Made by a program: the position numbers and the translations under genes. From assembly GCF_009937995.1 (NCBI RefSeq), contig NZ_AP021881.1, positions 3,224,001 through 3,288,000 on the forward strand: a DNA stretch of 64,000 nt, given 5' to 3'. The notes beneath the pieces were generated by a model. That model was given only the letters and a program-made list of their open reading frames with translations. It did not search any database and had not been told where the DNA came from. The DNA is from Sulfuriferula nivalis. GTDB taxonomy: Bacteria > Pseudomonadota > Gammaproteobacteria > Burkholderiales > Sulfuriferulaceae. Position 1 is the first letter of the stretch; every line of letters starts with the position of its first letter. Shown here in pieces: positions 1-64,000 of this stretch.

Positions 1-1263
1 AATGGTAACGCGGTCATTTTCTACCTTGAAATTATAATCTGTACGCGGTGGCAATTTAGGATCAGGGGTTTTGCCACGTGCGGCTTCAAGTGCACCCGAA
101 AAATGCCAGAGCAGGGTGAGCTCGTCCTGATATGAATAGGCAGGGCAATCACCGATCAAGTTGGCGTGATTGAAATCCTGTTCCAGGCATTCATGGCGTA
201 AGTTGGCGACGATAGGCACGGTTTCGAGTTTGGTGTGCTGGCCGAGTACCTGATAGTCTGCGTCGATTTCTATATACATCGATAGCGCAGGCACTACGCG
301 ACCTTCACTCAGGGTGTAACCATTGACCACGTCCTCAGGCAGCATAGTGATTTTGCCGCCTGGATAATAGACTGTGGATAGGCGTTGTGCTGCGATTGTA
401 TCCATTGCCGAGTCAGGCAGTATGCCTAACGCAGGTGCGGCTATATGTACGCCGACTTGCCAATTGCCGTTTTCCATACGCTGCACAGAAAAAGCATCGT
501 CGATTTCGGTGGTGGAGGCATCATCTATGCTGAATGCAGCGACTTCGGCTACGGGGAGTTCAGGCATGGCAGGTGCGGATTCTACCTCTGTGAAACCAGT
601 GCCGCGCGGGAAATGCTCACGTAAAAATAGTTGCAGATGATAGTCGTGGCTGGAAGGAATGGCGCCACAGCGGTGTAGCAATTTAACTGGTGTCAGACAA
701 GTTAATTTGCATGCGGCATCTATGGCTTTCCACGCTATTTGATTTTTGTCCGGGGCGTAAAGTAGAGCGTCAATTTGATCGGATAATGCTTCTGGTAGCG
801 TGAAATTCGTTAGCTCTGTGACATAGGCTGCTAAGGTTTCGGCTTCACGTTGTCGTCGTTCGACGCCCGCTTTTGCAGCCGCTAGTGCTTCTGCGGGTGC
901 GGCTTTGTAACGACCGCGCCCTTTTTTGTAGAAATGCATGGGGGATTCATGCAGCCGCATTAATATGCCGGCGGATTCTATTGGGGTCGGCGTGTGTCCG
1001 AAATATTCAGTACCGAGTTCTATAAAACCAAACTCTTCCTGGCTGGCAACTTCCCATAAAAAATCGGCATCGGTGTCATCGCGTACTTGCTGAGCGGCTG
1101 ACATCATTTCAGTCGGCGTCGGTGTGGCGAAACGCATCATGACGTTTAATAATTTGACCTTAACCCGTTTGCCATGCTGGCTATCCACTTGCAGGGAGCT
1201 GTCGTTGTCAGTGACTATCGTACCAGCCTTAAAATGGCCGTCTTCTTCATAAAGTAAATGCAT
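1..1263 (-). CDS. RNB-domain exoribonuclease (RNase II/R family), 3' end beyond the window
   Basis: Reading leftward from an ATG at 1261-1263 the frame stays open to the window edge, giving about 421 codons of an incomplete protein. The catalytic RNB signature is visible near residue 250 (DDASTTEIDDAFS), carrying the acidic residues that bind Mg2+ in RNase II and RNase R. Enzymes of this family degrade RNA processively from the 3' end in the cytoplasm. The first 240 or so residues do not look like the usual cold-shock domains of RNase R, so this is a divergent member and I give no symbol. The start lies 15 bp after the yqiA-like gene, suggesting one transcript with yqiA and pbpG. The C-terminal S1 domain expected in the family would be off the window. 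Confidence 0.85.
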   Translation of the reverse strand, partial: MHLLYEEDGHFKAGTIVTDNDSSLQVDSQHGKRVKVKLLNVMMRFATPTPTEMMSAAQQVRDDTDADFLWEVASQEEFGFIELGTEYFGHTPTPIESAGILMRLHESPMHFYKKGRGRYKAAPAEALAAAKAGVERRQREAETLAAYVTELTNFTLPEALSDQIDALLYAPDKNQIAWKAIDAACKLTCLTPVKLLHRCGAIPSSHDYHLQLFLREHFPRGTGFTEVESAPAMPELPVAEVAAFSIDDASTTEIDDAFSVQRMENGNWQVGVHIAAPALGILPDSAMDTIAAQRLSTVYYPGGKITMLPEDVVNGYTLSEGRVVPALSMYIEIDADYQVLGQHTKLETVPIVANLRHECLEQDFNHANLIGDCPAYSYQDELTLLWHFSGALEAARGKTPDPKLPPRTDYNFKVENDRVTI

Positions 1264-1278
1264 GTAAATTGCGCGTCA

Positions 1279-1830
1279 TTAAAACGCGATGATAGTCGGA
1301 ATATGTTGCGGAAATGCTAAGAAATTATGATTGCCGCCCTCAACAATGATTTGGCGGCTGTTGTGATAATAGTTAACGGCATCACGATAATCCAGTACCG
1401 TGTCCCCCGTTTCGACCATCAACAAAATTTTCTCTGGATGTGATGTGGCAGGTAAATCTAGTGCCGCCAGCTCATCTATATGCTGTTGCGTAAATTGGTA
1501 AACTTCGCCGCTGCTATAGTTAGTTTGTTCGCCTATCTGACCCGCTAACAATATGTGCGCATGGACAGCAGGATTGATCAATACGGATTTGACACCAAAT
1601 TGCTCGGCCAGCCAGGTTGCATAAAACCCGCCCAGCGAGCTCCCTATCAGAGTCGCTAGCGGATGTTGCTTAATTAAATCAGTTAACAGGGCGATTGCAG
1701 CAGCTGGGCGGTGGGGCAGGTCAGGGCAGATGCAGCCATCTGGCTCGCCGTGTTCTGACATATATGCTTGCAACGTACGTGCTTTACCCGAGGCTGAGCC
1801 ACTATTGAAACCATGGACATAAATCAGCAT
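1279..1830 (-). CDS. yqiA: YqiA-like alpha/beta-hydrolase (UPF0227 esterase)
   Basis: The 183-residue protein opens with MLIYVHGFNS, the oxyanion-hole HGF of small esterases. It has a nucleophile elbow GSSLGG with Ser65 and a late EGGNHNF that supplies the His; an Asp in GDTVLDYRDA could complete the triad. Length and motifs fit the YqiA/UPF0227 family, cytoplasmic esterases on short acyl esters whose natural substrate is poorly defined. Its ATG overlaps the pbpG stop by one base (TAATG), so translation is probably coupled. No signal peptide is seen. Confidence 0.85.
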   Translation of the reverse strand: MLIYVHGFNSGSASGKARTLQAYMSEHGEPDGCICPDLPHRPAAAIALLTDLIKQHPLATLIGSSLGGFYATWLAEQFGVKSVLINPAVHAHILLAGQIGEQTNYSSGEVYQFTQQHIDELAALDLPATSHPEKILLMVETGDTVLDYRDAVNYYHNSRQIIVEGGNHNFLAFPQHIPTIIAF

Positions 1831-2780
1831 TAGTTCAAAGCCGTCCTGTCCATACGTAGCGCGATTTTGTCTGCAGGTTGTTGTTCTAACCAGGCTTTGA
1901 TATGTTTCGCATCATTAATACGGCCATAACGACCGCTGGCATCCAGCAGTACGATAATGACAGGTTTTTGAGCAATTTTGGCCTGCATGACCAGACAATG
2001 CCCAGCCTCGTTAATGAAGCCGGTTTTTGATAAGCCGATGTCCCATTCCTGATCACGCACTAATTGATTTGTGTTATGGAATGCGACACGCTGTTCGACA
2101 CTATGTGCCTTTTTATGATGTTTACGTCCGACCATTACCATTGCAGTTCGGGTGATTTCATACTGGCCTGTGGTGGTAATCTCATGAATTAATGGATATT
2201 TAACAGCAGCTTCTACCATTTTTGCCAGATCAGCGGCAGTTGATTGGTTATTGCTGGATAAACCCGTCGCGTCTTCAAACGAAGTGTGAGACATACCCAG
2301 GGACTTGGCTTTGCGATTCATCGCTTCAATAAATTTGGCATGCCCACCTGGGTAATTTTGGGATAGCGCTGAAGCTGCACGGTTCTCGGAAGCAATGAGT
2401 GCCAGGTGCATCAGTTCCCCTCGGCTCAGGCGTGTGCCCACGGCAATGCGCGAACTGGTGTGGCGTAGTTTGTCCACGTCTGCCTGAGTAATTTCCAGCG
2501 TTTCATTCATATCCAGATGCGCATCCAGCACCACCATTGCTGTCATCAGCTTGGAGATAGATGCGATAGGTGTTTCCATATCGATATTTTTTTGATAAAT
2601 AGGCAGGCCATCCTTTTGATCCAGCACGAGTACAGATAACGCGCTCAGTTGCGGTGCAGTTGGTGCAACCTCATATTCAGCAGAACGGAGTGGCGCTGAT
2701 TTGCCAGCAGCCTGGGCGTGACCCGCAAGTAGCATGCACATACTTACGAATATTACGGAGTGGCGAAAAATTGGTTTCAT
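1830..2780 (-). CDS. pbpG: D-alanyl-D-alanine endopeptidase, PBP7 type
   Basis: A 316-residue serine peptidase with a signal peptide (residues 1-24, cleaved near HAQA) and the three penicillin-binding motifs in order: SISK (74-77, nucleophile Ser74), SEN (131-133) and KTG (252-254). This S11 family contains DacA-type carboxypeptidases and PbpG-type endopeptidases. The lack of a C-terminal amphipathic anchor and the length of about 310 residues favour PbpG, which cuts D-Ala-meso-DAP cross-links in the periplasm during wall remodelling. It is the first gene of a leftward group with the YqiA-like esterase and the exoribonuclease. Confidence 0.9.
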   Translation of the reverse strand: MKPIFRHSVIFVSMCMLLAGHAQAAGKSAPLRSAEYEVAPTAPQLSALSVLVLDQKDGLPIYQKNIDMETPIASISKLMTAMVVLDAHLDMNETLEITQADVDKLRHTSSRIAVGTRLSRGELMHLALIASENRAASALSQNYPGGHAKFIEAMNRKAKSLGMSHTSFEDATGLSSNNQSTAADLAKMVEAAVKYPLIHEITTTGQYEITRTAMVMVGRKHHKKAHSVEQRVAFHNTNQLVRDQEWDIGLSKTGFINEAGHCLVMQAKIAQKPVIIVLLDASGRYGRINDAKHIKAWLEQQPADKIALRMDRTALN

Positions 2781-3002
2781 AGGGTTTTACCTCAATTGCT
2801 GTATCTGCCTCAAATATAGCAAAAAAATAACGACTTGGCGCAATTACTTAACGCAGATTTTAACTTAATTGTAAATCAGTGCTAACAGAACGACATAATA
2901 CCGTCTAAAATGACACCTTAGTGTCTGAATACTAATAATAACTATATATATTTTGATAACATAAGTCGTTTGTTACTTTGAATCAACTGTCTGGATAACA
3001 CT

Positions 3003-4634
3003 TTGAAAGAGCTTAGTTTATTTCTCACTACCATCGGCATTGTTGCAATGCTGCGTGCCTTGTTGTACGCGCGGGTATTGCTGAATGATGAGCGCACTCG
3101 TAATTTGGCGGGCTGGCGCCTGTTGTTCGGGTTGCTGTGGTTATTTATCCTGGGATTTGCTGGATATAGTCTGACCTTGTTTACGCGTTCAGCATCGATG
3201 ATTGATGCAGTGGTTTCCAGCATATTTTGCGGTGGTGGGCTGTTTACACTGGTTTCGTTGAATGTCAGTGTTAAAACTTTGCAATATGTGGGTGAAATCA
3301 CCCGCCGCGAACGTCATGGCTGGTTGCATGATAGCCTGACCAATTTACCCAATCGGCGTTTGCTAATGGAACGGATAGAGCATGCGATTGATAGTGCAAA
3401 TCTGACCAAACGACCTGTTGCCATCATGATGATGGATTTAAACCGTTTTAAAGATGTGAACGATACACTCGGACATCATTATGGTGATGAACTGTTAATT
3501 GCGCTTGCCCAGCGTTTGCGGCATATGACCAGTCTGTCGCGCATGGTTGCGCGTATGGGTGGGGACGAATTTGGTTTTGTGCTGGAAGGCTTTAGCAAAA
3601 AAGATGCTATGACCTTAGGTCGAGAGATACTTGCACTGGTTGATAAACCGTTTGTCATTGATGGGCATAAACTTAGCATAGGCGGAAGTATAGGCGTGAC
3701 CATGTATCCCGAGCATGGCGATATTGCCCAACAGCTATTGCAAAATGCCGATGTGGCTATGTATGCAGCCAAACGCAATGGCGGTGGCGTGACCATGTAT
3801 GCGGCGGGCATCAATGAAGCCAGTTTGAGCAATCTGAACTTGATTGCCATGCTTAAGCACCCCGATCTGCGAGATCAGCTCACGATTTGTTATCAACCCA
3901 AAGTCAATCTGCGCGATGGTACAGCGTGCGGGCTGGAGGCGTTGGTGCGCTGGAATCATCCTACGCTGGGTAATATTCCGCCGGACCAGTTTATCCCGAT
4001 TGCTGAGCGTGCAGGGGTCATGAAAGAGATTACTTTTGCTGTGTTACACAGCGTGTTAGCGCAGCTTGAAGAGTGGCATGCATTGGGGTTGCAGGTGAAA
4101 GTCGCGGTCAATCTGTCGATGCGCAATTTGAGCGACGAAGGCTTGCCTGATGACATTGCCAAGGCGCTTGCATCCTACAATATTCCGCCAGATTGCCTTA
4201 TCCTGGAAGTGACGGAGAGCAGCATGATGGTTAATCCAGAACTTGCCAATGCCACGCTTACCACCTTGAGCAAGCTCGGGGTGCAATGTTCAATTGACGA
4301 TTTTGGTACGGGGTTTTCCTCGCTGGCCTATCTTAAAAGCCTGCCTGCATCTGAAATTAAGATAGATAAATCGTTTGTCACTGATATGACGAATGATGAG
4401 AGTGATGCCATCATTGTTCACGCCACTATCGTGATGGCGCACAACATGGGATACCGCGTGGTAGCAGAGGGTGTGGAAAATGCGGAAATTCTGGAGTTGT
4501 TGCAAATTCTGGGCTGTGACATTGCCCAAGGATTTTATTTCAGTAAACCTATCGCCGCTGAGCATGTTGCGGAGTGGATAGTGTTGCATAACAAAAGTAG
4601 CCAGAATTTCGTGAGCCGGCGCTTAACTCCCTGA
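3003..4634 (+). CDS. Membrane-anchored GGDEF-EAL protein (cyclic-di-GMP turnover)
   Basis: A 543-residue protein with two or three hydrophobic segments in residues 5-90, followed by a GGDEF domain (intact GGDEF at 186-190) and an EAL domain (EAL at 312-314, later DDFGTGFSS). Both catalytic signatures are canonical, so it may make and degrade cyclic-di-GMP. There is no RxxD product-inhibition site just before GGDEF. The frame begins with TTG; the first internal ATG is at codon 16 and would cut into the first membrane segment, so TTG is kept with some doubt. The 222-bp space shared with divergent pbpG holds a small palindrome (GACAC/GTGTC, 2912-2925). Its 3' end overlaps rsuA by 12 bp on the opposite strand. 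Confidence 0.9.
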   Translation: MKELSLFLTTIGIVAMLRALLYARVLLNDERTRNLAGWRLLFGLLWLFILGFAGYSLTLFTRSASMIDAVVSSIFCGGGLFTLVSLNVSVKTLQYVGEITRRERHGWLHDSLTNLPNRRLLMERIEHAIDSANLTKRPVAIMMMDLNRFKDVNDTLGHHYGDELLIALAQRLRHMTSLSRMVARMGGDEFGFVLEGFSKKDAMTLGREILALVDKPFVIDGHKLSIGGSIGVTMYPEHGDIAQQLLQNADVAMYAAKRNGGGVTMYAAGINEASLSNLNLIAMLKHPDLRDQLTICYQPKVNLRDGTACGLEALVRWNHPTLGNIPPDQFIPIAERAGVMKEITFAVLHSVLAQLEEWHALGLQVKVAVNLSMRNLSDEGLPDDIAKALASYNIPPDCLILEVTESSMMVNPELANATLTTLSKLGVQCSIDDFGTGFSSLAYLKSLPASEIKIDKSFVTDMTNDESDAIIVHATIVMAHNMGYRVVAEGVENAEILELLQILGCDIAQGFYFSKPIAAEHVAEWIVLHNKSSQNFVSRRLTP

Positions 4635-5339
4635 CAAAAGCGCCATCTGCGTCTCGCTTAAATAACACCACGCTCCCATAGCCAGATTTAAATCTGCCAG
4701 CATTAAGCTACCTATTGCTACCCGTTGTAATGCATCGCAATGATTCCCTGCTGCTGCCAACATGCGTTTCACTTGATGATACTTACCCTGTTCCAGCACG
4801 ATTTCCAGTTGAAACTCACCGATCTGGCGACAGGTTGTGGCGGCTAATGGTGCGGGTTCGTCATGCAGCTTCACTCCGCCAAGTAGCATATTAACTAATT
4901 CAGTGGTGACCGGGCTGTGAGTGGTTGCGAGATAGAGCTTGGGCACATGGCGCTTGGGTGAAGACTGAGCATGTATGAATGCGCCATCATCCGATAGTAA
5001 TAACAACCCGGTGGTATCGTGATCCAGCCGGCCGACAGGTTGTACATCACGCCAGGAAAACTGCTCAGGCAATAGTGTCAGCACGCCGGGATGATGGCTG
5101 GGTTTGCGTGAGCATTCATAGTCGGCGGGTTTATTTAGCGCGATATAAACATGTTCACGATAAACCCACTCGGTATTAAACAAATGAAACGCCAGGTCAG
5201 TCGTGTCGATTTTAGATTTGGTGTCTGTAAAGGGCGTGCCCGCAATACTGACTGCGCCCTCCGCAACCAGTTGCTGACAGTACTTACGGGTACCAAAACC
5301 TTGGGATTGCAGGATACGATCTAATGTGAGTTTCTTCAT
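4623..5339 (-). CDS. rsuA: 16S rRNA pseudouridine-516 synthase
   Basis: 238 residues with an N-terminal S4-like RNA-binding domain (LDRILQSQGFGTRKYCQQL) and a pseudouridine synthase core. The catalytic aspartate lies in GRLDHDTTGLLLLSDDG, and ALNKPADYECS and GKYHQVKRMLAAAGNH follow RsuA closely. RsuA isomerises one uridine of 16S rRNA during small-subunit assembly. RluE is the main alternative; the S4 domain and overall alignment favour RsuA. It is transcribed convergently with the GGDEF-EAL gene and looks monocistronic. Confidence 0.9.
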   Translation of the reverse strand: MKKLTLDRILQSQGFGTRKYCQQLVAEGAVSIAGTPFTDTKSKIDTTDLAFHLFNTEWVYREHVYIALNKPADYECSRKPSHHPGVLTLLPEQFSWRDVQPVGRLDHDTTGLLLLSDDGAFIHAQSSPKRHVPKLYLATTHSPVTTELVNMLLGGVKLHDEPAPLAATTCRQIGEFQLEIVLEQGKYHQVKRMLAAAGNHCDALQRVAIGSLMLADLNLAMGAWCYLSETQMALLSGS

Positions 5340-5398
5340 GGCGACACTTTACCAGAATCACCATGAAGTTAACTAGCGGATGTAGTTACGCTATGTCA

Positions 5399-6139
5399 TC
5401 AGACTTTGATATAGGACCAGCCATCGTGCAGGCGGTGTACAATTTCTTCAGTGGCATTAGGCGTGATTTGTGTATTTGGGAGTAAATTCACCTTAACACC
5501 GGTTTTGCTTAAACGTTGTATGCTCTGATTGCAAGCAACGAATTTTACATTGGGGTGTTGTGCTTCCAGCTCGCTGATGCGTTGCGCATAGGGTGTTACG
5601 TCAGTACGCAACATACCCAGACCGGAATGGCTGGCAACAACCTCCACCTGTATTGGTTGTCCCAGTGCGGCCTGATGTTGGGTCAATGCATCTATATCAT
5701 CTAACAGGGCTTTGAATTTGGCAGGATCGGCCGAATCAATATGCATGAGCAGCTTATGTGTATCTTCAGTGACGCCTGCCAAACTGACCAACTGAAAATT
5801 GTTTGGTTGCGTTTTTGACTGATTTTGCGCAAATTGCAGATTGTTATCTGCTTGATGGAAATCGTGCATCATCCAGCCCAGACTCAATCCTAGCGCAAGC
5901 ATTACCCCTGCGGCTAACGATTTTGGTATGGTGAATTTTCGCACCCACTCACTATGCGTGGCTTCTGGCGGTTCGGCATAACCATGGCGTACCAGCTCTT
6001 TAACTGCGCGCAGATCGCAGACTTGATTGGCCAGTTCGGCATCAGCTTGTATCCGCGTAAACAGTTGGTCTTTTTCAGCGACATCCAACTCGTTATCAAT
6101 AAACGCGTTTAATTGTGCATTTGATATTTCGGTGTTCAT
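5399..6139 (-). CDS. Membrane anti-sigma-factor-like protein with periplasmic DsrE-like domain
   Basis: A 246-residue protein in three parts. Residues 1-55 resemble an anti-sigma N-terminus (NAQLNAFIDNELD) but lack a clear zinc-binding HxxxCxxC. One membrane helix spans about 74-92. Residues 115-246 form a DsrE/F-like domain that should be periplasmic. The last part aligns by eye with the exported protein at 6874-7326: both have V-x-F-x-x-C-N (Cys203 here) and end in G-aromatic-x-Y-x-K. The ATG overlaps the sigma stop (ATGA), the usual arrangement for a sigma/anti-sigma pair. I infer that the outer domain senses a signal, possibly a sulfur or redox species, and controls the sigma factor. The anti-sigma role rests on context and layout. 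Confidence 0.75.
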   Translation of the reverse strand: MNTEISNAQLNAFIDNELDVAEKDQLFTRIQADAELANQVCDLRAVKELVRHGYAEPPEATHSEWVRKFTIPKSLAAGVMLALGLSLGWMMHDFHQADNNLQFAQNQSKTQPNNFQLVSLAGVTEDTHKLLMHIDSADPAKFKALLDDIDALTQHQAALGQPIQVEVVASHSGLGMLRTDVTPYAQRISELEAQHPNVKFVACNQSIQRLSKTGVKVNLLPNTQITPNATEEIVHRLHDGWSYIKV

Positions 6140-6684
6140 TTCACTATCCTTAATGCGATGCCCTTACTTACGGGTGCCAAATCAATCAGGCTGTTCTGCA
6201 GTGTTTGCCTGCCCCTGCATAGCCGGCTCATGACAGTGCCAACGGGAATAGACAGGATGTCAGCAACCTGGTTGTAGCTAAATTCTTCCAGATCAACCAG
6301 TGTTAATACTTGGCGTTGGCCTATGGGTAACAAAGCCACAGCTGCCCGTACCTTGTCCACTACCTGATTGCGCGAATTAATGTGCTCTGGCGTTTCATCA
6401 TGCGCATAGAGGTAATCTTCCATGTCCTCTACGTCCTGAAAATCCTTTTGGCAGCGCAAACAGTCACGCCAGCAGTTATGCAAAATCTTGAATAACCAGC
6501 TATCCAGTTGTGCCACATCACGCAGCTGGTGCATACGTGCCAGTCCACGCGCTAACGCTTCCTGCACCAAATCATCTGCCATTGCGCGGTCATGCGACCA
6601 GGCATAGGCGACCCGATACAAACGATCGCGTCTTTCCTTGATCTGCGTGCCTATGCCCAATCCCAACAAATGCAATAAATTCAT
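6136..6684 (-). CDS. ECF-family RNA polymerase sigma factor
   Basis: A 182-residue sigma-70-family protein with region 2 (DDLVQEALARGLARM and SWLFKILHNCWRD) and region 4 (LPIGQRQVLTLVDLEEFSYNQVADIL, then VGTVMSRLCRGR helix-turn-helix). Regions 1 and 3 are absent, as in ECF sigma factors, which direct polymerase to special promoters under envelope or other stress. It overlaps the anti-sigma-like gene by 4 bp. An ECF-type promoter (GGAATA-N16-CGTCTT) sits 36 bp before its start, and the same promoter drives the opposite operon, so positive autoregulation is likely. The ECF subgroup cannot be assigned without a database. Confidence 0.92.
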   Translation of the reverse strand: MNLLHLLGLGIGTQIKERRDRLYRVAYAWSHDRAMADDLVQEALARGLARMHQLRDVAQLDSWLFKILHNCWRDCLRCQKDFQDVEDMEDYLYAHDETPEHINSRNQVVDKVRAAVALLPIGQRQVLTLVDLEEFSYNQVADILSIPVGTVMSRLCRGRQTLQNSLIDLAPVSKGIALRIVK

Positions 6685-6719
6685 TATTTAGCTGTCCTGA
6701 TTTTTTCATCCACCTTAGT

Positions 6720-6747
6720 AAGACGTTCGACCTGTGTAATTTATTCC
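6720..6747 (-). promoter_or_regulatory. ECF-type promoter of the sigma/anti-sigma operon
   Basis: On the minus strand GGAATA (6742-6747) is followed by exactly 16 bp and CGTCTT (6720-6725). This fits the general ECF pattern of a GGAA-type -35 and a CGTC-type -10. The expected start of transcription is near 6712, about 28 nt before the sigma ATG. Both hexamers and the spacing are identical to those of the divergent promoter. Confidence 0.7.
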
Positions 6748-6772
6748 ATGAAATATATATATTTTTTATGAC

Positions 6773-6800
6773 GGAATAATCATCGAGCGCCATGCGTCTT
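6773..6800 (+). promoter_or_regulatory. ECF-type promoter of the DsrE/porin operon
   Basis: On the plus strand GGAATA (6773-6778), a 16-bp spacer and CGTCTT (6795-6800) mirror the sigma-operon promoter exactly. The two GGAATAA boxes form an inverted repeat around an AT-rich core (6748-6772). Transcription would begin near 6807, leaving a leader of about 67 nt before the ATG at 6874. Confidence 0.7.
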
Positions 6801-6873
6801 TACTGTACGGATAACAATTACACCGTACTCGCATTTAACCTTTATTGATTTACCATGACTTAAGGAACAACAT

Positions 6874-7326
6874 ATGAACCAACGCGTCGTTAGATTATTG
6901 TCTGCCAGCCTTGCTGTTTTTAGTTTTATATTCACGCCATTGCTTCATGCCGCGGAAAATACCAAGAGTACTAACCCAATCAAAGTGGTGTATCACATAG
7001 ACGATACCACGCGTGCCAGCGCCTTACTTAAAAACGTGCAAAATAATTTAGAAGCTGTACCCGGCACTAAGATTACAGTCGTTGCGCATGGCAAAGGCAT
7101 CGATTTTATGTTGAATAATGCGCAAGATGCCAACGGCAATCCTTATAACGTCATGATGGAAACGCTGGCTCAACAAGGGGTGGAATTCAAAATTTGCAAC
7201 AATACCCTCAAAAGTCGTCATTTAACCGCTGCCGATGTCGCCTATCCTGTGACTATCGTCCCCGCAGGTATTGCTGAAATTGCCAGATTGCAGGCGCAAG
7301 AGGGCTATGTGTATGTGAAACCTTAA
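6874..7326 (+). CDS. Exported DsrE-like protein
   Basis: 150 residues with a signal peptide (cleavage near LLHAA, residue 27) and a single DsrE/F-like domain. Cys108 lies in VEFKICNN, where DsrE-type proteins often carry the sulfur-handling cysteine. Cytoplasmic relatives (DsrE, TusD) carry persulfide sulfur; the role of exported versions is not established. The domain is a paralogue of the C-terminal half of the anti-sigma-like protein at 5399-6139. A good ribosome site (AAGGAA) precedes the ATG. The porin gene starts 51 bp downstream, probably on the same transcript, under the ECF-type promoter at 6773. Confidence 0.85.
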   Translation: MNQRVVRLLSASLAVFSFIFTPLLHAAENTKSTNPIKVVYHIDDTTRASALLKNVQNNLEAVPGTKITVVAHGKGIDFMLNNAQDANGNPYNVMMETLAQQGVEFKICNNTLKSRHLTAADVAYPVTIVPAGIAEIARLQAQEGYVYVKP

Positions 7327-7377
7327 AGCTGTTGCTAACAATTTGACCATACATACCATAACCATATTAAGGGAATC

Positions 7378-8721
7378 ATGATGAAAAAAAACGTATTATT
7401 GCTCACACTTATTTCTGGCTTAGGCGTTGCTAATGCCAGCTACGCTGCAGACTGGATGTCGGTACAAGGTCTGGAGCCTGCCAATGCAGAAGCTTACAAA
7501 TTATGGGGGTTTATACAGCCTACTTATACCTATATTGAGGCCAAGCCTATTGCAGGTTTAGGCGGCACTATTGCTGGCTATAATGGACAACAACAAATTC
7601 CTAACTTAGTTGGTCCTGATCTGGAGCACACACAAAATATCCAGTTATTTCGTGCGCGACTAGGTGTGCGTGGTGTGTTGAAGGCCGTGGATGATCGTAT
7701 CAATTACTTCGTTTTGCTGGAAGCGGGACGTAACGGGATTACCCGTGACCAGAATGTGGTGCTGAGTGATGCGTCCATGACTTTCAGTTACATTCCTGGC
7801 ATGCATTTGCGTGCAGGTCTGTTCAAATTGCCTACGGGTGAAGAAGCGCTATCTCCGGTTCACGTTGATTATAATTACGTCAACTTCACCAACGTCACCG
7901 ATGGCATGTTGAATGAGCGCGATATGACACCGATTACTGGCACTGTACCTGCAGGGCTCGCTGGCGGTACTGTTCAAGGCAGCCTGAGTGGTTTCCGCGA
8001 TATTGGTATTGAGGCATTTAATACTTTCCGTCATAACAAATGGGAATTTGGTTATGCTGCGATGGTGTCTAATGGCAACAACATCAATTTCATCACTGAC
8101 AATAATCACGCCAAAGACTTTACTGGCAGATTACAGGTTTCCTATGTTTTCGGTGGCGCGGGCGCTGCTCGTGAAGATGTTAATGCTTTTATCTGGCATC
8201 AGGAAGGTAAGCGTACATTTGGTTCGACGGATTACAACCGCATGCGCGAAGGTCTGGGTTTCAAATATATGAAAGACAAAATACGTGTTTCCGGGGAAGC
8301 CATGCATGGTTCAGGCATGATCTATAATGGACCTAACCCACCGTTTAATGATATTCCTGGCGCGAATACACCGGCTCCGATAGACACTGTGGCGCTGCAG
8401 GATTACAACACCGCGGAAGGCTGGTATCTGGAAGGGGGTTATAAGTTCTTGCCACAGTGGAGAGCTAACCTTAAGTATGACGTATACAATCGTTTAACCA
8501 ACTCACAGCAAGCTGCTAACGAACGTGATTTCAAGACATGGACGATAGGTGGCGAGTATTTGATGAGTAAAAATACTCACTTTACCCTGACGTACGAAAT
8601 CCGTAAGAATAGTGTTGCTCATCCTGAAGCGATTGCTAATGCAACTAACCGTAACAACGCATTGCTGATTGCTGATGACTTGGGTAATCGGATTAGCTTG
8701 CAAATGACACACATTTTCTAA
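7378..8721 (+). CDS. Outer-membrane porin, OprO/OprP-like beta-barrel
   Basis: 447 residues with a signal peptide ending at SYAA (about residue 23) and a long run of alternating hydrophobic strands that finishes in phenylalanine (MTHIF), the C-terminal signature recognised by the BAM complex. Stretches such as FRARLGVRG, YFVLLEAGRNG and LRAGLFKLPTGEE recall the phosphate-selective porin family, but the solute cannot be read from sequence. A GGGAA ribosome site precedes two adjacent ATGs. It follows the exported DsrE-like gene and is followed by a strong hairpin, so the two form a short operon that the ECF sigma probably controls. Confidence 0.8.
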   Translation: MMKKNVLLLTLISGLGVANASYAADWMSVQGLEPANAEAYKLWGFIQPTYTYIEAKPIAGLGGTIAGYNGQQQIPNLVGPDLEHTQNIQLFRARLGVRGVLKAVDDRINYFVLLEAGRNGITRDQNVVLSDASMTFSYIPGMHLRAGLFKLPTGEEALSPVHVDYNYVNFTNVTDGMLNERDMTPITGTVPAGLAGGTVQGSLSGFRDIGIEAFNTFRHNKWEFGYAAMVSNGNNINFITDNNHAKDFTGRLQVSYVFGGAGAAREDVNAFIWHQEGKRTFGSTDYNRMREGLGFKYMKDKIRVSGEAMHGSGMIYNGPNPPFNDIPGANTPAPIDTVALQDYNTAEGWYLEGGYKFLPQWRANLKYDVYNRLTNSQQAANERDFKTWTIGGEYLMSKNTHFTLTYEIRKNSVAHPEAIANATNRNNALLIADDLGNRISLQMTHIF

Positions 8722-8734
8722 ATCTGCTACAAAT

Positions 8735-8766
8735 CTTGCACAACGGCTTGATGGCTGTTGTGCAAG
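8735..8766. terminator. Hairpin between the convergent porin and dgt genes
   Basis: CTTGCACAAC (8735-8744) and GTTGTGCAAG (8757-8766) form a perfect 10-bp stem. It sits 14 bp after the porin stop and 10 bp from the dgt stop, so it may serve both directions. No long T-run follows on either side, so efficiency is uncertain. Confidence 0.6.
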
Positions 8767-8775
8767 TTCATCGTA

Positions 8776-9912
8776 TTAAACCAGTACATCTTCAATAGCA
8801 AACAATCGGCGATACTCACGCATCGCATAGCGGTCTGTCATACCTGCAATATAATCAGCAATCACCCGTGGAATGTCGCTATCTGCTGTCGGCTGATGCT
8901 CGGTCGGCAATAACGCCGGTGTTGTCAAAAACGCCTGAAATAGTTCTGACACGACACGTGCAGCTTTCGTTGTCATGCGCGTGACGCGATAATGGCGATA
9001 CAGGTTTTTGCGTAAAAACTGTTTGAGTTCCAGATTTTGTTTAACAATGTCTGCGCTAAAACCTATTAGTGGCGGCGTGCTGCGTACGTCACCCAGACTT
9101 TGTACACCAGCGGCCACAATTGCTGATTGACTATGCGAGATTAAATCCGATACCAGTGCGTTAATCATGCGGCGTATGGTTTCGTGGATGGTGCGGCGCT
9201 CGTTTAATTTGGGGAAGTGCGCGCGCACTTCGTTGAGATAGCGTGCGAATAGTGTGACTTCTTCCAGTTGTGCCAGGGTAATGAGACCAGAACGCAGGCC
9301 ATCATCAATGTCGTGATTGTTGTAGGCAATCTCATCGGCCAGATTGGCAAGCTGTGCTTCCAGGCTGGGCTGATGCTTGTGTATAAAGCGTTCACCGACA
9401 TCACCCAGTTGCCGTGCGTTTTCCAGGGCACAATGTTTGAGTATACCTTCGCGGGTTTCAAAACACAGATTCAATCCATCAAATTCGGCATAGCGCTGTT
9501 CCAGCTTATCCACCACGCGCAGACTTTGCAGATTGTGTTCAAAGCCGCCGTAATCTTTCATGCAGGCGTTGAGCGCATCTTGTCCAGCGTGACCAAATGG
9601 GGTGTGTCCCAGATCGTGAGCGAGTGAAATCGCCTCGACCAAGTCCTCGTTCAGGCACAGTATCCGCGCCATGGATCGGCCGATCTGGGCGACTTCCAGA
9701 CTATGTGTCAAACGTGTGCGGAATAAGTCGCCTTCATGGTTTACAAATACCTGCGTCTTGTATTCCAGCCGTCGAAATGCACCCGAGTGGATAATGCGAT
9801 CACGATCACGCTGAAACTCGCCGCGAGGTGCTGCCGACAGTTCAGGATAGTGGCGACCTTTGCTGGTGACGTCGTGTGCGGCATAAGCCGCCAGCTTAAA
9901 TGGCGTGGACAT
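8776..9912 (-). CDS. dgt: Deoxyguanosine triphosphate triphosphohydrolase-like protein
   Basis: 378 residues with the HD-domain metal site: [19 protein letters not shown], then [19 protein letters not shown], and a later [15 protein letters not shown]. This is the short dGTPase class, which releases triphosphate from dNTPs and helps balance nucleotide pools in the cytoplasm. Length is normal for the bacterial dGTPase-like group and shorter than E. coli Dgt. The start overlaps the end of aroB by 17 bp, so the two are cotranscribed from aroB, an order common in betaproteobacteria. Confidence 0.92.
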
Positions 9913-10993
9913 AATGTGTCAGCGCAGCGGTTAAATCTGTTTCGGGAACATCGGCACTGACAAAAGCGGAGCCTATGCCGCTTAATAAGACAAAGCGGAT
10001 GCGCCCACTTTCAACTTTTTTATCCAGTCCCATGTAATCCATATAACGGGCTGCGCCTAAGTCGGGTGCGGTATCAGGTAAGCCGGCACTACGATACAGG
10101 GCGCGTATCCGTTCAACTTGAGCCGTCTTTAGCAAGCCCATGCGCTGTGATACATCCGCTGCCAGCACCGTGCCTGCAGCCACGGCTTCGCCGTGTAGCC
10201 AGTTGCCATAACCCATGCCGGATTCTATGGCGTGACCAAACGTATGTCCCAGATTCAATAATGCGCGCATGCCCGATTCGCGTTCGTCCTGCGCCACGAC
10301 CTCGGCTTTAATTTCACAGGAGCGGTGTACGGCGTAAGCAATACTATCCTTATCTAGGGTACGTAATTTCGCCATATTGTCTTCCAGCCAAACAAAAAAC
10401 TCAGGATCATAAATCAGGCCATATTTAATGACTTCAGCCAGACCTGCCGACAATTCGCGAGCAGGCAAAGTTGCTAATGTGGTGGTATCTGCTAACACTA
10501 GCTGTGGCTGATAAAACGCACCTATCATGTTCTTACCCAGCGGGTGATTAATTCCTGTCTTGCCACCCACAGATGAATCCACTTGTGCAAGCAGTGTCGT
10601 TGGTATCTGAATAAATGGCACGCCACGTAAATAACTGGCTGCGGCAAATCCGGTCAAATCGCCGATGACGCCACCACCTAGTGCGATAAGTGTGGTCTTG
10701 CGTTCACAGCGATTTTCCAGCAATGCATCAAAAATCAGATTCAGCGTTTCCCAGGTTTTATATTCTTCCCCATCAGGCAGAATGATCGGCACCACCGCCA
10801 CACCATGAGCAGTTAATCTTGCTGTCAGTTTGTCCAGATACAATGGCGCGACAGTGGTGTTGGTGACGATGGCTACACGTTTCTGTGGCAAGTGTGCGAT
10901 GATGAGTTCAGGCTGGTTCAGTAAGTCGATGCCAATATGAATTGGGTAGCTGCGGCTACCGAGGGCGACAGTTAAAGTTTGCATGGTAATCAT
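9896..10993 (-). CDS. aroB: 3-dehydroquinate synthase
   Basis: 365 residues matching AroB along the whole length: the NAD site [19 protein letters not shown], then [28 protein letters not shown], and the zinc-site region [12 protein letters not shown]. The enzyme converts DAHP to 3-dehydroquinate, step two of the shikimate pathway. Two in-frame ATGs (codons 1 and 4) are possible starts. The shikimate kinase gene often found upstream is not here; a chemoreceptor gene is divergent instead. dgt follows with an overlap. Confidence 0.96.
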
Positions 10994-11137
10994 TAATTAC
11001 ATAGAGATAGTGTAATTATACCCATATTGGCTATTATCATATTTAATATGGATAACTTGACTTCGCTCATGGGTTTTCTGGTGTTGAAACTATCAGCCAT
11101 GAAATGAAAAGTTATGCGGTTAAACAAGTTTACCTAT

Positions 11138-11181
11138 CGTTATTAATTCGGCTAAGATATTGAAGCGATGAATTAATAACG
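11138..11181. repeat. Perfect 12-bp inverted repeat upstream of the chemoreceptor gene
   Basis: CGTTATTAATTC (11138-11149) and GAATTAATAACG (11170-11181) are exact reverse complements separated by 20 bp. The element lies 89 bp before the aer-like start in the space divergent from aroB. No T-run follows, so an operator or protein-binding site is likelier than a terminator. Binding is untested. Confidence 0.5.
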
Positions 11182-11270
11182 CCTAATAATAAAAAGACCA
11201 GCAAATGCTGTGCAAATAATAATAGTAACTACTTTCGAGGTTTCTATATTTTTTATGGGGTGACTTAAAG

Positions 11271-12881
11271 ATGCGTAAAAATTTCCCAGTAACAGAACGT
11301 GAATATATCCTCAATGATGGTCAAGCCATCGTATCAACTACTAATCTCAAAGGGCAAATCACTTATGTAAACCCTTATTTTCTTGAAGTCAGCGGATTTA
11401 CTGAGCAAGAGTTGATAAATGCACCGCATAATATTGTGCGTCACCCTGATATGCCAGAAGCTGCGTTTGCTGATTTGTGGATTACACTTAAATCAGGGTT
11501 GCCATGGACTGGGATGGTTAAAAACCGTTGTAAGAATGGCGATTATTACTGGGTGGTGGCGAATGTTATCCCGGTGATAGAAAAAGGCATGCCTGTTGGT
11601 TACATGTCAGTCAGAACCAAGCCTACGCGTGAACAGGTAAAGCAGGCTACCCAGCTCTATGAAGAAATTAATGCGGGTAATCCTAGGAAATTGGCAATTA
11701 AAAATGGTGCAGCCGTTAAATCAGGCTGGGCAGGTAAATTAGCTGCACTTACGAAAATGTCATTAGCGCAACGTCTGGCATGGAACTTTAGTTTCATTTT
11801 ATTGGTGTTGTGCGCGATTAGTATTTTTGCCTGGGTTTCTGGCACACACATTTTCCTTGGTATTGCCTCGGTATTGGCTATTTTGATGACCATGTATTCT
11901 TGGTATTCATTAACCCAGACTATCGTTGTGCCATTAAGAAGCGCGATCAAAGCAACGCATATACTGGCTGGTGGTGATTTGACCACGCGTCTGGAAGTAC
12001 AAGGGCATGATGAGTTTGGACAGCTATTGCTTGGATTACGTCAGCTGAATATCAATTTGCATACGATTATCGGTGATGTACGTAGCAGCTTCGCGCGTAT
12101 AGGTATCGCGACTCAGGAAGTGGCTGCGGGGAATATGGATTTATCGGGTAGAACCGAAGCGCAGGCGGCCAGTCTGGAAGAAACGGCAGCCAGCATGATG
12201 CAATTTACGTCGACGGTTAAGAAAAATACTGCGCACGCGGTAGAGGCAAATAGCTTGGCGAACGAGGCTACATCTGTTGCTGAAAAAGGCGGTGTGGTTG
12301 TTGCTAAAGTCGTTACTGCCATGAGTGATATCAACACCTCTTCCAGAAAAATCGTAGATATTATTGGCTTGATTGATAGCATAGCGTTTCAAACCAATAT
12401 TCTTGCGCTTAATGCAGCTGTTGAGGCCGCTCGTGCAGGTGAGCAGGGACGTGGATTTGCAGTTGTCGCAACTGAGGTGCGCAGTCTTGCACAACGCAGT
12501 GCGGCAGCTGCAAAAGAAATTAAGTCGTTGATAGATGTTTCGGTTGCCAAAGTGGATGAAGGCGCGGCATTAGCTGATGAAGCAGGCAGTAACATGAATG
12601 AAATTGTTAATGCAATTAAACGTGTGTCTGTCATTATGAATGAGATTAGCGTTGCTTCACGCGAGCAAAGCATAGGCATAGGTCAGGTCAATGATGCAAT
12701 TGCTGAGATGGATGAGGTTACCCAGCGCAATGCTGCTCAGGTTGAAGAAGCTGCTGCGGCAGCAGCCATCTTGGAAGAGCAGACATTGTCACTGATTAAT
12801 GCTTTGAAAGTATTTAAAATAGACGGTGCAACTGATGTACCACGGAAAGCATCTGGCAAGATGCGTGTATTGACTAAATAA
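11271..12881 (+). CDS. aer: Aer-like energy/redox-taxis receptor (PAS-HAMP-MCP)
   Basis: 536 residues. The N-terminal PAS domain (about 10-115) has the Aer pattern: [32 protein letters not shown] and KNGDYYWV. A hydrophobic region at about 165-215 makes a membrane hairpin, followed by HAMP and a methyl-accepting signalling domain with the conserved tip ([20 protein letters not shown]). There is no periplasmic sensor loop. In Aer the PAS domain binds FAD and reports electron-transport state to CheA and CheW. No chemotaxis genes are nearby, so it is an orphan receptor. A perfect inverted repeat lies upstream. Confidence 0.88.
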
Positions 12882-12907
12882 TCTTATTAGAACAACGAGA
12901 CTGCAAC

Positions 12908-13219
12908 ATGACTTATTTTAAACACCATGTATTTTTTTGCACCAATGAACGCGACGATGGCGCAAAGTGTTGTGGCGCATCGGGTGGGCAGGCGATGCGG
13001 GATTACACCAAAAAGAAAATCAAAGCGCTGGATATGAATGGCGAGGGTAAATGCCGTATTAACAGCGCAGGATGTATGGACAGATGCAGCGAAGGTCCAT
13101 TGCTGGTGGTGTATCCGGAAGCCACTTGGTACACCTATGTGGATGAAGAAGACATAGATGAAATTATCACTGAACATTTGCAAAATGGACGCGTGGTGGA
13201 CAGGCTGCTGCTTAAATGA
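12908..13219 (+). CDS. Thioredoxin-like 2Fe-2S ferredoxin
   Basis: 103 residues beginning HHVFFCTNERDDG, with cysteines at 11, 21, 22, 49, 56 and 60. The C-x(n)-C plus C-x6-C-x3-C arrangement (CRINSAGCMDRC) and the SEGPLLVVYPE segment are typical of the thioredoxin-fold (Shethna/Aquifex type) 2Fe-2S ferredoxins, cytoplasmic one-electron carriers. The partner is unknown. It begins the run ferredoxin, hydrolase, NodI-like, NodJ-like, each overlapping the next by 4 to 13 bp, so the four are almost certainly cotranscribed. Confidence 0.88.
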   Translation: MTYFKHHVFFCTNERDDGAKCCGASGGQAMRDYTKKKIKALDMNGEGKCRINSAGCMDRCSEGPLLVVYPEATWYTYVDEEDIDEIITEHLQNGRVVDRLLLK

Positions 13220-13821
13220 AACGTTCCAAACTTCGTATCAAATCTGCTATCGGTTATATAGAAACGCTGGTCAATGATCCTGGTGAGCGTCGGCGCGGCC
13301 TGGCATTCATTGCGCATCCCCATCCGCTGCATGGCGGCACGATGGATAACAAAGTGGTGTTGAGCATGGCGCAAACTTGCTATGAGCAAGATTATGTTGC
13401 TGTCCGCCCGAATTTTCGCGGCGTGGGTAGCTCCGATGGTGAATACACAGGCGGCATAGGTGAAACCGAAGATATGCTGGAACTCATTGCTTTTGTGCGT
13501 GGGCATTATGATGCTGACTTACCCATTGTGCTGGCTGGTTTTTCATTTGGGGGTTACGTGCAACACCGCGTGGCGCAGCAACTGGATGTAAGTAAACTCA
13601 TCCTTATTGGCCCTGCGGTAAATTTATATGAATTTGGCAGCGTGCCTGCCAATACCAGCGTCATCCATGGTATCAACGACGAAGTTGTGCCTTATGCTGA
13701 TGCGCAAGCATGGGCGCATAATCAGCACATTAATTTTCAAACTATCGATGACACCGGTCATTTTTTTCATGGCAAATTAGCCGAACTCAAGTCAGCGGTA
13801 CTCGCAGCATGTCAATCATAA
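13216..13821 (+). CDS. Alpha/beta-hydrolase, dienelactone-hydrolase-like
   Basis: 201 residues with a small hydrolase fold: HPHPLHGGTMDNKVV near the N-terminus, the nucleophile elbow GFSFGGYV (Ser near 110), an acid region HGINDEVVPYADA and the catalytic His in DDTGHFFHG. Close relatives in many proteobacteria are annotated only as alpha/beta-hydrolases. The ATG overlaps the ferredoxin stop by 4 bp and the stop overlaps the NodI-like gene by 13 bp. The link between a hydrolase and an exporter suggests work on a small exported or imported compound, which is inference. Confidence 0.85.
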   Translation: MKRSKLRIKSAIGYIETLVNDPGERRRGLAFIAHPHPLHGGTMDNKVVLSMAQTCYEQDYVAVRPNFRGVGSSDGEYTGGIGETEDMLELIAFVRGHYDADLPIVLAGFSFGGYVQHRVAQQLDVSKLILIGPAVNLYEFGSVPANTSVIHGINDEVVPYADAQAWAHNQHINFQTIDDTGHFFHGKLAELKSAVLAACQS

Positions 13822-14723
13822 AAGTACGTCATTTAGCCAAAAAATACGGTGACAACGAAGTAGTACGCGGCCTGGATCTGGATATCCAGCGCGGCGAATG
13901 TTTTGGCTTGCTTGGCCCCAATGGCGCAGGTAAAACCACTACGCTGAAAATGCTGCTCGGTCTGGTTCGTCCTGATACGGGCGAAATTTTAATTCTTGAT
14001 GAAGATATCTCCTGTCACGCCCGCGAAGCGCGACTGCGTATCGGCGTAGTGCCGCAAATGGATAATCTTGATCCTGATTTCAGCGTGGCGGAAAATCTGC
14101 TGATATACGGGCGTTATTTTGGCCTGAGTGATGCGGTGATTAACAGTCGTATTCCCGCGTTACTGGAATTTGCGGGATTGACCAGCAAAGCTGATGCAAA
14201 AATCACTTCGCTATCAGGCGGGATGAAGCGCCGCCTTACGTTGGCACGTGCGCTGGTGAATGACCCTGAACTGATAGTGCTTGATGAACCGACGACAGGG
14301 CTGGATCCACAAGCACGGCACGTTATCTGGCAAGGGTTGCGCCGCTTGATACATCAAGGTAAAACCATCTTGCTCACCACTCACTTTATGGAAGAAGCTG
14401 AGCGCTTATGCGATAACCTGGTTATCCTCGATCACGGCAAAGTCATCGCCAAAGGCAATCCGCGTGATTTAATCGCGGCTGAAATTGAGCCTAATGTGGT
14501 GGAAATTTATGGCGAGACTGTCGAAGACTGGTCTCGGCAGCACGGTGAGCAATGGTGTGCCCGCCATGAAATCACGGGTGAAACGCTATTTTGCTACACG
14601 CATGACTGCATAGGGCTAATCGAACATTTGCGTGAGCAGCAAGCTTTACGCTATGTACAGCGCCCATCCAATCTGGAAGATGTTTTCTTAAAATTTACTG
14701 GACGTGAGTTACGCGACGCATGA
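13809..14723 (+). CDS. nodI: ABC exporter ATPase, NodI family
   Basis: 304 residues with Walker A GPNGAGKT (36-43), signature LSGGMKRRLTLARAL, Walker B LIVLDEPTTGLDP and the switch His in TTHFME. The best family fit is NodI, the ATPase of the lipo-chitooligosaccharide exporter of rhizobia; homologues are common in free-living betaproteobacteria where the cargo is unknown. The permease partner follows with a 4-bp overlap. No nodABC genes are in the window, so a symbiotic role is not supported. Confidence 0.85.
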   Translation: MSIIKVRHLAKKYGDNEVVRGLDLDIQRGECFGLLGPNGAGKTTTLKMLLGLVRPDTGEILILDEDISCHAREARLRIGVVPQMDNLDPDFSVAENLLIYGRYFGLSDAVINSRIPALLEFAGLTSKADAKITSLSGGMKRRLTLARALVNDPELIVLDEPTTGLDPQARHVIWQGLRRLIHQGKTILLTTHFMEEAERLCDNLVILDHGKVIAKGNPRDLIAAEIEPNVVEIYGETVEDWSRQHGEQWCARHEITGETLFCYTHDCIGLIEHLREQQALRYVQRPSNLEDVFLKFTGRELRDA

Positions 14724-15502
14724 ACTATTTTACTCACCCACAATTCTCCTGGCGCTTTATCCCAGTTTGGCGACGTAACTTTCTGGTCTGGAAGAAACTG
14801 GCAGGCTCCAGCATCCTCGGTAACTTGGCTGATCCCATGTTTTACATGCTGGGTTTTGGTTATGGACTGGGCAGCCTGATTCCGCAAGTTGGTGGCGCGA
14901 GTTACATGACTTTTCTGGCGGCGGGTACAATCTGTTACTCGACCATGAACAGCGCAACGTTTGAAGTGCTGTATTCAGGTTTCTCGCGTATGCACGTACA
15001 AAAAACCTGGGAGGCCATACTCAATGCGCCGCTCACATTAGATGATGTGATGCTGGCAGAACTCACATGGGGTGCGTCCAAGAGCCTGCTCTCTGGTATC
15101 GCCATACTGGCCGTGATTTGGGCGTTGGGTTTGCAACAAAGCTGGATGCTGAGTTTGTGGGTGATGCCCGTGGTGATATTGATCGGCCTGACGTTCTCGG
15201 CGATGGGTTTGGTGATGACCGCCGTTTCGCCCAGCTATGACTTTTTCATGTATTACTTCACTCTGGTGATTACACCCATGGTGTTGTTGTGCGGTGTGTT
15301 CTACCCCGTTGAGCGTATGCCTGAAATTTTGCAAAACGTTGCAGCGGTGTTGCCGCTGTCGCACGCGATCGACCTCGTGCGACCGCTGATACTGGGACAT
15401 GTTCCTGCCGCAATTTTTACTCACGTCGCTGCATTGCTGGCCTGGACGACTGTTAGCTACTGGCTCGCAGTGGGGCTGACACGGCGACGGATATTGAAAT
15501 AA
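14720..15502 (+). CDS. nodJ: ABC-2 type permease, NodJ family
   Basis: 260 residues with six predicted membrane segments and the ABC-2 signature late in the protein (FYPVERMPEILQNVAAVLPLSHAIDLVRPLILG). The N-terminus (WRFIPVWRRNFLVWKKLAGSS) matches the NodJ type. It forms the channel for the NodI-like ATPase in the inner membrane. It ends one base before the stop of the convergent gene at 15504, with no room for a terminator between them. Confidence 0.85.
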   Translation: MNYFTHPQFSWRFIPVWRRNFLVWKKLAGSSILGNLADPMFYMLGFGYGLGSLIPQVGGASYMTFLAAGTICYSTMNSATFEVLYSGFSRMHVQKTWEAILNAPLTLDDVMLAELTWGASKSLLSGIAILAVIWALGLQQSWMLSLWVMPVVILIGLTFSAMGLVMTAVSPSYDFFMYYFTLVITPMVLLCGVFYPVERMPEILQNVAAVLPLSHAIDLVRPLILGHVPAAIFTHVAALLAWTTVSYWLAVGLTRRRILK

Positions 15503-15503
15503 C

Positions 15504-16136
15504 CTAGTCCGCATCTATATCGACGTTGGTGTCGATGCGGGTGTAGGGCAGGCGGGCGTAATTCGCAAATATCGCGGGTGCGCTGGTGTCTAGGGCAGTG
15601 ATTTCGAAAATGGGCTGATGGTTTTGCTGTATCAGCAATGGCAACGCCCATGCCGATGACCAGCAGATGTGGCGGTCATCCTGGTTGGGCATGTTGAGCT
15701 GGTACCAGTGGCATAGTCCCCATGCGGTCGCTAGCGGTGCAGTCTGTTCAGTGGTGAGTGTGTATGTGCCTTGCGGCATGGTCAATATATGCGCCATGCC
15801 ATTCCAGTTGGCGTAGATGCCTATGCGATACAAGTGGCTGCGGTCTGCGCTGGTAACGGTATGGCGCTTGAGATCATAGAGCTGATAATTTTCTTCCGTC
15901 CCCGTTTGACGAAGGATGCTGATCATGACGTTGTGGTCGGTCAGTCGCGTCAGTTGTTGCTCCCCCTCGCGCCACATTTGCAAGGCGTGTGGCATGCCTT
16001 TGCTATCCAGATAATTTGCTTGTAAATACACCTGCCGAGGTGCCTGATCAACAGGGAATGCTGTATTCCAGTCCAGCGTGTCGGCAAATGCCGGGGCTGC
16101 AAGCAGCATCCCCAGCGCTAATTTCACTAGTCTCAA
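15504..16136 (-). CDS. Secreted protein of unknown function
   Basis: A 210-residue protein with a signal peptide (LALGMLLAAPAFA, cleaved near residue 18) and no motif I recognise. It has two cysteines in a CHWY / HICWSS pair that could form a disulfide, and many aromatic residues. The start is TTG, overlapping the stop of the phosphatase-like gene (TTGA), so translation is probably coupled to it. Co-operation with that enzyme in the periplasm is inferred from position only. Confidence 0.7.
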   Translation of the reverse strand: MRLVKLALGMLLAAPAFADTLDWNTAFPVDQAPRQVYLQANYLDSKGMPHALQMWREGEQQLTRLTDHNVMISILRQTGTEENYQLYDLKRHTVTSADRSHLYRIGIYANWNGMAHILTMPQGTYTLTTEQTAPLATAWGLCHWYQLNMPNQDDRHICWSSAWALPLLIQQNHQPIFEITALDTSAPAIFANYARLPYTRIDTNVDIDAD

Positions 16137-18124
16137 TTACGGATAGCCTTGGCACTATCGAAGTAAGTATAAGGTTTGCCATTTTCGTACAAGGTGTGTG
16201 TACTCAGTTCGACGTGATAATGATGTTGCGCATTATTGATGTCCTTGCCATCAGGGTCAGTTGGGTAAACGATAGTCAAATCATCAGCCTTGGTCGACGA
16301 CATGACGTGCTGCGTAACCTTGGGTTTGAAATTCTTCGCAGTGCGTAGCGCTTCCAGCAGGACGCGGCCATCGTGTCCTTCACCTGCCAGATTCAGTCCC
16401 ATGATATGGGCAATTGTCGGTGCCAGATCAACGTTGCCACTTGGATATTTATCAAGATAGCTGCGACGGAAATCTGGACCGTAAGCGATGAAGGTGTTAT
16501 GCACGTCTATCGGGCTGAAGCTGCCATGCATGCCGCGATTATTGCCCGCACTTTCATATTCGGTACCTGGCATGCCTTGGACAACGGCTTTTTCATTGAA
16601 GTTGAAGCTCACGATCAGGTCAGGATTGCGGCCAGCAGTATTTTCCAGATGCACAGCTTGCAGTGGCAGCGTGCCAGGTAATTGGCCATAGCGGCTATCT
16701 GCAAATATCGCACCGTATTCAGGACGCGATTGCACATAACGCACCACCTTTGCCACAGTAGCTGCATCGTGGTCGGGCAAGTACAGGTAGTCGCTGCCGC
16801 CGTTTGCAGCAATGACTATCGGGTGTTTGTCCACAGGCAACTCCGCAGGCACCTTGAAGTTGCCAGTGGTGTATTTCTGTCCAGCTTTGCCGCATACACT
16901 GCCATCATTATCTGTTTGTGTGGCATAAACGGGTGTGTTGTCGGCGCGTATGCCAGACATCACTGGATCCAGCACGCAGCCTTTGCCGTCATAAGCGGTG
17001 AAACCTGCACGCGTTAGTAAATCAGCAGTACGCACATCACCCGATACCGAGTAGGCCAGCTCGCTGGTTTGACCTGGTTTGCCGTCTGCGACTACGCGCA
17101 AAGGGAACCAGTCAGCATCGCCAGCAACCGTGCTGTGACCGTGATCGGAGACCACCACGATATCGGTAGCGCTTGCCATGCGCAGCGCCTTGAGTCTGGC
17201 CTGCAGGTCGCCCAGTAGCTGATCCTGTGCACGCAGCGCATCGTGGTAATTGGCAGTGCCCGGACCGTAATTGTGTTCGGTAGAGTCTGGATTACGCAAC
17301 CAGATCAGGCTCAGTTTGGGCTGATGCATAGGCAGGATTTGATTGAGATACGCGTGCATCATGTAAGCATTTGCATTCTTGTACGGAGAGCCACTACCAT
17401 TGGTCGGGTCGGTTGTGACTTTGTCATCCAGTTTCGCAACGGGAGTGGATGCGGTTGGGTCACCGTTGTTGGGCGCTAGCGCCAACGTAGCATTGGCATC
17501 GGTTATTGTGGCTGTTTTTGGCAAGGCAACGCCAGCCGCCTGTAATTCCTGCGCCAGACTTAGCGGCATGACCGTGCGTTCATCGAGCAACAAACCGCCG
17601 CGTTTGAAATCCTGCAAATAAGCTGGGCCCGACTTGCCGATGGCGGCCGTCGTGATGCCGCTGGCCTGCGCAGCCTGGAACAGCGTGCCCACCATCAACA
17701 GCTGGTTGCTGTAATAGGCATTGATGTCATCGAGGATGCCGTAATCTTCGGTAAATATCGGCTGCTGAAAATCAACCGGCTTGCCATGCGCATCCTTGCC
17801 CGTAGCACCAGCACGCCAAACGGTATTGCCGTAGAACCCGGTATGCTCAGGGAAACTACCAGTGGCAAAACTCGCCGCATTCATCATGGTAAAGGTCGGG
17901 TAAGTTGCATGGTTAGCACTGAAATTCACGCCTGCGCTACGCATACGCAACAGATTCGGGGTGTCGGCCGCAGTCACCGAGTCAGGACGTAAACCATCCC
18001 ATACGAAAATAATGACATTGTGGGCGTTAGCTTTGCTTGGCGTTGCCTGAGCAGGCAGCACACTCAGCAACAAGCTGGCGGCAGACAGGGCTAAACATAT
18101 TTTTTTCAGGGCGGGTAGCTTCAT
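16133..18124 (-). CDS. Periplasmic alkaline-phosphatase-superfamily phosphodiesterase
   Basis: 663 residues from the chosen ATG, giving a clean signal peptide (LPALKKICLALSAASLLLSV, cleaved near QATPS). A TTG twelve codons upstream is a weaker option. The metal and nucleophile motifs of the type I phosphodiesterase/nucleotide pyrophosphatase family are present: VIIFVWDGLRPD, a Thr nucleophile in YPTFTMMN, NPDSTEHNYGP, VVSDHGHS and a late GMHGSF. Such enzymes cut phosphoesters in the periplasm; the substrate is unknown. The secreted protein at 15504 overlaps its end. The 250 bp upstream contain no clear promoter. Confidence 0.85.
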   Translation of the reverse strand: MKLPALKKICLALSAASLLLSVLPAQATPSKANAHNVIIFVWDGLRPDSVTAADTPNLLRMRSAGVNFSANHATYPTFTMMNAASFATGSFPEHTGFYGNTVWRAGATGKDAHGKPVDFQQPIFTEDYGILDDINAYYSNQLLMVGTLFQAAQASGITTAAIGKSGPAYLQDFKRGGLLLDERTVMPLSLAQELQAAGVALPKTATITDANATLALAPNNGDPTASTPVAKLDDKVTTDPTNGSGSPYKNANAYMMHAYLNQILPMHQPKLSLIWLRNPDSTEHNYGPGTANYHDALRAQDQLLGDLQARLKALRMASATDIVVVSDHGHSTVAGDADWFPLRVVADGKPGQTSELAYSVSGDVRTADLLTRAGFTAYDGKGCVLDPVMSGIRADNTPVYATQTDNDGSVCGKAGQKYTTGNFKVPAELPVDKHPIVIAANGGSDYLYLPDHDAATVAKVVRYVQSRPEYGAIFADSRYGQLPGTLPLQAVHLENTAGRNPDLIVSFNFNEKAVVQGMPGTEYESAGNNRGMHGSFSPIDVHNTFIAYGPDFRRSYLDKYPSGNVDLAPTIAHIMGLNLAGEGHDGRVLLEALRTAKNFKPKVTQHVMSSTKADDLTIVYPTDPDGKDINNAQHHYHVELSTHTLYENGKPYTYFDSAKAIRN

Positions 18125-18408
18125 GATGGGTAGATTCGTGGCGAGAATTGATGATGGCAATAAGCGTACACAATATACATGACGATATTGTGGCAGCTTG
18201 CTGACGCATCGTGAGTAGTGGCTAATGATTTTGGAGTGGTTTTTATCTAGCCAAACGATTTTTTCTGCGAAATCAAATCAATTTCGTGCACTATGCTGAT
18301 GAAGGCCTCAACTCGACTCAAAGCAGCCCTCATACCCGCCAAACAAAAGACACCCGAGGGGGCCTATACTCTTCATGCGCGGCTAAGCTTTAGGTATTGC
18401 GACTTCGG

Positions 18409-19776
18409 TTAAAGTCCAATCATATAACTGAGGTAAACAGTAGTTGACCCCGTGCTTTGGAATGGCAGTTGTTGGTAATAAACATCTCCTGAAATACGTT
18501 GCGTTTTAGACACTGCGTAATAAGCACCAGCCGAAGCCACTGGGCGTAAACGCTTAATACTGTCGTTAAAGTTCTCTGACGTCAGGTTGGCAATGCTTGA
18601 TGATGTGGCGATATATTGGTCAACGCTATGTTCTAAATCCTGCTCTATACCAAGGCTTGCCGTTAAGGTGGTTTTAGGTGTCAGTGTGTGGTTTAGCTTT
18701 AATCCAACCAATGCTGTTGTTGAACGGTCTTTAAGTGTCGCGTAGCTTAAAGGAGCTGTAACCCCTGTTTCTGTATAAGCATCTTGCTTTATGGTAGTTT
18801 GCCGTAATGCAAAATAAGGGCGAAGTAGTGTTTTATCTTTAAAGGTAAATGCGTAACTTAATTCACCGACATAGCTTTGAATATTAAGGTTAGTGTCACC
18901 GGTACCAGCTTCTGAAGTTCCAATCACATCACGTGTGATGTTGACATCTTTGTCTTGGTAAGCATTAGCCACTTTTACTTGGAGGCCTAAACCATCAGCG
19001 TTTTGATTCCATACTGCAAATACACCCATCAATGGATTCTTATTAGACACCTTGATACCCGTAGGTGTGTTGTTACTTACATTCTGGTTTACGAAGCCAC
19101 CAATGCGGATGTTGGGTGTGGCTTTATAACCAATTACCACCACAGCACTGGTATTACTTGAATTTGGATTGTCTACTGTTGTGTAACGCCCACCTGAAGA
19201 GATACACATACCCTTAGTATCAAACAAGTTACAGTCGTAGGTATTCATGTTGGCGAAGTTAGTTGATATAGCGGCTGCGTTGAAGATACCACGTAATCTT
19301 TGCGCTGAAATATCGAGTGATGCTTGTGTGTCAGCGGTAGAAGGGCCGCTAACCAATACACTTATGCTAAGGGTGCCATATGCTGCACCCGCTAAATTAA
19401 AAGGATTCAACAGGTAAGAGCTAGTTCCGCTATCGTAACTAATGTTCATTGTTCCTCCGCCATTGGAGGTAGTAAACGCAACCCCCTGAGAGTTCAAATA
19501 CAGAGGACTGCCTAGCCAATTATTTTGAATTCCATATATATTTGAAAGACCCGTGATGACATAACTGGTCCCCATGTAATACACGTTCCCTAAAATCGCT
19601 GTAATAGTGCCACTATTAACAGTAAATACTCCATTGACAGTATCTACGGGGCCACCGGAAATAATATTGTTACCGGAAAACACAAAATTATAATTAGTAT
19701 CAGCCCAAGTTGACTCCACTCCACCTAACAATAATGTTGATGAAACAAGCAGATTTTTAAAAAATGATAAGGTCAT
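18409..19776 (-). CDS. Outer-membrane autotransporter-type barrel protein with short passenger
   Basis: 455 residues with a signal peptide (FFKNLLVSSTLLLGGVESTWA). Residues 28-150 are rich in Gly, Ser, Asn and Thr (FTVNSGTITAILGNVYYMG) and resemble the N-terminal part of some secreted PEP-CTERM-like proteins. Residues from about 200 on look like an autotransporter beta-barrel ending in VYLSYMIGL. A CNLFDTKGMC pair near 182-191 may form a disulfide. There is no protease or adhesin motif in the passenger. The gene is visibly more AT-rich than its neighbours and stands alone, so it may have been acquired. Barrel assignment is by pattern. Confidence 0.7.
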   Translation of the reverse strand: MTLSFFKNLLVSSTLLLGGVESTWADTNYNFVFSGNNIISGGPVDTVNGVFTVNSGTITAILGNVYYMGTSYVITGLSNIYGIQNNWLGSPLYLNSQGVAFTTSNGGGTMNISYDSGTSSYLLNPFNLAGAAYGTLSISVLVSGPSTADTQASLDISAQRLRGIFNAAAISTNFANMNTYDCNLFDTKGMCISSGGRYTTVDNPNSSNTSAVVVIGYKATPNIRIGGFVNQNVSNNTPTGIKVSNKNPLMGVFAVWNQNADGLGLQVKVANAYQDKDVNITRDVIGTSEAGTGDTNLNIQSYVGELSYAFTFKDKTLLRPYFALRQTTIKQDAYTETGVTAPLSYATLKDRSTTALVGLKLNHTLTPKTTLTASLGIEQDLEHSVDQYIATSSSIANLTSENFNDSIKRLRPVASAGAYYAVSKTQRISGDVYYQQLPFQSTGSTTVYLSYMIGL

Positions 19777-19912
19777 ATAGCACTCAGTAATTAGGTTGAG
19801 TTGAAGTTAAGGACGGTTGCTTATTCCGCTAAACAGATCGTACGCCATCACCCTCCCAAAATCATTAACTTATTATGAGTCTAGTATCAGATCGGGCTTC
19901 AATTGATGGCTG

Positions 19913-22327
19913 CTATGCCAGCGCCTTATGCCGTGACTTGGCATCGGGTTTGGTTGCGTCATCCGGATTGCACAGGCGGTGAAAGCGCATCAATGTTTTT
20001 TGTGCGCGGCCGAGTACGCTGTTGTTGGTGTAAATGCCGGTCTCGTCGAGTTCGCCTTCGGGGTGGCCCATCAGTAGGTCTAGCCCATCGGTGACGTGGT
20101 CGATTACATGGATATGGAATTGGCCTTGTTCAACTGCGGTTATGACTGCATGGCTTAACATGAGATGCGGGCGGTTGCGAGCCGGGAGGATGATGCCCTG
20201 GCTGCCGTCCAGCCCTGCTTCCTGACAGACTTGGAAAAACCCTTCTATTTTTTCATTCAAGCCGCCTATGGGCAGGACTTCGCCGAATTGATTGAGCGCG
20301 CCTGTGACGGCAATGCCTTGACGGATGGGTAAGCCGGACAGGCTGGATATCAACGCATAAAATTCAGCGCATGAAGCCGAATCGCCTTCTACGCCGTGGT
20401 ATTCCTGTTCAAAAACCAGTGCACCATCGACTGAGAGCGGGCCGAGATGGGCGAACAGGCTGGCAAAATAGTTTTGCAGTATAAAGACGCCTTTGTCGTG
20501 GATGGGGCCGGACATTTCTACTTCACGTTCTATATTGATGAGGCCATCCTTGCCGGGAAAGGTACGCGCGGAGATAACGACGGGCAGTCCGAAACGGTGG
20601 TCGCCCTGGTCTATCTGGGTGAGGCCGTTAATGTGGCCTACGCGTTCGCCTTGTACGCTAATCAGTAATTCACCCTCGGCGATGGATTCGTGCAGGCGCT
20701 GATCAGGATAGTCATGGCGCCATGTTTTGGCCTGTAGCGCAGCCTCGACATCCTCGCGCTGTACAATTTTACCTTGAGCTACGGTGCCGCTTTCAACCAC
20801 CAGCTGTTCCAGATAAGCGAATATGGCATAGAGTCGGGTCTGGTCGTCCGCTTCACGGTGCATTTCTTCCAGTAGTCGGGCAACTGCTGCTGCGGAAAAA
20901 TGCGGCAAACCCAGGCGGCGACAGGTGTGTGCAATAAAAATGGCGCTGTCGTGATGGGTGCTTACTCCGGCTTTGAAGCTTTCAGCAAAATCTACTTTGA
21001 TGCGGAAATAGCGGCCGAATTCAGGGTCGTCTTCTTGTAGTTCGTAATAATGCTCGCGCGTCCCGATCAGGATGATTTTTACAGCGACATCGACTGCTTC
21101 GGGTGTGAGTGATACTGCCGGGTTGGGTGAATATTGCGTGCCGGGTTCTTCAATCTGCAAGCGTCCGCTGCGCAAGAATCGTCGCAGTTTTTCCCATACC
21201 AGCGGGTCGCCAAACAGATCACGCAGATGCAGCAACAAAAATCCGCCATGCGCACGTAACAGGCTGCCTGCGCGTATGCGGGAAAAATCCGTCATCAGCA
21301 CGTCGTTTTCGACCTGATATTCTATACTGCCAAATAGCGAGCGAAACAGCGGGTTATCTTCGACCAGCGCGGGTGCACCATTCAATTCGCTATTGTCTAC
21401 CACCAGATTTACGCGGTAAGCCAGCATGGCCTCCAGCAATTCTGCTTGCACGGCGATATCTTCGGAGCCGAATAATTCGAGCTGATACAGCACGTCTTGG
21501 GCAACCGCATCAAGATAGCGCCCCAGTTTGCCCACATCCATAATCTGCTGCTTCATCGCCATGCGTATCTGCTGTAGCTCATGATCCAGCATGGGTTTAA
21601 TTAAATGGCGTTTGAATTGGATCAGCGCTTCCTTATTTGCACGTTCTTTAGGGCGCATTTTCTCCAGAAAGCGTGCGATCTCTACGCGCAGCAGTTGTTC
21701 ATCGCGGTCAAGTTCGATTTTGCGTTCGGCTGACAGTGCGAGCATATCTGCTTCGGTCATGGCGTGCCCGTCGGCATCCAGCAAGGTAAAAATCAGACGT
21801 CCGTCTTCACGATGCAACGTGAAATGGCGTGCTGCTGCAAATGCAGACAGTTCAGCATAGGCAATTGCTTCTTCATCTTTATATGTCTGCTGTATGCGTT
21901 CATTTTCTGCATTGAATTCCGGGCCTGCCAGACGTCGGGGGATTTCCACTTGTAGCAGTTGTATCAGTGCTGCCATCATGTCGCGCAATATGCGGCCTTG
22001 GCCAGCAGGTAAGCGGAGTGCGATGGGATTCTCAGGTACGTCGAAATGATGCAAGTAGCATAAATCGGGCGGTGGCGAGCGTTTGGCTGCAGCAGCATGC
22101 ATGGCTGCTTCCAGCAATGATGATCGTCCGCTACCGACCTCACCTAACACGAATAAATTGTAGCCCGGCTGATCTATCGAAAGACCGAAGTGGGCAGCTT
22201 TCTCCGCGCGTTCCTGACCTATCCACGGCAGTGTTTCATCAACTAATTCTACTGTGGTGGCAAACCCCAGTTTGTCTGCATTAAGCGTTAAGCGGAGTTG
22301 TGATGGTAGTAGTTTGGAAAGCGCCAT
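19913..22327 (-). CDS. LonB-like ATP-dependent protease
   Basis: 804 residues. A Walker A-like GEVGSGRSS lies near residue 60 and an AAA region follows after a long helical insert. The C-terminal Lon protease domain has the Ser in GDSASCAEFYALIS and the Lys in LNEKIEGFFQVC, the Ser-Lys dyad of family S16. The organisation matches the Lon-related group typified by E. coli YcbZ, without the usual Lon N-terminal domain. It should degrade unfolded or specific proteins in the cytoplasm; targets are unknown. It is divergent from gltB across 218 bp that include a small palindrome (ATGACA/TGTCAT, 22390-22407). Confidence 0.9.
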   Translation of the reverse strand: MALSKLLPSQLRLTLNADKLGFATTVELVDETLPWIGQERAEKAAHFGLSIDQPGYNLFVLGEVGSGRSSLLEAAMHAAAAKRSPPPDLCYLHHFDVPENPIALRLPAGQGRILRDMMAALIQLLQVEIPRRLAGPEFNAENERIQQTYKDEEAIAYAELSAFAAARHFTLHREDGRLIFTLLDADGHAMTEADMLALSAERKIELDRDEQLLRVEIARFLEKMRPKERANKEALIQFKRHLIKPMLDHELQQIRMAMKQQIMDVGKLGRYLDAVAQDVLYQLELFGSEDIAVQAELLEAMLAYRVNLVVDNSELNGAPALVEDNPLFRSLFGSIEYQVENDVLMTDFSRIRAGSLLRAHGGFLLLHLRDLFGDPLVWEKLRRFLRSGRLQIEEPGTQYSPNPAVSLTPEAVDVAVKIILIGTREHYYELQEDDPEFGRYFRIKVDFAESFKAGVSTHHDSAIFIAHTCRRLGLPHFSAAAVARLLEEMHREADDQTRLYAIFAYLEQLVVESGTVAQGKIVQREDVEAALQAKTWRHDYPDQRLHESIAEGELLISVQGERVGHINGLTQIDQGDHRFGLPVVISARTFPGKDGLINIEREVEMSGPIHDKGVFILQNYFASLFAHLGPLSVDGALVFEQEYHGVEGDSASCAEFYALISSLSGLPIRQGIAVTGALNQFGEVLPIGGLNEKIEGFFQVCQEAGLDGSQGIILPARNRPHLMLSHAVITAVEQGQFHIHVIDHVTDGLDLLMGHPEGELDETGIYTNNSVLGRAQKTLMRFHRLCNPDDATKPDAKSRHKALA

Positions 22328-22545
22328 GGACGACTCGGTATCAAAGGGTAATGTGTATTATTCCACTTGTAGATGGAAATTGCAGATTAATGACAGGAAA
22401 ATGTCATGAAGTATTAGGTCGGTCTGTAGTACATTCAGCTAAATCCGCCCCAGATTAGCCTGTTTGGGCAAATATTAGCATTGCCTGATACCGCAGCGAC
22501 GAGTAGAATTGAGTCAATTTCGCTTTTACTTTTATATAGCTACCA

Positions 22546-25500
22546 ATGGACAGACAGAGCTGGTTGCAAGGGACTTTATACAGTCCTGATTTTGAACAAG
22601 ATAGCTGCGGCTTCGGGCTGATGGCTCAATTAGATAATCAACCTAGCCATTGGCTGGTTAAAACCGCGATTTCGTCGTTGGCGTGTCTCACCCATCGGGG
22701 TGCGGTGGCGGCTGACGGCAAATCGGGTGATGGTTGTGGTTTGCTATTTAAAAAGCCTGACGTTTTCTTGCGCGCAGTGGCGGCTGAATGTGGCTTTAGC
22801 CTCAATGCACACTATGCCGCAGGCTTGGTATTCCTTAATCAGGATCCGGCATTGGCGACTGTCGCACGCGACACGCTGAATCGTGAGCTTGCTGCGCAAG
22901 GGTTGACGGTTGCTGGTTATCGCCTGTTGCCTGTGGATACGTCTGTTTGCGGTGAGTATGCACTGACGACATTACCCCATTTCGAACAGATTTTCGTTAA
23001 CTGTCCTGCGGTCATGGATGCAGAAGCATTTGAACGCAAGCTGTATATCGCGCGACGTTTGACCGAAAAAGCATTGGCGGGTGATAAGACTTTCTATATT
23101 CCGACTTTGTCAGGCAATGTGATTCTGTACAAAGGCCTGGTGATGCCAGATGCGTTGCCAGTGTTTTATCAGGATTTGAGCGACGAACGTTTCGCCTCCT
23201 CATTGGCGGTTTACCATCAGCGTTTTTCTACTAATACCTGGCCAGAATGGCGTCTGGCGCAGCCTTTCCGTTATCTTGCGCACAATGGTGAGATTAATAC
23301 GGTGGAAGGTAACCGTAACTGGTCATTGGCGCGTGAACGTAAATTTGCAACGCCGCTGATTCCAAATATGGATGATATACGTCCTATCGTTGGCCGTAAT
23401 GGTTCAGATTCTTACAGCATGGATAACATGCTTGAAGGTCTGGTCATGGGTGGCGCGGGTCTGTTCCGCAGCTTGCGTATGATGATACCGCCAGCATGGC
23501 AGAATGTGCCTGAGATGGATGCGGATCTGCGTGCATTCTATGAATATAACTCCATGCACATGGAGCCGTGGGATGGCCCTGCTGGTGTGGTGTTGACGGA
23601 TGGCCGCTATGGCGCCTGTCTGCTGGATCGCAACGGCTTGCGTCCTGCGCGTTATGTGGTTACTAAAGATCGTCATTTCACCATTGCATCTGAAGTCGGC
23701 GTGTGGAATTACGCACCTGAAGATGTGGTGCAAAAAGGTCGTATCAAGCCAGGTCAAATGATTGCGGCAGATTTGCTGACCGGCAAAATCTTGTTGCCAG
23801 CTGATATTGAAACCGAATTGAAATCTGCGCATCCTTATCGTGAGTGGCTGAAAAAGTCGCAGCATCTGGAATTGGGCATGTCGCAAGATGCGCATGTGGA
23901 AAAATTTGACGCACCTACTTTGTCGGTTTATCAGAAATTGTTCGGTGTGAGTTTTGAAGAGCGCGATCAGGTATTGCGTGTGCTTGGTGAAGATGGTCAG
24001 GAAGCGATAGGCTCCATGGGTGACGATACGCCTATGGCTGTGTTGTCGCAAAAAGTACGTTCACCGTTTGATTATCTGCGTCAGCAATTTGCGCAAGTCA
24101 CCAATCCGCCGATAGATCCTATTCGCGAAGCTGTGGTGATGTCATTGAATACCTGCTTCGGTCCAGAGCGTAACCTGTTCGAGCAAACACCAGAGCACGC
24201 TCACCGTCTGGAAATACCTTCGCCAGTGTTGTCGCATGATGCATTTGTATATTTAACGACGCTGACTGACGATAACTATCGTAGTGCACAATTTGAATTA
24301 AGCTACGACCCTGCAACTACTAATTTGCAGGCGGCTGTGCAGAAGCTCACGCAAGACGTGACTGCCTCTGTGCAAGCTGGCAATGTGGTTATTGTGTTGT
24401 CCGATCGCGCAATCAGCAAAGCACGTTTGCCTGTGCATGCGCTGTTTGCAGTTGGTGCGGTGCATCATGCGTTGATTAAGGCGGGCTTGCGTTGCAATTG
24501 CAATATTATCGCTGAAACAGCAAGTGCGCGTGACCCACACCAGATCGCTGCGCTGCTGGGTTATGGCGCAACTGCCGTTTACCCATACCTTGCTTATCAA
24601 GCCATTATGAATATGGTGGCGTCGGGCGATATCAAACATAAAGTTGAAAAAGCGCTGACCAATTACCGTAAAGGTATAGACAAGGGCTTGCTTAAAGTCT
24701 TGTCTAAGATGGGTATTTCTACCATAGCCAGCTATCGTGGTGCGCAACTGTATGAAGCAGTCGGTGTGCATGAAGAAGTGGTTGCGCTGAGTTTGCATGG
24801 CACTGTGTCACGTATTTCAGGTGCGAACTTTGCTGACTTTGAAGAAGATCAGAAACAGCTGGCTCGTCTGGCTTACAACCCTATGCGCCCTATTGCGCAA
24901 GGTGGATTGCTGAAATTCATCCATGGCGAAGAATTCCACGCATATAACCCCGACGTGGTGTCGCAACTGCAACAAGCGGTACAAAAGGGTGATTATGCAC
25001 TGTATAAGGAATACGCTGATTTGGTAAACGGTCGTCAAGTCGCCATGTTGCGCGATTTGATGGGCCTGAGCGAAGATGCACAACCTATTTCTATAGATGA
25101 AGTAGAGTCGATAGAAAAAATTCTGAAACGCTTTGATTCTGCCGGCATGTCGTTGGGTGCGTTGTCACCTGAAGCGCATGAAGCCTTGGCGATAGGGATG
25201 AACCGCATCGGTGGTCGCTCCAACTCGGGCGAAGGTGGTGAAGATCCTGTGCGCTATGGCACGATGAAAATGTCCAAGATCAAGCAGGTGGCTTCTGGAC
25301 GTTTTGGTGTTACTGCACATTATCTGGTCAATGCTGAAGTATTGCAGATCAAGATTTCGCAGGGTGCGAAGCCGGGTGAAGGCGGGCAGTTACCGGGACA
25401 CAAAGTGTCGGAAATGATAGGTAAGCTGCGTTGTGCAAAACCGGGTGTTTCTTTGATTTCGCCGCCGCCGCATCACGATATTTATTCTATCGAAGATTTG

Positions 25501-26991
25501 GCTCAGTTGATTTTTGACTTGAAGCAAGTCAACCCTAAAGCGTTGATCTCTGTGAAATTGGTGGCTGAGCCTGGTGTGGGTACTGTCGCTGCTGGTGTGG
25601 CTAAGGCTTACGCCGATTTGATTACCATTTCAGGTTATGACGGTGGTACAGGTGCGTCTCCACTAACCAGTGTGAAATATGCGGGTACGCCATGGGAGCT
25701 GGGTTTGACCGAAGCGCAGCAAGTATTGCGTGCCAACGGCTTGCGTGGGCGTGTGCGCGTGCAAACTGATGGTGGTTTGAAAACAGGCTATGACGTGATC
25801 AAAGCGGCTATTCTTGGTGCTGAAAGCTTTGGCTTTGGTACAGCGCCGATGATAGCGCTAGGTTGCAAATATTTGCGTATTTGCCATCTGAACAATTGCG
25901 CGACAGGCGTTGCAACGCAAGATGAGCGGTTACGCAAGCAGCACTTTATCGGTTTGCCAGAAATGGTTGTCAATTTCTTCACTTTCGTGGCGATGGAAAC
26001 GCGTGAGTGGATGGCAAAATTAGGTGTGCGCACGATAGAGGAGCTTATTGGTCGTATTGATTTGCTCAAGCTCAATGCAGGTGATACGCCACGTCAAGGT
26101 CGTTTGAATCTGCAAACCTTGTTGACGCAAGGTAGCATACCTGAATCTGAACCGCGCTTCTGTGTGGAAACATCCAATCCGTCATTTGATAAGGGTGAAT
26201 TGGCAGAGCAAATGGTCGTAGACGCGATGGAATGCATACGCACCAAGACGCCAACGACTTTGCATTACGCTGTACACAACGTTAATCGTTCTATCGGTGC
26301 GCGTTTGTCGGGTGAGATTGCGCGTCAACACGGTGCGCTCGGTTTGCCTGATGGTTGTTTAACACTGAAGCTGCAAGGTTCTGCAGGTCAGAGTTTTGGT
26401 GTGTGGAATAACAACGGTTTGAACTTGCTGTTGGAAGGTGACGCTAACGATTACGTTGGTAAAGGTATGTCAGGCGGTATTATCGCGATACAGCCATCGC
26501 CTAAAGCAGGGTTTGTTGCGCATGATGCTGTGATTATCGGTAACACTTGCTTGTATGGTGCTACGGGTGGTGAGTTGTATGCTGCAGGTACGGCTGGTGA
26601 GCGTTTCGCTGTACGTAACTCAGGCAGTTATGCCGTGATAGAAGGTGCGGGTGACCATTGCTGCGAATACATGACCGGCGGTTGTGTCACTGTGCTGGGC
26701 GAGACCGGGATTAACTTCGGCGCAGGTATGACCGGCGGTTTTGCCTTGATTTATGATGCCAAGGGCGATTTTGCATCGCGTTACAATAATGAGCTCATAG
26801 ATATTCACCGTATTCATACCGAGCATACAGCTGAATACCGCCATTTCCTGAAACAACGTCTGGAAGCGCATGCGCTGCACACCAATAGTGCTCGTGCGGC
26901 TAGCATGTTAGCTAACTTCACTGATATCGTTGCAAAATTCTGGTTGGTTAAGCCCAAAGCTGTGACTTTGGATAGCTTGCTAAAAGACTGA
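22546..26991 (+). CDS. gltB: Glutamate synthase (NADPH) large subunit
   Basis: 1481 residues. The N-terminal glutamine amidotransferase begins after a short propeptide, with the nucleophile Cys21 in QDSCGFG. The FMN-binding synthase domain contains GEGGEDPVRYG and the 3Fe-4S cysteines in CKYLRICHLNNCATG. The C-terminal beta-helix domain (GGIIAIQP, GATGGELYAAGTAGERFAVRNSG) is present. With GltD it makes two glutamates from glutamine and 2-oxoglutarate, the main ammonium assimilation route. All domains are intact. gltD follows 39 bp downstream. Confidence 0.98.
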   Translation: MDRQSWLQGTLYSPDFEQDSCGFGLMAQLDNQPSHWLVKTAISSLACLTHRGAVAADGKSGDGCGLLFKKPDVFLRAVAAECGFSLNAHYAAGLVFLNQDPALATVARDTLNRELAAQGLTVAGYRLLPVDTSVCGEYALTTLPHFEQIFVNCPAVMDAEAFERKLYIARRLTEKALAGDKTFYIPTLSGNVILYKGLVMPDALPVFYQDLSDERFASSLAVYHQRFSTNTWPEWRLAQPFRYLAHNGEINTVEGNRNWSLARERKFATPLIPNMDDIRPIVGRNGSDSYSMDNMLEGLVMGGAGLFRSLRMMIPPAWQNVPEMDADLRAFYEYNSMHMEPWDGPAGVVLTDGRYGACLLDRNGLRPARYVVTKDRHFTIASEVGVWNYAPEDVVQKGRIKPGQMIAADLLTGKILLPADIETELKSAHPYREWLKKSQHLELGMSQDAHVEKFDAPTLSVYQKLFGVSFEERDQVLRVLGEDGQEAIGSMGDDTPMAVLSQKVRSPFDYLRQQFAQVTNPPIDPIREAVVMSLNTCFGPERNLFEQTPEHAHRLEIPSPVLSHDAFVYLTTLTDDNYRSAQFELSYDPATTNLQAAVQKLTQDVTASVQAGNVVIVLSDRAISKARLPVHALFAVGAVHHALIKAGLRCNCNIIAETASARDPHQIAALLGYGATAVYPYLAYQAIMNMVASGDIKHKVEKALTNYRKGIDKGLLKVLSKMGISTIASYRGAQLYEAVGVHEEVVALSLHGTVSRISGANFADFEEDQKQLARLAYNPMRPIAQGGLLKFIHGEEFHAYNPDVVSQLQQAVQKGDYALYKEYADLVNGRQVAMLRDLMGLSEDAQPISIDEVESIEKILKRFDSAGMSLGALSPEAHEALAIGMNRIGGRSNSGEGGEDPVRYGTMKMSKIKQVASGRFGVTAHYLVNAEVLQIKISQGAKPGEGGQLPGHKVSEMIGKLRCAKPGVSLISPPPHHDIYSIEDLAQLIFDLKQVNPKALISVKLVAEPGVGTVAAGVAKAYADLITISGYDGGTGASPLTSVKYAGTPWELGLTEAQQVLRANGLRGRVRVQTDGGLKTGYDVIKAAILGAESFGFGTAPMIALGCKYLRICHLNNCATGVATQDERLRKQHFIGLPEMVVNFFTFVAMETREWMAKLGVRTIEELIGRIDLLKLNAGDTPRQGRLNLQTLLTQGSIPESEPRFCVETSNPSFDKGELAEQMVVDAMECIRTKTPTTLHYAVHNVNRSIGARLSGEIARQHGALGLPDGCLTLKLQGSAGQSFGVWNNNGLNLLLEGDANDYVGKGMSGGIIAIQPSPKAGFVAHDAVIIGNTCLYGATGGELYAAGTAGERFAVRNSGSYAVIEGAGDHCCEYMTGGCVTVLGETGINFGAGMTGGFALIYDAKGDFASRYNNELIDIHRIHTEHTAEYRHFLKQRLEAHALHTNSARAASMLANFTDIVAKFWLVKPKAVTLDSLLKD

Positions 26992-27006
26992 TGCGCGCCG
27001 CTATGA

Positions 27007-28434
<1,428 letters not shown>

Positions 28435-28455
28435 TAAGTTTTTAATCAGCATAAG

Positions 28456-28492
28456 ACACGAAAAACACTGGCTGTTTTTCGTGTTGTTTTTT
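28456..28492 (+). terminator. Intrinsic terminator after gltD
   Basis: ACACGAAAAAC (28456-28466) pairs with GTTTTTCGTGT (28474-28484) in an 11-bp stem with a 7-nt loop, followed by TGTTTTTT. It lies 21 bp after the gltD stop and fits a Rho-independent terminator. Confidence 0.85.
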
Positions 28493-28526
28493 GTAAGTAC
28501 AGTCTTTACATCTCTGGTAAATCATC

Positions 28527-29591
28527 ATGTCTAAACTTAAAAATGATACATTTTTACGTGCTTTAATGCGTCAACCTACCGATTACACCCCAGTATGGAT
28601 GATGCGGCAAGCGGGACGGTATTTGCCTGAATACAATCAGACCCGTGCACGTGCAGGAGATTTTTTGTCATTATGCAAAAACCCTGAGCTTGCAACTGAA
28701 GTCACGTTACAACCGCTAGCGCGCTTCCCTTTGGATGCGGCGATATTGTTTTCCGATATTCTCACCATACCTGATGCAATGGGCCTGGGGTTGTATTTTG
28801 CTCAGGGCGAAGGTCCAAAATTTGAACGTCCATTGCGTGAAGAATGGGAGATTCGAGATCTTACTGCGCCGAATCCTTACGAGCATTTAGGCTACGTGAT
28901 TGATGCTGTTAAGGAAATTCGTCGTGCACTGGATGGTAGCGTGCCACTGATAGGCTTCTCTGGTAGTCCGTTTACTTTGGCCTGTTACATGATAGAAGGT
29001 CAGGGTGGTACAGACTTCTCTACGGTGAAGAAGATGTTGTACCAGCGTCCAGACTTGCTACATCATATTCTTGCTGTGAACGCGCAAGCTGTAACGGATT
29101 ATTTGAATGCGCAAATTGAAGCGGGTGCGCAAGCGGTGATGATATTTGATACTTGGGGCGGTGCATTGTCCCACGCGGCGTATCATGAGTTTTCTTTGCG
29201 TTATATGCAAGATATTATGAATGGACTGACTCGTAAGAAAGATGGCGTAGATATCCCCGCAGTTATTTTTACCAAGGGTGGCGGAAACTGGCTGGAAAGC
29301 ATGGCGGCAGCCGGTTGCGATGCATTAGGCTTGGACTGGACTGTTGATATCGGTGTTGCACGCCAGCGTGTGGGTGATCGTGTGGCGTTACAAGGCAATC
29401 TGGATCCATCTATTCTACTGACTGACCCGGATACTGTGCGTGCAGAAACCGCTAAAGTACTGGCAAGCTATGGTTCTGGCCATGGTCACGTATTTAATTT
29501 AGGTCACGGCATCTCCCAGTTTGCACCGCCAGAAAATGCGGCGGCACTGATAGAAGCGGTGCATAGCTTGAGCCCTGCCTATCATCTGTAA
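28527..29591 (+). CDS. hemE: Uroporphyrinogen-III decarboxylase
   Basis: 354 residues that follow HemE throughout: the substrate-binding [15 protein letters not shown], the catalytic Asp in [31 protein letters not shown] and the C-terminal FNLGHGI. It removes four carboxyl groups from uroporphyrinogen III to give coproporphyrinogen III in haem synthesis. The start ATG at 28527 gives the normal family length. It sits between the gltD terminator and a 333-bp gene-free stretch. Confidence 0.98.
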
Positions 29592-29924
29592 ATAGCCGCT
29601 GATTATAGGTGGTGAAGTTAGCGCCGGAAGCTGGTGTATTTTCTGTATTTCGAGAATAAATCTCTAATGTTAAACGCTATTTTTGTTATCCACACATTCT
29701 GTGGATAACTTTGTGGGTAAAGCTAAGATAATTAGCTAAACCCTCACAGGATATAGACTTTTGCTGTTCTGCTTAAAAATTCCGCAACAATATAAACTCA
29801 TAAAAAACAAGAAGTTATGTTTTTTTGATGTGTGGTGCACGGTTTAGGTACATAGCGGGTTGATTGCACTGTATTTGTGCATAAATGAGGCTGGCGGATA
29901 GAAAGTGCTTGACTTGGTGCAACG
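29592..29924. other. Gene-free stretch with DnaA-box-like sequences
   Basis: No supported gene lies in these 333 bp between hemE and the convergent ketoreductase. The left third holds the DnaA-box cluster at 29686-29720 and a small inverted repeat (AGCTAA/TTAGCT, 29721-29737). The rest is AT-rich with a short T-run near 29821 and shows nothing else I can support. Confidence 0.6.
29686..29720. promoter_or_regulatory. Inverted pair of consensus DnaA boxes plus a third near-match
   Basis: TTATCCACA (29686-29694) and its reverse complement TGTGGATAA (29700-29708) are both the exact E. coli R1/R4 9-mer, facing each other across 5 bp. TGTGGGTAA (29712-29720) differs from it by one base. The pair also forms a 10-bp hairpin (GTTATCCACA/TGTGGATAAC), so a hemE terminator is the alternative, although only a short T-run follows. 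Nearby genes are not those of an oriC region. Confidence 0.5.
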
Positions 29925-30644
29925 TTATATCATGCCGCCATTAATAGAAATAATCTGTCCCGTAATATACGTCGCCTGAGGCGAAGCAAGGAAACTAATG
30001 AGGTCGGCAACTTCATCTGGTTTGCCTGCACGTTTCATCGGTACCATGCGGGCGATGTCTTCGGTGCTGAAGGTGGCTTCACTCATGCTGGTGGTGATGA
30101 TGCCAGGTGCAACGGCGTTAACGGTAATGCCTCGACTGGCGACTTCCAGTGCTAAGGATTTTGTAGCGGAGTTAAGCGCACCCTTTGCGGCGGCGTAGTT
30201 GACCTGTCCGCGATTGCCTGTAATGGCCGCGATGGAAGAAACATTGATAATCCGTCCCCAGCGACTACGTATCATCGGCATCATCACGGTGTGGGTAACA
30301 TTATAAAAACCATTTACCGACACATCCATTACCCGTTGCCATTGATCTATGTGCATACCGGGAAAAACAACATCGTCATGGATGCCAGCGTTATTCACCA
30401 ACACTTGTATGGGGGTGTCATCGACCAGCGGTGTAAGTGTCTCAATAACGGACTGATGGTCGGTGACGTCAAAGCATAAAGCCTGAGCACTATACCCGTT
30501 CAGTGTGATTTCATCTGCCAGCGCTTGTGCAGCATCCAGATTGCGATGGGCATGAATGAATACATGGTAGCCATCCGCAGCCAGCTGGCGACATATTGCC
30601 ATACCGATACCGCCGCTACCACCGGTGACGAGAGCGTGTTTCAT
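29925..30644 (-). CDS. 3-ketoacyl-ACP reductase of the aryl-polyene locus (FabG/ApeQ type)
   Basis: 239 residues of a short-chain dehydrogenase: cofactor motif TGGSGGIG (8-15), NNAG, and the catalytic Ser-Tyr-Lys in NVSSIAAITGNRGQVNYAAAKG. It probably reduces the beta-keto group during each polyene elongation cycle with NADPH, the role shown for ApeQ. The ATG overlaps the dehydratase stop (ATGA). It is the last of four leftward genes (KS, CLF, dehydratase, reductase), a layout characteristic of APE clusters and distinct from housekeeping fatty acid genes. Confidence 0.9.
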   Translation of the reverse strand: MKHALVTGGSGGIGMAICRQLAADGYHVFIHAHRNLDAAQALADEITLNGYSAQALCFDVTDHQSVIETLTPLVDDTPIQVLVNNAGIHDDVVFPGMHIDQWQRVMDVSVNGFYNVTHTVMMPMIRSRWGRIINVSSIAAITGNRGQVNYAAAKGALNSATKSLALEVASRGITVNAVAPGIITTSMSEATFSTEDIARMVPMKRAGKPDEVADLISFLASPQATYITGQIISINGGMI

Positions 30645-31114
30645 GTGAGTGTGCCTGCTTGTTGAAGTTGATTTTCTGCATTTAATATCACTGCGGCGCG
30701 CCCGTCGATCAGTAGTTGTTGTGCAGCATGTACGGTGAATTGGTAAAGAATGTTGTCGGCACTGCTGTGTATGCAGGTTGCGACGATATCGAGATCGTCG
30801 CAGATATCGTCCAGGCGTGGGGTATGTAAGGTGGTGCCACGCACGCTAATTAAAAAGCCGGCACGCGGACGAGCATTATCTCTGGGGGCGAGTAATGCGC
30901 CATGTATTGCCATGGCTTGTGCAGCATATTCAATACCGCAAGCGCAGCTGAGCTGGTCACGTGAACGCAGCGGGTTGTTTGCTAACTTGTGGCTGTTGGC
31001 CAGGCAATGAATCTGCAGTGTATCCCAGCTGACAACATGATCAAGCAGGCACATATCATACTGATGCGGGATGTGTGCAGCTATCCATGCATGATTTAAC
31101 TGCGTGTTCAGCAT
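30641..31114 (-). CDS. Hotdog-fold 3-hydroxyacyl-ACP dehydratase (ApeP type)
   Basis: 157 residues. IAAHIPHQYDMCLLDHVVSWD near the N-terminus contains the catalytic His region of this hotdog family, and SCACGIEYAAQAMAIHGALL supplies the second conserved helix. The sequence matches the ApeP-like dehydratases of aryl-polyene clusters better than FabA or FabZ. In the Xenorhabdus system ApeP works together with ApeI; the ApeI-like partner here is at 45170. It overlaps the CLF-like gene by 7 bp and the reductase by 4 bp. Confidence 0.82.
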   Translation of the reverse strand: MLNTQLNHAWIAAHIPHQYDMCLLDHVVSWDTLQIHCLANSHKLANNPLRSRDQLSCACGIEYAAQAMAIHGALLAPRDNARPRAGFLISVRGTTLHTPRLDDICDDLDIVATCIHSSADNILYQFTVHAAQQLLIDGRAAVILNAENQLQQAGTLT

Positions 31115-31905
31115 AGGGCAATATCTATGGCTATTTGGAGTGGCGGTAAATAGTCGAGCACGACACGAGCACTGCGCTTTTGCGCCAGCGCCTGCATTAA
31201 AGGCAAACTTCGCGCTGAGGGTATGCTGGTTCGTAGTTGCTCCAGCTCTACATTACTCATGGTCAGCGCTGCATCACTGGTCAGGCTGACGCTGATTTTT
31301 GCAATGCTGTGGGCGCTGGCTATGGGTGTGAGCACCATGGCAGTTGCAAAATTATCGGGTATGGGGCGGGTGCGGTGTAAGGGTTCTGGATAAGTGGTGT
31401 CACTGGAAATGAGCAGGGTGGCGGTATGATCCACAACAACCTGAGTGATAGCTTCCAACAAACCTGCACCAAAGCTGGCATCATACGCACACAGCACGGA
31501 AATAGGGGTCATAGCACCCGTGGCAATACTCCAGTAGCCTGCTGCGGCATTGTGTACCGAGTTGTGGAAGCGGGTGGGAGAAATATGTCTATCGTCAGAG
31601 GCCAGGGTAAGGCAAATCTCGTGGCAGTTCTGTCCATCACTGCCTGAAGCGCTATACACGCAAGGCAGTGTAGCGGGATCCAGCCCTGCTGCATTAGATG
31701 CCTCTAATCCCGTTGCCAGCGTGGTTTTGACTATGGCGCCACTGCGACGGCGTTCGGCAGTAGGAAGCAGTGCGGGTGCGGGTAATACCGTAGGCTGGTT
31801 GTTATAAGGCACCAGATCAGCCAGTATGCGCTCACTTTCGCTCCAGCCAGTTAAGCCAGGGCCAAGCAGGCCGATACCATCAATGTAAGCGGTGAGCGTG
31901 GTCAT
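31108..31905 (-). CDS. Ketosynthase chain-length-factor-like protein (ApeC type)
   Basis: 265 residues from an ATG overlapping the KS stop (ATGA, 31902-31905); a longer start nine codons upstream is less likely. It corresponds to the N-terminal half of a ketosynthase (YIDGIGLLGPGL, VYSASGSDGQNC, SPTRFHNSVHNAAAGYWSIA). It lacks the C-terminal HGTxT and KxxxGH motifs, so it cannot condense on its own. In APE systems such half-size proteins pair with the active KS as a chain-length factor, and here they are adjacent and coupled. Confidence 0.82.
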   Translation of the reverse strand: MTTLTAYIDGIGLLGPGLTGWSESERILADLVPYNNQPTVLPAPALLPTAERRRSGAIVKTTLATGLEASNAAGLDPATLPCVYSASGSDGQNCHEICLTLASDDRHISPTRFHNSVHNAAAGYWSIATGAMTPISVLCAYDASFGAGLLEAITQVVVDHTATLLISSDTTYPEPLHRTRPIPDNFATAMVLTPIASAHSIAKISVSLTSDAALTMSNVELEQLRTSIPSARSLPLMQALAQKRSARVVLDYLPPLQIAIDIALC

Positions 31906-33095
31906 GGTGCACGACCAAATATCAGGCTGCAATTAGTGCCGCCAAAGCCGAATGAGTTGCTCATGACATGGGCGATAGCTAGGTCGCGGTTTTCCAGCAG
32001 GTAGTCAAGTGGAATGTCAGCATCCAGTTGCTGGGTATTGATACCCGCAGGCAGCAAATTATTCCGTAGTGCCAGCCCACAGATCACTGCTTCTAATGCG
32101 CCTGCTGCGCCTAAGGTGTGTCCGGTTGCGCCTTTGGTTGAACTGCAAGGAGTGGATGCGCCGAATAATGCACTGACGGCTTTACCTTCGGCTGCGTCAT
32201 TGCTGGGGGTGGCAGTGCCGTGGAGATTGATGTAATCAATCTGTTGTGGAGTTAGTTCGGCCATATCCAGAGCTGCCTGCATGGCCATGCGTGCGCCTAG
32301 TCCTTCTGGGTGTGGCGAGGACATATGGTAGGCGTCACTGGACTCACCCACACCTAATAATAATATGGCATCGTCTTCGAGTTGCGCTGGCTGTTGTTCA
32401 AGCAAAATAAATGCGCCCGCTTCGCCGATGGAAATGCCATCTCGGTTGCTGTCATATGGGCGGCACGGCTGTGCTGCGGTCAGTCCAAGCGAGTTAAAGC
32501 CATAAAGTGTAGTCAGGCATAGTGTATCAACGCCGCCCACCACAGCGGCATCAATCAGCCCCGCAGCTATCATGCGTCGAGCCGAGCTGAATACTTTTGC
32601 GCTTGATGAGCAGGCTGAAGATACGGTAGCTGCAGGCCCTGTCAGTCCAAAATACAGCCGCGTAAAATCAGCGACAGAGTAGGTGTTGTGTTGGGTGCGG
32701 TAGTGGAAGGTATCAGGTAAAGCACCAGTTTCGTCATCTGTCTGTCGATAAGCCAGCTCGGTTTCTAATATGGCGGAGGTGCTGGTGCCGATAAAAACAC
32801 CTATGCGATGACTTCCATACTTTTCAGCAGCGGCACGTACGGCATCGGCAAAGCCATCCTGCATTAATGCCAGTTGTGCCAATCGATTATTACGGCAGTC
32901 ATAGTCAGCAAGGTGCTCGGGTATTTCGACTGCATCTATACCGTCAACCTCGCCGACGGACGTTGTTAAATCTACGGTTTCAAATGTGCACGGCAATAAT
33001 CCGCTATGACACTGCTGCAGTGCAGCCAGTGTTTGTTCCAGCCCGCGACCTATGCAGCTGGTGGCAGTAAAATGGGAAAGTAACAGCGATTTCAA
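31902..33095 (-). CDS. Beta-ketoacyl-ACP synthase of the aryl-polyene locus (ApeO type)
   Basis: 397 residues of the FabB/FabF family with a complete triad: Cys162 in SSACSSSA, His292 in HGTATPSND and His326 after Lys321 in KGATGHTLGAAG. It should extend the polyene by condensing malonyl-ACP. The first codon is TTG, with a weak CGGAT ribosome site; no better in-frame ATG occurs before FTATSCIGRG, so it is kept. It is the first gene of the leftward KS-CLF-dehydratase-reductase group and shares 248 bp with the divergent halogenase-like gene. Confidence 0.9.
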   Translation of the reverse strand: MKSLLLSHFTATSCIGRGLEQTLAALQQCHSGLLPCTFETVDLTTSVGEVDGIDAVEIPEHLADYDCRNNRLAQLALMQDGFADAVRAAAEKYGSHRIGVFIGTSTSAILETELAYRQTDDETGALPDTFHYRTQHNTYSVADFTRLYFGLTGPAATVSSACSSSAKVFSSARRMIAAGLIDAAVVGGVDTLCLTTLYGFNSLGLTAAQPCRPYDSNRDGISIGEAGAFILLEQQPAQLEDDAILLLGVGESSDAYHMSSPHPEGLGARMAMQAALDMAELTPQQIDYINLHGTATPSNDAAEGKAVSALFGASTPCSSTKGATGHTLGAAGALEAVICGLALRNNLLPAGINTQQLDADIPLDYLLENRDLAIAHVMSNSFGFGGTNCSLIFGRAP

Positions 33096-33134
33096 TGTGA
33101 TAAATCCGTTTTAAATTTGCCTGTAGTGGGTAGG

Positions 33135-33180
33135 GAATAATCAGAACATAAATTATTCACCCTGTAGCTGTTTTCTACAG
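33135..33180. repeat. Two inverted repeats in the KS/halogenase divergent region
   Basis: GAATAAT (33135-33141) with ATTATTC (33152-33158), and CTGTAG (33162-33167) with CTACAG (33175-33180), lie side by side between the KS gene and the halogenase-like gene. They could be operators that coordinate the two half-operons. No regulator gene is nearby to match them with. Confidence 0.35.
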
Positions 33181-33213
33181 TCGACTGTGCAATTATCGCA
33201 TTACCTGTATGGA

Positions 33214-33326
33214 ATTACATAGAAGCATCATGATTTTGGCGTAAAATGCATCATTGTTCGGATGGGGAAAGCTGAACAAAGGTGCTCGCCAGCAATCTTG
33301 CTAACAGAAAGATGCTTCTGTGTAGT
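33214..33326 (+). promoter_or_regulatory. Candidate structured RNA leader of the halogenase-like gene
   Basis: ATTACATAGAAGCATC (33214-33229) pairs along all 16 positions with 33311-33326 as RNA, with two U-G wobbles, closing an 81-nt interior. Inside are further possible hairpins: TTGTTC/GAACAA (33254-33259 with 33274-33279), AGCA/TGCT (33291-33302) and ATTTT/AAAAT (33233-33247). The element ends 17 nt before the ATG at 33344 and just before its ribosome site. It matches no riboswitch class I recognise. A degenerate inverted-repeat element is the alternative, but I see no target duplication. Confidence 0.4.
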
Positions 33327-33343
33327 CCAATCAAAAGAGTTCT

Positions 33344-34678
33344 ATGAATAAAAACACTTCAATTTTGCAAGACACGAATTGTACAAGCTGCGATGTGTTG
33401 GTCATCGGCGGTGGACCTGCGGGTTCTACGGCTGCGACTTTGCTGGCTGAGCGCGGCTATCAGGTGACGCTGCTGGAAAAAGCACACCATCCACGCTTTC
33501 ATATCGGAGAGTCACTTTTGCCGGCTAATTTACCCTTGCTTGAACGGCTGGGTGTAGCTGATGCGGTCAAGGCTATCGGCATGGAGAAATGGGGTGCCGA
33601 GTTTGTTTCTCCTCAGCACGATCATCAGCAGCGGTTTGAGTTTGCCGATGCCTGGGATAAATCCATGCCCATGGCATATCAAGTACGCCGTGCAGACTTT
33701 GATGAAATACTCATCCGTAATGCGGCGGCTAAAAATGCAACCGTGCTGGAAGGGTGTCAGGTACAGGATGTGCAGTTTTTACCTGATGGGCAAGGGGCGA
33801 TAGTCCAGGCGCAGCTGGATGATGGTAAAAAATTGAGCTGGCATGCGCGTTTTGTACTGGATGCTTCAGGTCGAGATACTTTTTTGGGTAATCGGCTCCA
33901 AGCCAAGCAGCGTAATAAAAAACATAACAGCACTGCTATTTATGCACACTTCTCAGGTGCGCAGCGCCATGCGGGTAAGGAAGCAGGGTACATTACTGTG
34001 TTCTGGTTTGAGCATGGCTGGTTCTGGTTTATTCCGCTGGCAGATGGAACGACCAGCGTGGGCGCGGTGACCTGGCCTTATTATTTGAAGACGCGCGGCA
34101 AGAAAACGCTGACCGAATTCTTTAACGAGACCATCGCCATGAGTCCTATGTTGATGGAACGCCTGACCTCCGCAAAAATGGAGACTGCAGTTGAAGCCAC
34201 GGGTAATTTTTCGTATGTGTGTGATCGCACCCACGGAGAGAATTTCCTGCTGTTGGGCGATGCCTATGCCTTTATTGACCCGGTGTTTTCATCAGGTGTG
34301 ATGCTTGCAATGCAAAGCGCATTTGTTGGTGCGGATACAGTTGATACTTGTCTGCGTAATCCTGAGCAGGCAGCGGCCGCTTTGAAAAAATTCGATCACA
34401 GTACGCGCAGGGGACCAAAAGCATTTTCCTGGTTTATTTATCGTATGACCAACCCGACCATGCGCGATATGTTCATGGGGCCACGCAATATTTTGCGTAC
34501 TAAAGAAGCCGTGCTTTCTGTGCTGGCGGGAGATATCTTCGGTAAAACGCCGATAGGACCCTCAATTACTTTTTTCAAGACGCTCTATTATTTGGGATCT
34601 GTGTTTAATTTGCGCCGCACGCTGCACGCCTGGCGATTGCGTAAATTGAATATACGTCCCGTTGATGATGTCGTTTGA
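33344..34678 (+). CDS. Flavin-dependent halogenase-like oxidoreductase
   Basis: 444 residues. Motifs in order: FAD-binding GGGPAG (22-27), GESLLP (55-60), the candidate catalytic Lys82 in KWGAEF, the halogenase signature WFWFIP (226-231, WxWxIP) and DPVFSSG (312-318). The enzyme would use reduced flavin and oxygen to form hypohalous acid at Lys82 and halogenate an aromatic or acyl-carrier-bound substrate. Related genes occur in xanthomonadin and other aryl-polyene clusters, where the pigment can be brominated. Activity and the halide used are not shown by sequence, and some relatives may act as plain oxidoreductases. It begins a rightward pair with the acyltransferase and has an unusual leader. 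Confidence 0.85.
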   Translation: MNKNTSILQDTNCTSCDVLVIGGGPAGSTAATLLAERGYQVTLLEKAHHPRFHIGESLLPANLPLLERLGVADAVKAIGMEKWGAEFVSPQHDHQQRFEFADAWDKSMPMAYQVRRADFDEILIRNAAAKNATVLEGCQVQDVQFLPDGQGAIVQAQLDDGKKLSWHARFVLDASGRDTFLGNRLQAKQRNKKHNSTAIYAHFSGAQRHAGKEAGYITVFWFEHGWFWFIPLADGTTSVGAVTWPYYLKTRGKKTLTEFFNETIAMSPMLMERLTSAKMETAVEATGNFSYVCDRTHGENFLLLGDAYAFIDPVFSSGVMLAMQSAFVGADTVDTCLRNPEQAAAALKKFDHSTRRGPKAFSWFIYRMTNPTMRDMFMGPRNILRTKEAVLSVLAGDIFGKTPIGPSITFFKTLYYLGSVFNLRRTLHAWRLRKLNIRPVDDVV

Positions 34679-34735
34679 TCTGGTGTGTTAATGAAGAATT
34701 ATAGTCTTGCTTACTGCATCGTATGGTAGCTGAGG

Positions 34736-35500
34736 ATGATGCGGCGTATAGCAGTAGTTTATGATTATCTGGTGTTATATCTGGGCCTGATCTGGCTAGG
34801 TTTGTTGTGTCTGGGCTGGACGCCGATTGCCGTGTTGTTGCATCCTTTGCTGCCTAAACGCTGGGGTCGGATACTGGGTCGTCGGGTCATTACGTCGGCA
34901 TTCCGCATGTATCTGGCGAGTCTGACCATGTCGCGGCGCTGTCATTTTGATTTGACTGCGCTAGATGCCTTGCGCGATGAAGCGCCGTTGATCATTGCAC
35001 CCAATCACCCCTGTTTGCTCGATGCGGTCATGGTGATTTCGCGTTTGCCTAACGTTGCCTGCGTGATGAAGGCGGACTTGATGAATAATGTTTTTCTCGG
35101 TGCCGGCGCACGGTTAGCAGGTTATATTCGAAGTGAGCCCTTACGCCACATGATACGGCTTGCGGTCGATGATTTTCAGCACGGCAGTCACTTGCTATTG
35201 TTTCCCGAAGGCACGCGCACCACACAAGACCCGGTGAATCCGCTCAAAGGTAGCGTCGCGCTGATCGCCCATCAAGCCCAGGTGCGGGTGCAAACCGTAT
35301 TAATCGAAACCGATACGCATTACCTCAGCAAAGGCTGGTCGTTGTTTCGCAAGCCAGCAATGCCCATTACTTACCGTTTGCGTCTGGGGCGCTGTTTTGA
35401 TGCCCCACAAAATACTCAGGCGTTTATGATGGAGCTGGAAGATTACTTTACAAATGAACTGGTGCAAGGCTCAGCGTTTCATCGCATGGGCACATTATGA
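34736..35500 (+). CDS. PlsC-like 1-acylglycerol-3-phosphate acyltransferase
   Basis: 254 residues with an N-terminal hydrophobic helix (10-38), the catalytic HX4D as NHPCLLD (His91, Asp96) and the substrate motif FPEGTRTTQD. PlsC-type acyltransferases are regular members of aryl-polyene clusters and are thought to help join the polyene to a glycerolipid anchor at the inner membrane; that role here is inferred. Two adjacent ATGs (34736, 34739) follow GCTGAGG. It lies 57 bp after the halogenase-like gene on the same strand. Confidence 0.85.
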   Translation: MMRRIAVVYDYLVLYLGLIWLGLLCLGWTPIAVLLHPLLPKRWGRILGRRVITSAFRMYLASLTMSRRCHFDLTALDALRDEAPLIIAPNHPCLLDAVMVISRLPNVACVMKADLMNNVFLGAGARLAGYIRSEPLRHMIRLAVDDFQHGSHLLLFPEGTRTTQDPVNPLKGSVALIAHQAQVRVQTVLIETDTHYLSKGWSLFRKPAMPITYRLRLGRCFDAPQNTQAFMMELEDYFTNELVQGSAFHRMGTL

Positions 35501-35577
35501 CCTAACTTATCTAGGTGCATTTGCCTAGAAATACCTATGCTGAATATAATCATAATAGACAGTATGGTGAGTATTTT

Positions 35578-36348
35578 TCACTCTGCCAGTGACGGGTAGA
35601 GCTTGACGGCAATGAACAGCAGTCCAGCAAATATCCCTATTAAGACCGAGAAATCAACGCGGAAACCGTAAACGCTGGTGCCGTTAGTAATGACTAATCC
35701 GCGCAGCGCATCAATCAGATAAGTAAGTGGATTGATGCGCGCAACCAGACGTAACCAGTGCGGCATGATATCCAGGGGATAAATTGCGTTGCTGGCGAAA
35801 AACATGGGCATGGTCAGCACTTGACCTATGCCCATGAAACGTTCGCGAGTCTTAACGATGCAGGCAATGACGAGTGAGAATGTGGCAAATATGCCGGCAC
35901 CCAGCATTACGCTGCCTGCTACCGCCAGTATGGCTAACGGATCCAGCCGAATTGAGACATGCATCACCAGCGCAATCAGGTAAATGACTATAGTCTGGAT
36001 CAGGCCACGAAATCCTGCGGCGATGGCTTTGCCAAATACCAGCGAGGCGCGCCAGGCTGGGCTCACCAATAATTTATGTACGACACCGAGGTCGCGTTCC
36101 CAGATAATTGCGATGCCATAGAAGATTGAGCTGAACAGTATGCTTTGCGCGAGTATGCCCGGGGTAATGAATGCCAGATAATTGACTTGGCCAGTATGAA
36201 TGCCGCGCACCTGAGCAAGCACTTGTCCAAACACGACTAGCCATAACAATGGCTGTATAGCACGGGAAAGCAGTTCGGTTGGGTCGCGGATGAGCTTAAT
36301 TAATTCCACTTCTACTATGGCGGAAGTCTCGCGGATAAGTCGTTGCAT
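35578..36348 (-). CDS. ABC-2 type permease (DrrB-like)
   Basis: 256 residues with six membrane segments and the ABC-2 signature (FASNAIYPLDIMPHWLRLVARINPLTYLIDALRGL). It fits the daunorubicin-resistance DrrB group of drug and lipid exporters. The ATPase gene lies 10 bp upstream on the same strand. Position inside the polyene locus suggests export of the pigment, a precursor, or the product linked to the Tgl-like gene; the sequence does not choose between these. Confidence 0.88.
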   Translation of the reverse strand: MQRLIRETSAIVEVELIKLIRDPTELLSRAIQPLLWLVVFGQVLAQVRGIHTGQVNYLAFITPGILAQSILFSSIFYGIAIIWERDLGVVHKLLVSPAWRASLVFGKAIAAGFRGLIQTIVIYLIALVMHVSIRLDPLAILAVAGSVMLGAGIFATFSLVIACIVKTRERFMGIGQVLTMPMFFASNAIYPLDIMPHWLRLVARINPLTYLIDALRGLVITNGTSVYGFRVDFSVLIGIFAGLLFIAVKLYPSLAE

Positions 36349-36358
36349 CTGTTTACTT

Positions 36359-37183
36359 TCAGCCCAGGCGGTGAGCGGTTCGGCGAGTTTTGGCTACATC
36401 ATTATATGAGCCGCTTTCATGTATGGATCCACCCGCATAATGCGCGAACACCTCATCCATGGTGGCGGTTTCCCCCAGTCCTGCGCGCAACTCGGCAGGT
36501 TTGCCGATAATGCTGATCTTGCCTGCGTGCAGTATCGCCAGCGTGTCACATAGTATTTCTGCTTCTTCCATATCGTGCGTGGTAATGAGTACGGTCATGC
36601 CATAGTCACGGCGCAAATCCAGTAACCTGTCCCAGACTATGTGTCGCGCGACAGGGTCCAGCCCTATCGTGGGTTCGTCGAGAAACAGAATGGCGGGACG
36701 ATGCAGCATGGCCTGCGCCAACTCTAGTCTGCGTATCATGCCACCAGAATAGGTTTTAACCAGCTTGTTTGCTGATTCTGTCAGCCCCATGAAACTCAGG
36801 GCATCATTGATACGCGTTTTGGTGTTGTGCGCATCCAGACCATACAGTCGTGCCGATAACTTCAGATTTTCAAAACCCGTTAGTGCGCCGTCAGCGGATA
36901 GCAATTGAGACACATAACCGATACGCCGCCGAACTTCTCCGGGTGCCTGGATAATGTTAAATCCGCCGACTTCAGCTGAGCCGCTGGTGGGCGGCAGCAG
37001 CGTAGTCAACATTTTGATCAGCGTGCTTTTTCCCGCACCGTTTGCACCCAGTAAACCAAAAATTTCTCCATATTTAACCTGAAGCACAATGTGATCTACA
37101 GCAGTCAGGCGACCAAACTGGCGCGTCAGTGCTGTTGTCTGGATGGCAAAGTCGTCCAGTTTTTCGGGGGTAGTTGGGTTCAT
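36359..37183 (-). CDS. ABC exporter ATPase (DrrA-like)
   Basis: 274 residues from the ATG at 37181-37183. A GTG eighteen codons upstream (37237) is an alternative; neither has a good ribosome site. Walker A is LGANGAGKST, the signature is YSGGMIRRLELAQAM, Walker B is ILFLDEPTIGLDP and the switch His lies in TTHDMEEAE. This is the DrrA type, which pairs with DrrB-like permeases. It powers the permease encoded directly downstream. It is distinct from the NodIJ-like pair at 13.8 kb. Confidence 0.88.
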   Translation of the reverse strand: MNPTTPEKLDDFAIQTTALTRQFGRLTAVDHIVLQVKYGEIFGLLGANGAGKSTLIKMLTTLLPPTSGSAEVGGFNIIQAPGEVRRRIGYVSQLLSADGALTGFENLKLSARLYGLDAHNTKTRINDALSFMGLTESANKLVKTYSGGMIRRLELAQAMLHRPAILFLDEPTIGLDPVARHIVWDRLLDLRRDYGMTVLITTHDMEEAEILCDTLAILHAGKISIIGKPAELRAGLGETATMDEVFAHYAGGSIHESGSYNDVAKTRRTAHRLG

Positions 37184-37266
37184 ATCAGGTATGACGCTCT
37201 CTTTCGGATTTCGTTCTTCGTGATACAAAAACAACACTAACGACAGTCAGCGTTGTCGGTAAGCAG

Positions 37267-37338
37267 TCAGGAAAGCTCTATAGAATGAGCGGCCTGAAAT
37301 GTTTGCACAGGCTCAATTCTGCCTTCTATTTCAGACAT
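37267..37338 (-). CDS. Possible 23-residue peptide upstream of the ABC exporter
   Basis: A minus-strand ATG at 37336-37338 is preceded by a good purine-rich ribosome site (AAAGAGAGAAG) at proper spacing and followed by 23 codons and TGA. The peptide begins MSEIEGRIEPVQ, contains two glutamines and no cysteine, and ends IELS. It may be a leader peptide for the exporter genes, a small product, or chance. It is divergent from the Tgl-like gene and only 66 bp from it. No homologue is recognised. Confidence 0.25.
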   Translation of the reverse strand: MSEIEGRIEPVQTFQAAHSIELS

Positions 37339-37404
37339 GGTCTTCTCTCTTTAAGTATTGATGCAAGGAGTGGGTGCTGATCACTGGCATCGTAAATAAA
37401 GTTT

Positions 37405-38568
37405 ATGCATACTGAATATCATCGTATCAATAATAGCGTAAAGCTACCGGTTAATGGCGGTATCGTCATTTTCGGTGAAGTATTGGCACATATCGCCACT
37501 GCACAAAGTCGTTTGCAGGCGCAGCTAGATCAGTTAGGTATAGGTCGGCAAGTGGTCATTACCTGTGAATCCAGTGCTACGCATCCGTGTCTGGTACGTT
37601 TCCGGCTGGATGAGCATCATGCGCAAAAATGTGCGCCTCACTACGACACCACGCAGTTGTGTACTAATTTTCAGCTGGATACTGAAAACAGTCAGCAAGA
37701 TTTGTTACGAGAAATTTTGTTGGCTATGTTGCTAGGGCCTGTTGCCTTTGAGTTTCCAAGTTACGATGAATTGCAGGCAGCTGTGCGCGTACGACTAAAC
37801 ATCGTTATTGCCAGTCGTAAAACTGCGATGGCATTTGACACCGCTGCAGCAGAACGTCCAGCTGATTGCTGGCAATATCATGAAGATACCGGTTTTACGA
37901 TTCGTCCAGGAAACTCGCTGATTACTTCGTTAATTAAAGCCACACAGCCTGAAGCGACGGGAAAGCTGTTTTCATTTTCATGTTATCGAGCAACCGAATA
38001 CGTCATATTGTTGGGGATTGCTCAGGAAATGTCGTTCAGTAATCCGACTTTGTATCACCAACTCACGCAGCACTGGACGCATAAAGCTATTATGTCTGGC
38101 GCATTTCATGACGTGTTTTTACGCGAATATGGGACGGTGGAATCACCATTGCCGTCGCATTATTACGTTCCAGGTGATCGACTCTGGTTTCGTAATCCTG
38201 ATAGCTATTCTTCGGATGTGCCTGGTTACGAAGGCTCATGGGTGTTTTATTTGGGCAATGGGTTATTTAAAAACTTCTGGAAGCACGATCAGCCTTATAC
38301 GCTGACAACGAAGTGCATAGAAATATTTCATTGGCGTAATGCGACGTATCAGGATCAGCAAGGCGAGTTGCATATAGATGAAAATGTGGTGGCCAACCAT
38401 GTACGTGAAACATTGGCTAATCAGGCAGAAATGGAAGCGATACTGGCGAAAATGATGCGGCTACGCGACCCTCAGGGTGTGTATGCACAAGGCGGCTGCA
38501 TAGATAGTTCACGCGAATATCCACGCTGGGTCTGTCCCGACACGACAGACATCGTTTTGCCTGGTTGA
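37405..38568 (+). CDS. Tgl-like protein (spore-coat transglutaminase family)
   Basis: 387 residues. From about residue 112 to 300 the sequence follows Bacillus Tgl as I recall it: VAFEFPSYDELQAAVRVRLN matches the Tgl segment before the active site, FSFSCYRATEYVILLGIA aligns with the Tgl nucleophile region and places Cys193 on the catalytic Cys116, and VPGDRLWFRNP aligns with the conserved GDCLYFKNP. Tgl forms glutamyl-lysine cross-links between spore-coat proteins. The glutamates next to and beyond the Tgl cysteine seem replaced here (Ser192; Ser near 278), so the chemistry may differ. An N-terminal extension of about 110 residues and a C-terminal tail of about 70 are extra. No signal peptide is seen. 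The ribosome site is weak. The assignment rests on recalled sequence and needs a search. Confidence 0.65.
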   Translation: MHTEYHRINNSVKLPVNGGIVIFGEVLAHIATAQSRLQAQLDQLGIGRQVVITCESSATHPCLVRFRLDEHHAQKCAPHYDTTQLCTNFQLDTENSQQDLLREILLAMLLGPVAFEFPSYDELQAAVRVRLNIVIASRKTAMAFDTAAAERPADCWQYHEDTGFTIRPGNSLITSLIKATQPEATGKLFSFSCYRATEYVILLGIAQEMSFSNPTLYHQLTQHWTHKAIMSGAFHDVFLREYGTVESPLPSHYYVPGDRLWFRNPDSYSSDVPGYEGSWVFYLGNGLFKNFWKHDQPYTLTTKCIEIFHWRNATYQDQQGELHIDENVVANHVRETLANQAEMEAILAKMMRLRDPQGVYAQGGCIDSSREYPRWVCPDTTDIVLPG

Positions 38569-38572
38569 TGAT

Positions 38573-39895
38573 TTACCCATGCTGCTCATGTGCAGAGTGA
38601 TCCAGCTTGGTCGTGTGTGTGGGTATCGCGATGCCGATTGCTGGTAGCCAGCGCCGTAACAGGGGTGAGGTAATGACCGTGCTGAATATGGCCATAATGA
38701 CCAGCATAGTAAACATCTGTTGCGAGATCACTCCCAGGTCATAACCTACGTTGATCACGATGAGTTCCATTAGTGCGCGGGTATTCATCATGATGCCCAT
38801 TACTTTGCCTTCTGCATGACTCATGCCGGCAATCCGCGCTGCAATGTAGGCGCCACCGAATTTCCCCACTGTAGCTAGCAGTATGATCATCGCACACCAT
38901 CCCCACGCAGTGAGTGTGTCCAGACTGCCGATATTGGTTCGCAGACCGGTATAGGTAAAGAATATAGGCAGGAAAAATACCATCACAAACGGGCTGATGC
39001 GTGCTTTCCAGGTGCGCACAAAAGCGTGCTCGTCGTGCAGCAACACGCCCATCATAAAGCCGCCAAATATTGCGAATATTCCCAGTTGGTAAGTCACCAT
39101 GGCAGATAAGAAGATGGCTGCCAGCACGATGCCCAGCAAGTTGTGTGAAAGCGCACCGGACTGTGCGTCGCAATGATGCAAGATGCGTTTCATCACAGGG
39201 CGCACAGCAAACCAGCTGAGTACGAAAAATCCCAGAACCAGGCCAATTTTCAATGCAAAATAGCCTGCGTTGAAATCGGACAAGGTTAGTGTGGTAATCA
39301 GTGCTAATAACAGCCAGCCAATAACATCATTAATAGCTGCGGCGCTGATGGCAATGACGCCAATAGGCGTACGCGTCATGTTAAATTCCATCATGATGCG
39401 CCCGAGGATAGGTAAGGCAGTGATGGAAAATGCGGTGGCAATAAACAGTGCTGTGCCTAGTGCGTTAGCAGAGGGTGAAAGTAAGTGCGCACTGACTTGA
39501 CCTGTAGCAAAACCAAATGCAAAGGGCAGGATCAGGCTGGCGAGGGCAATCAGCATCACTGATTTTCGATGTTTGGGCGCTGCCAAGTGAGCGAAATCGA
39601 ATTCCAGCCCAATCTGGAACATGAGCAGGATTAAGCCAATTTGGGACAGCATCTGCATCGGTTCAGGTGCGCCAGAATGAAATACATATTGAAATATGTC
39701 AGGTGCCAGCAGGCCAAATAGCGATGGCCCGAGCAAGATGCCGATGATGATTTCGCCTACGACAGCAGACTGCCCGACACGCAATGCGACACTGCCACCA
39801 ACTCTCGCCGCCAATACGATAATCGTGAGTTGTAGCAAGGTAAAAAACAGCAGTGCTTCGGATTTATGCGTGGCAATATGTGGCGTAATAGTCAT
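38573..39895 (-). CDS. CPA2-family cation:proton antiporter (KefB/NapA-like)
   Basis: 440 residues with about 12 membrane helices. GQSAVVGEIIIGILLGPSL near the N-terminus and AFSITALPILGRIMMEF and AAINDVIGWLLLA in the middle are typical of CPA2 transporters; the ND pair (AAINDV) sits where the ion-binding residues lie. No RCK/TrkA_N domain follows. It exchanges Na+ or K+ for protons across the inner membrane. It is last in the long leftward group, 12 bp after the PAP2 gene, and its stop is 4 bp from that of the Tgl-like gene. Confidence 0.88.
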   Translation of the reverse strand: MTITPHIATHKSEALLFFTLLQLTIIVLAARVGGSVALRVGQSAVVGEIIIGILLGPSLFGLLAPDIFQYVFHSGAPEPMQMLSQIGLILLMFQIGLEFDFAHLAAPKHRKSVMLIALASLILPFAFGFATGQVSAHLLSPSANALGTALFIATAFSITALPILGRIMMEFNMTRTPIGVIAISAAAINDVIGWLLLALITTLTLSDFNAGYFALKIGLVLGFFVLSWFAVRPVMKRILHHCDAQSGALSHNLLGIVLAAIFLSAMVTYQLGIFAIFGGFMMGVLLHDEHAFVRTWKARISPFVMVFFLPIFFTYTGLRTNIGSLDTLTAWGWCAMIILLATVGKFGGAYIAARIAGMSHAEGKVMGIMMNTRALMELIVINVGYDLGVISQQMFTMLVIMAIFSTVITSPLLRRWLPAIGIAIPTHTTKLDHSAHEQHG

Positions 39896-39907
39896 GGCTG
39901 GCTGCGG

Positions 39908-40561
39908 TTAAGGTGCTGTTGATCGGGCTTGTTTACGTAACGCATATTGCGCTATGACCGCGCCCAGAACAAGTCCACCTATCACATCGATAATGACATG
40001 CTGGCGTGTTGCCAAAGTTGAGTAAACAATCCCCGCACACCATACGCTATTTATTACCAGTACCCAACTCGGTGCGCGAAATCGGCGTAATACGTCATGC
40101 AGCCACATAGCTGAAAATATAGCAGTCGCGACATGCAGGGAAGGGAAAGCATTACCACCCGCATCCACGCTTTTAAGGTAGGCCATACTGGCATGTTGTG
40201 ACCAGTCGATACTGGCTGCTGGAACTGCACTCGGCCAAAAATAAAATATGATCAATCCAGTCAGGCAGGTAGTGGTCATGGCACCAGCATAGGTAAATAG
40301 TTCGCGTCGCGTGGTGAGCAGAGATGAGGGCAATGAAACATATACCCACAACGATAAATATAGCGGCATGGTTGCTGGCTGGTAGGGGATTAGCGCATCT
40401 AGGGCAGTAAATGGCATGATGCTGACCGGAAACGCAGGGTGTTTGAGCAGGTACAAGTAGGCGACAAAAAACAGCGCGATGAAGGTGGGCGTACCTGTGG
40501 CTTTGAGCAGGATGTGCTTGGTCAGTGCCGCGCCTATTTGGCGATACCAGGGTGATATCAT
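39908..40561 (-). CDS. PAP2-family membrane phosphatase
   Basis: 217 residues with about six membrane helices. Conserved phosphatase parts are NAFPSLHVATA (C2, PSxxH) and STLATRQHVIIDVIGG (C3, R-x-H-x4-D). The first PAP2 motif (KX6RP) is not clear. Such enzymes remove phosphate from lipid phosphates at the periplasmic face, for example phosphatidate or undecaprenyl diphosphate. The ATG overlaps the deacetylase stop by 4 bp (40558-40561), so it belongs to the polyene operon; use on a lipid carrier is inferred. Confidence 0.82.
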   Translation of the reverse strand: MISPWYRQIGAALTKHILLKATGTPTFIALFFVAYLYLLKHPAFPVSIMPFTALDALIPYQPATMPLYLSLWVYVSLPSSLLTTRRELFTYAGAMTTTCLTGLIIFYFWPSAVPAASIDWSQHASMAYLKSVDAGGNAFPSLHVATAIFSAMWLHDVLRRFRAPSWVLVINSVWCAGIVYSTLATRQHVIIDVIGGLVLGAVIAQYALRKQARSTAP

Positions 40562-41361
40562 GAACAGGCCTGACGTAAGGTGACAAAGCGTAGCTGTGCG
40601 GCTAGTGCGGCTTCAATCACATCGGGTAGGACTTTTAGTATGACAGGCTCACCAGTATCGGTGCGCGCTGCGTGCGCGTCATGCAATAAAACGATAGCGC
40701 CTGCGTGCAGACCCTGTATCAGTGCGCGCGCAACCTTGTCAGCATCGCCAACGCGGGTATCAAAGGCGCGCACCGACCAGCTGGCGAGTTGCAGTCCTAA
40801 TTTATGCAGCACAGGATCGAGAAATGGATTGCGCAAGCCAGCAGGGGCGCGGAAAAATAATGGGGGCTGCCCGGTAATTCCTGTCAGTGTGGTTTGAGCT
40901 GCTTGAATTTCCTGAGTCAGATCTTTGATGCCCATTAAGGAAAAATTGTGGTGATGCCGCTGGCTATGATTTTCTATGGTGTGGCCACGCTTAATGATGT
41001 CTCGGCATAATTCTGGATAGCGTTGTGCAACATCACCTATGCAAAAGAAAGTGGCATGCACACTATAACGAGCAAGTATATCCAGCACCTGGGGCGTGAC
41101 TTCAGGATCAGGGCCATCATCTATGGTGAGGGCGATTTCATTCCGCGCTATGGCAGCATCAGGTAACTGAGTCCAGTTTTTCCCCAGCCATGTGCTGCGA
41201 GGCCATAAACCAACCATGGTGAGGAGGAGATGATTGGCAATGAGGCTGGCTAGCACCCAGCGCCAGTGCTGCGGTGTTGTGATCAACACGAGCAGCGCAG
41301 TCACGTGGATCGCCAGCGTCAGGTAGATGAGTAGGCTCGGCTGCCAGCTAGTTTTCGGCAT
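40558..41361 (-). CDS. NodB-homology polysaccharide deacetylase
   Basis: 267 residues from the ATG at 41361; an upstream TTG (41376) is less likely. Two N-terminal membrane helices are followed by a deacetylase domain with ALTIDDGPDPEVTPQ (catalytic Asp and metal Asp, 81-82), metal His132 and His136 in HSQRHHHNF, and FFRAPAGLRNP. NodB-type enzymes remove acetyl groups from N-acetylated sugars in the envelope using a metal ion. The target could be a sugar on the polyene lipid or a wall glycan. It overlaps the MMPL gene by 14 bp and the PAP2 gene by 4 bp. Confidence 0.88.
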   Translation of the reverse strand: MPKTSWQPSLLIYLTLAIHVTALLVLITTPQHWRWVLASLIANHLLLTMVGLWPRSTWLGKNWTQLPDAAIARNEIALTIDDGPDPEVTPQVLDILARYSVHATFFCIGDVAQRYPELCRDIIKRGHTIENHSQRHHHNFSLMGIKDLTQEIQAAQTTLTGITGQPPLFFRAPAGLRNPFLDPVLHKLGLQLASWSVRAFDTRVGDADKVARALIQGLHAGAIVLLHDAHAARTDTGEPVILKVLPDVIEAALAAQLRFVTLRQACS

Positions 41362-43681
41362 GGGCAGTGCGTGCAAAAATGGCTGAGTAGATCAGCGCCA
41401 ATATCACGCCAGGCGCGACGGTCATGCCCATGGCTTGCAGTATGGAAACGTCAGAAAAAGCCAGTAATCCAAAGCCCGCTACAGTGGTTAGATTGGCAAA
41501 GAACATTGATGCCAAAGTGCGTGGGGCAATGGCTGGCGTATTTGTATTGCGGTCAAAAAACAAGGCGTAATTGGAGCCTATGGCAACCACCAGCAACAGT
41601 CCGATCAAATGTAATATGGTTAATGCGTGTCCTAGCAGCGTCAGCCCCGCCGTGACCGTTATCACTGCTACTGCCAGTGGTGCGAGTATGCGCAGCACCC
41701 GTGCAGGAGAGCGGAACACGATCAGTAATAAGGCAATGACGGCAACTAGCCCGCCTAATGACAGCAGGATGGCTTCATGCAAATAGCTGGAATAGAGCTG
41801 GTTTGATTCCTGTGTCATGTCCACCAGAATAACGTTGGGTAATCCGTGCAGTGCGGCACGGATGTGCGCAGCATTGATTTCGGTATTGGGTAAAGCTGTG
41901 AGCGGCAACAATGCACGCCAGTCACTGCCATGATGAATCAGCAGTGCATCCACCGCCATCGCCATGGAGGTGCCACGTAAATCCGATAATTGTAACAATG
42001 GCTGAGTTCTGGCACTGGCGACATCGGTGAGGAACGGACTGAGCCGATTTGCCTGTATCGGTAAACCTAGGACAGCATTTGTCAGGTTTTCCTGTAATTG
42101 CTCGGCCGTTGGCAGACTGGCTTGCCGCGTGCGTTGACTGGCGGTGCTAGGTAAATAGTGGCTGGGGCTGTCAAAACTTGCCAGCTCTCCGCGTTCTACC
42201 TGCGTTTGCAGAACATTGGCGACCTGTTCACTGCTGCGCAGTACGGCTTCTTGCGTGGTCTCGGAGATGACGACCAGATAGCGTACGTCCGGCGCGCCAG
42301 AGTCAGCACGTAACTGCGTGTCTAGTGCAATATCTGCCTGAGAGACCGGGCTCAGTGAGGAAATTTTATCATCCCAGATGTGATCGTGATTTTTGGCGAC
42401 GATGGCTAGCGCGAGTAACAGCATTCCTGCTGCGAGCCAGCGCAGTTTCGGTGCGTTTTGTTCCAGACAAGACAGTTTGATACCTATGGCTGTAACGTCA
42501 TGAATGTGGAAATTGTCAGGCAGCAGGTGAGGTAAGACGTAGCGCGTGACTGCCGCTGCCGTAATCAGGCCAGCAATGGAATATAGTCCCAGCTGCGCCA
42601 AACCGGGAAAGCCTGAAAATAGCAGAGAAGCAAAGCCCGCGATCGAGGTCAGCACACCCAGTCGTATGGTGGGCCAGTAGCGTTTAATCCATAGTTCGTG
42701 CTGGCGCTGTTCTGACTGTACAAACAGGTAGATAGAATAATCGACAGCCTCGCCTATGAGGGCAGTGCCAAATCCCAACGTAATGCCATGTACAGTGCCA
42801 AAGCCGAGGCTGACAGCCGCTATGCCTGCCAGCGCGCCGCTGATTACAGGCATAAATCCCAGTATCAGTGCAGTCGGTGAGCGGTACACCAGCAACAGCA
42901 AAGTGGCGATCAGCCCTACACTAATGATGGAGAGTAAAGTGACTTGCGCTTTAATGGTGTTGCGTGATTTGACCGAGAATACGCCGGGGCCAGTCATTTC
43001 CAGTTGAGTTGTCGCTTTCGTTCCTGCAGCAAGCTGATATGCCTGTTCAATCTGGGTCATGGCTAGCTGTTGTGCATCGGTATCCGCACCTGATGCGCGG
43101 GTCTGGATCAGCAACAGGGCGCGGCTGCCATCATGGGATATCCACGCGCCATCGCGTAGCGCGGGCGGCCGGCTGTTACTGAACTGGGTGAGGAGCTCTA
43201 CCATTTCCCCGGTCGGGTCATGTGGCAACATACTCTTGACTAAAAGCCCTGCCGGCGACGCGAGTAAATCTATGCTGTCACTGATTGCATTATGCAAACC
43301 AGCGACACCGAAGCGTTCTGGGGTGACAGTGGCACTTAATAAATATCGATGATTAAACCAGTAGGCACGGTCTTGCTCGGCGGTGACTGGCTCGCCATTG
43401 TTGACGCTGACAAACTGACTGTTCTGGCGTAACTGTTGTGCCATCTGCTTGGAGATGCGGGCGCGGGCAGGGGCGTCGGCACCTTTGATGCCAACCAGTA
43501 TGAGTCGTGAGGCGAGGCCGTCGTGTATCTGTTCCAGTAACAGTTGCTGCGCAGGTGTGGGACTACGCGGTAAAAAAGCGGACAAGTCGGCAGTGAAATG
43601 ACTGCGAGTGATAATCGCGCTGCAGCCCAGTATGAATATGAGCCAGAGGGTGATAGCAGTGCGGCTCGCTGTAAATTTCAC
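41348..43681 (-). CDS. MMPL/RND-family exporter of the aryl-polyene locus
   Basis: 777 residues with two repeats, each of one helix, a large periplasmic loop and five more helices. GFGTALIGEAVDYSIYLF and VVAIGSNYALFFDR carry the charged residues of proton-coupled RND transporters. MMPL-type exporters are standard in APE clusters and are thought to move the polyene lipid across the inner membrane. The start is GTG, overlapping the LolA-like stop (GTGA). It is larger than the ABC pair but probably serves the same pathway. Confidence 0.9.
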   Translation of the reverse strand: MKFTASRTAITLWLIFILGCSAIITRSHFTADLSAFLPRSPTPAQQLLLEQIHDGLASRLILVGIKGADAPARARISKQMAQQLRQNSQFVSVNNGEPVTAEQDRAYWFNHRYLLSATVTPERFGVAGLHNAISDSIDLLASPAGLLVKSMLPHDPTGEMVELLTQFSNSRPPALRDGAWISHDGSRALLLIQTRASGADTDAQQLAMTQIEQAYQLAAGTKATTQLEMTGPGVFSVKSRNTIKAQVTLLSIISVGLIATLLLLVYRSPTALILGFMPVISGALAGIAAVSLGFGTVHGITLGFGTALIGEAVDYSIYLFVQSEQRQHELWIKRYWPTIRLGVLTSIAGFASLLFSGFPGLAQLGLYSIAGLITAAAVTRYVLPHLLPDNFHIHDVTAIGIKLSCLEQNAPKLRWLAAGMLLLALAIVAKNHDHIWDDKISSLSPVSQADIALDTQLRADSGAPDVRYLVVISETTQEAVLRSSEQVANVLQTQVERGELASFDSPSHYLPSTASQRTRQASLPTAEQLQENLTNAVLGLPIQANRLSPFLTDVASARTQPLLQLSDLRGTSMAMAVDALLIHHGSDWRALLPLTALPNTEINAAHIRAALHGLPNVILVDMTQESNQLYSSYLHEAILLSLGGLVAVIALLLIVFRSPARVLRILAPLAVAVITVTAGLTLLGHALTILHLIGLLLVVAIGSNYALFFDRNTNTPAIAPRTLASMFFANLTTVAGFGLLAFSDVSILQAMGMTVAPGVILALIYSAIFARTAHAEN

Positions 43682-44256
43682 GGCGTTGCCACTTTTTCAA
43701 TTTGCATATGTGAGCTGTCGCCATCGGTCTGCGCAATGTCTATGCTGCGTACTTCATCGCCTGCACCCATAATCCGTATGCGGCTAATTACTTGCTGCAT
43801 ACGTGCGTTGTTGGGGATCAGCTGTAGCGTCCAGTTCGCGGCATTGCCTTCAAGACTGAGCTGGTAGGTGCGTTCCAGGGCTTTGCGATCACCCGCCAGC
43901 GTGCCGCGGATGCTATCAATAAAAGCGGCTAGTTCAGGATAGTCTGATAATTGCAGATGGTATGTTTTCTTGCCGCGTTCGATGTCCAGATTATCGCCGT
44001 CGACCAGCATATTTTCAACTTTGGGTTTGATGGTGCGCTTTTCCAGATGGTCGGGTGCAGCATATAGCAGTTCACCGGAGGATGTGACTGGTTGGTCGAG
44101 CAGTGCCAGGGTTTTTTTCTCAACAAAGGTCGCATGTCCGGAGCGCGTCAATGCAAGATTATGCATGAGCTGGTCTATATCCCAGCTGGCAGCCTGGCTC
44201 AGGCTGCTGCATAGTAGTAAGGGTATTATTGATAGCAGGCGGTTGAATAGCATCAT
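43678..44256 (-). CDS. LolA-like outer-membrane carrier of the aryl-polyene locus
   Basis: 192 residues with a signal peptide (LLSIIPLLLCSSLSQA). The remainder fits the LolA-like beta-fold: SGHATFVEKKTLALLDQPVTSSGELLYAAPDHLEKRTIKP, then NWTLQLIPNNARMQQVISRIRIMG. LolA carries lipoproteins across the periplasm; APE clusters hold a diverged copy that may carry the polyene lipid or support its export. It overlaps the genes on both sides by 4 bp, between the LpxL-like acyltransferase and the MMPL exporter. Confidence 0.85.
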   Translation of the reverse strand: MMLFNRLLSIIPLLLCSSLSQAASWDIDQLMHNLALTRSGHATFVEKKTLALLDQPVTSSGELLYAAPDHLEKRTIKPKVENMLVDGDNLDIERGKKTYHLQLSDYPELAAFIDSIRGTLAGDRKALERTYQLSLEGNAANWTLQLIPNNARMQQVISRIRIMGAGDEVRSIDIAQTDGDSSHMQIEKVATP

Positions 44257-45173
44257 GTGTTTTCAGTAGTGGCAGTATGTGGTTGTTGCCAGAAATCAAA
44301 AAAATTAAACCAGTTATAGGGTGCATTACGGCAATGCTGTTCGATTAGCGCAGCATAACGCATAACGGCAGCGTTGACTAAGGTGCCACGTTGCCCGGTG
44401 GGGATGTCGGTGAAGTCGGCTAGTGGCTCAAAGCTGATCTGGTAACGGTTAGCACCGAGATATACCCCAGTCATAAATACCATGCGCTGGCGCAACAGTG
44501 CGGCCATGCGGAATGGTCCGGTTGGCAGATGTGCGGTATGTCCTAATAAACTGACTGGCTGCGTGGCGTCTTCGCCTAAAGTACGGTCAGCTAGTATACC
44601 GACCATGGCACCTTGTTCCAGGCGTTCACGCACCTTGAGCATGGTGTCGATGTGACCCAGACCGATAATGTCGGCAGCGGCTTCAGGATTGATGGCGGCA
44701 AGCATCGCATTTATTTTCATCGCATTGTTTTCATGCATGACCATGCTCACGTGCAGATTGGGGATGCTGCGTCCCATAGCATGCATCACTTCGAAGCTGC
44801 CAAAGTGGGCGCCTACCAGAAACACCCCTGTGCCGGATTGTATTGCCTCGTCTATACACGCTTGCCCTGAGACCTGAATATCAAATAAGTCAAAGCGTTG
44901 ATTAATGAGGTAGATGCGATCATGTATGGTGCTGGCAAAGCTGTAAAAATGACGGTACATGTCACGCCAGTTAGCTTTGCGATTCAGTGCTCGAGTAAGG
45001 TAGGTGAGTGAGGCGCGGCGACTGCTGGGAGAAAATATCAGGAAATAGGCTGCAATCAGATGCAAAATAACACGGCCTGCGCGTCGCCCCATGCGCAGGG
45101 AAATCCAGGTCATGATACGCAGCATCAGCATGTTGCTGCGTTCGGGGGTGGCTGTCCAGTGCTGCGTACTCAT
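44253..45173 (-). CDS. LpxL/HtrB-like acyltransferase of the aryl-polyene locus
   Basis: 306 residues of the lipid A acyltransferase fold with one N-terminal membrane helix and HX4E as HFGSFE (near residue 130), then VSMVMHENNAMK and ADRTLG. Members of this family in APE clusters transfer acyl chains to the polyene anchor rather than to lipid A, as judged by context. Overlaps of 4 bp on each side tie it to the dehydratase and LolA-like genes. A housekeeping lpxL is not expected in this position. Confidence 0.85.
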   Translation of the reverse strand: MSTQHWTATPERSNMLMLRIMTWISLRMGRRAGRVILHLIAAYFLIFSPSSRRASLTYLTRALNRKANWRDMYRHFYSFASTIHDRIYLINQRFDLFDIQVSGQACIDEAIQSGTGVFLVGAHFGSFEVMHAMGRSIPNLHVSMVMHENNAMKINAMLAAINPEAAADIIGLGHIDTMLKVRERLEQGAMVGILADRTLGEDATQPVSLLGHTAHLPTGPFRMAALLRQRMVFMTGVYLGANRYQISFEPLADFTDIPTGQRGTLVNAAVMRYAALIEQHCRNAPYNWFNFFDFWQQPHTATTENT

Positions 45174-45466
45174 GGTGTGAGTGTCATGCTGCCGCTGGCA
45201 ATTTGATGGCTGGCGGTGTTGATGGAGAAATGTATCGCGCCGCTGTCTGTGTGTTTGTGGGTAATGGTCAGCACGTCGCCTGGCCGAGCAGGGTGGATGA
45301 ATTTAACTGAGTTCAGTGTGTACTGGTTGAATACGATATTGTTGGCATCGGCGATAGACTGCAATGCCAGATCCAGCAACACTACACCAGGCAAGATAGG
45401 GCTGCCAGGAAAATGCCCAGCAAACGTAGGGTGATCCAGCGGGATGGTGTAGTGCGTTGTGTTCAT
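45170..45466 (-). CDS. FabZ-like 3-hydroxyacyl-ACP dehydratase (ApeI type)
   Basis: 98 residues of the hotdog fold with DHPTFAGHFPGSPILPGVVLLD, the His and substrate loop of FabZ/FabA-type dehydratases, and ARPGDVLTITHKH. The protein is shorter than housekeeping FabZ (about 145). In APE systems the ApeI-type and ApeP-type dehydratases act as a pair; the ApeP-like partner is at 30641. It overlaps the acyl ligase and the LpxL-like gene by 4 bp each. Confidence 0.85.
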   Translation of the reverse strand: MNTTHYTIPLDHPTFAGHFPGSPILPGVVLLDLALQSIADANNIVFNQYTLNSVKFIHPARPGDVLTITHKHTDSGAIHFSINTASHQIASGSMTLTP

Positions 45467-46806
45467 GCTGCAGGTGGAGTCAGATGGTTGTGCAATAAAT
45501 CTCGTAATGCCGTCCGCGGCAGTTTGCCAGTGGCGTTACGCGGGAGCTGGTCTACGAATATCAATGGGCGTGGTAAAAACGCCGGATCTATGCATGCTCG
45601 TAACAAAGCTCGTAATTGTGTTGCATCCAGTGCTGGTGCAACGACAAATGCCGCGAGGCGAGTAATGCTGTCGGGGGTAATCTCGTCAGGCATGTAAAAC
45701 GCGCCATCGACGACACCCGGCAGACTGGTCAGCTGGTGATTGAGATAGCTCAGCGAACTACGCTTGCCTGCAATGTTAACTAAGTCAGCAGTGCGTCCGT
45801 GCAGCAGGAATGTGTTTTCACCGACAGGCTCAATGATGTCATTCAGCGTGATTGCGGGATTGATTTGTACGCTGCTGACACTTGCATGTTCGCCATTTAT
45901 GCTGAGTTTGATGTTCGGGAACAGCTGCCATGCGGCACTGTGTACAGGCAGCCGTGTGGCGATTACACCCGTTTCAGTGCTGCCATAGACTTCGTGTACA
46001 TGGGTGTGAAACCGGGTTTCAAGTGCACCAGCCAGCTCGACCGAAAGTGGCGCAGTCGCTGAGACGATCAAGGCAATAGGGTCTGGTTGTAGACCAGCAT
46101 CAAGCAGTGCACGCAGATGTACAGGGGAGGAAATCAGCACAGCGGGCGCAGGCGCCGCAGCGATTGCCTGACAGATATCGGCAGGATAAAAAGGCTGCCG
46201 GCTGTCGAGCGCATTGCTACTTTGCAACGGCATGATGACTGTCGATTCCAGTCCGTACATGTGCTGCGGAGGAACAGTGCCGATGAGCGTATATGTTGCG
46301 CCATCCATTAAACCGAGTTGTTGTGCTTCAGCGCGGGCGCTGTGTGTTAGTTGCCCCCAGGTTTTGGTATGTGCTTGTGGGACACCCGTTGAGCCTGAGG
46401 TAAATACGATAGCTACGTGCTGCGTATTTGCAATTTGCGGAATATCAAATTGCTCGCTGATGGTCGCAGGTGCAGCAGGGTATAGGGTTTGTGGCAGGGC
46501 TATTGCTGGTAAAGCTTGCTCAGTGAGGCAGAATGCGTCGGGTGCATAGCACTTGAGCTGATTAATCATTTCTGCGGTGTGAGTTGGTGGCAGCAGGCTG
46601 ATTTTGTTGCTGATGACCGCAGCGGCTAAGCCGACGGCAAAGCGGTAGCGGTCAGCACACATATTAAGTATGTGCGAGCTTGCTGGGAGCTGCGCCGCAA
46701 GTTGTTTCACATCAGCCAAAAATTGCGCGGCGGTGATGGCTGTGCCATGTTGCCAGGCGATGATCTGGTCTGGCTGGGTGTGGGAAAATAACGGGATGCT
46801 CGGCAT
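45463..46806 (-). CDS. AMP-forming acyl ligase of the aryl-polyene locus (ApeH type)
   Basis: 447 residues from the ATG at 46804-46806. The upstream reading frame would run into the preceding gene and is rejected. ANL-superfamily motifs: VAIVFTSGSTGVPQAHTKTW (P-loop), EVYGSTETGV, and the C-terminal lysine in LPRNATGKLPRTALRDLL. In APE pathways the ligase activates the aromatic starter (4-hydroxybenzoate or cinnamate type) and loads it onto the carrier protein. The aryl source gene is not in the window. It lies 10 bp after the membrane-protein gene. Confidence 0.88.
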   Translation of the reverse strand: MPSIPLFSHTQPDQIIAWQHGTAITAAQFLADVKQLAAQLPASSHILNMCADRYRFAVGLAAAVISNKISLLPPTHTAEMINQLKCYAPDAFCLTEQALPAIALPQTLYPAAPATISEQFDIPQIANTQHVAIVFTSGSTGVPQAHTKTWGQLTHSARAEAQQLGLMDGATYTLIGTVPPQHMYGLESTVIMPLQSSNALDSRQPFYPADICQAIAAAPAPAVLISSPVHLRALLDAGLQPDPIALIVSATAPLSVELAGALETRFHTHVHEVYGSTETGVIATRLPVHSAAWQLFPNIKLSINGEHASVSSVQINPAITLNDIIEPVGENTFLLHGRTADLVNIAGKRSSLSYLNHQLTSLPGVVDGAFYMPDEITPDSITRLAAFVVAPALDATQLRALLRACIDPAFLPRPLIFVDQLPRNATGKLPRTALRDLLHNHLTPPAA

Positions 46807-46816
46807 GGTCTGTGGC

Positions 46817-47458
46817 TTAATGGCGATGCGCAGAATGTTGCATGAATGCACGTACCGCATCCATGATATTAACCTGTGCCAGCTCGGGACGAACTATTTT
46901 GCGTACGGCATATTCTGCAATGAACATGACTGCGACTAAAGGCATGAAGATGAAATTTGCAAATATCGACCAGACCGCAATCGGCTGCAAGAAGAACAAG
47001 CTGGTGGAAATGATGATCATCAGTGCGAAAAATGCGGTCCAGGCGACCGTGACCTGATAGGTATAACGTGCATACAGCGGGGTAAGTTCGCCGTGGACGA
47101 TGGTTGCAAGCTGGGTGCAGAGAGGTTGTCGCTGCTGGCGCAGCGTGCGCGCGAAAGTGAGCAGTAGCGCCCATTGCAGGCTTTCATGTTCCAGCCAGTA
47201 GATCCAGCCGTAATGAAGTTCGAGCATAGGCCACATTAGCCAGGCTAGTGAGGTGGTAACGATGATTGTGGCTATTAAGTAGCCCCGTCGTGTGGCATGC
47301 CATGTCATGATAATGCCAGTCAGAATCAGGGGGGCAAGTGCTACCAGTACACCTAAGGTGGCGCTGTGTGTCGATTGGTTGGTGTAGTTTGCCAAGATGG
47401 CGTAGCCGATAATGGCGAATGCGATGACGAGTCCGCGCATTAAGCCGGCATTGATCAT
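46817..47458 (-). CDS. COG4648-like membrane protein of aryl-polyene clusters
   Basis: 213 residues with about six membrane helices and a central loop (RTLRQQRQPLCTQLATIVHGELTPLYARYTYQVTVAWTAFF). The same kind of protein sits between carrier protein and ligase in many APE clusters; its function is not established. The start overlaps the carrier-protein stop by one base (TAATG). No catalytic motif is visible. Confidence 0.75.
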   Translation of the reverse strand: MINAGLMRGLVIAFAIIGYAILANYTNQSTHSATLGVLVALAPLILTGIIMTWHATRRGYLIATIIVTTSLAWLMWPMLELHYGWIYWLEHESLQWALLLTFARTLRQQRQPLCTQLATIVHGELTPLYARYTYQVTVAWTAFFALMIIISTSLFFLQPIAVWSIFANFIFMPLVAVMFIAEYAVRKIVRPELAQVNIMDAVRAFMQHSAHRH

Positions 47459-47742
47459 TACTTGCTTCGATGTGCTGCGATGTAGTCAGTCAGATTGCGC
47501 AACGAGCTGAATATGTGCTGATTATCCGCGTTGTCTGCGCGTAGCTGCAGGCCATAGCGTTTGGATACCACGAGTGCGATTTCGAGCACGTCTATAGAAT
47601 CCAGACCAAGTCCATCACCATATAGTGGTGCATCCAGCGTGATCTCGTCGGCAGAAATTTCAAGATTAAGCGCTTCGACCATGAGTGCGGCGATCTCTGG
47701 ATAGAACAGGCTGTTATCAGTAGTTGAGTGGTTGTCTGACAT
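47458..47742 (-). CDS. Acyl carrier protein of the aryl-polyene locus
   Basis: 94 residues from the ATG at 47740-47742; a TTG four codons upstream is less likely. The 4'-phosphopantetheine site is Ser49 in GLDSIDVLEIAL. The carrier holds the growing polyene. APE clusters usually have two carrier proteins; only one is seen here. It is the first gene of the long leftward operon, following a TATAAT box at 47829. Confidence 0.88.
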   Translation of the reverse strand: MSDNHSTTDNSLFYPEIAALMVEALNLEISADEITLDAPLYGDGLGLDSIDVLEIALVVSKRYGLQLRADNADNQHIFSSLRNLTDYIAAHRSK

Positions 47743-47828
47743 GGTGGTAATCAATTAAGTATGAAGCGGAAAAACAGGGTGGTTGCTGATTGCGTAGATC
47801 AATAACCTAATATTCAGTACGCCGATGA

Positions 47829-47834
47829 TTATAC
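47829..47834 (-). promoter_or_regulatory. Probable -10 box of the carrier-protein operon
   Basis: On the minus strand a perfect TATAAT stands 87 bp before the chosen ATG of the carrier protein. The -35 region has no clear TTGACA match. A transcript start near 47822 would give a leader of about 80 nt. Confidence 0.4.
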
Positions 47835-47854
47835 AACAATTATCTGGCAGGTGC

Positions 47855-47885
47855 CCGTTGTGTCACCATCAATGCCACAACGGGA
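47855..47885 (-). terminator. Hairpin after argB
   Basis: CCCGTTGTG (47855-47863) and CACAACGGG (47877-47885) form a 9-bp GC-rich stem 8 bp after the argB stop. No T-run follows. It probably separates argB from the polyene operon. Confidence 0.5.
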
Positions 47886-47892
47886 AGTAGCG

Positions 47893-48816
<924 letters not shown>

Positions 48817-48874
48817 TTAGAAAACGGCTGATTTAGGTTAAAATACTCGCTTTAATTTGCATGCGGATAATACG

Positions 48875-49375
48875 ATGAGCGCACCACAAATAGGCATAGT
48901 TATGGGTAGCAACAGCGATTGGGCAGTGATGCAACAGGCTGCGCTGATACTCAGATCATTTGATGTGGCGTTTGAAGCGAAAGTGGTGTCTGCGCACCGT
49001 ACACCTGATTTACTGTTTGATTATGCTGCGTCAGCCCAGTCACGTGGCTTGCGTGCGATTATCGCGGGTGCTGGCGGGGCTGCGCATTTGCCGGGCATGC
49101 TGGCAGCGAAAACTATAGTCCCTGTGCTCGGTGTGCCGGTACCGTCCAAATATTTGAAGGGGATGGATTCATTGCTCTCTATCGTGCAAATGCCTAAAGG
49201 CATCCCCGTTGCAACATTTGCCATCGGTGAAGCGGGCGCAGCCAATGCAGCCTTATTTGCGCTGGCAATACTGGCAACTGAGCAACCCGTGTTAGCACAA
49301 AAACTGGCGGATTTCCGTGCCAAGCAAGAGGCGACAGTGTTAGCGATGGATTTGCCTGACGTGGTGGTGGAATGA
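48875..49375 (+). CDS. purE: N5-carboxyaminoimidazole ribonucleotide mutase
   Basis: 166 residues from the ATG at 48875, chosen over a TTG 18 bp upstream because family proteins begin shortly before [11 protein letters not shown]. Other marks are [12 protein letters not shown] (catalytic His), [11 protein letters not shown] and [13 protein letters not shown]. PurE moves the carboxyl group of N5-CAIR to give CAIR in purine synthesis and works after PurK, whose gene overlaps by 4 bp (ATGA). Confidence 0.97.
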
Positions 49376-50514
49376 GCGCGATGATATTGCCGGGCGCAAC
49401 CTTGGGCATGCTCGGAGGCGGGCAATTGGGCCGCATGTTCACCGTGGCTGCACGTACTATGGGTTATCGGGTGATGGTGCTGGATCCTGATGCAGCCAGT
49501 CCGGCGGGGCAATTTGCCGATGAGCATCTTTGTGCCGATTATGCAGACATGGACGCGCTGGCCAAAATGGCGAAGTGCTGTGCTGCGATTACCACCGAAT
49601 TTGAAAATGTGCCTGCTGATACCCTGCGTTACCTGGCCGAGCATTGTCCAGTCAAACCCAGTGCCAATGCAGTAGAAATCGCACAAAACCGCGTGGCAGA
49701 AAAATCCTGGCTGCAACAGCATGGTTTTGCCACCGCACCTTTCGCGGTGATTACCCATGCCGATGATTTGCTCACGACGGTTGCTACCGTCGGCTACCCT
49801 GCTGTGCTTAAGGTGTCGCGTTTCGGCTATGACGGTAAAGGTCAGGTGCGAGTCGCCGATGTGGCGGCAGCGCAAGCAGCGTTTGCCAGCATGGGTGGAG
49901 AGACGTGTGTGCTGGAACGCATGATGTCGCTGGAATGCGAGTTGTCCGTGGTGTTGGGACGTAATGAAGCGGGTGAAACGGCAGTTTACCCGGTGGCAGA
50001 AAACATACACGAAGCTGGCATACTTGATATCAGCATCGTACCTGCGCGAGTAGCGGACAATCTCACTGCTCAAGCCCGCGAAATGGCAACAACCATCGCA
50101 CAACAGCTTAATTATTGCGGCGTCATGGCGGTAGAGTTTTTCGTTGTTAATGGCGGGCAACTAGTGGTCAACGAAATTGCCCCGCGTCCGCATAACAGTG
50201 GGCATTACACCCTGGATGCATGTTTATCCAGCCAGTTTGAAATGCAGGTTCGCACATTGTGCAATCTGCCACTAGGCGCAACCGCGCTGCACACGCCAGC
50301 CGTGATGGTTAACCTGCTGGGCGATGTCTGGGGCGATAGCCAGCCCAACTGGGCAGCGCTGATGGCGCATCCGCAAGCCAAGCTGCATCTATACGGCAAA
50401 CAAAGCGCGCGCCCGGGGCGCAAGATGGGGCATTTTACTTGTATCGATAATGACTTGGATGTGGCGTTGGTGTTGGCTAAGCAGATACGGGCGGAGTTGT
50501 CGTTTATTCAATAG
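49372..50514 (+). CDS. purK: N5-carboxyaminoimidazole ribonucleotide synthase
   Basis: 380 residues of the ATP-grasp fold: [13 protein letters not shown] near the N-terminus, [27 protein letters not shown] (ATP site) and [18 protein letters not shown]. It carboxylates AIR with ATP and bicarbonate to give N5-CAIR for PurE. It is translationally coupled to purE. purN, of the same pathway, lies 1.5 kb downstream on the other strand. Confidence 0.97.
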
Positions 50515-50566
50515 GATATGCCGCGTTACTTCGCCTGTTGAGCGTTGGTTAGAATTAAGGAATCGT

Positions 50567-50896
50567 ATGTACTCAGCAACTTTTATCTTTGATAAGAAAC
50601 AGTACGATGAAGAGTTTTATAAACTAGACAGCGCTATAGCGGAGATTGCAAAGAATTCTGCTGGTTACCTTGGTGAAGAAGCTTGGGAAAATCCTGAGAC
50701 TGGTCGTGTTTCAAATGTATATTATTGGGAAACGCTGGAGGGGCTGCAAGAATTAATAAAGCACCCCACACACTTGAAGGCAAAGGCGTCACAGGCTAAG
50801 TGGCTTAATGGGTACCAAGTCGTTATTTCTCAAGTGATACGCGCTTATGGTGATGGCGCATTTCACCATCCAGCATCATCTTTTAAGAATAATTAA
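50567..50896 (+). CDS. Small ABM-like (antibiotic biosynthesis monooxygenase-type) protein
   Basis: 109 residues from the ATG at 50567, which has a good ribosome site (TTAAGGAATC); the open frame upstream of it overlaps purK and is not used. The pattern YSATFIFDKKQYDEEFYKLDSAIAEIAK, ENPETGRVSNVYYWETLEGLQELIKHP and QAKWLNGYQVVISQVIRAYG suggests the dimeric alpha/beta ABM fold of small cofactor-free monooxygenases and heme-degrading proteins. The reaction is unknown. It lies 52 bp after purK on the same strand. Confidence 0.65.
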   Translation: MYSATFIFDKKQYDEEFYKLDSAIAEIAKNSAGYLGEEAWENPETGRVSNVYYWETLEGLQELIKHPTHLKAKASQAKWLNGYQVVISQVIRAYGDGAFHHPASSFKNN

Positions 50897-51029
50897 ACTT
50901 TGCAAAAACCTGGGTCAGGATTGTCTATGTCCGAATTCTGAGATTCAGCTATTTTCCCGTTCCGGTTTGATCGTCATAATAGGGGTCAGTTCTCACATTG
51001 CTATATATCGTAAAGAATTTCGCTTGCTC

Positions 51030-52034
51030 CTATTCACCTGCTTTCATTCCAGTAATCAGTTGCTCCACTATCCCATATTTGCTGTGATCAATGCGGATTT
51101 TGACGGGGGTGAAGTTGTAGTCTGTTGCCAGCCACATGTCGATGGCGTCTTCGCCTTCTTCTGCTGGGCGTTGCAGGTGCAGGGTGTTGACTTCACCTAG
51201 TGCGGTATCAATGCGTTCTTCGCCAATGACGATTGCATGATAGGGCTTAAGGGATTTGCCTGAGGTAACGTGGCGTAGCATGTCTTCGGAAAACGGTGAG
51301 CGTACAACTAGCTGGAATATGACGCTGAGAATATCCTGGGCGTTGTCTTCCAGGGGTACTGAATAGGCGTTGTTGTCTTTGGTGATAGTGACAGTTTTCC
51401 GGGTGTAATCAAAGTGTGCGGCAGTAGTTTTGTCGGGGGTGGCACGGCCACGCTGTATCCAGAAATCGTCGGGTGCTAGTCCAAACGGGGTGATTTTGCC
51501 CTGGCTAATCTGGACGAGGTTGCCAGGTTGTATTAATGAAAATATCCCTATGCCGTGAGTAATGCTGGTGAGTGTGTAACCACCGCTTTTGTTTACCCAG
51601 ATGTAAGTGGCACTACCCAGATTGAAGAGGTCTTCGCCTTTGACGACTTTGTATTGTAATTCCAGCCTTGCAGGAGGGTAATTTAGAGTCGGGGTGTCTG
51701 GTGCGGATATGTCGTCGGTAACAGGGGCGTTTGCATTGGGCTCTACTGCGGTTGGTTCAACAGCAGGAGTTGCATCTTGGGTGGTTACAATTGTTTGTGC
51801 CGGTTTTGGCGGGTGTGGCTTTGCAAGATGGTGTGGTTTCTTTGGTGCGGTAGTTTTTTTAGTGGTAGATGGTGTGGTGGGTTTGGGCATGGGCTGTAAA
51901 CGTGCTTCGATGATGGTAGTGTCATCATCTATATTCAGCGGCAGGCTGAATTTTACACCTGTAAGCAAAAGCACATGTATCAACAGCGAGGCAATAAACG
52001 CGATAACTAAAGCACGCTTGCTGTTGAGGGTCAT
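51030..52034 (-). CDS. DUF3108-type envelope protein with TonB-like N-terminus
   Basis: 334 residues: an N-terminal membrane helix (about 8-28), a Pro/Lys/Thr-rich spacer (about 48-125) as in periplasm-spanning TonB-like proteins, and a C-terminal domain with LELQYKVVKGEDLFNLGSATYIW and LHLQRPAEEGEDAIDMWLATDYNFTPVKIRID, characteristic of DUF3108. The function is unknown. It lies 2 bp after purN, and the pair follows ybiT, so all three may share a transcript. The 133 bp before purK's neighbour contain only short GGTCAG-type sequences. Confidence 0.75.
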   Translation of the reverse strand: MTLNSKRALVIAFIASLLIHVLLLTGVKFSLPLNIDDDTTIIEARLQPMPKPTTPSTTKKTTAPKKPHHLAKPHPPKPAQTIVTTQDATPAVEPTAVEPNANAPVTDDISAPDTPTLNYPPARLELQYKVVKGEDLFNLGSATYIWVNKSGGYTLTSITHGIGIFSLIQPGNLVQISQGKITPFGLAPDDFWIQRGRATPDKTTAAHFDYTRKTVTITKDNNAYSVPLEDNAQDILSVIFQLVVRSPFSEDMLRHVTSGKSLKPYHAIVIGEERIDTALGEVNTLHLQRPAEEGEDAIDMWLATDYNFTPVKIRIDHSKYGIVEQLITGMKAGE

Positions 52035-52036
52035 GT

Positions 52037-52669
52037 TTATGGCTCGGTATAAAAGACTGTTTGCTCTGACCCATTGTTATTTAATAAGTTTACTTTGCCA
52101 TCAGCGGCTAATTGTATGCGCCCGCCGATAAACCAGTGGATTGCAGTTGGGTATATCTGATGTTCCATGCACAGTACACGCTCACTCAGGCTGTCGGCAT
52201 TGTCATTGTTGAGCACGGGGACGGCAGCCTGGATGATGATAGGGCCGTGATCGAGTGTGGGGGTGACAAAATGGACGGTGCAGCCATGCACTTTGACGCC
52301 ATCATCCAGTGCGCGTTGATGGGTGTTGAGTCCTGCGTAGCTGGGTAATAGTGAAGGGTGAATATTAAGCAGGCGTCCTTGATAGTGGTTTACAAACTCA
52401 TCCGTCAATATGCGCATATAACCTGCAAGCACGACTAAATCAGGTTGGTAACCATCGATGATTTGTATCATCGCTTTATCAAATTCAGCGCGACTGGCAA
52501 AGGTGGTATGTGCCAAAGCTTGTGTAGCAATTCCCGCAGCTTGTGCAACTTGCAAACCTGTTGCGTCGGGTTTGTTGCTGATGACGGCAACAATTTGTGC
52601 GGGGAGTTGCGCGGCTAAAATTGCTTGCAGATTCGAGCCGCGTCCGGAGATGAGTACAACGATGCGCAT
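52037..52669 (-). CDS. purN: Phosphoribosylglycinamide formyltransferase
   Basis: 210 residues matching PurN: VLISGRGSNLQAIL (substrate phosphate loop), LVVLAGYMRILT, the catalytic NIHPSLLPSYAGLNTH and HFVTPTLDHGPII with the conserved Asp. It adds a formyl group from 10-formyl-THF to GAR in purine synthesis. The ATG overlaps the ybiT stop by one base and the DUF3108 gene is 2 bp downstream. Confidence 0.96.
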   Translation of the reverse strand: MRIVVLISGRGSNLQAILAAQLPAQIVAVISNKPDATGLQVAQAAGIATQALAHTTFASRAEFDKAMIQIIDGYQPDLVVLAGYMRILTDEFVNHYQGRLLNIHPSLLPSYAGLNTHQRALDDGVKVHGCTVHFVTPTLDHGPIIIQAAVPVLNNDNADSLSERVLCMEHQIYPTAIHWFIGGRIQLAADGKVNLLNNNGSEQTVFYTEP

Positions 52670-54264
52670 TAATTCAAGCCGCGACTGGTGAGGAATTCCT
52701 CGTAGTTGCCGTTGAATATATCGGCCTTGTTGTCTTTAATCTCGATCAAGCGAGTTGCCAGTGAAGATACGAATGAACGGTCATGTGAGACGAATATCAC
52801 CGTGCCTTTGTAGAGCTCAACTGCGGTGTTAATGGACTCGATGGACTCCATATCCATGTGGTTGGTTGGCTCATCCAGTACCAGTACGTTGGCCTGGTTC
52901 AAGGTGAGCTTGCCGAACATCATACGGCCTTGTTCGCCACCGGATAATACTTTGACTGATTTTTTGACGTCGTCACCCGAGAACAACAGTTTGCCCAGAA
53001 CGCTGCGGATAGCTTGATCGTCTTCGCCGTGCGTTGCCCATTGTTTCATCCAGTCAAACAGGTTCAGGTCGGTATCAAATTCGGATGCATGATCTTGCGC
53101 GTAGTAGGCAATGTTGGCATTTTCTGACCATTTGATTTTGCCGCCTAAGGCAGGTAATTCGCCCATCAGTGTTTTTACCAACGAGGTTTTACCAGCACCG
53201 TTTTCACCGATGATGGCGATGCGTTCACCTGCTTCGATGATGATATCAAGCTTGGTAAATAACGGGGTGTCATAACCAACAGCCAATTCACTGACTTCAA
53301 CCACGTTACGATGTAGCTGTTTTTCTTGCTCAAAGCGTATGTAAGGATACTGACGTGATGATGGTTTGATGACCGCCATGTCCTGTTTGAGCTTGTCGAT
53401 TTGCTTGACGCGTGAAGTTGCCTGACGTGCTTTGGACGCATTCGCAGAGAATCGTGATACGAAGGTTTGCAGTTCTGCAATTTTGTCTTTGGCTCGCGCG
53501 TTTGCAGCCTGTAAACCATCTTTAGCTTGTGCCGCAGCGGTCATGTATTCGTCGTAGTTACCCGGGAATAGCTGAATTTTGCCGTAATCCAAGTCGGCCA
53601 TGTGGGTGCAGATGGAGTTCAGGAAGTGGCGGTCATGAGAAATAATCACCATGGTGCAACTACGCTGGTCAAGGATATCTTCCAGCCAGCGGATGGCGTT
53701 GATGTCCAGGTTGTTGGTTGGTTCGTCGAGTAGCAGAATATCAGGATTGCCAAACAGGGCTTGCGCCAGCAAAACACGCAACTTCCAGCCTGGTGCAACT
53801 TCGCGCATCGTGCCAGTGTGCTGTGCACTAGGGATGCCCAGACCTAATAGCAGTTCGCCAGCACGGGCTTCGGCTGAGTAGCCATCTAATTCTGCAAACT
53901 TGCCTTCAAGCTCAGCCGCACGCATGTAGTCGTCTTCAGTGGCTTCCAGATTGGCATAAATGCTGTCTTTTTCATGCTTGACTGCCCATAGTTCGGCATC
54001 GCCTTGCATGACCACATCCAGCACAATTTGATCTTCATAACCAAATTGGTCCTGGCGCAGCCAGCCAAGTTTGTCGCCTGTGTCGAGGGCAACATGACCT
54101 TGAGTCGGCGCAATCTGCCCGGCCAGTATTTTCATGAAAGTGGATTTGCCAGAGCCGTTTGCACCGATTAAACCATAGCGATTACCATCGCCAAATTTAA
54201 CAGTAACGTTTTCAAACAGCGGCTTGGCGCCAAATTGTATGGTGAGACCTTGAGTAGCTAGCAC
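52669..54264 (-). CDS. ybiT: ABC-F family ATPase YbiT
   Basis: 531 residues with two ABC cassettes and no membrane helix. Cassette 1 has GANGSGKST, then [16 protein letters not shown] and [11 protein letters not shown]; cassette 2 has [21 protein letters not shown] and [11 protein letters not shown]. The linker ([16 protein letters not shown]) matches YbiT. ABC-F proteins bind the ribosome and act on stalled translation. The start is GTG, with no better ATG nearby. It heads the leftward group with purN and the DUF3108 gene. Confidence 0.92.
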
Positions 54265-54316
54265 GGCAGTAACCTAACGAACAAATAAGTTACTATTCTA
54301 CACCGATACCTTGGGC

Positions 54317-56647
54317 TTAGACGAGAGGTGCGGGTTTGTGCAGGAAATAGCCTTGCATCATATCCACGCCCAGTTCCTGTAATAGCATGTGAATTTCGGC
54401 TGTTTCCACGCACTCAGCGACAGTTTTCTTACCCAGCCCATGCGCTACGTCGACGATGGCCTTAATAAAAACACGGTTGTCTGGTTCTTCGCAAAGGTTA
54501 CGGATAAACAGGCCGTCGATTTTGAGGACATCGGCATCGAGGTATTTAAGATAGGCGAATGAGGCGAAGCCTGTGCCAAAGTCATCGAGACTGACCGAGC
54601 AGCCCATCTGGCGAAGCGCCTGTATGGTGCGCTGGGCATCCTGCAAGTCTGACAGTGCAGCTGTTTCAGTGATTTCAAACATGAGTCTGGCATGATCGAT
54701 CTGGTTATGGGTGAGCAATTCCAGTATGTAATCGGTTAGTCCGGTGTCGTCGAGTGATCGACCCGATAAATTAACCGCGATTGCCGGAATATCAGGGCGG
54801 GTGGCTAGCGTTAATATGCTGTGACTAAGTACCCAGCGATCTATGGCGAGTATTTGGCCAGATTGTTCAGCAATATTAATGAAATGGGCGGGCGCCACTA
54901 GCTCGACATCGGGAGCTTCGCGCATGCGGATTAAGGCTTCATAGTGCGACACTCGGTTGCTGTGAGTGTGATATACACCCTGGAAGTGCAATACGAATAG
55001 CTCATTCTCCAAAGCTTGTTGTATGCGACGGCTCCATTGCATGGTTTGTACCATGTCGCGTGAAATATCTTGTTCCGCCTGATAAATGCGCCAGCTGTTC
55101 TTGCCTGCGAGTTTGGCCTGATACATCGCCGCGTCTGCCCGGGATACTAAAATTTCAGCATCTTGTGCATGCTGCGGGAATAAAGCGATGCCGATGCTGG
55201 ATGTGATGCGGATATCCTGATCTTCAAAATGAAACGGAATCTGAGCAATGGCGATAACAACACGGCTGGCCAGGGTTTGTGCGTCTGCCTGGCCGGCAAC
55301 GTTAAGGAGTATGGCAAATTCGTCACCACCGAGGCGGTAGAGTGTTTCACCTGCGCGTATCAGGCTGCTCATGACGCCAGCGATGCGTATCAGCGTTTCA
55401 TCTCCGGCATGGTGCCCAAAAGTATCGTTGATGTGCTTGAAACCATCCAGATCAATAAATAGTAGCGCGCCAGCTTGCTGGGTACGAGCATGTTCGATAA
55501 AGGTGGCGTTCAAAGCCTTTTCAAAGCTGTGTCTGTTATACAAACCAGTCAGTGCATCGCGTTCAGCCAGATAGATGAGCTGGCTTGCCGCAAGTCGTGA
55601 CTGGGTGATGTCATCGAATATCCATAATTCACCTATGGGCTGTCCATCAATATTATGAATAGTGCGTATGGTGTGGGTAATGATGCGTCCATCCACCATA
55701 TCGATTTCCAGCGCCTGGGCGCGTTTACCCGGTCGTGCCAGATGCTCGGAAAAAGCAGATGGGTTGGCGAGTGCTATACCCGATTCTTGTAGTGCCAGTG
55801 TTGCCAGTTTTCCGTGCATTTGCTCTGGATTTTTAAGCCGCCATATATTGTTAAATGCAGGATTGCTATAGAGGATAGCGCCTTGGTTATCCACAAACAG
55901 GATGCCCAGATTCATGGTGGCTAATAACGCTGTGAGACGCGCTTGTTCGGCTTGTGCCAGATCCAGACTAGCGCGGAGTTGAGTTTGCAATTTATGGAGA
56001 TCGGCAATTTGTTGCTGCAAGGTGTCGGCCATGTGATTAAAGGCGATGTTCAGTTTGCCTATTTCATCCTGCTCGGTCTCTGATAATCGAATATGCAAAT
56101 TGCCGTGACTGAATGCCTCGCTGGCCAGCGAAAGTTGACGTAAGCGTTTGGTGATCCATATGCTTAATGTTAGCAGCAGTATGGCCGCAATCAGTATGGT
56201 CGCAACGGCTATCCAGAAGCCACGTAATAGCAGTGCCTGTTGAGCGCGCTGCTCAGTCGTGGTTGATAAATCGAATGTTAATGTGCCTATGACCAGATCA
56301 TTAATTTCGATAGGCAGGGTTTGGTGGACGGCATCGGGCGTGGGTTTACCTTCGGTGGCAATGAGTGACCCCGAGTCATCTATCAGGCGCAAATAGGCAA
56401 TGCCATCATCGCGCCGTATGCGTTTTAATAGTAGATTGATGCTGGCAATATCGCGTTCGAACAGGGCGTTGGCAATATTGGTATTGAGGAGTGGGCGTAA
56501 CTCATTGATACGCGTTTGGGTTTGTTGTTGTAGCGCCTTGTTGAATGTGGTGAACGATGTGTAGCCCAGCGCCAACAAAACCAATGCTTGCACCAGACTA
56601 GCGGCGATAAGCATTTTTAACCATAGAGGTGTATTAGGCAGTTTCAC
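54317..56647 (-). CDS. Membrane HAMP-PAS-GGDEF-EAL protein
   Basis: 776 residues: membrane helices at about 12-30 and 143-165 enclosing a periplasmic region, HAMP (166-220), PAS (235-350), GGDEF (intact GGDEF at 440-444) and EAL (EAL at 570-572, later DDFGTGFASF). Both catalytic motifs look intact. The start is GTG, overlapping the stop of the PhnD-like gene (GTGA). I infer that the PhnD-like protein binds a ligand and controls cyclic-di-GMP production through this protein. It is the second GGDEF-EAL gene of the window; the first (3003) has a different sensor part. Confidence 0.9.
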   Translation of the reverse strand: MKLPNTPLWLKMLIAASLVQALVLLALGYTSFTTFNKALQQQTQTRINELRPLLNTNIANALFERDIASINLLLKRIRRDDGIAYLRLIDDSGSLIATEGKPTPDAVHQTLPIEINDLVIGTLTFDLSTTTEQRAQQALLLRGFWIAVATILIAAILLLTLSIWITKRLRQLSLASEAFSHGNLHIRLSETEQDEIGKLNIAFNHMADTLQQQIADLHKLQTQLRASLDLAQAEQARLTALLATMNLGILFVDNQGAILYSNPAFNNIWRLKNPEQMHGKLATLALQESGIALANPSAFSEHLARPGKRAQALEIDMVDGRIITHTIRTIHNIDGQPIGELWIFDDITQSRLAASQLIYLAERDALTGLYNRHSFEKALNATFIEHARTQQAGALLFIDLDGFKHINDTFGHHAGDETLIRIAGVMSSLIRAGETLYRLGGDEFAILLNVAGQADAQTLASRVVIAIAQIPFHFEDQDIRITSSIGIALFPQHAQDAEILVSRADAAMYQAKLAGKNSWRIYQAEQDISRDMVQTMQWSRRIQQALENELFVLHFQGVYHTHSNRVSHYEALIRMREAPDVELVAPAHFINIAEQSGQILAIDRWVLSHSILTLATRPDIPAIAVNLSGRSLDDTGLTDYILELLTHNQIDHARLMFEITETAALSDLQDAQRTIQALRQMGCSVSLDDFGTGFASFAYLKYLDADVLKIDGLFIRNLCEEPDNRVFIKAIVDVAHGLGKKTVAECVETAEIHMLLQELGVDMMQGYFLHKPAPLV

Positions 56648-57483
56648 GGTTGGGCGAGTAAGGATTGGGTGATAACGGCGTAAGGCTGGGTAGGCGCAAG
56701 GTCTTGTCCATTCGCCATTACAATGGCGCCCAAACGCTGATTGGCTGCGAAATTAACGCCTTCAGGGGTGTTGGAGAAATTAAGCAAGGCTTTACGCAGA
56801 CTGGCGCTGGTGGTTTTGTCCAGTTTGGGTGCGCTCATGAAAAACTGGCTGGCCACGGCTTTGGTCTGGCCAATTACGTGCAGGGTTTGCTGAATGTCCT
56901 CCGCCATTTGGCTATAAGGCAGGTTGCCTATGATGGCGCAATCGGCTTTGTTGACCATTACTGCGAGTGCTGCATTGGTATGGTTATTCAGGACTATCGA
57001 CTGATAGTCGACTCCCTCCTGCAGTCCCTGGGATAATAAATAACTTGTTCCGAGTTGATGCACTATGGTCAAGGGGTCGGTGAGTGCAATGATTTTATGG
57101 CGGCAGTCTGCCGAGCTTTCGATGTGGGTGTTGCGTTTGCTGACCAGTAATCCTGCAACAGCATTGGTGTAACGTGCCAAGGGTTGATAGTTGGATTCCG
57201 TCATGGCTAGTCCAGCCAGATTTGGTGCGGTAATGATAAAGTCAAATTTTTGGTCACGAGTAGCCTGATAAAACTCCCGGAAGTCCTTTGCTGACGACAG
57301 GCGCACAGGTATCCCAATTTGTTGCGTTAAATAAATTGCGAGAGGCTGGTATATGGTGACTAATTTATGCGCAGGCAGGTTGGGAAATATGCCTAACGTC
57401 AGGCTGCGAGTTTGTGCCCATGCAGTCAAAGGAAGGCTGAGAAATAGCAACAGACTAAAGAAAAACGTACGCGTAAAGTTCAT
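56644..57483 (-). CDS. PhnD-like periplasmic substrate-binding protein
   Basis: 279 residues with a signal peptide (FFFSLLLFLSLPLTAWA). SLTLGIFPNLPAHKLVTIYQPLAIYLTQQIG and FDFIITAPNLAGLAMTESNYQPL follow the phosphate/phosphonate-binding PhnD fold. No ABC permease or ATPase gene is adjacent, so it is unlikely to be an import component; the GGDEF-EAL gene follows with a 4-bp overlap. The ligand could be phosphite, phosphonate or something else. Confidence 0.82.
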   Translation of the reverse strand: MNFTRTFFFSLLLFLSLPLTAWAQTRSLTLGIFPNLPAHKLVTIYQPLAIYLTQQIGIPVRLSSAKDFREFYQATRDQKFDFIITAPNLAGLAMTESNYQPLARYTNAVAGLLVSKRNTHIESSADCRHKIIALTDPLTIVHQLGTSYLLSQGLQEGVDYQSIVLNNHTNAALAVMVNKADCAIIGNLPYSQMAEDIQQTLHVIGQTKAVASQFFMSAPKLDKTTSASLRKALLNFSNTPEGVNFAANQRLGAIVMANGQDLAPTQPYAVITQSLLAQP

Positions 57484-57550
57484 GACCCCTCCTCGTGAAG
57501 TTGAGCGTTTGCGTGGTCATGGGGCTTGTTACGTCGTGCAAAGGCTCAGC

Positions 57551-58894
57551 TTATATTATATTTTTTACAAACACTTTGGACCGTCTCTGGTAATTGTATA
57601 GCAGTTGTTTCTGTGTTGGTAAATCATTGACGCTGGCATTGACGAAATCATGTTCAATAAACCAGTGTGCAGTATGGGTAGTCAGCACGAATAAACGGCT
57701 TAAATGCAGCTGGCGAGCCGCACTTTCTATGGACTCTAGTAGCGCGTCGCCGCGATCTTGACCACGATAGTCTGGATGGATGGCAAGGCAGGCCAGTTCG
57801 CCAGCATTATCATCCGTAAATGGGTAGAGTGCGGCGCACCCTATGAGCATGCCATCATGTTCGAGCACGATAAAGCGGGTGATTTCCATTTCCAGTCGCT
57901 CACGGGAGCGGCGCACTAACATGCCTTCTTCTTCAAGCGGATGGATGAGTGCAAGTATGCCACCCACGTCGTCAATGTTAGCTGTGCGCAGGGTTTCCAG
58001 ACGGCTGGGGGTGAGCATGGTGCCTACACCATTATGGGTAAACAATTCGCTGAGTAATGCGCCATCGGTGTGGCGGCTAATCAGGTGCACGCGACGTACG
58101 CCTTGCTCGCAGGCGCTGATGGCACATGGTAAGTAATAGCCCACGTCTTCAGTAAGATGTTCCTTGTGCGCCAATAATTGTTTGGCTTCAGTCACGTTCA
58201 GGCTGCGTAATAATTCGCCTTCTGAATTCTGTACACCATCAGTTTCCATTAAAAAAATGAGTTTGTCAGCGCCTAATGCCTGAGCAGTTGCGCATGCCAC
58301 GTCTTCAAGCGACAGGTTGAAAATTTCACCTGTGGGTGAATAGCCTAGGGGTGATAGCAGCACAATGTCGTTGTCATCAAGACGTTGCCGTATTGCGGCT
58401 ACGTTGATTTTTCGTACCGCACCTGTATGCAGCAAATCGACACCCAGACGTACGCCCAGCGGACGTGCGGTGACAAAATTGCCTGAAGCGACACGAATAT
58501 CGGCATTGGCCATGGGGCTGTTGGGAAGCCCCATAGACAGCAAAGCTTCAATTTCTACCCGCACTTCACCCACGGCCTCTTTGACGCACATCAATGCGTC
58601 AGCGTCAGTCACGCGCAAACCATCTATGTAACGAATTTCCGCATTGCGTTCGATCAGATGGGTTTCTACTTGTGGACGTACGCCGTGAACCAGGACTAAA
58701 CGCACACCTAAACTGTTAAGTAAATTGACGTCGTGTGCCAGTCGGGTGAAATGACCATCGCTTAATACTTCACCACCAAATGCAAGCACAAAGGTTTTGC
58801 CACGAAAAGCATGAATGTAAGGTGCGGCAGCACGGAACCAGTGGACAAATGAGGTGGGTGATGTGGTAGGCATGGCGTTGAGTTTAGTTGGCAT
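57551..58894 (-). CDS. argA: N-acetylglutamate synthase
   Basis: 447 residues from the ATG at 58892-58894; a further ATG at 58873 is also possible, and a longer frame that overlaps rsmE is not used. The N-terminal amino-acid kinase-like domain has AFRGKTFVLAFGGEVLSDG and VHGVRPQVE, and the C-terminal GNAT domain has LACLAIHPDYRGQDRGDALLE. It acetylates glutamate to start arginine synthesis and is feedback-inhibited by arginine in related proteins. Confidence 0.94.
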   Translation of the reverse strand: MPTKLNAMPTTSPTSFVHWFRAAAPYIHAFRGKTFVLAFGGEVLSDGHFTRLAHDVNLLNSLGVRLVLVHGVRPQVETHLIERNAEIRYIDGLRVTDADALMCVKEAVGEVRVEIEALLSMGLPNSPMANADIRVASGNFVTARPLGVRLGVDLLHTGAVRKINVAAIRQRLDDNDIVLLSPLGYSPTGEIFNLSLEDVACATAQALGADKLIFLMETDGVQNSEGELLRSLNVTEAKQLLAHKEHLTEDVGYYLPCAISACEQGVRRVHLISRHTDGALLSELFTHNGVGTMLTPSRLETLRTANIDDVGGILALIHPLEEEGMLVRRSRERLEMEITRFIVLEHDGMLIGCAALYPFTDDNAGELACLAIHPDYRGQDRGDALLESIESAARQLHLSRLFVLTTHTAHWFIEHDFVNASVNDLPTQKQLLYNYQRRSKVFVKNII

Positions 58895-58934
58895 GATAAT
58901 GAGTTTATAAGCTAACGATGGTATTGTCCACGCG

Positions 58935-59660
58935 CTAAAAGTCACCCCATAAGGTTTGCATTGCGCTCAGGGCGGCCAGGGCGGCCGTTTCGGTGCGTAA
59001 TACGCGTGGACCGAGGCGTATGGCGGTGTGCTGTGTGGCGAGTGCTGCCTGATATTCGTCTGGTGTAAAGCCGCCTTCAGGGCCCGCCAGTAATTCTATG
59101 GGGCCGGTAGGGGCTGCTAACGTGTGTAGTGTGTGTTCGGCGTCTGGCGCGAACAGCAGGCGCAGTTGGCTGGTGCTGGGGAGATTCAGCCATGCATTTA
59201 ATGACATGACGGGTGCAACTTGGGGCACGGTGTTGCGCCCGCATTGTTCGCATGCGGAAATAACCAGATTCTGCCAGTGGATGCGGCGCTTATCAGCACG
59301 TTCGTCATTTAGTTTGACTACACTACGTGCACAACTGACTGGCTGTATGTGTGTTACGCCGAGTTCGACGGCTTTTTGCAAAGTGTAGTCCATGCGGTCA
59401 CCGCTGGAAATTCCTTGTACCAATGTGGTCTTTAGTGGTGATTCGCGGCTCGTATTTTGGCAGCTTTCGATATGTACATTGACGTTGCGCTTGTCAATAA
59501 ATGTAATGCTGGCAGCGTATTCTTCGCCTGTACCATTAAACAACGTGATGTGATCGCCAACGTTGAGGCGTAGCACGCGTGCGGCATGATGGGCTGCGGC
59601 ATCGGGAAGTGCGTAGTCTTGATGAGTTTGTATCGTATCGGGGAAATAAAATCGTGACAT
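58935..59660 (-). CDS. rsmE: 16S rRNA (uracil1498-N3)-methyltransferase
   Basis: 241 residues of the SPOUT fold: N-terminal PUA-like part (HAARVLRLNVGDHITLFNGTGEEY) and the knot with ELLAGPEGGFTPDEYQAA and RLGPRVLRTETAALAALSAMQ. It methylates U1498 of 16S rRNA using S-adenosylmethionine. It is divergent from the thioredoxin-fold gene at 59729 and lies next to argA on the same strand. Confidence 0.95.
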   Translation of the reverse strand: MSRFYFPDTIQTHQDYALPDAAAHHAARVLRLNVGDHITLFNGTGEEYAASITFIDKRNVNVHIESCQNTSRESPLKTTLVQGISSGDRMDYTLQKAVELGVTHIQPVSCARSVVKLNDERADKRRIHWQNLVISACEQCGRNTVPQVAPVMSLNAWLNLPSTSQLRLLFAPDAEHTLHTLAAPTGPIELLAGPEGGFTPDEYQAALATQHTAIRLGPRVLRTETAALAALSAMQTLWGDF

Positions 59661-59728
59661 GACAGGCTAATCTATGGGTGGGTGTCCATGATATGATAAC
59701 CGTTAATTTAGTGTATGCGGAGTGGAAT

Positions 59729-60283
59729 ATGGTTAGTTTACAAACCCCTGTGTGTGATTTTGGCTGGAAGGCGCCGGAATTTGATTTGCCTGGCATCGAC
59801 GGCAAACGTTATAGCCTGTCGACGGCAATGGGCGAAAATGGCTTGCTGGTTATGTTTATCTGCAATCATTGTCCTTATGTGCAGTCTATACGTCCACGTT
59901 TAGTGCGCGATTGTCGTGAGTTGCGCGATGTGCACGGGATTAACAGCATAGCGATTATGTCGAATGATCCAGCTGATTATGCTGAAGATAGCTTTGAAAA
60001 TATGGCTAAAGTAGCGGCGGAATTTGATTTCCCGTTTCCTTATGTGTTTGATGAGTCACAAGCAGTAGCGCGAGCTTATGATGCAGTGTGTACCCCCGAT
60101 TTTTTCGGCTTAAATCGTGACGGTGGGTTGCAGTATCGTGGGCGGTTTGATGCGTCACGCAAGGAAACCGCGCCCGAAGGTGTGCGTCGTGATTTATTTG
60201 AGGCTATGGTGCAGGTGGCTACCGCGCAAAAGGGGCCTGCTGCGCAAATTCCAAGTATGGGATGCTCTATTAAATGGAAATGA
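59729..60283 (+). CDS. Thioredoxin-fold protein (AhpC/TSA-type)
   Basis: 184 residues from the ATG at 59729, which has a GGAG ribosome site; the upstream in-frame ATG lacks one. The redox motif is CNHCPYVQ (CxxC), with GWKAPEFDLPGIDGKRYSL before it and VCTPDFFGLNRDG after, as in the thioredoxin-like AhpC/TSA proteins of unknown substrate. It has no signal peptide. The inositol-monophosphatase-family gene begins 4 bp after its stop. Confidence 0.85.
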   Translation: MVSLQTPVCDFGWKAPEFDLPGIDGKRYSLSTAMGENGLLVMFICNHCPYVQSIRPRLVRDCRELRDVHGINSIAIMSNDPADYAEDSFENMAKVAAEFDFPFPYVFDESQAVARAYDAVCTPDFFGLNRDGGLQYRGRFDASRKETAPEGVRRDLFEAMVQVATAQKGPAAQIPSMGCSIKWK

Positions 60284-60287
60284 ATCC

Positions 60288-61091
60288 ATGTTGAATCAAA
60301 TAATTGACGTTGTTAAGCGCGTCGCACAAGCGGAGGTTATGCCGCGTTATCTGAAAGTGGCGCATACACGTAAAACAGACGGCAGTATGTTCACTGAGGC
60401 CGATATGGCATGTCAAAATGCTTTGGTGGCGGAGTTGCAAAAAATCGCACCTTACCCAGTGCTGGGTGAGGAAATGACTGACGCCGAACAGGCCGCGCAA
60501 TGGGATTTGGGTGATGCGGGATTGTGGTGCATAGATCCGATAGACGGTACGTCCAATTTTGTAAATGGTATCCCCTATTTTGCGATTTCAGTGGCGCTAA
60601 TGCGGCATGGTCGGAGCGTGTTGGGTGTAATTTATGATCCTGTTGCTGATGAGATGTTTTATGCAGAGCAGGGTAAAGGTGCTTTTTTGAATGGCGAAGC
60701 TTTGCCGATTTCGACTCGCTCACCCAATTTGGCGCGCAGTCTGGCTGGTGTTGATCTGAAACGTATCAGCGATAATATCACTGCGCAGATTGCCATGCGC
60801 CCACCTTACAGCTCGCAGCGGAATTTTGGCGCAAGCACGCTGGACTGGTGCTATGTGGCGGCGGGGCGTATGGATGTGTATTTGCACGGTGGCCAAAAAC
60901 TCTGGGATTACGCGGCAGGTTGCGTGATCGTGCAAGAAGCAGGTGGCCATTGTTGCACGCTTACTCATGATGATTTCTGGGCAGAAAAACCTTGGCAGCG
61001 TTCAGTTATTGCGGCGCTGGGAGAGGGTTTGTTTAATGAGTGGCGCGATTGGGTACGTAAGGCGGCAATAACACCAATTTGCATTGAATGA
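60288..61091 (+). CDS. Inositol-monophosphatase-family phosphatase
   Basis: 267 residues from the ATG at 60288; the longer reading frame upstream overlaps the thioredoxin-fold gene in another frame and is not used. The metal-site motif is IDPIDGTSNFVNG, with GEEMTDAEQ before it and LWDYAAGCVIVQEAGG after, the full IMPase signature. Candidate substrates are inositol phosphate, histidinol phosphate or PAP; the sequence does not choose among SuhB, HisN and CysQ types. Probably cotranscribed with the preceding gene. Confidence 0.88.
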   Translation: MLNQIIDVVKRVAQAEVMPRYLKVAHTRKTDGSMFTEADMACQNALVAELQKIAPYPVLGEEMTDAEQAAQWDLGDAGLWCIDPIDGTSNFVNGIPYFAISVALMRHGRSVLGVIYDPVADEMFYAEQGKGAFLNGEALPISTRSPNLARSLAGVDLKRISDNITAQIAMRPPYSSQRNFGASTLDWCYVAAGRMDVYLHGGQKLWDYAAGCVIVQEAGGHCCTLTHDDFWAEKPWQRSVIAALGEGLFNEWRDWVRKAAITPICIE

Positions 61092-61120
61092 ATAAGGTTT
61101 TTGCAGTAAAGCGTTGAATG

Positions 61121-61136
61121 AAAAACGGCTGTTTTT
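61121..61136 (+). terminator. Small hairpin before tkt
   Basis: AAAAAC (61121-61126) and GTTTTT (61131-61136) form a 6-bp stem with a 4-nt loop, 30 bp after the phosphatase gene. The stem is weak and AT-rich, so the call is tentative. Confidence 0.35.
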
Positions 61137-61221
61137 ACTTGCCGAAATGACCTATGTCGGCGATAATCAATAACCTTTGGTTTCAATTGACACCCCATTT
61201 TTTTATTTCTAAGGAAGAAGC

Positions 61222-63207
61222 ATGGCAACTCGTAACGAATTGGCAAACGCCATCCGCGCATTGGCGATGGATGCTGTTGAAAAAGCGAAATCTGGTCACC
61301 CAGGCGCACCTATGGGGATGGCAGAAATTGCTGAAGTAGTTTGGAATCACCATCTACGTCACAATCCAACAAATCCTAAATGGGCTGATCGCGACCGTTT
61401 CGTATTGTCGAATGGCCATGGTTCCATGTTGATTTATGCATTATTGCATTTGACTGGCTATGATTTGCCAATTGAAGAAATCAAGAATTTCCGCCAGATG
61501 CATTCTAAAACGCCAGGTCACCCTGAGTATGGTTACACAGCTGGTGTAGAAACAACTACCGGTCCTTTGGGCCAAGGTATCACCAATGCTGTTGGTATGG
61601 CGATGGCTGAGAAATTGCTGGCAGCTGAATTTAACAAGCCTGATCATGAAATCGTTAATCATCACACCTATGTGTTCCTGGGTGACGGTTGCTTGATGGA
61701 AGGTATTTCCCACGAAGCGTGCGCGCTGGCAGGTACATGGGGTCTGGGCAAACTGATCGCATTCTGGGATGACAACGGTATTTCTATCGATGGTCACGTA
61801 GAGGGCTGGTTTACCGACAATACGCCTATGCGTTTTGAATCTTACGGCTGGCATGTGATTGCTGGCGTGGATGGTCACAATGCAGAGGCAGTTGAAGCCG
61901 CAGTGCAAGCTGCAAAAGCGGTAACCGACAAGCCAACCATGATCTGCTGCAAAACCATTATCGGTAAAGGTTCACCGAATAAAGAAGGTACGCATGATGT
62001 GCATGGCGCGGCTTTGGGCGCGCAAGAAGTTGCTGATACTCGTAAAAATCTGGGTTGGAACCATGCGCCATTTGAAATTCCTGCTGATGTTTATGAAGGC
62101 TGGGATGCGCGTACTAAGGGCAAAGGTCTGGAAACGCTGTGGAACAACAAATTTGCAGAATATGCTAAGGCTTATCCAGCCGAGGCTGCTGAATTCAAAC
62201 GCCGTATGGCGAGTGAATTGCCGGCTAACTGGGATGCGCATTTGGCACAAGCAGTTGCTGCAATTAACGTTAAGGCGGAAACAGTTGCTACACGTAAAGC
62301 GTCACAAATCGCAATTAATGCACTGGCACCTGCATTGCCAGAATTCCTCGGTGGTTCAGCTGACTTGACGGGTTCTAACTTGACCAACTGGACAGGTTGC
62401 CATCACGTACACGGCAAATCTACAGGTAATTACATTTCCTACGGTGTGCGCGAGTTTGGTATGAGCCACATTATGAATGGTATGGCGTTGCATGGTGGTT
62501 TGTTGCCATTCGGTGGTACATTCCTGATGTTCTCTGAGTATGCACGTAATGCATTACGTATGGCTGCATTGATGAAACAGCGCGTTATCTGGGTATTTAC
62601 CCATGACTCTATCGGTCTGGGTGAAGACGGTCCTACTCACCAGCCAGTTGAGCAAACCGCTACATTGCGCATGATACCTAACATGGATGTATGGCGTCCT
62701 TGCGATACCGTAGAAACTATTGTTGCCTGGGGTTTCGGTGTTGCGCGTCATGATGGTCCTACCAGTCTGATTTTAAGTCGTCAAAACTTGCCATTCATGG
62801 CGCGTGATGAAGCGACTGTCGCAAATATCGCCCGTGGTGGTTATGTGCTGAAAGATGTTGCTAATCCACAAGTTGTGCTGATTGCAACTGGTTCTGAAGT
62901 TGAGTTGGCAGTAAATGCACAAGCTGCATTGGCTGAGTCAGGTATTGCTGCTCGCGTGGTTTCTATGCCTTCTACTAACGTATTTGACCGTCAAGATGCG
63001 GCTTACAAAGCCAGCGTATTGCCTAAAGGTATAGTGCGCGTTGCAATTGAAGCGGGTGTGACTGGCTTCTGGCATAAATATGTTGGTTTGGAAGGTGCGG
63101 TTGTGGGTATGGATACATTCGGTGAGTCTGCCCCTGCTCCAGCATTGTTCAAACATTTCGGCTTCACAGTTGAAAACGTAGTAAGCAAAGTTAAAGGCGT
63201 GTTGTAA
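61222..63207 (+). CDS. tkt: Transketolase
   Basis: 661 residues with the full transketolase pattern: [36 protein letters not shown], the thiamine diphosphate motif [32 protein letters not shown] and [16 protein letters not shown]. It moves two-carbon units between sugar phosphates in the pentose phosphate or Calvin cycle. A strong ribosome site (AAGGAAG) precedes the ATG. gap follows, separated by a terminator hairpin; a Calvin-cycle role cannot be judged without rbcL or prk in view. Confidence 0.97.
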
Positions 63208-63216
63208 TTTGACGCG

Positions 63217-64000
<784 letters not shown>

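Follow-up and report, generated by a model that had tools for sequence, protein, structure and literature searches.

A putative sulfur-response switch combining an ECF26-like sigma factor with an anti-sigma factor that carries a predicted periplasmic DsrE domain

We analyzed a 64,000-nucleotide stretch of the Sulfuriferula nivalis genome (contig NZ_AP021881.1, positions 3,224,001 to 3,288,000; hereafter the window) and found a locus in which an ECF26-like sigma factor is encoded together with a membrane anti-sigma factor bearing a C-terminal, predicted periplasmic DsrE domain. The architecture, the fold, the promoter motif and the conservation of this locus, and the sox linkage among its relatives, were established by computation. 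We consider it likely that the locus is a transmembrane sulfur-response switch with the periplasmic DsrE domain as sensor, the signal and cysteine chemistry being those that we infer below. In many sulfur-oxidizing bacteria, this outward-facing domain probably senses sulfur compounds and frees the sigma factor for sulfur-handling genes. The layout is that described in an earlier note on this DNA: by their open reading frame coordinates the sigma and anti-sigma genes overlap by 4 nt on the (-) strand, and the genes of an exported DsrE protein and a porin lie divergently on the (+) strand (Table 1).

Table 1 Features of the sigma/anti-sigma and DsrE-porin locus (window coordinates)
Feature	Position	Strand	Basis
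Membrane anti-sigma factor with C-terminal DsrE domain, 246 aa	5399..6139	-	ORF; AlphaFold2 model; sigma adjoins in 80/80 relative loci
Putative N-terminal anti-sigma domain, ~residues 1-54	5978..6139	-	Model helices; weak profile matches
Single transmembrane helix, residues 73-98	5846..5923	-	AlphaFold2 helix; hydropathy
Periplasmic DsrE (MTH1491-type) sensor domain (predicted), residues 125-246	5402..5767	-	Foldseek; hmmsearch
Cys203 codon, invariant DsrE cysteine	5531..5533	-	Alignment
ECF sigma factor, ECF26-like, 182 aa	6136..6684	-	Pfam; identity to probable RpoE6
Predicted ECF promoter, sigma/anti-sigma operon, GGAATAA-N15-CGTCTTA	6719..6747	-	Sequence; genome-wide search; relatives
Predicted ECF promoter, DsrE-porin operon, GGAATAA-N15-CGTCTTT	6773..6801	+	Sequence; genome-wide search; relatives
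Exported DsrE protein, 150 aa	6874..7326	+	Pfam; profile search; signal-peptide-like N-terminus
Cys108 codon, invariant cysteine of exported DsrE	7195..7197	+	Alignment
Outer-membrane porin, Porin_O_P type, 447 aa	7378..8721	+	Pfam PF07396

The sigma factor and the two DsrE proteins

According to the AlphaFold2 model, which was computed from an 81-sequence alignment (mean pLDDT 86.8, pTM 0.57), the anti-sigma factor is composed of an N-terminal domain, a transmembrane part and a C-terminal domain whose periplasmic location is predicted. The DsrE part, from about residue 131, has pLDDT values of 93-98 per 10-residue block, and Foldseek aligned the model with MTH1491 (1l1s; TM 0.90 on target) and with DsrE of DsrEFH (2hy5_A; TM 0.60). 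Because these matches agree with the profile of the sensor domain, which hits 1l1s at E 1e-19 (hmmsearch), we assign a DsrE fold to the C-terminus despite a Pfam DsrE (PF02635) score of 17.8 bits, under the curated cut-off of 22.7; 18 of the 81 anti-sigma relatives match this Pfam family at E≤0.01. The outcome named in the earlier note as fatal to its reading, a C-terminal domain that is not DsrE-like, did not occur. Furthermore, a single column is Cys in all 81 sensor domains and in 150/150 DsrE sequences aligned, and this cysteine is common to the sensor domains, MTH1491 and ST0148. With modeled fold and conserved cysteine both present, the predicted sensor domain is a member of the DsrE family. 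The N-terminal helices of the model, a candidate class I anti-sigma domain (ASDI), span residues 7-14, 20-32 and 34-53, and profile matches in this region are weak (MucA 6in7, E 0.32; RseA 8z6g, E 0.39), with unrelated chains scoring alike; at E≤0.01, 19 of the 81 members match zf-HC2 and 2 match RseA_N. The 19-residue hydropathy of the transmembrane helix exceeds 1.6 in 56/81 members and is weaker in 25/81 (1.21-1.59; window copy, 1.54), and 71/81 have an excess of K/R on its N-terminal side.

The exported DsrE protein scores above the same Pfam cut-off (47.6 bits, E 2e-12), and a profile built from its alignment matches MTH1491 at E 2e-29. Its Cys108 column is Cys in 63/63 separate DsrE proteins aligned; with a profile score above the cut-off and a conserved cysteine, the protein is, as judged from its sequence, a DsrE family member. 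Residues 1-26 look like a signal peptide by eye, and a charged n-region followed by a hydrophobic h-region is present in 58/62 separate DsrE proteins of relatives. The claim that a DsrE fold occurs in both the putative sensor and its putative output is thus borne out by Foldseek, profile search and Pfam. In a tree, sensor domains and exported DsrE proteins separate, the former making up a single clade (81/81, local support 0.913), a topology that argues against recent duplication. The adjoining porin matches Pfam PF07396 at E 3e-7, and a related porin is present at 27/79 relative loci.

The sigma factor contains Pfam regions 2 (E 3e-10) and 4 (r4_2, E 2e-14) alone within its 182 aa, and by this sequence content it is an ECF sigma factor (group 4 sigma-70). 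It passes the NCBIfam sigma70-ECF superfamily model; the equivalog models among the best 25 of 89 matches stay below their cut-offs. Its identity is 38% over 141 aa (95.9 bits) to probable S. meliloti RpoE6, an unannotated ORF (L247) that we named from its pSymA location and adjoining S8 protease, and a Rhizobium ECF sigma factor, whose gene has a divergent S8 protease gene beside it as rpoE6 does, is 40% identical over 154 aa; comparably strong plasmid matches occur in Caballeronia, Massilia and Ensifer as well. The ECF26 promoter consensus is given as -35 GGAATA and -10 GT, with rpoE1 and rpoE4 promoters of like form, and the window promoters and those of most relatives (see below) agree with it; the layout, with the anti-sigma gene downstream and a predicted three-part topology of its product, fits the published one (PMC6180224). 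Because of the promoter and the similarity to probable RpoE6 and the Rhizobium relative, we regard the sigma factor as ECF26-like; both point to ECF26 and hence not to a new kind, this group being already known for thiosulfate and sulfite responses (PMC3511301, PMC6180224, PMC6527743). The sigma type is known, and the DsrE sensor domain on an anti-sigma factor is the element for which we found no published account in the literature searched. In the anti-sigma factor of probable RpoE6, the one ECF26 anti-sigma factor compared, Pfam shows no DsrE domain, and likeness to the window protein is limited to a weak match at the N-terminus (18.5 bits, E 0.12).

The promoter motif and its predicted targets

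One promoter type stands on both sides of the locus, as had been noted before. Read from the sequence, the (+) motif comprises GGAATAA at 6773-6779 and CGTCTTT at 6795-6801, and the (-) motif GGAATAA at 6747-6741 and CGTCTTA at 6725-6719, each with a 15-nt spacer. In the 3.44-Mb genome, GGAATA-N16-CGTCTT occurs at exactly two sites, both at this locus, and with at most one mismatch at 17 sites genome-wide (4 in the reversed control). The form GGAAT(A/G)-N15/16-CGTC precedes the sigma gene in 74/80 relative loci as opposed to 16/9733 random 300-bp windows, and owing to this conservation the motif is not attributable to chance. It also lies before a DsrE gene in 40/80 loci, and before soxX, soxY, soxB or yeeE in 7/80 (six sox genes, one yeeE). 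In a strict scan for GGAATAA-N15/16-CGTCTT across 20 relatives' genomes chosen from the 80 loci, we obtained 13 matches and none in the reversed control; they precede sigma genes (6), DsrE genes (2), soxYZ (1), a porin gene (1) and nothing recognizable (3). The soxYZ match, in Sulfurisoma, stands before an operon 122 kb from the sigma gene, and 12 of the 20 genomes lack the strict motif. A looser motif gave 196 matches over 998 kb against 65 in the reversed control, so single loose matches can be chance. Within the 17 kb examined around the soxXYZAB operon of the window's own genome the circuit motif is absent, so control of sox is not indicated in S. nivalis; the motif stands before sox genes in some relatives.

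The shared motif bears on the feedback proposed in the earlier note, in which the exported DsrE protein removes or competes for the signal and closes a negative loop. The exported DsrE gene has the same motif before it as the sensor operon, and fold and cysteine are common to the two proteins; however, these data do not tell feedback from plain output, and sensor and exported DsrE proteins fall in separate clades, so we hold this loop to be rather doubtful.

Distribution, sox association and proposed mechanism

The sigma gene adjoins the anti-sigma-DsrE fusion at all 80 relative loci, so that the absence of linkage, against which the earlier proposal was to be checked, was not what we observed. 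A separate DsrE gene lies within 4 kb at 54/79 scored loci (3 of the 54 by weak matches of 34-51 bits only); at the 25/79 with none within 4 kb it could lie elsewhere. At least two sox genes are present at 22/79 loci and fewer at 57/79, and 54/79 have no sox match, several loci ending early at contig ends. In a class survey, the fusion was found in 72/369 genomes (in 6 of the 72 the match is confined to a part of the fusion), and soxZ in 70/72 of these (3 of the 70 weakly, E 1e-4 to 6e-6) versus 127/297 without the fusion; in an order survey, soxZ was found in 24/24 versus 108/176, both comparisons being raw counts uncorrected for shared ancestry. The sulfur theme, previously a supposition, is backed by the sox linkage, the co-occurrence with sox and the sox-side promoters of some relatives. 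Such co-occurrence, together with sox-side motifs in 6/80 loci, makes it very improbable that the locus is a general envelope or thiol-stress switch for metals or oxidants with an incidental presence in sulfur oxidizers, although cysteines of the membrane anti-sigma factor NrsF are reported to matter for the metal response in Caulobacter (PMC3511200).

We infer the binding of the sigma factor, the identity of the signal, the cysteine chemistry, the release step and the roles of the porin and the exported DsrE protein as follows. In the resting state, the anti-sigma factor would keep the ECF26-like sigma factor at the inner membrane by means of its N-terminal domain. Once reduced sulfur has reached the periplasm, a species derived from thiosulfate (polythionate, sulfane sulfur or sulfite) may react with or bind Cys203, upon which the anti-sigma factor would release the sigma factor by proteolysis or a change of shape. 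The freed sigma factor would transcribe from TGGAATAAA-N14-CGTCTTA (majority consensus), the predicted output in S. nivalis being the sigma operon itself (autoregulation), the exported DsrE protein and the porin, which may bring in and carry periplasmic sulfur, and in several relatives also soxX, soxY, soxB or yeeE. In favor of this scheme we count the conversion of DsrE3A by tetrathionate to a Cys-S-thiosulfonate, as described in PMC4175335; against it we count the published ECF26 signal, for which the available accounts favor sulfite over sulfane sulfur.

It is possible, if on the unlikely side, that sulfite is the signal, that the DsrE domain detects sulfite or the sulfite/thiol balance and that the circuit is a detoxification or flux-balancing response. 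S. meliloti RpoE1 and RpoE4 are described to respond to sulfite-generating compounds, but directly added sulfite gave no induction in the same account (PMC3511301); elsewhere, added sulfite is described to induce genes of sulfite-oxidizing enzymes in S. meliloti and Starkeya (PMC6527743). The promoter consensus is that of ECF26 (PMC6180224), but the probable RpoE6 anti-sigma factor lacks DsrE by Pfam, which leaves room for a different input, and the predicted outputs here are DsrE, the porin and, in some relatives, sox.

The exported DsrE protein might also act upstream of release. As an RseB-like co-regulator, a reading we entertain tentatively, it would take up sulfur and bind the sensor as a mixed DsrE oligomer, releasing the sigma factor when loaded or when unloaded. 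The frequent neighborhood of a separate DsrE gene (54/79), the shared motif (40/80) and the invariant cysteine retained in both proteins agree with this, as do the mixed complexes described for DsrE proteins (DsrEFH, 2hy5; the DsrE3A-TusA heterocomplex, PMC4175335); against it, 25/79 loci have no separate DsrE gene within 4 kb, and the six DsrE-like places in the window's genome make a dedicated partner not obvious. In a further and rather unlikely version, a split DsrE relay would form the receptor: the exported protein would carry periplasmic sulfur and dock on the membrane DsrE domain in a DsrEFH-like manner, and the loaded cysteine pair would open the anti-sigma factor. If so, the cell would measure its periplasmic sulfur load via the carrier and set the levels of sox, porin and carrier, and this would be, within the literature searched, the first DsrE domain to serve as the receptor of a signal, and sox would have a sulfur sensor that faces outside.

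The preferred sulfur-response switch matters in several respects. External-sulfur sensing by the regulators of sulfur oxidizers was called poorly understood in 2024 (PMC11582611), and the anti-sigma-DsrE family offers a concrete sensor candidate in about one fifth of the sampled class genomes. The promoter is sharp, so regulons can be predicted, and the single invariant cysteine of the sensor domain is a defined target for mutation. In some lineages the switch apparently governs sox genes and in the window's genome just a DsrE-porin operon, which amounts to a natural experiment, and exported DsrE proteins gain a likely context.

Comparison with known systems

RseA and MucA have a single-transmembrane layout like that of the window anti-sigma factor and show a weak N-terminal profile likeness to it (E 0.39 and 0.32), but here the predicted periplasmic part is DsrE. 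DsrE/MTH1491-type carriers (DsrEFH, DsrE3A) have the fold of both window domains, and the cysteine is shared with MTH1491 and ST0148. However, DsrEFH and DsrE3A work inside the cell, DsrEFH being described as cytoplasmic (PMC3397948), whereas here one DsrE is predicted to be the periplasmic part of an anti-sigma factor and the other to be exported. In Arcobacter butzleri, likened here by description, the ECF sigma factor sigma2 (AB1044) activates and sigma7 (AB2301) represses sox genes; their regulons of 65 and 72 genes overlap, no autoregulation was seen, and the available part of the account mentions no DsrE (PMC3445524). Hyphomicrobium SoxR/SoxT performs the same task of signaling external thiosulfate to the cell, but by a transcriptional repressor and a YeeE-like membrane protein, with no sigma factor mentioned in the available part of that account (PMC11582611). 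The ECF26 pairs (S. meliloti RpoE1, RpoE4 and RpoE6; Starkeya SigE/RpoE1) are, as far as the available accounts go, alike in promoter consensus (PMC6180224), in an autoregulated sigma factor with a downstream anti-sigma gene and in the thiosulfate/sulfite theme (PMC3511301, PMC6527743). They differ in that the probable RpoE6 anti-sigma factor is without a Pfam DsrE domain while the window protein has DsrE, and in that a known output of theirs is a sulfite dehydrogenase (sorT), whereas here the output is predicted to be the exported DsrE protein, the porin and, in some relatives, sox.

Conservation of the sigma/anti-sigma-DsrE locus

The window holds two divergent pairs, the sigma and anti-sigma genes on the minus strand and the exported DsrE and porin genes on the plus strand (see table), and Pfam confirms three of the four, all but the anti-sigma. 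On one side the module is flanked by what we take, by eye, to be an rsuA-like pseudouridine synthase gene, and on the other by a presumably dgt-like gene. Elsewhere in the 3.44 Mb genome there are five further DsrE-like places (L002–L006) beyond that of the window, one of which (L050) comes after a histidine-kinase-like/response-regulator-like pair.

Coordinates of the module genes and of other features in the window and in related loci
Sequence	Position	Strand	Feature
Window	3003–4634		GGDEF-EAL-type protein (by eye), upstream of the module
Window	5399–6139	−	Membrane anti-sigma with C-terminal DsrE domain (fusion), 246 aa
Window	6136–6684	−	ECF sigma
Window	6874–7326	+	Exported DsrE
Window	7378–8721	+	Porin
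L088	4645–9457		Two sigma/anti-sigma-DsrE pairs, with DsrE and porin in between
L242	1346–5303		Motif 324 bp before a porin gene, on a contig differing in length from that of the sigma pair
L249	4005–7652		soxZ-soxB, then two genes of the DsrE family and one DUF302 gene (Methylosinus trichosporium plasmid)

Within the same taxonomic family, 16 of 18 genomes gave a match to the fusion, and the sigma gene adjoins it in all 15 further family loci read. A single-sequence scan of genome contigs found no relatives; a scan with the family alignment, covering one genome for each of 84,980 species, gave 106, of which 80 were kept. Because the scan pattern was a back-translated N-terminal stretch, this set is selected for the anti-sigma N-terminus, which applies to all locus counts. 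Most of the relatives belong to the Beta- and Gammaproteobacteria, with Thiobacillus, Sulfurisoma, Parasulfuritortus, Gallionella, Thiogranum, Thiohalobacter and Sedimenticola represented; one is a Desulfobacterales MAG. The earlier note had proposed that an ECF sigma, an anti-sigma-DsrE fusion and an exported DsrE form one circuit, and this co-occurrence was recovered elsewhere: the sigma gene is adjacent to the fusion in 80/80 loci, and a separate DsrE gene lies within 4 kb in 54 of the 79 scored loci, three of them through weak matches alone. A porin is present in 27/79; L124, a locus ending at a contig end, was left out of the 79-locus counts. Some loci are more elaborate: at L189 and L190 the sigma/anti-sigma pair is flanked by two soxYZ copies, all on the same strand, and three genomes of the class (G311, G362, G435) have three fusion matches each. 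A gene adjoining 11/91 loci, which by eye we take to be glnE-like, was set aside as a functional partner and read as shared ancestry of one group.

The sensor and the exported DsrE protein

For comparison of the fusion proteins we aligned 81 sequences, namely the window protein, three from family loci (L034, L036, L039) and those of 77 of the 80 loci (L098, L124 and L131 excluded); the alignment was built on matched regions because ORF starts are ambiguous in several loci. The DsrE Pfam match of the window anti-sigma falls under the cut-off, and the same model is matched by 18 of the 81 at E ≤ 0.01. The AlphaFold2 model built from this alignment has a helical N-terminal domain, a single long helix (residues 73–98) and, reaching from around residue 129 to the C-terminus, an alpha/beta domain modelled with confidence; how the domains are arranged is uncertain because the pTM is 0.57. 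In Foldseek, the C-terminal domain matches MTH1491 with a TM score of 0.90 on the target and the DsrE of DsrEFH with 0.60, and a profile search with the sensor finds MTH1491 at E 1e-19, which bears out the DsrE-like domain suggested from the sequence. The N-terminus matches MucA (E 0.32) and RseA (E 0.39) weakly, with unrelated chains scoring alike or better (1p4x, 0.009). A zinc-type anti-sigma was rejected, as the Hx3Cx2C signature is not present, by eye, in the window protein.

Between the two domains, the most hydrophobic 19 residues exceed 1.6 in hydropathy in 56/81 members and range from 1.21 to 1.59 in the remaining 25, the window copy included; no member has such a segment above 1.6 inside either domain. 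Lysine and arginine are richer on the N-terminal side of this interdomain segment in 71 of the 81. A second cysteine, Cys41, lies in the cytoplasmic anti-sigma domain and occurs in at least 90% of the aligned sequences.

The exported DsrE is likewise of the MTH1491 type (profile of its alignment, E 2e-29). When 150 DsrE sequences were aligned (81 sensors, 63 separate DsrEs comprising that of the window and 62 from loci with scores above 60, four paralogues from the same genome and two PDB chains), one column was cysteine in all 150; it corresponds to Cys203 of the sensor and Cys108 of the exported protein. In the tree the sensor domains form a single clade (local support 0.913), which argues against a recent duplication of the exported DsrE into the sensor.

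The promoter motif and the link to sox genes

The majority consensus of the promoter is TGGAATAAA-N14-CGTCTTA. The form GGAAT(A/G)-N15/16-CGTC stands before the sigma gene in 74/80 loci and before a DsrE gene in 40/80, and less often before soxX (3), soxB (2), soxY (1), yeeE (1), dsbC-like genes (2) and a porin gene (1); as background, it occurs in 16 of 9733 windows of 300 bp drawn at random at a distance from the circuit genes. A looser motif gave 196 matches versus 65 in the reversed control over 998 kb. In the window's own genome, exact GGAATA-N16-CGTCTT occurs solely at the two sites of the module, in agreement with the common promoter claimed earlier for both sides; sigma-70-type promoters and intrinsic terminators were not detected at 6600–7500 of the window. 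Three of the 15 one-mismatch sites in this genome were looked at and taken as chance, two (L162, L163) being antisense within or across a reading-frame start and one (L176) lying inside an ABC-permease-like gene.

Twenty relatives were chosen from the 80 loci, and their genomes hold 13 matches to the strict motif, GGAATAA-N15/16-CGTCTT (none in the reversed control); 12 of the 20 lack it. The 13 lie before sigma (6), DsrE (2), soxYZ (1), a porin gene (1, at 324 bp) and nothing recognisable (3); nine were read from their surroundings, and four (both G213 matches and one sigma site each in G222 and G223) were assigned by where they fall in loci read before. The clearest case is Sulfurisoma sediminicola (G223), whose four strict matches precede sigma, DsrE and soxYZ, with one unexplained; the DsrE match is on another contig, and the Pfam-confirmed soxYZ operon is 122 kb from sigma on the same contig. 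Downstream of the porin gene at L242, on the same strand, are groES-like and groEL-like genes (by eye).

The sox link also appears in gene content. At least one sox match was found in 25 of the 79 scored loci and two or more sox genes in 22; after clustering the 81 proteins at 60% identity, 16/43 clusters have a sox match and 31/43 a separate DsrE, the window protein and the three family-locus proteins being unscored. The sox profiles were made from clusters in the same loci, with SoxZ, SoxY, SoxA and YeeE representatives confirmed by Pfam and the SoxB and SoxX labels based on metallophosphatase and cytochrome c matches plus position; the single-gene SoxX match at L074 may be spurious. Across the order, the fusion was found in 24/200 genomes (E 1e-30 or better), and five more matched weakly via the DsrE part. 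soxZ is present in 24/24 fusion genomes versus 108/176 others (Fisher 4e-5, ignoring shared ancestry), and lies within about 3 kb of the fusion in at least 9 of the 24, among the matches listed. Across the class, 72/369 genomes match at E 1e-25, and soxZ is present in 70/72 (three through weak matches) versus 127/297 others (Fisher 8e-20, ignoring shared ancestry); in six of the 72 the match covers no more than a portion of the fusion, and soxZ is found in 65 of the other 66. L249 shows a sox-DsrE link, and no sigma or anti-sigma is annotated within the stretch read there.

The soxXYZAB operon of the window's organism lies elsewhere in the genome, and no motif was found within the 17 kb read there, so the predicted regulon in this organism is the divergent pair alone. 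Apparent control of sox is thus a property of some relatives and is not indicated in the window's organism.

Proposed signalling and comparison with ECF26 systems

The circuit is real, conserved and sulfur-linked. What most strengthens the earlier account is the linkage to sox, together with a promoter of the ECF26 type. The identity of the signal is its weakest part. Since DsrE3A forms Cys-S-thiosulfonates with tetrathionate, as reported in PMC4175335, and the cysteine is invariant, thiosulfate-derived sulfur might form an adduct on the sensor cysteine. Sigma could then be released through proteolysis of the anti-sigma, which PMC8103513 describes as the most frequent release route for membrane-bound anti-sigmas.

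Among known systems, the ECF26 consensus in PMC6180224 is GGAATA/GT, and the promoters of rpoE1 and rpoE4 shown there agree in form with the window motif. In the same paper ECF26 anti-sigmas are described as an N-terminal domain joined through a transmembrane part to a periplasmic domain somewhat similar to RsiW. According to PMC3511301, which cites an earlier tentative link of ECF26 to thiosulfate oxidation, RpoE1 and RpoE4 are active on thiosulfate and taurine, and sulfite was proposed as their signal, yet sulfite added directly gave no induction. Added sulfite induces in PMC6527743, which also gives a likely tetrathionate-responsive circuit in Starkeya, and in Arcobacter sox is reported under ECF control (PMC3445524). 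In the open literature searched we found no description of a DsrE-anti-sigma; the 2021 ECF classification may already have such a group. An unannotated pSymA ORF beside an S8 protease, probably RpoE6, shares 38% identity with the sigma of the window, and a Rhizobium ECF with the same divergent S8 protease shares 40%. The anti-sigma of the probable RpoE6 has no DsrE match and aligns weakly, at the N-terminus only. The promoter form and the sigma similarity, together with a probable RpoE6 anti-sigma that has no DsrE match, point to an ECF26-like system with a different sensor, a variant within an established sigma type whose sensor is unusual.
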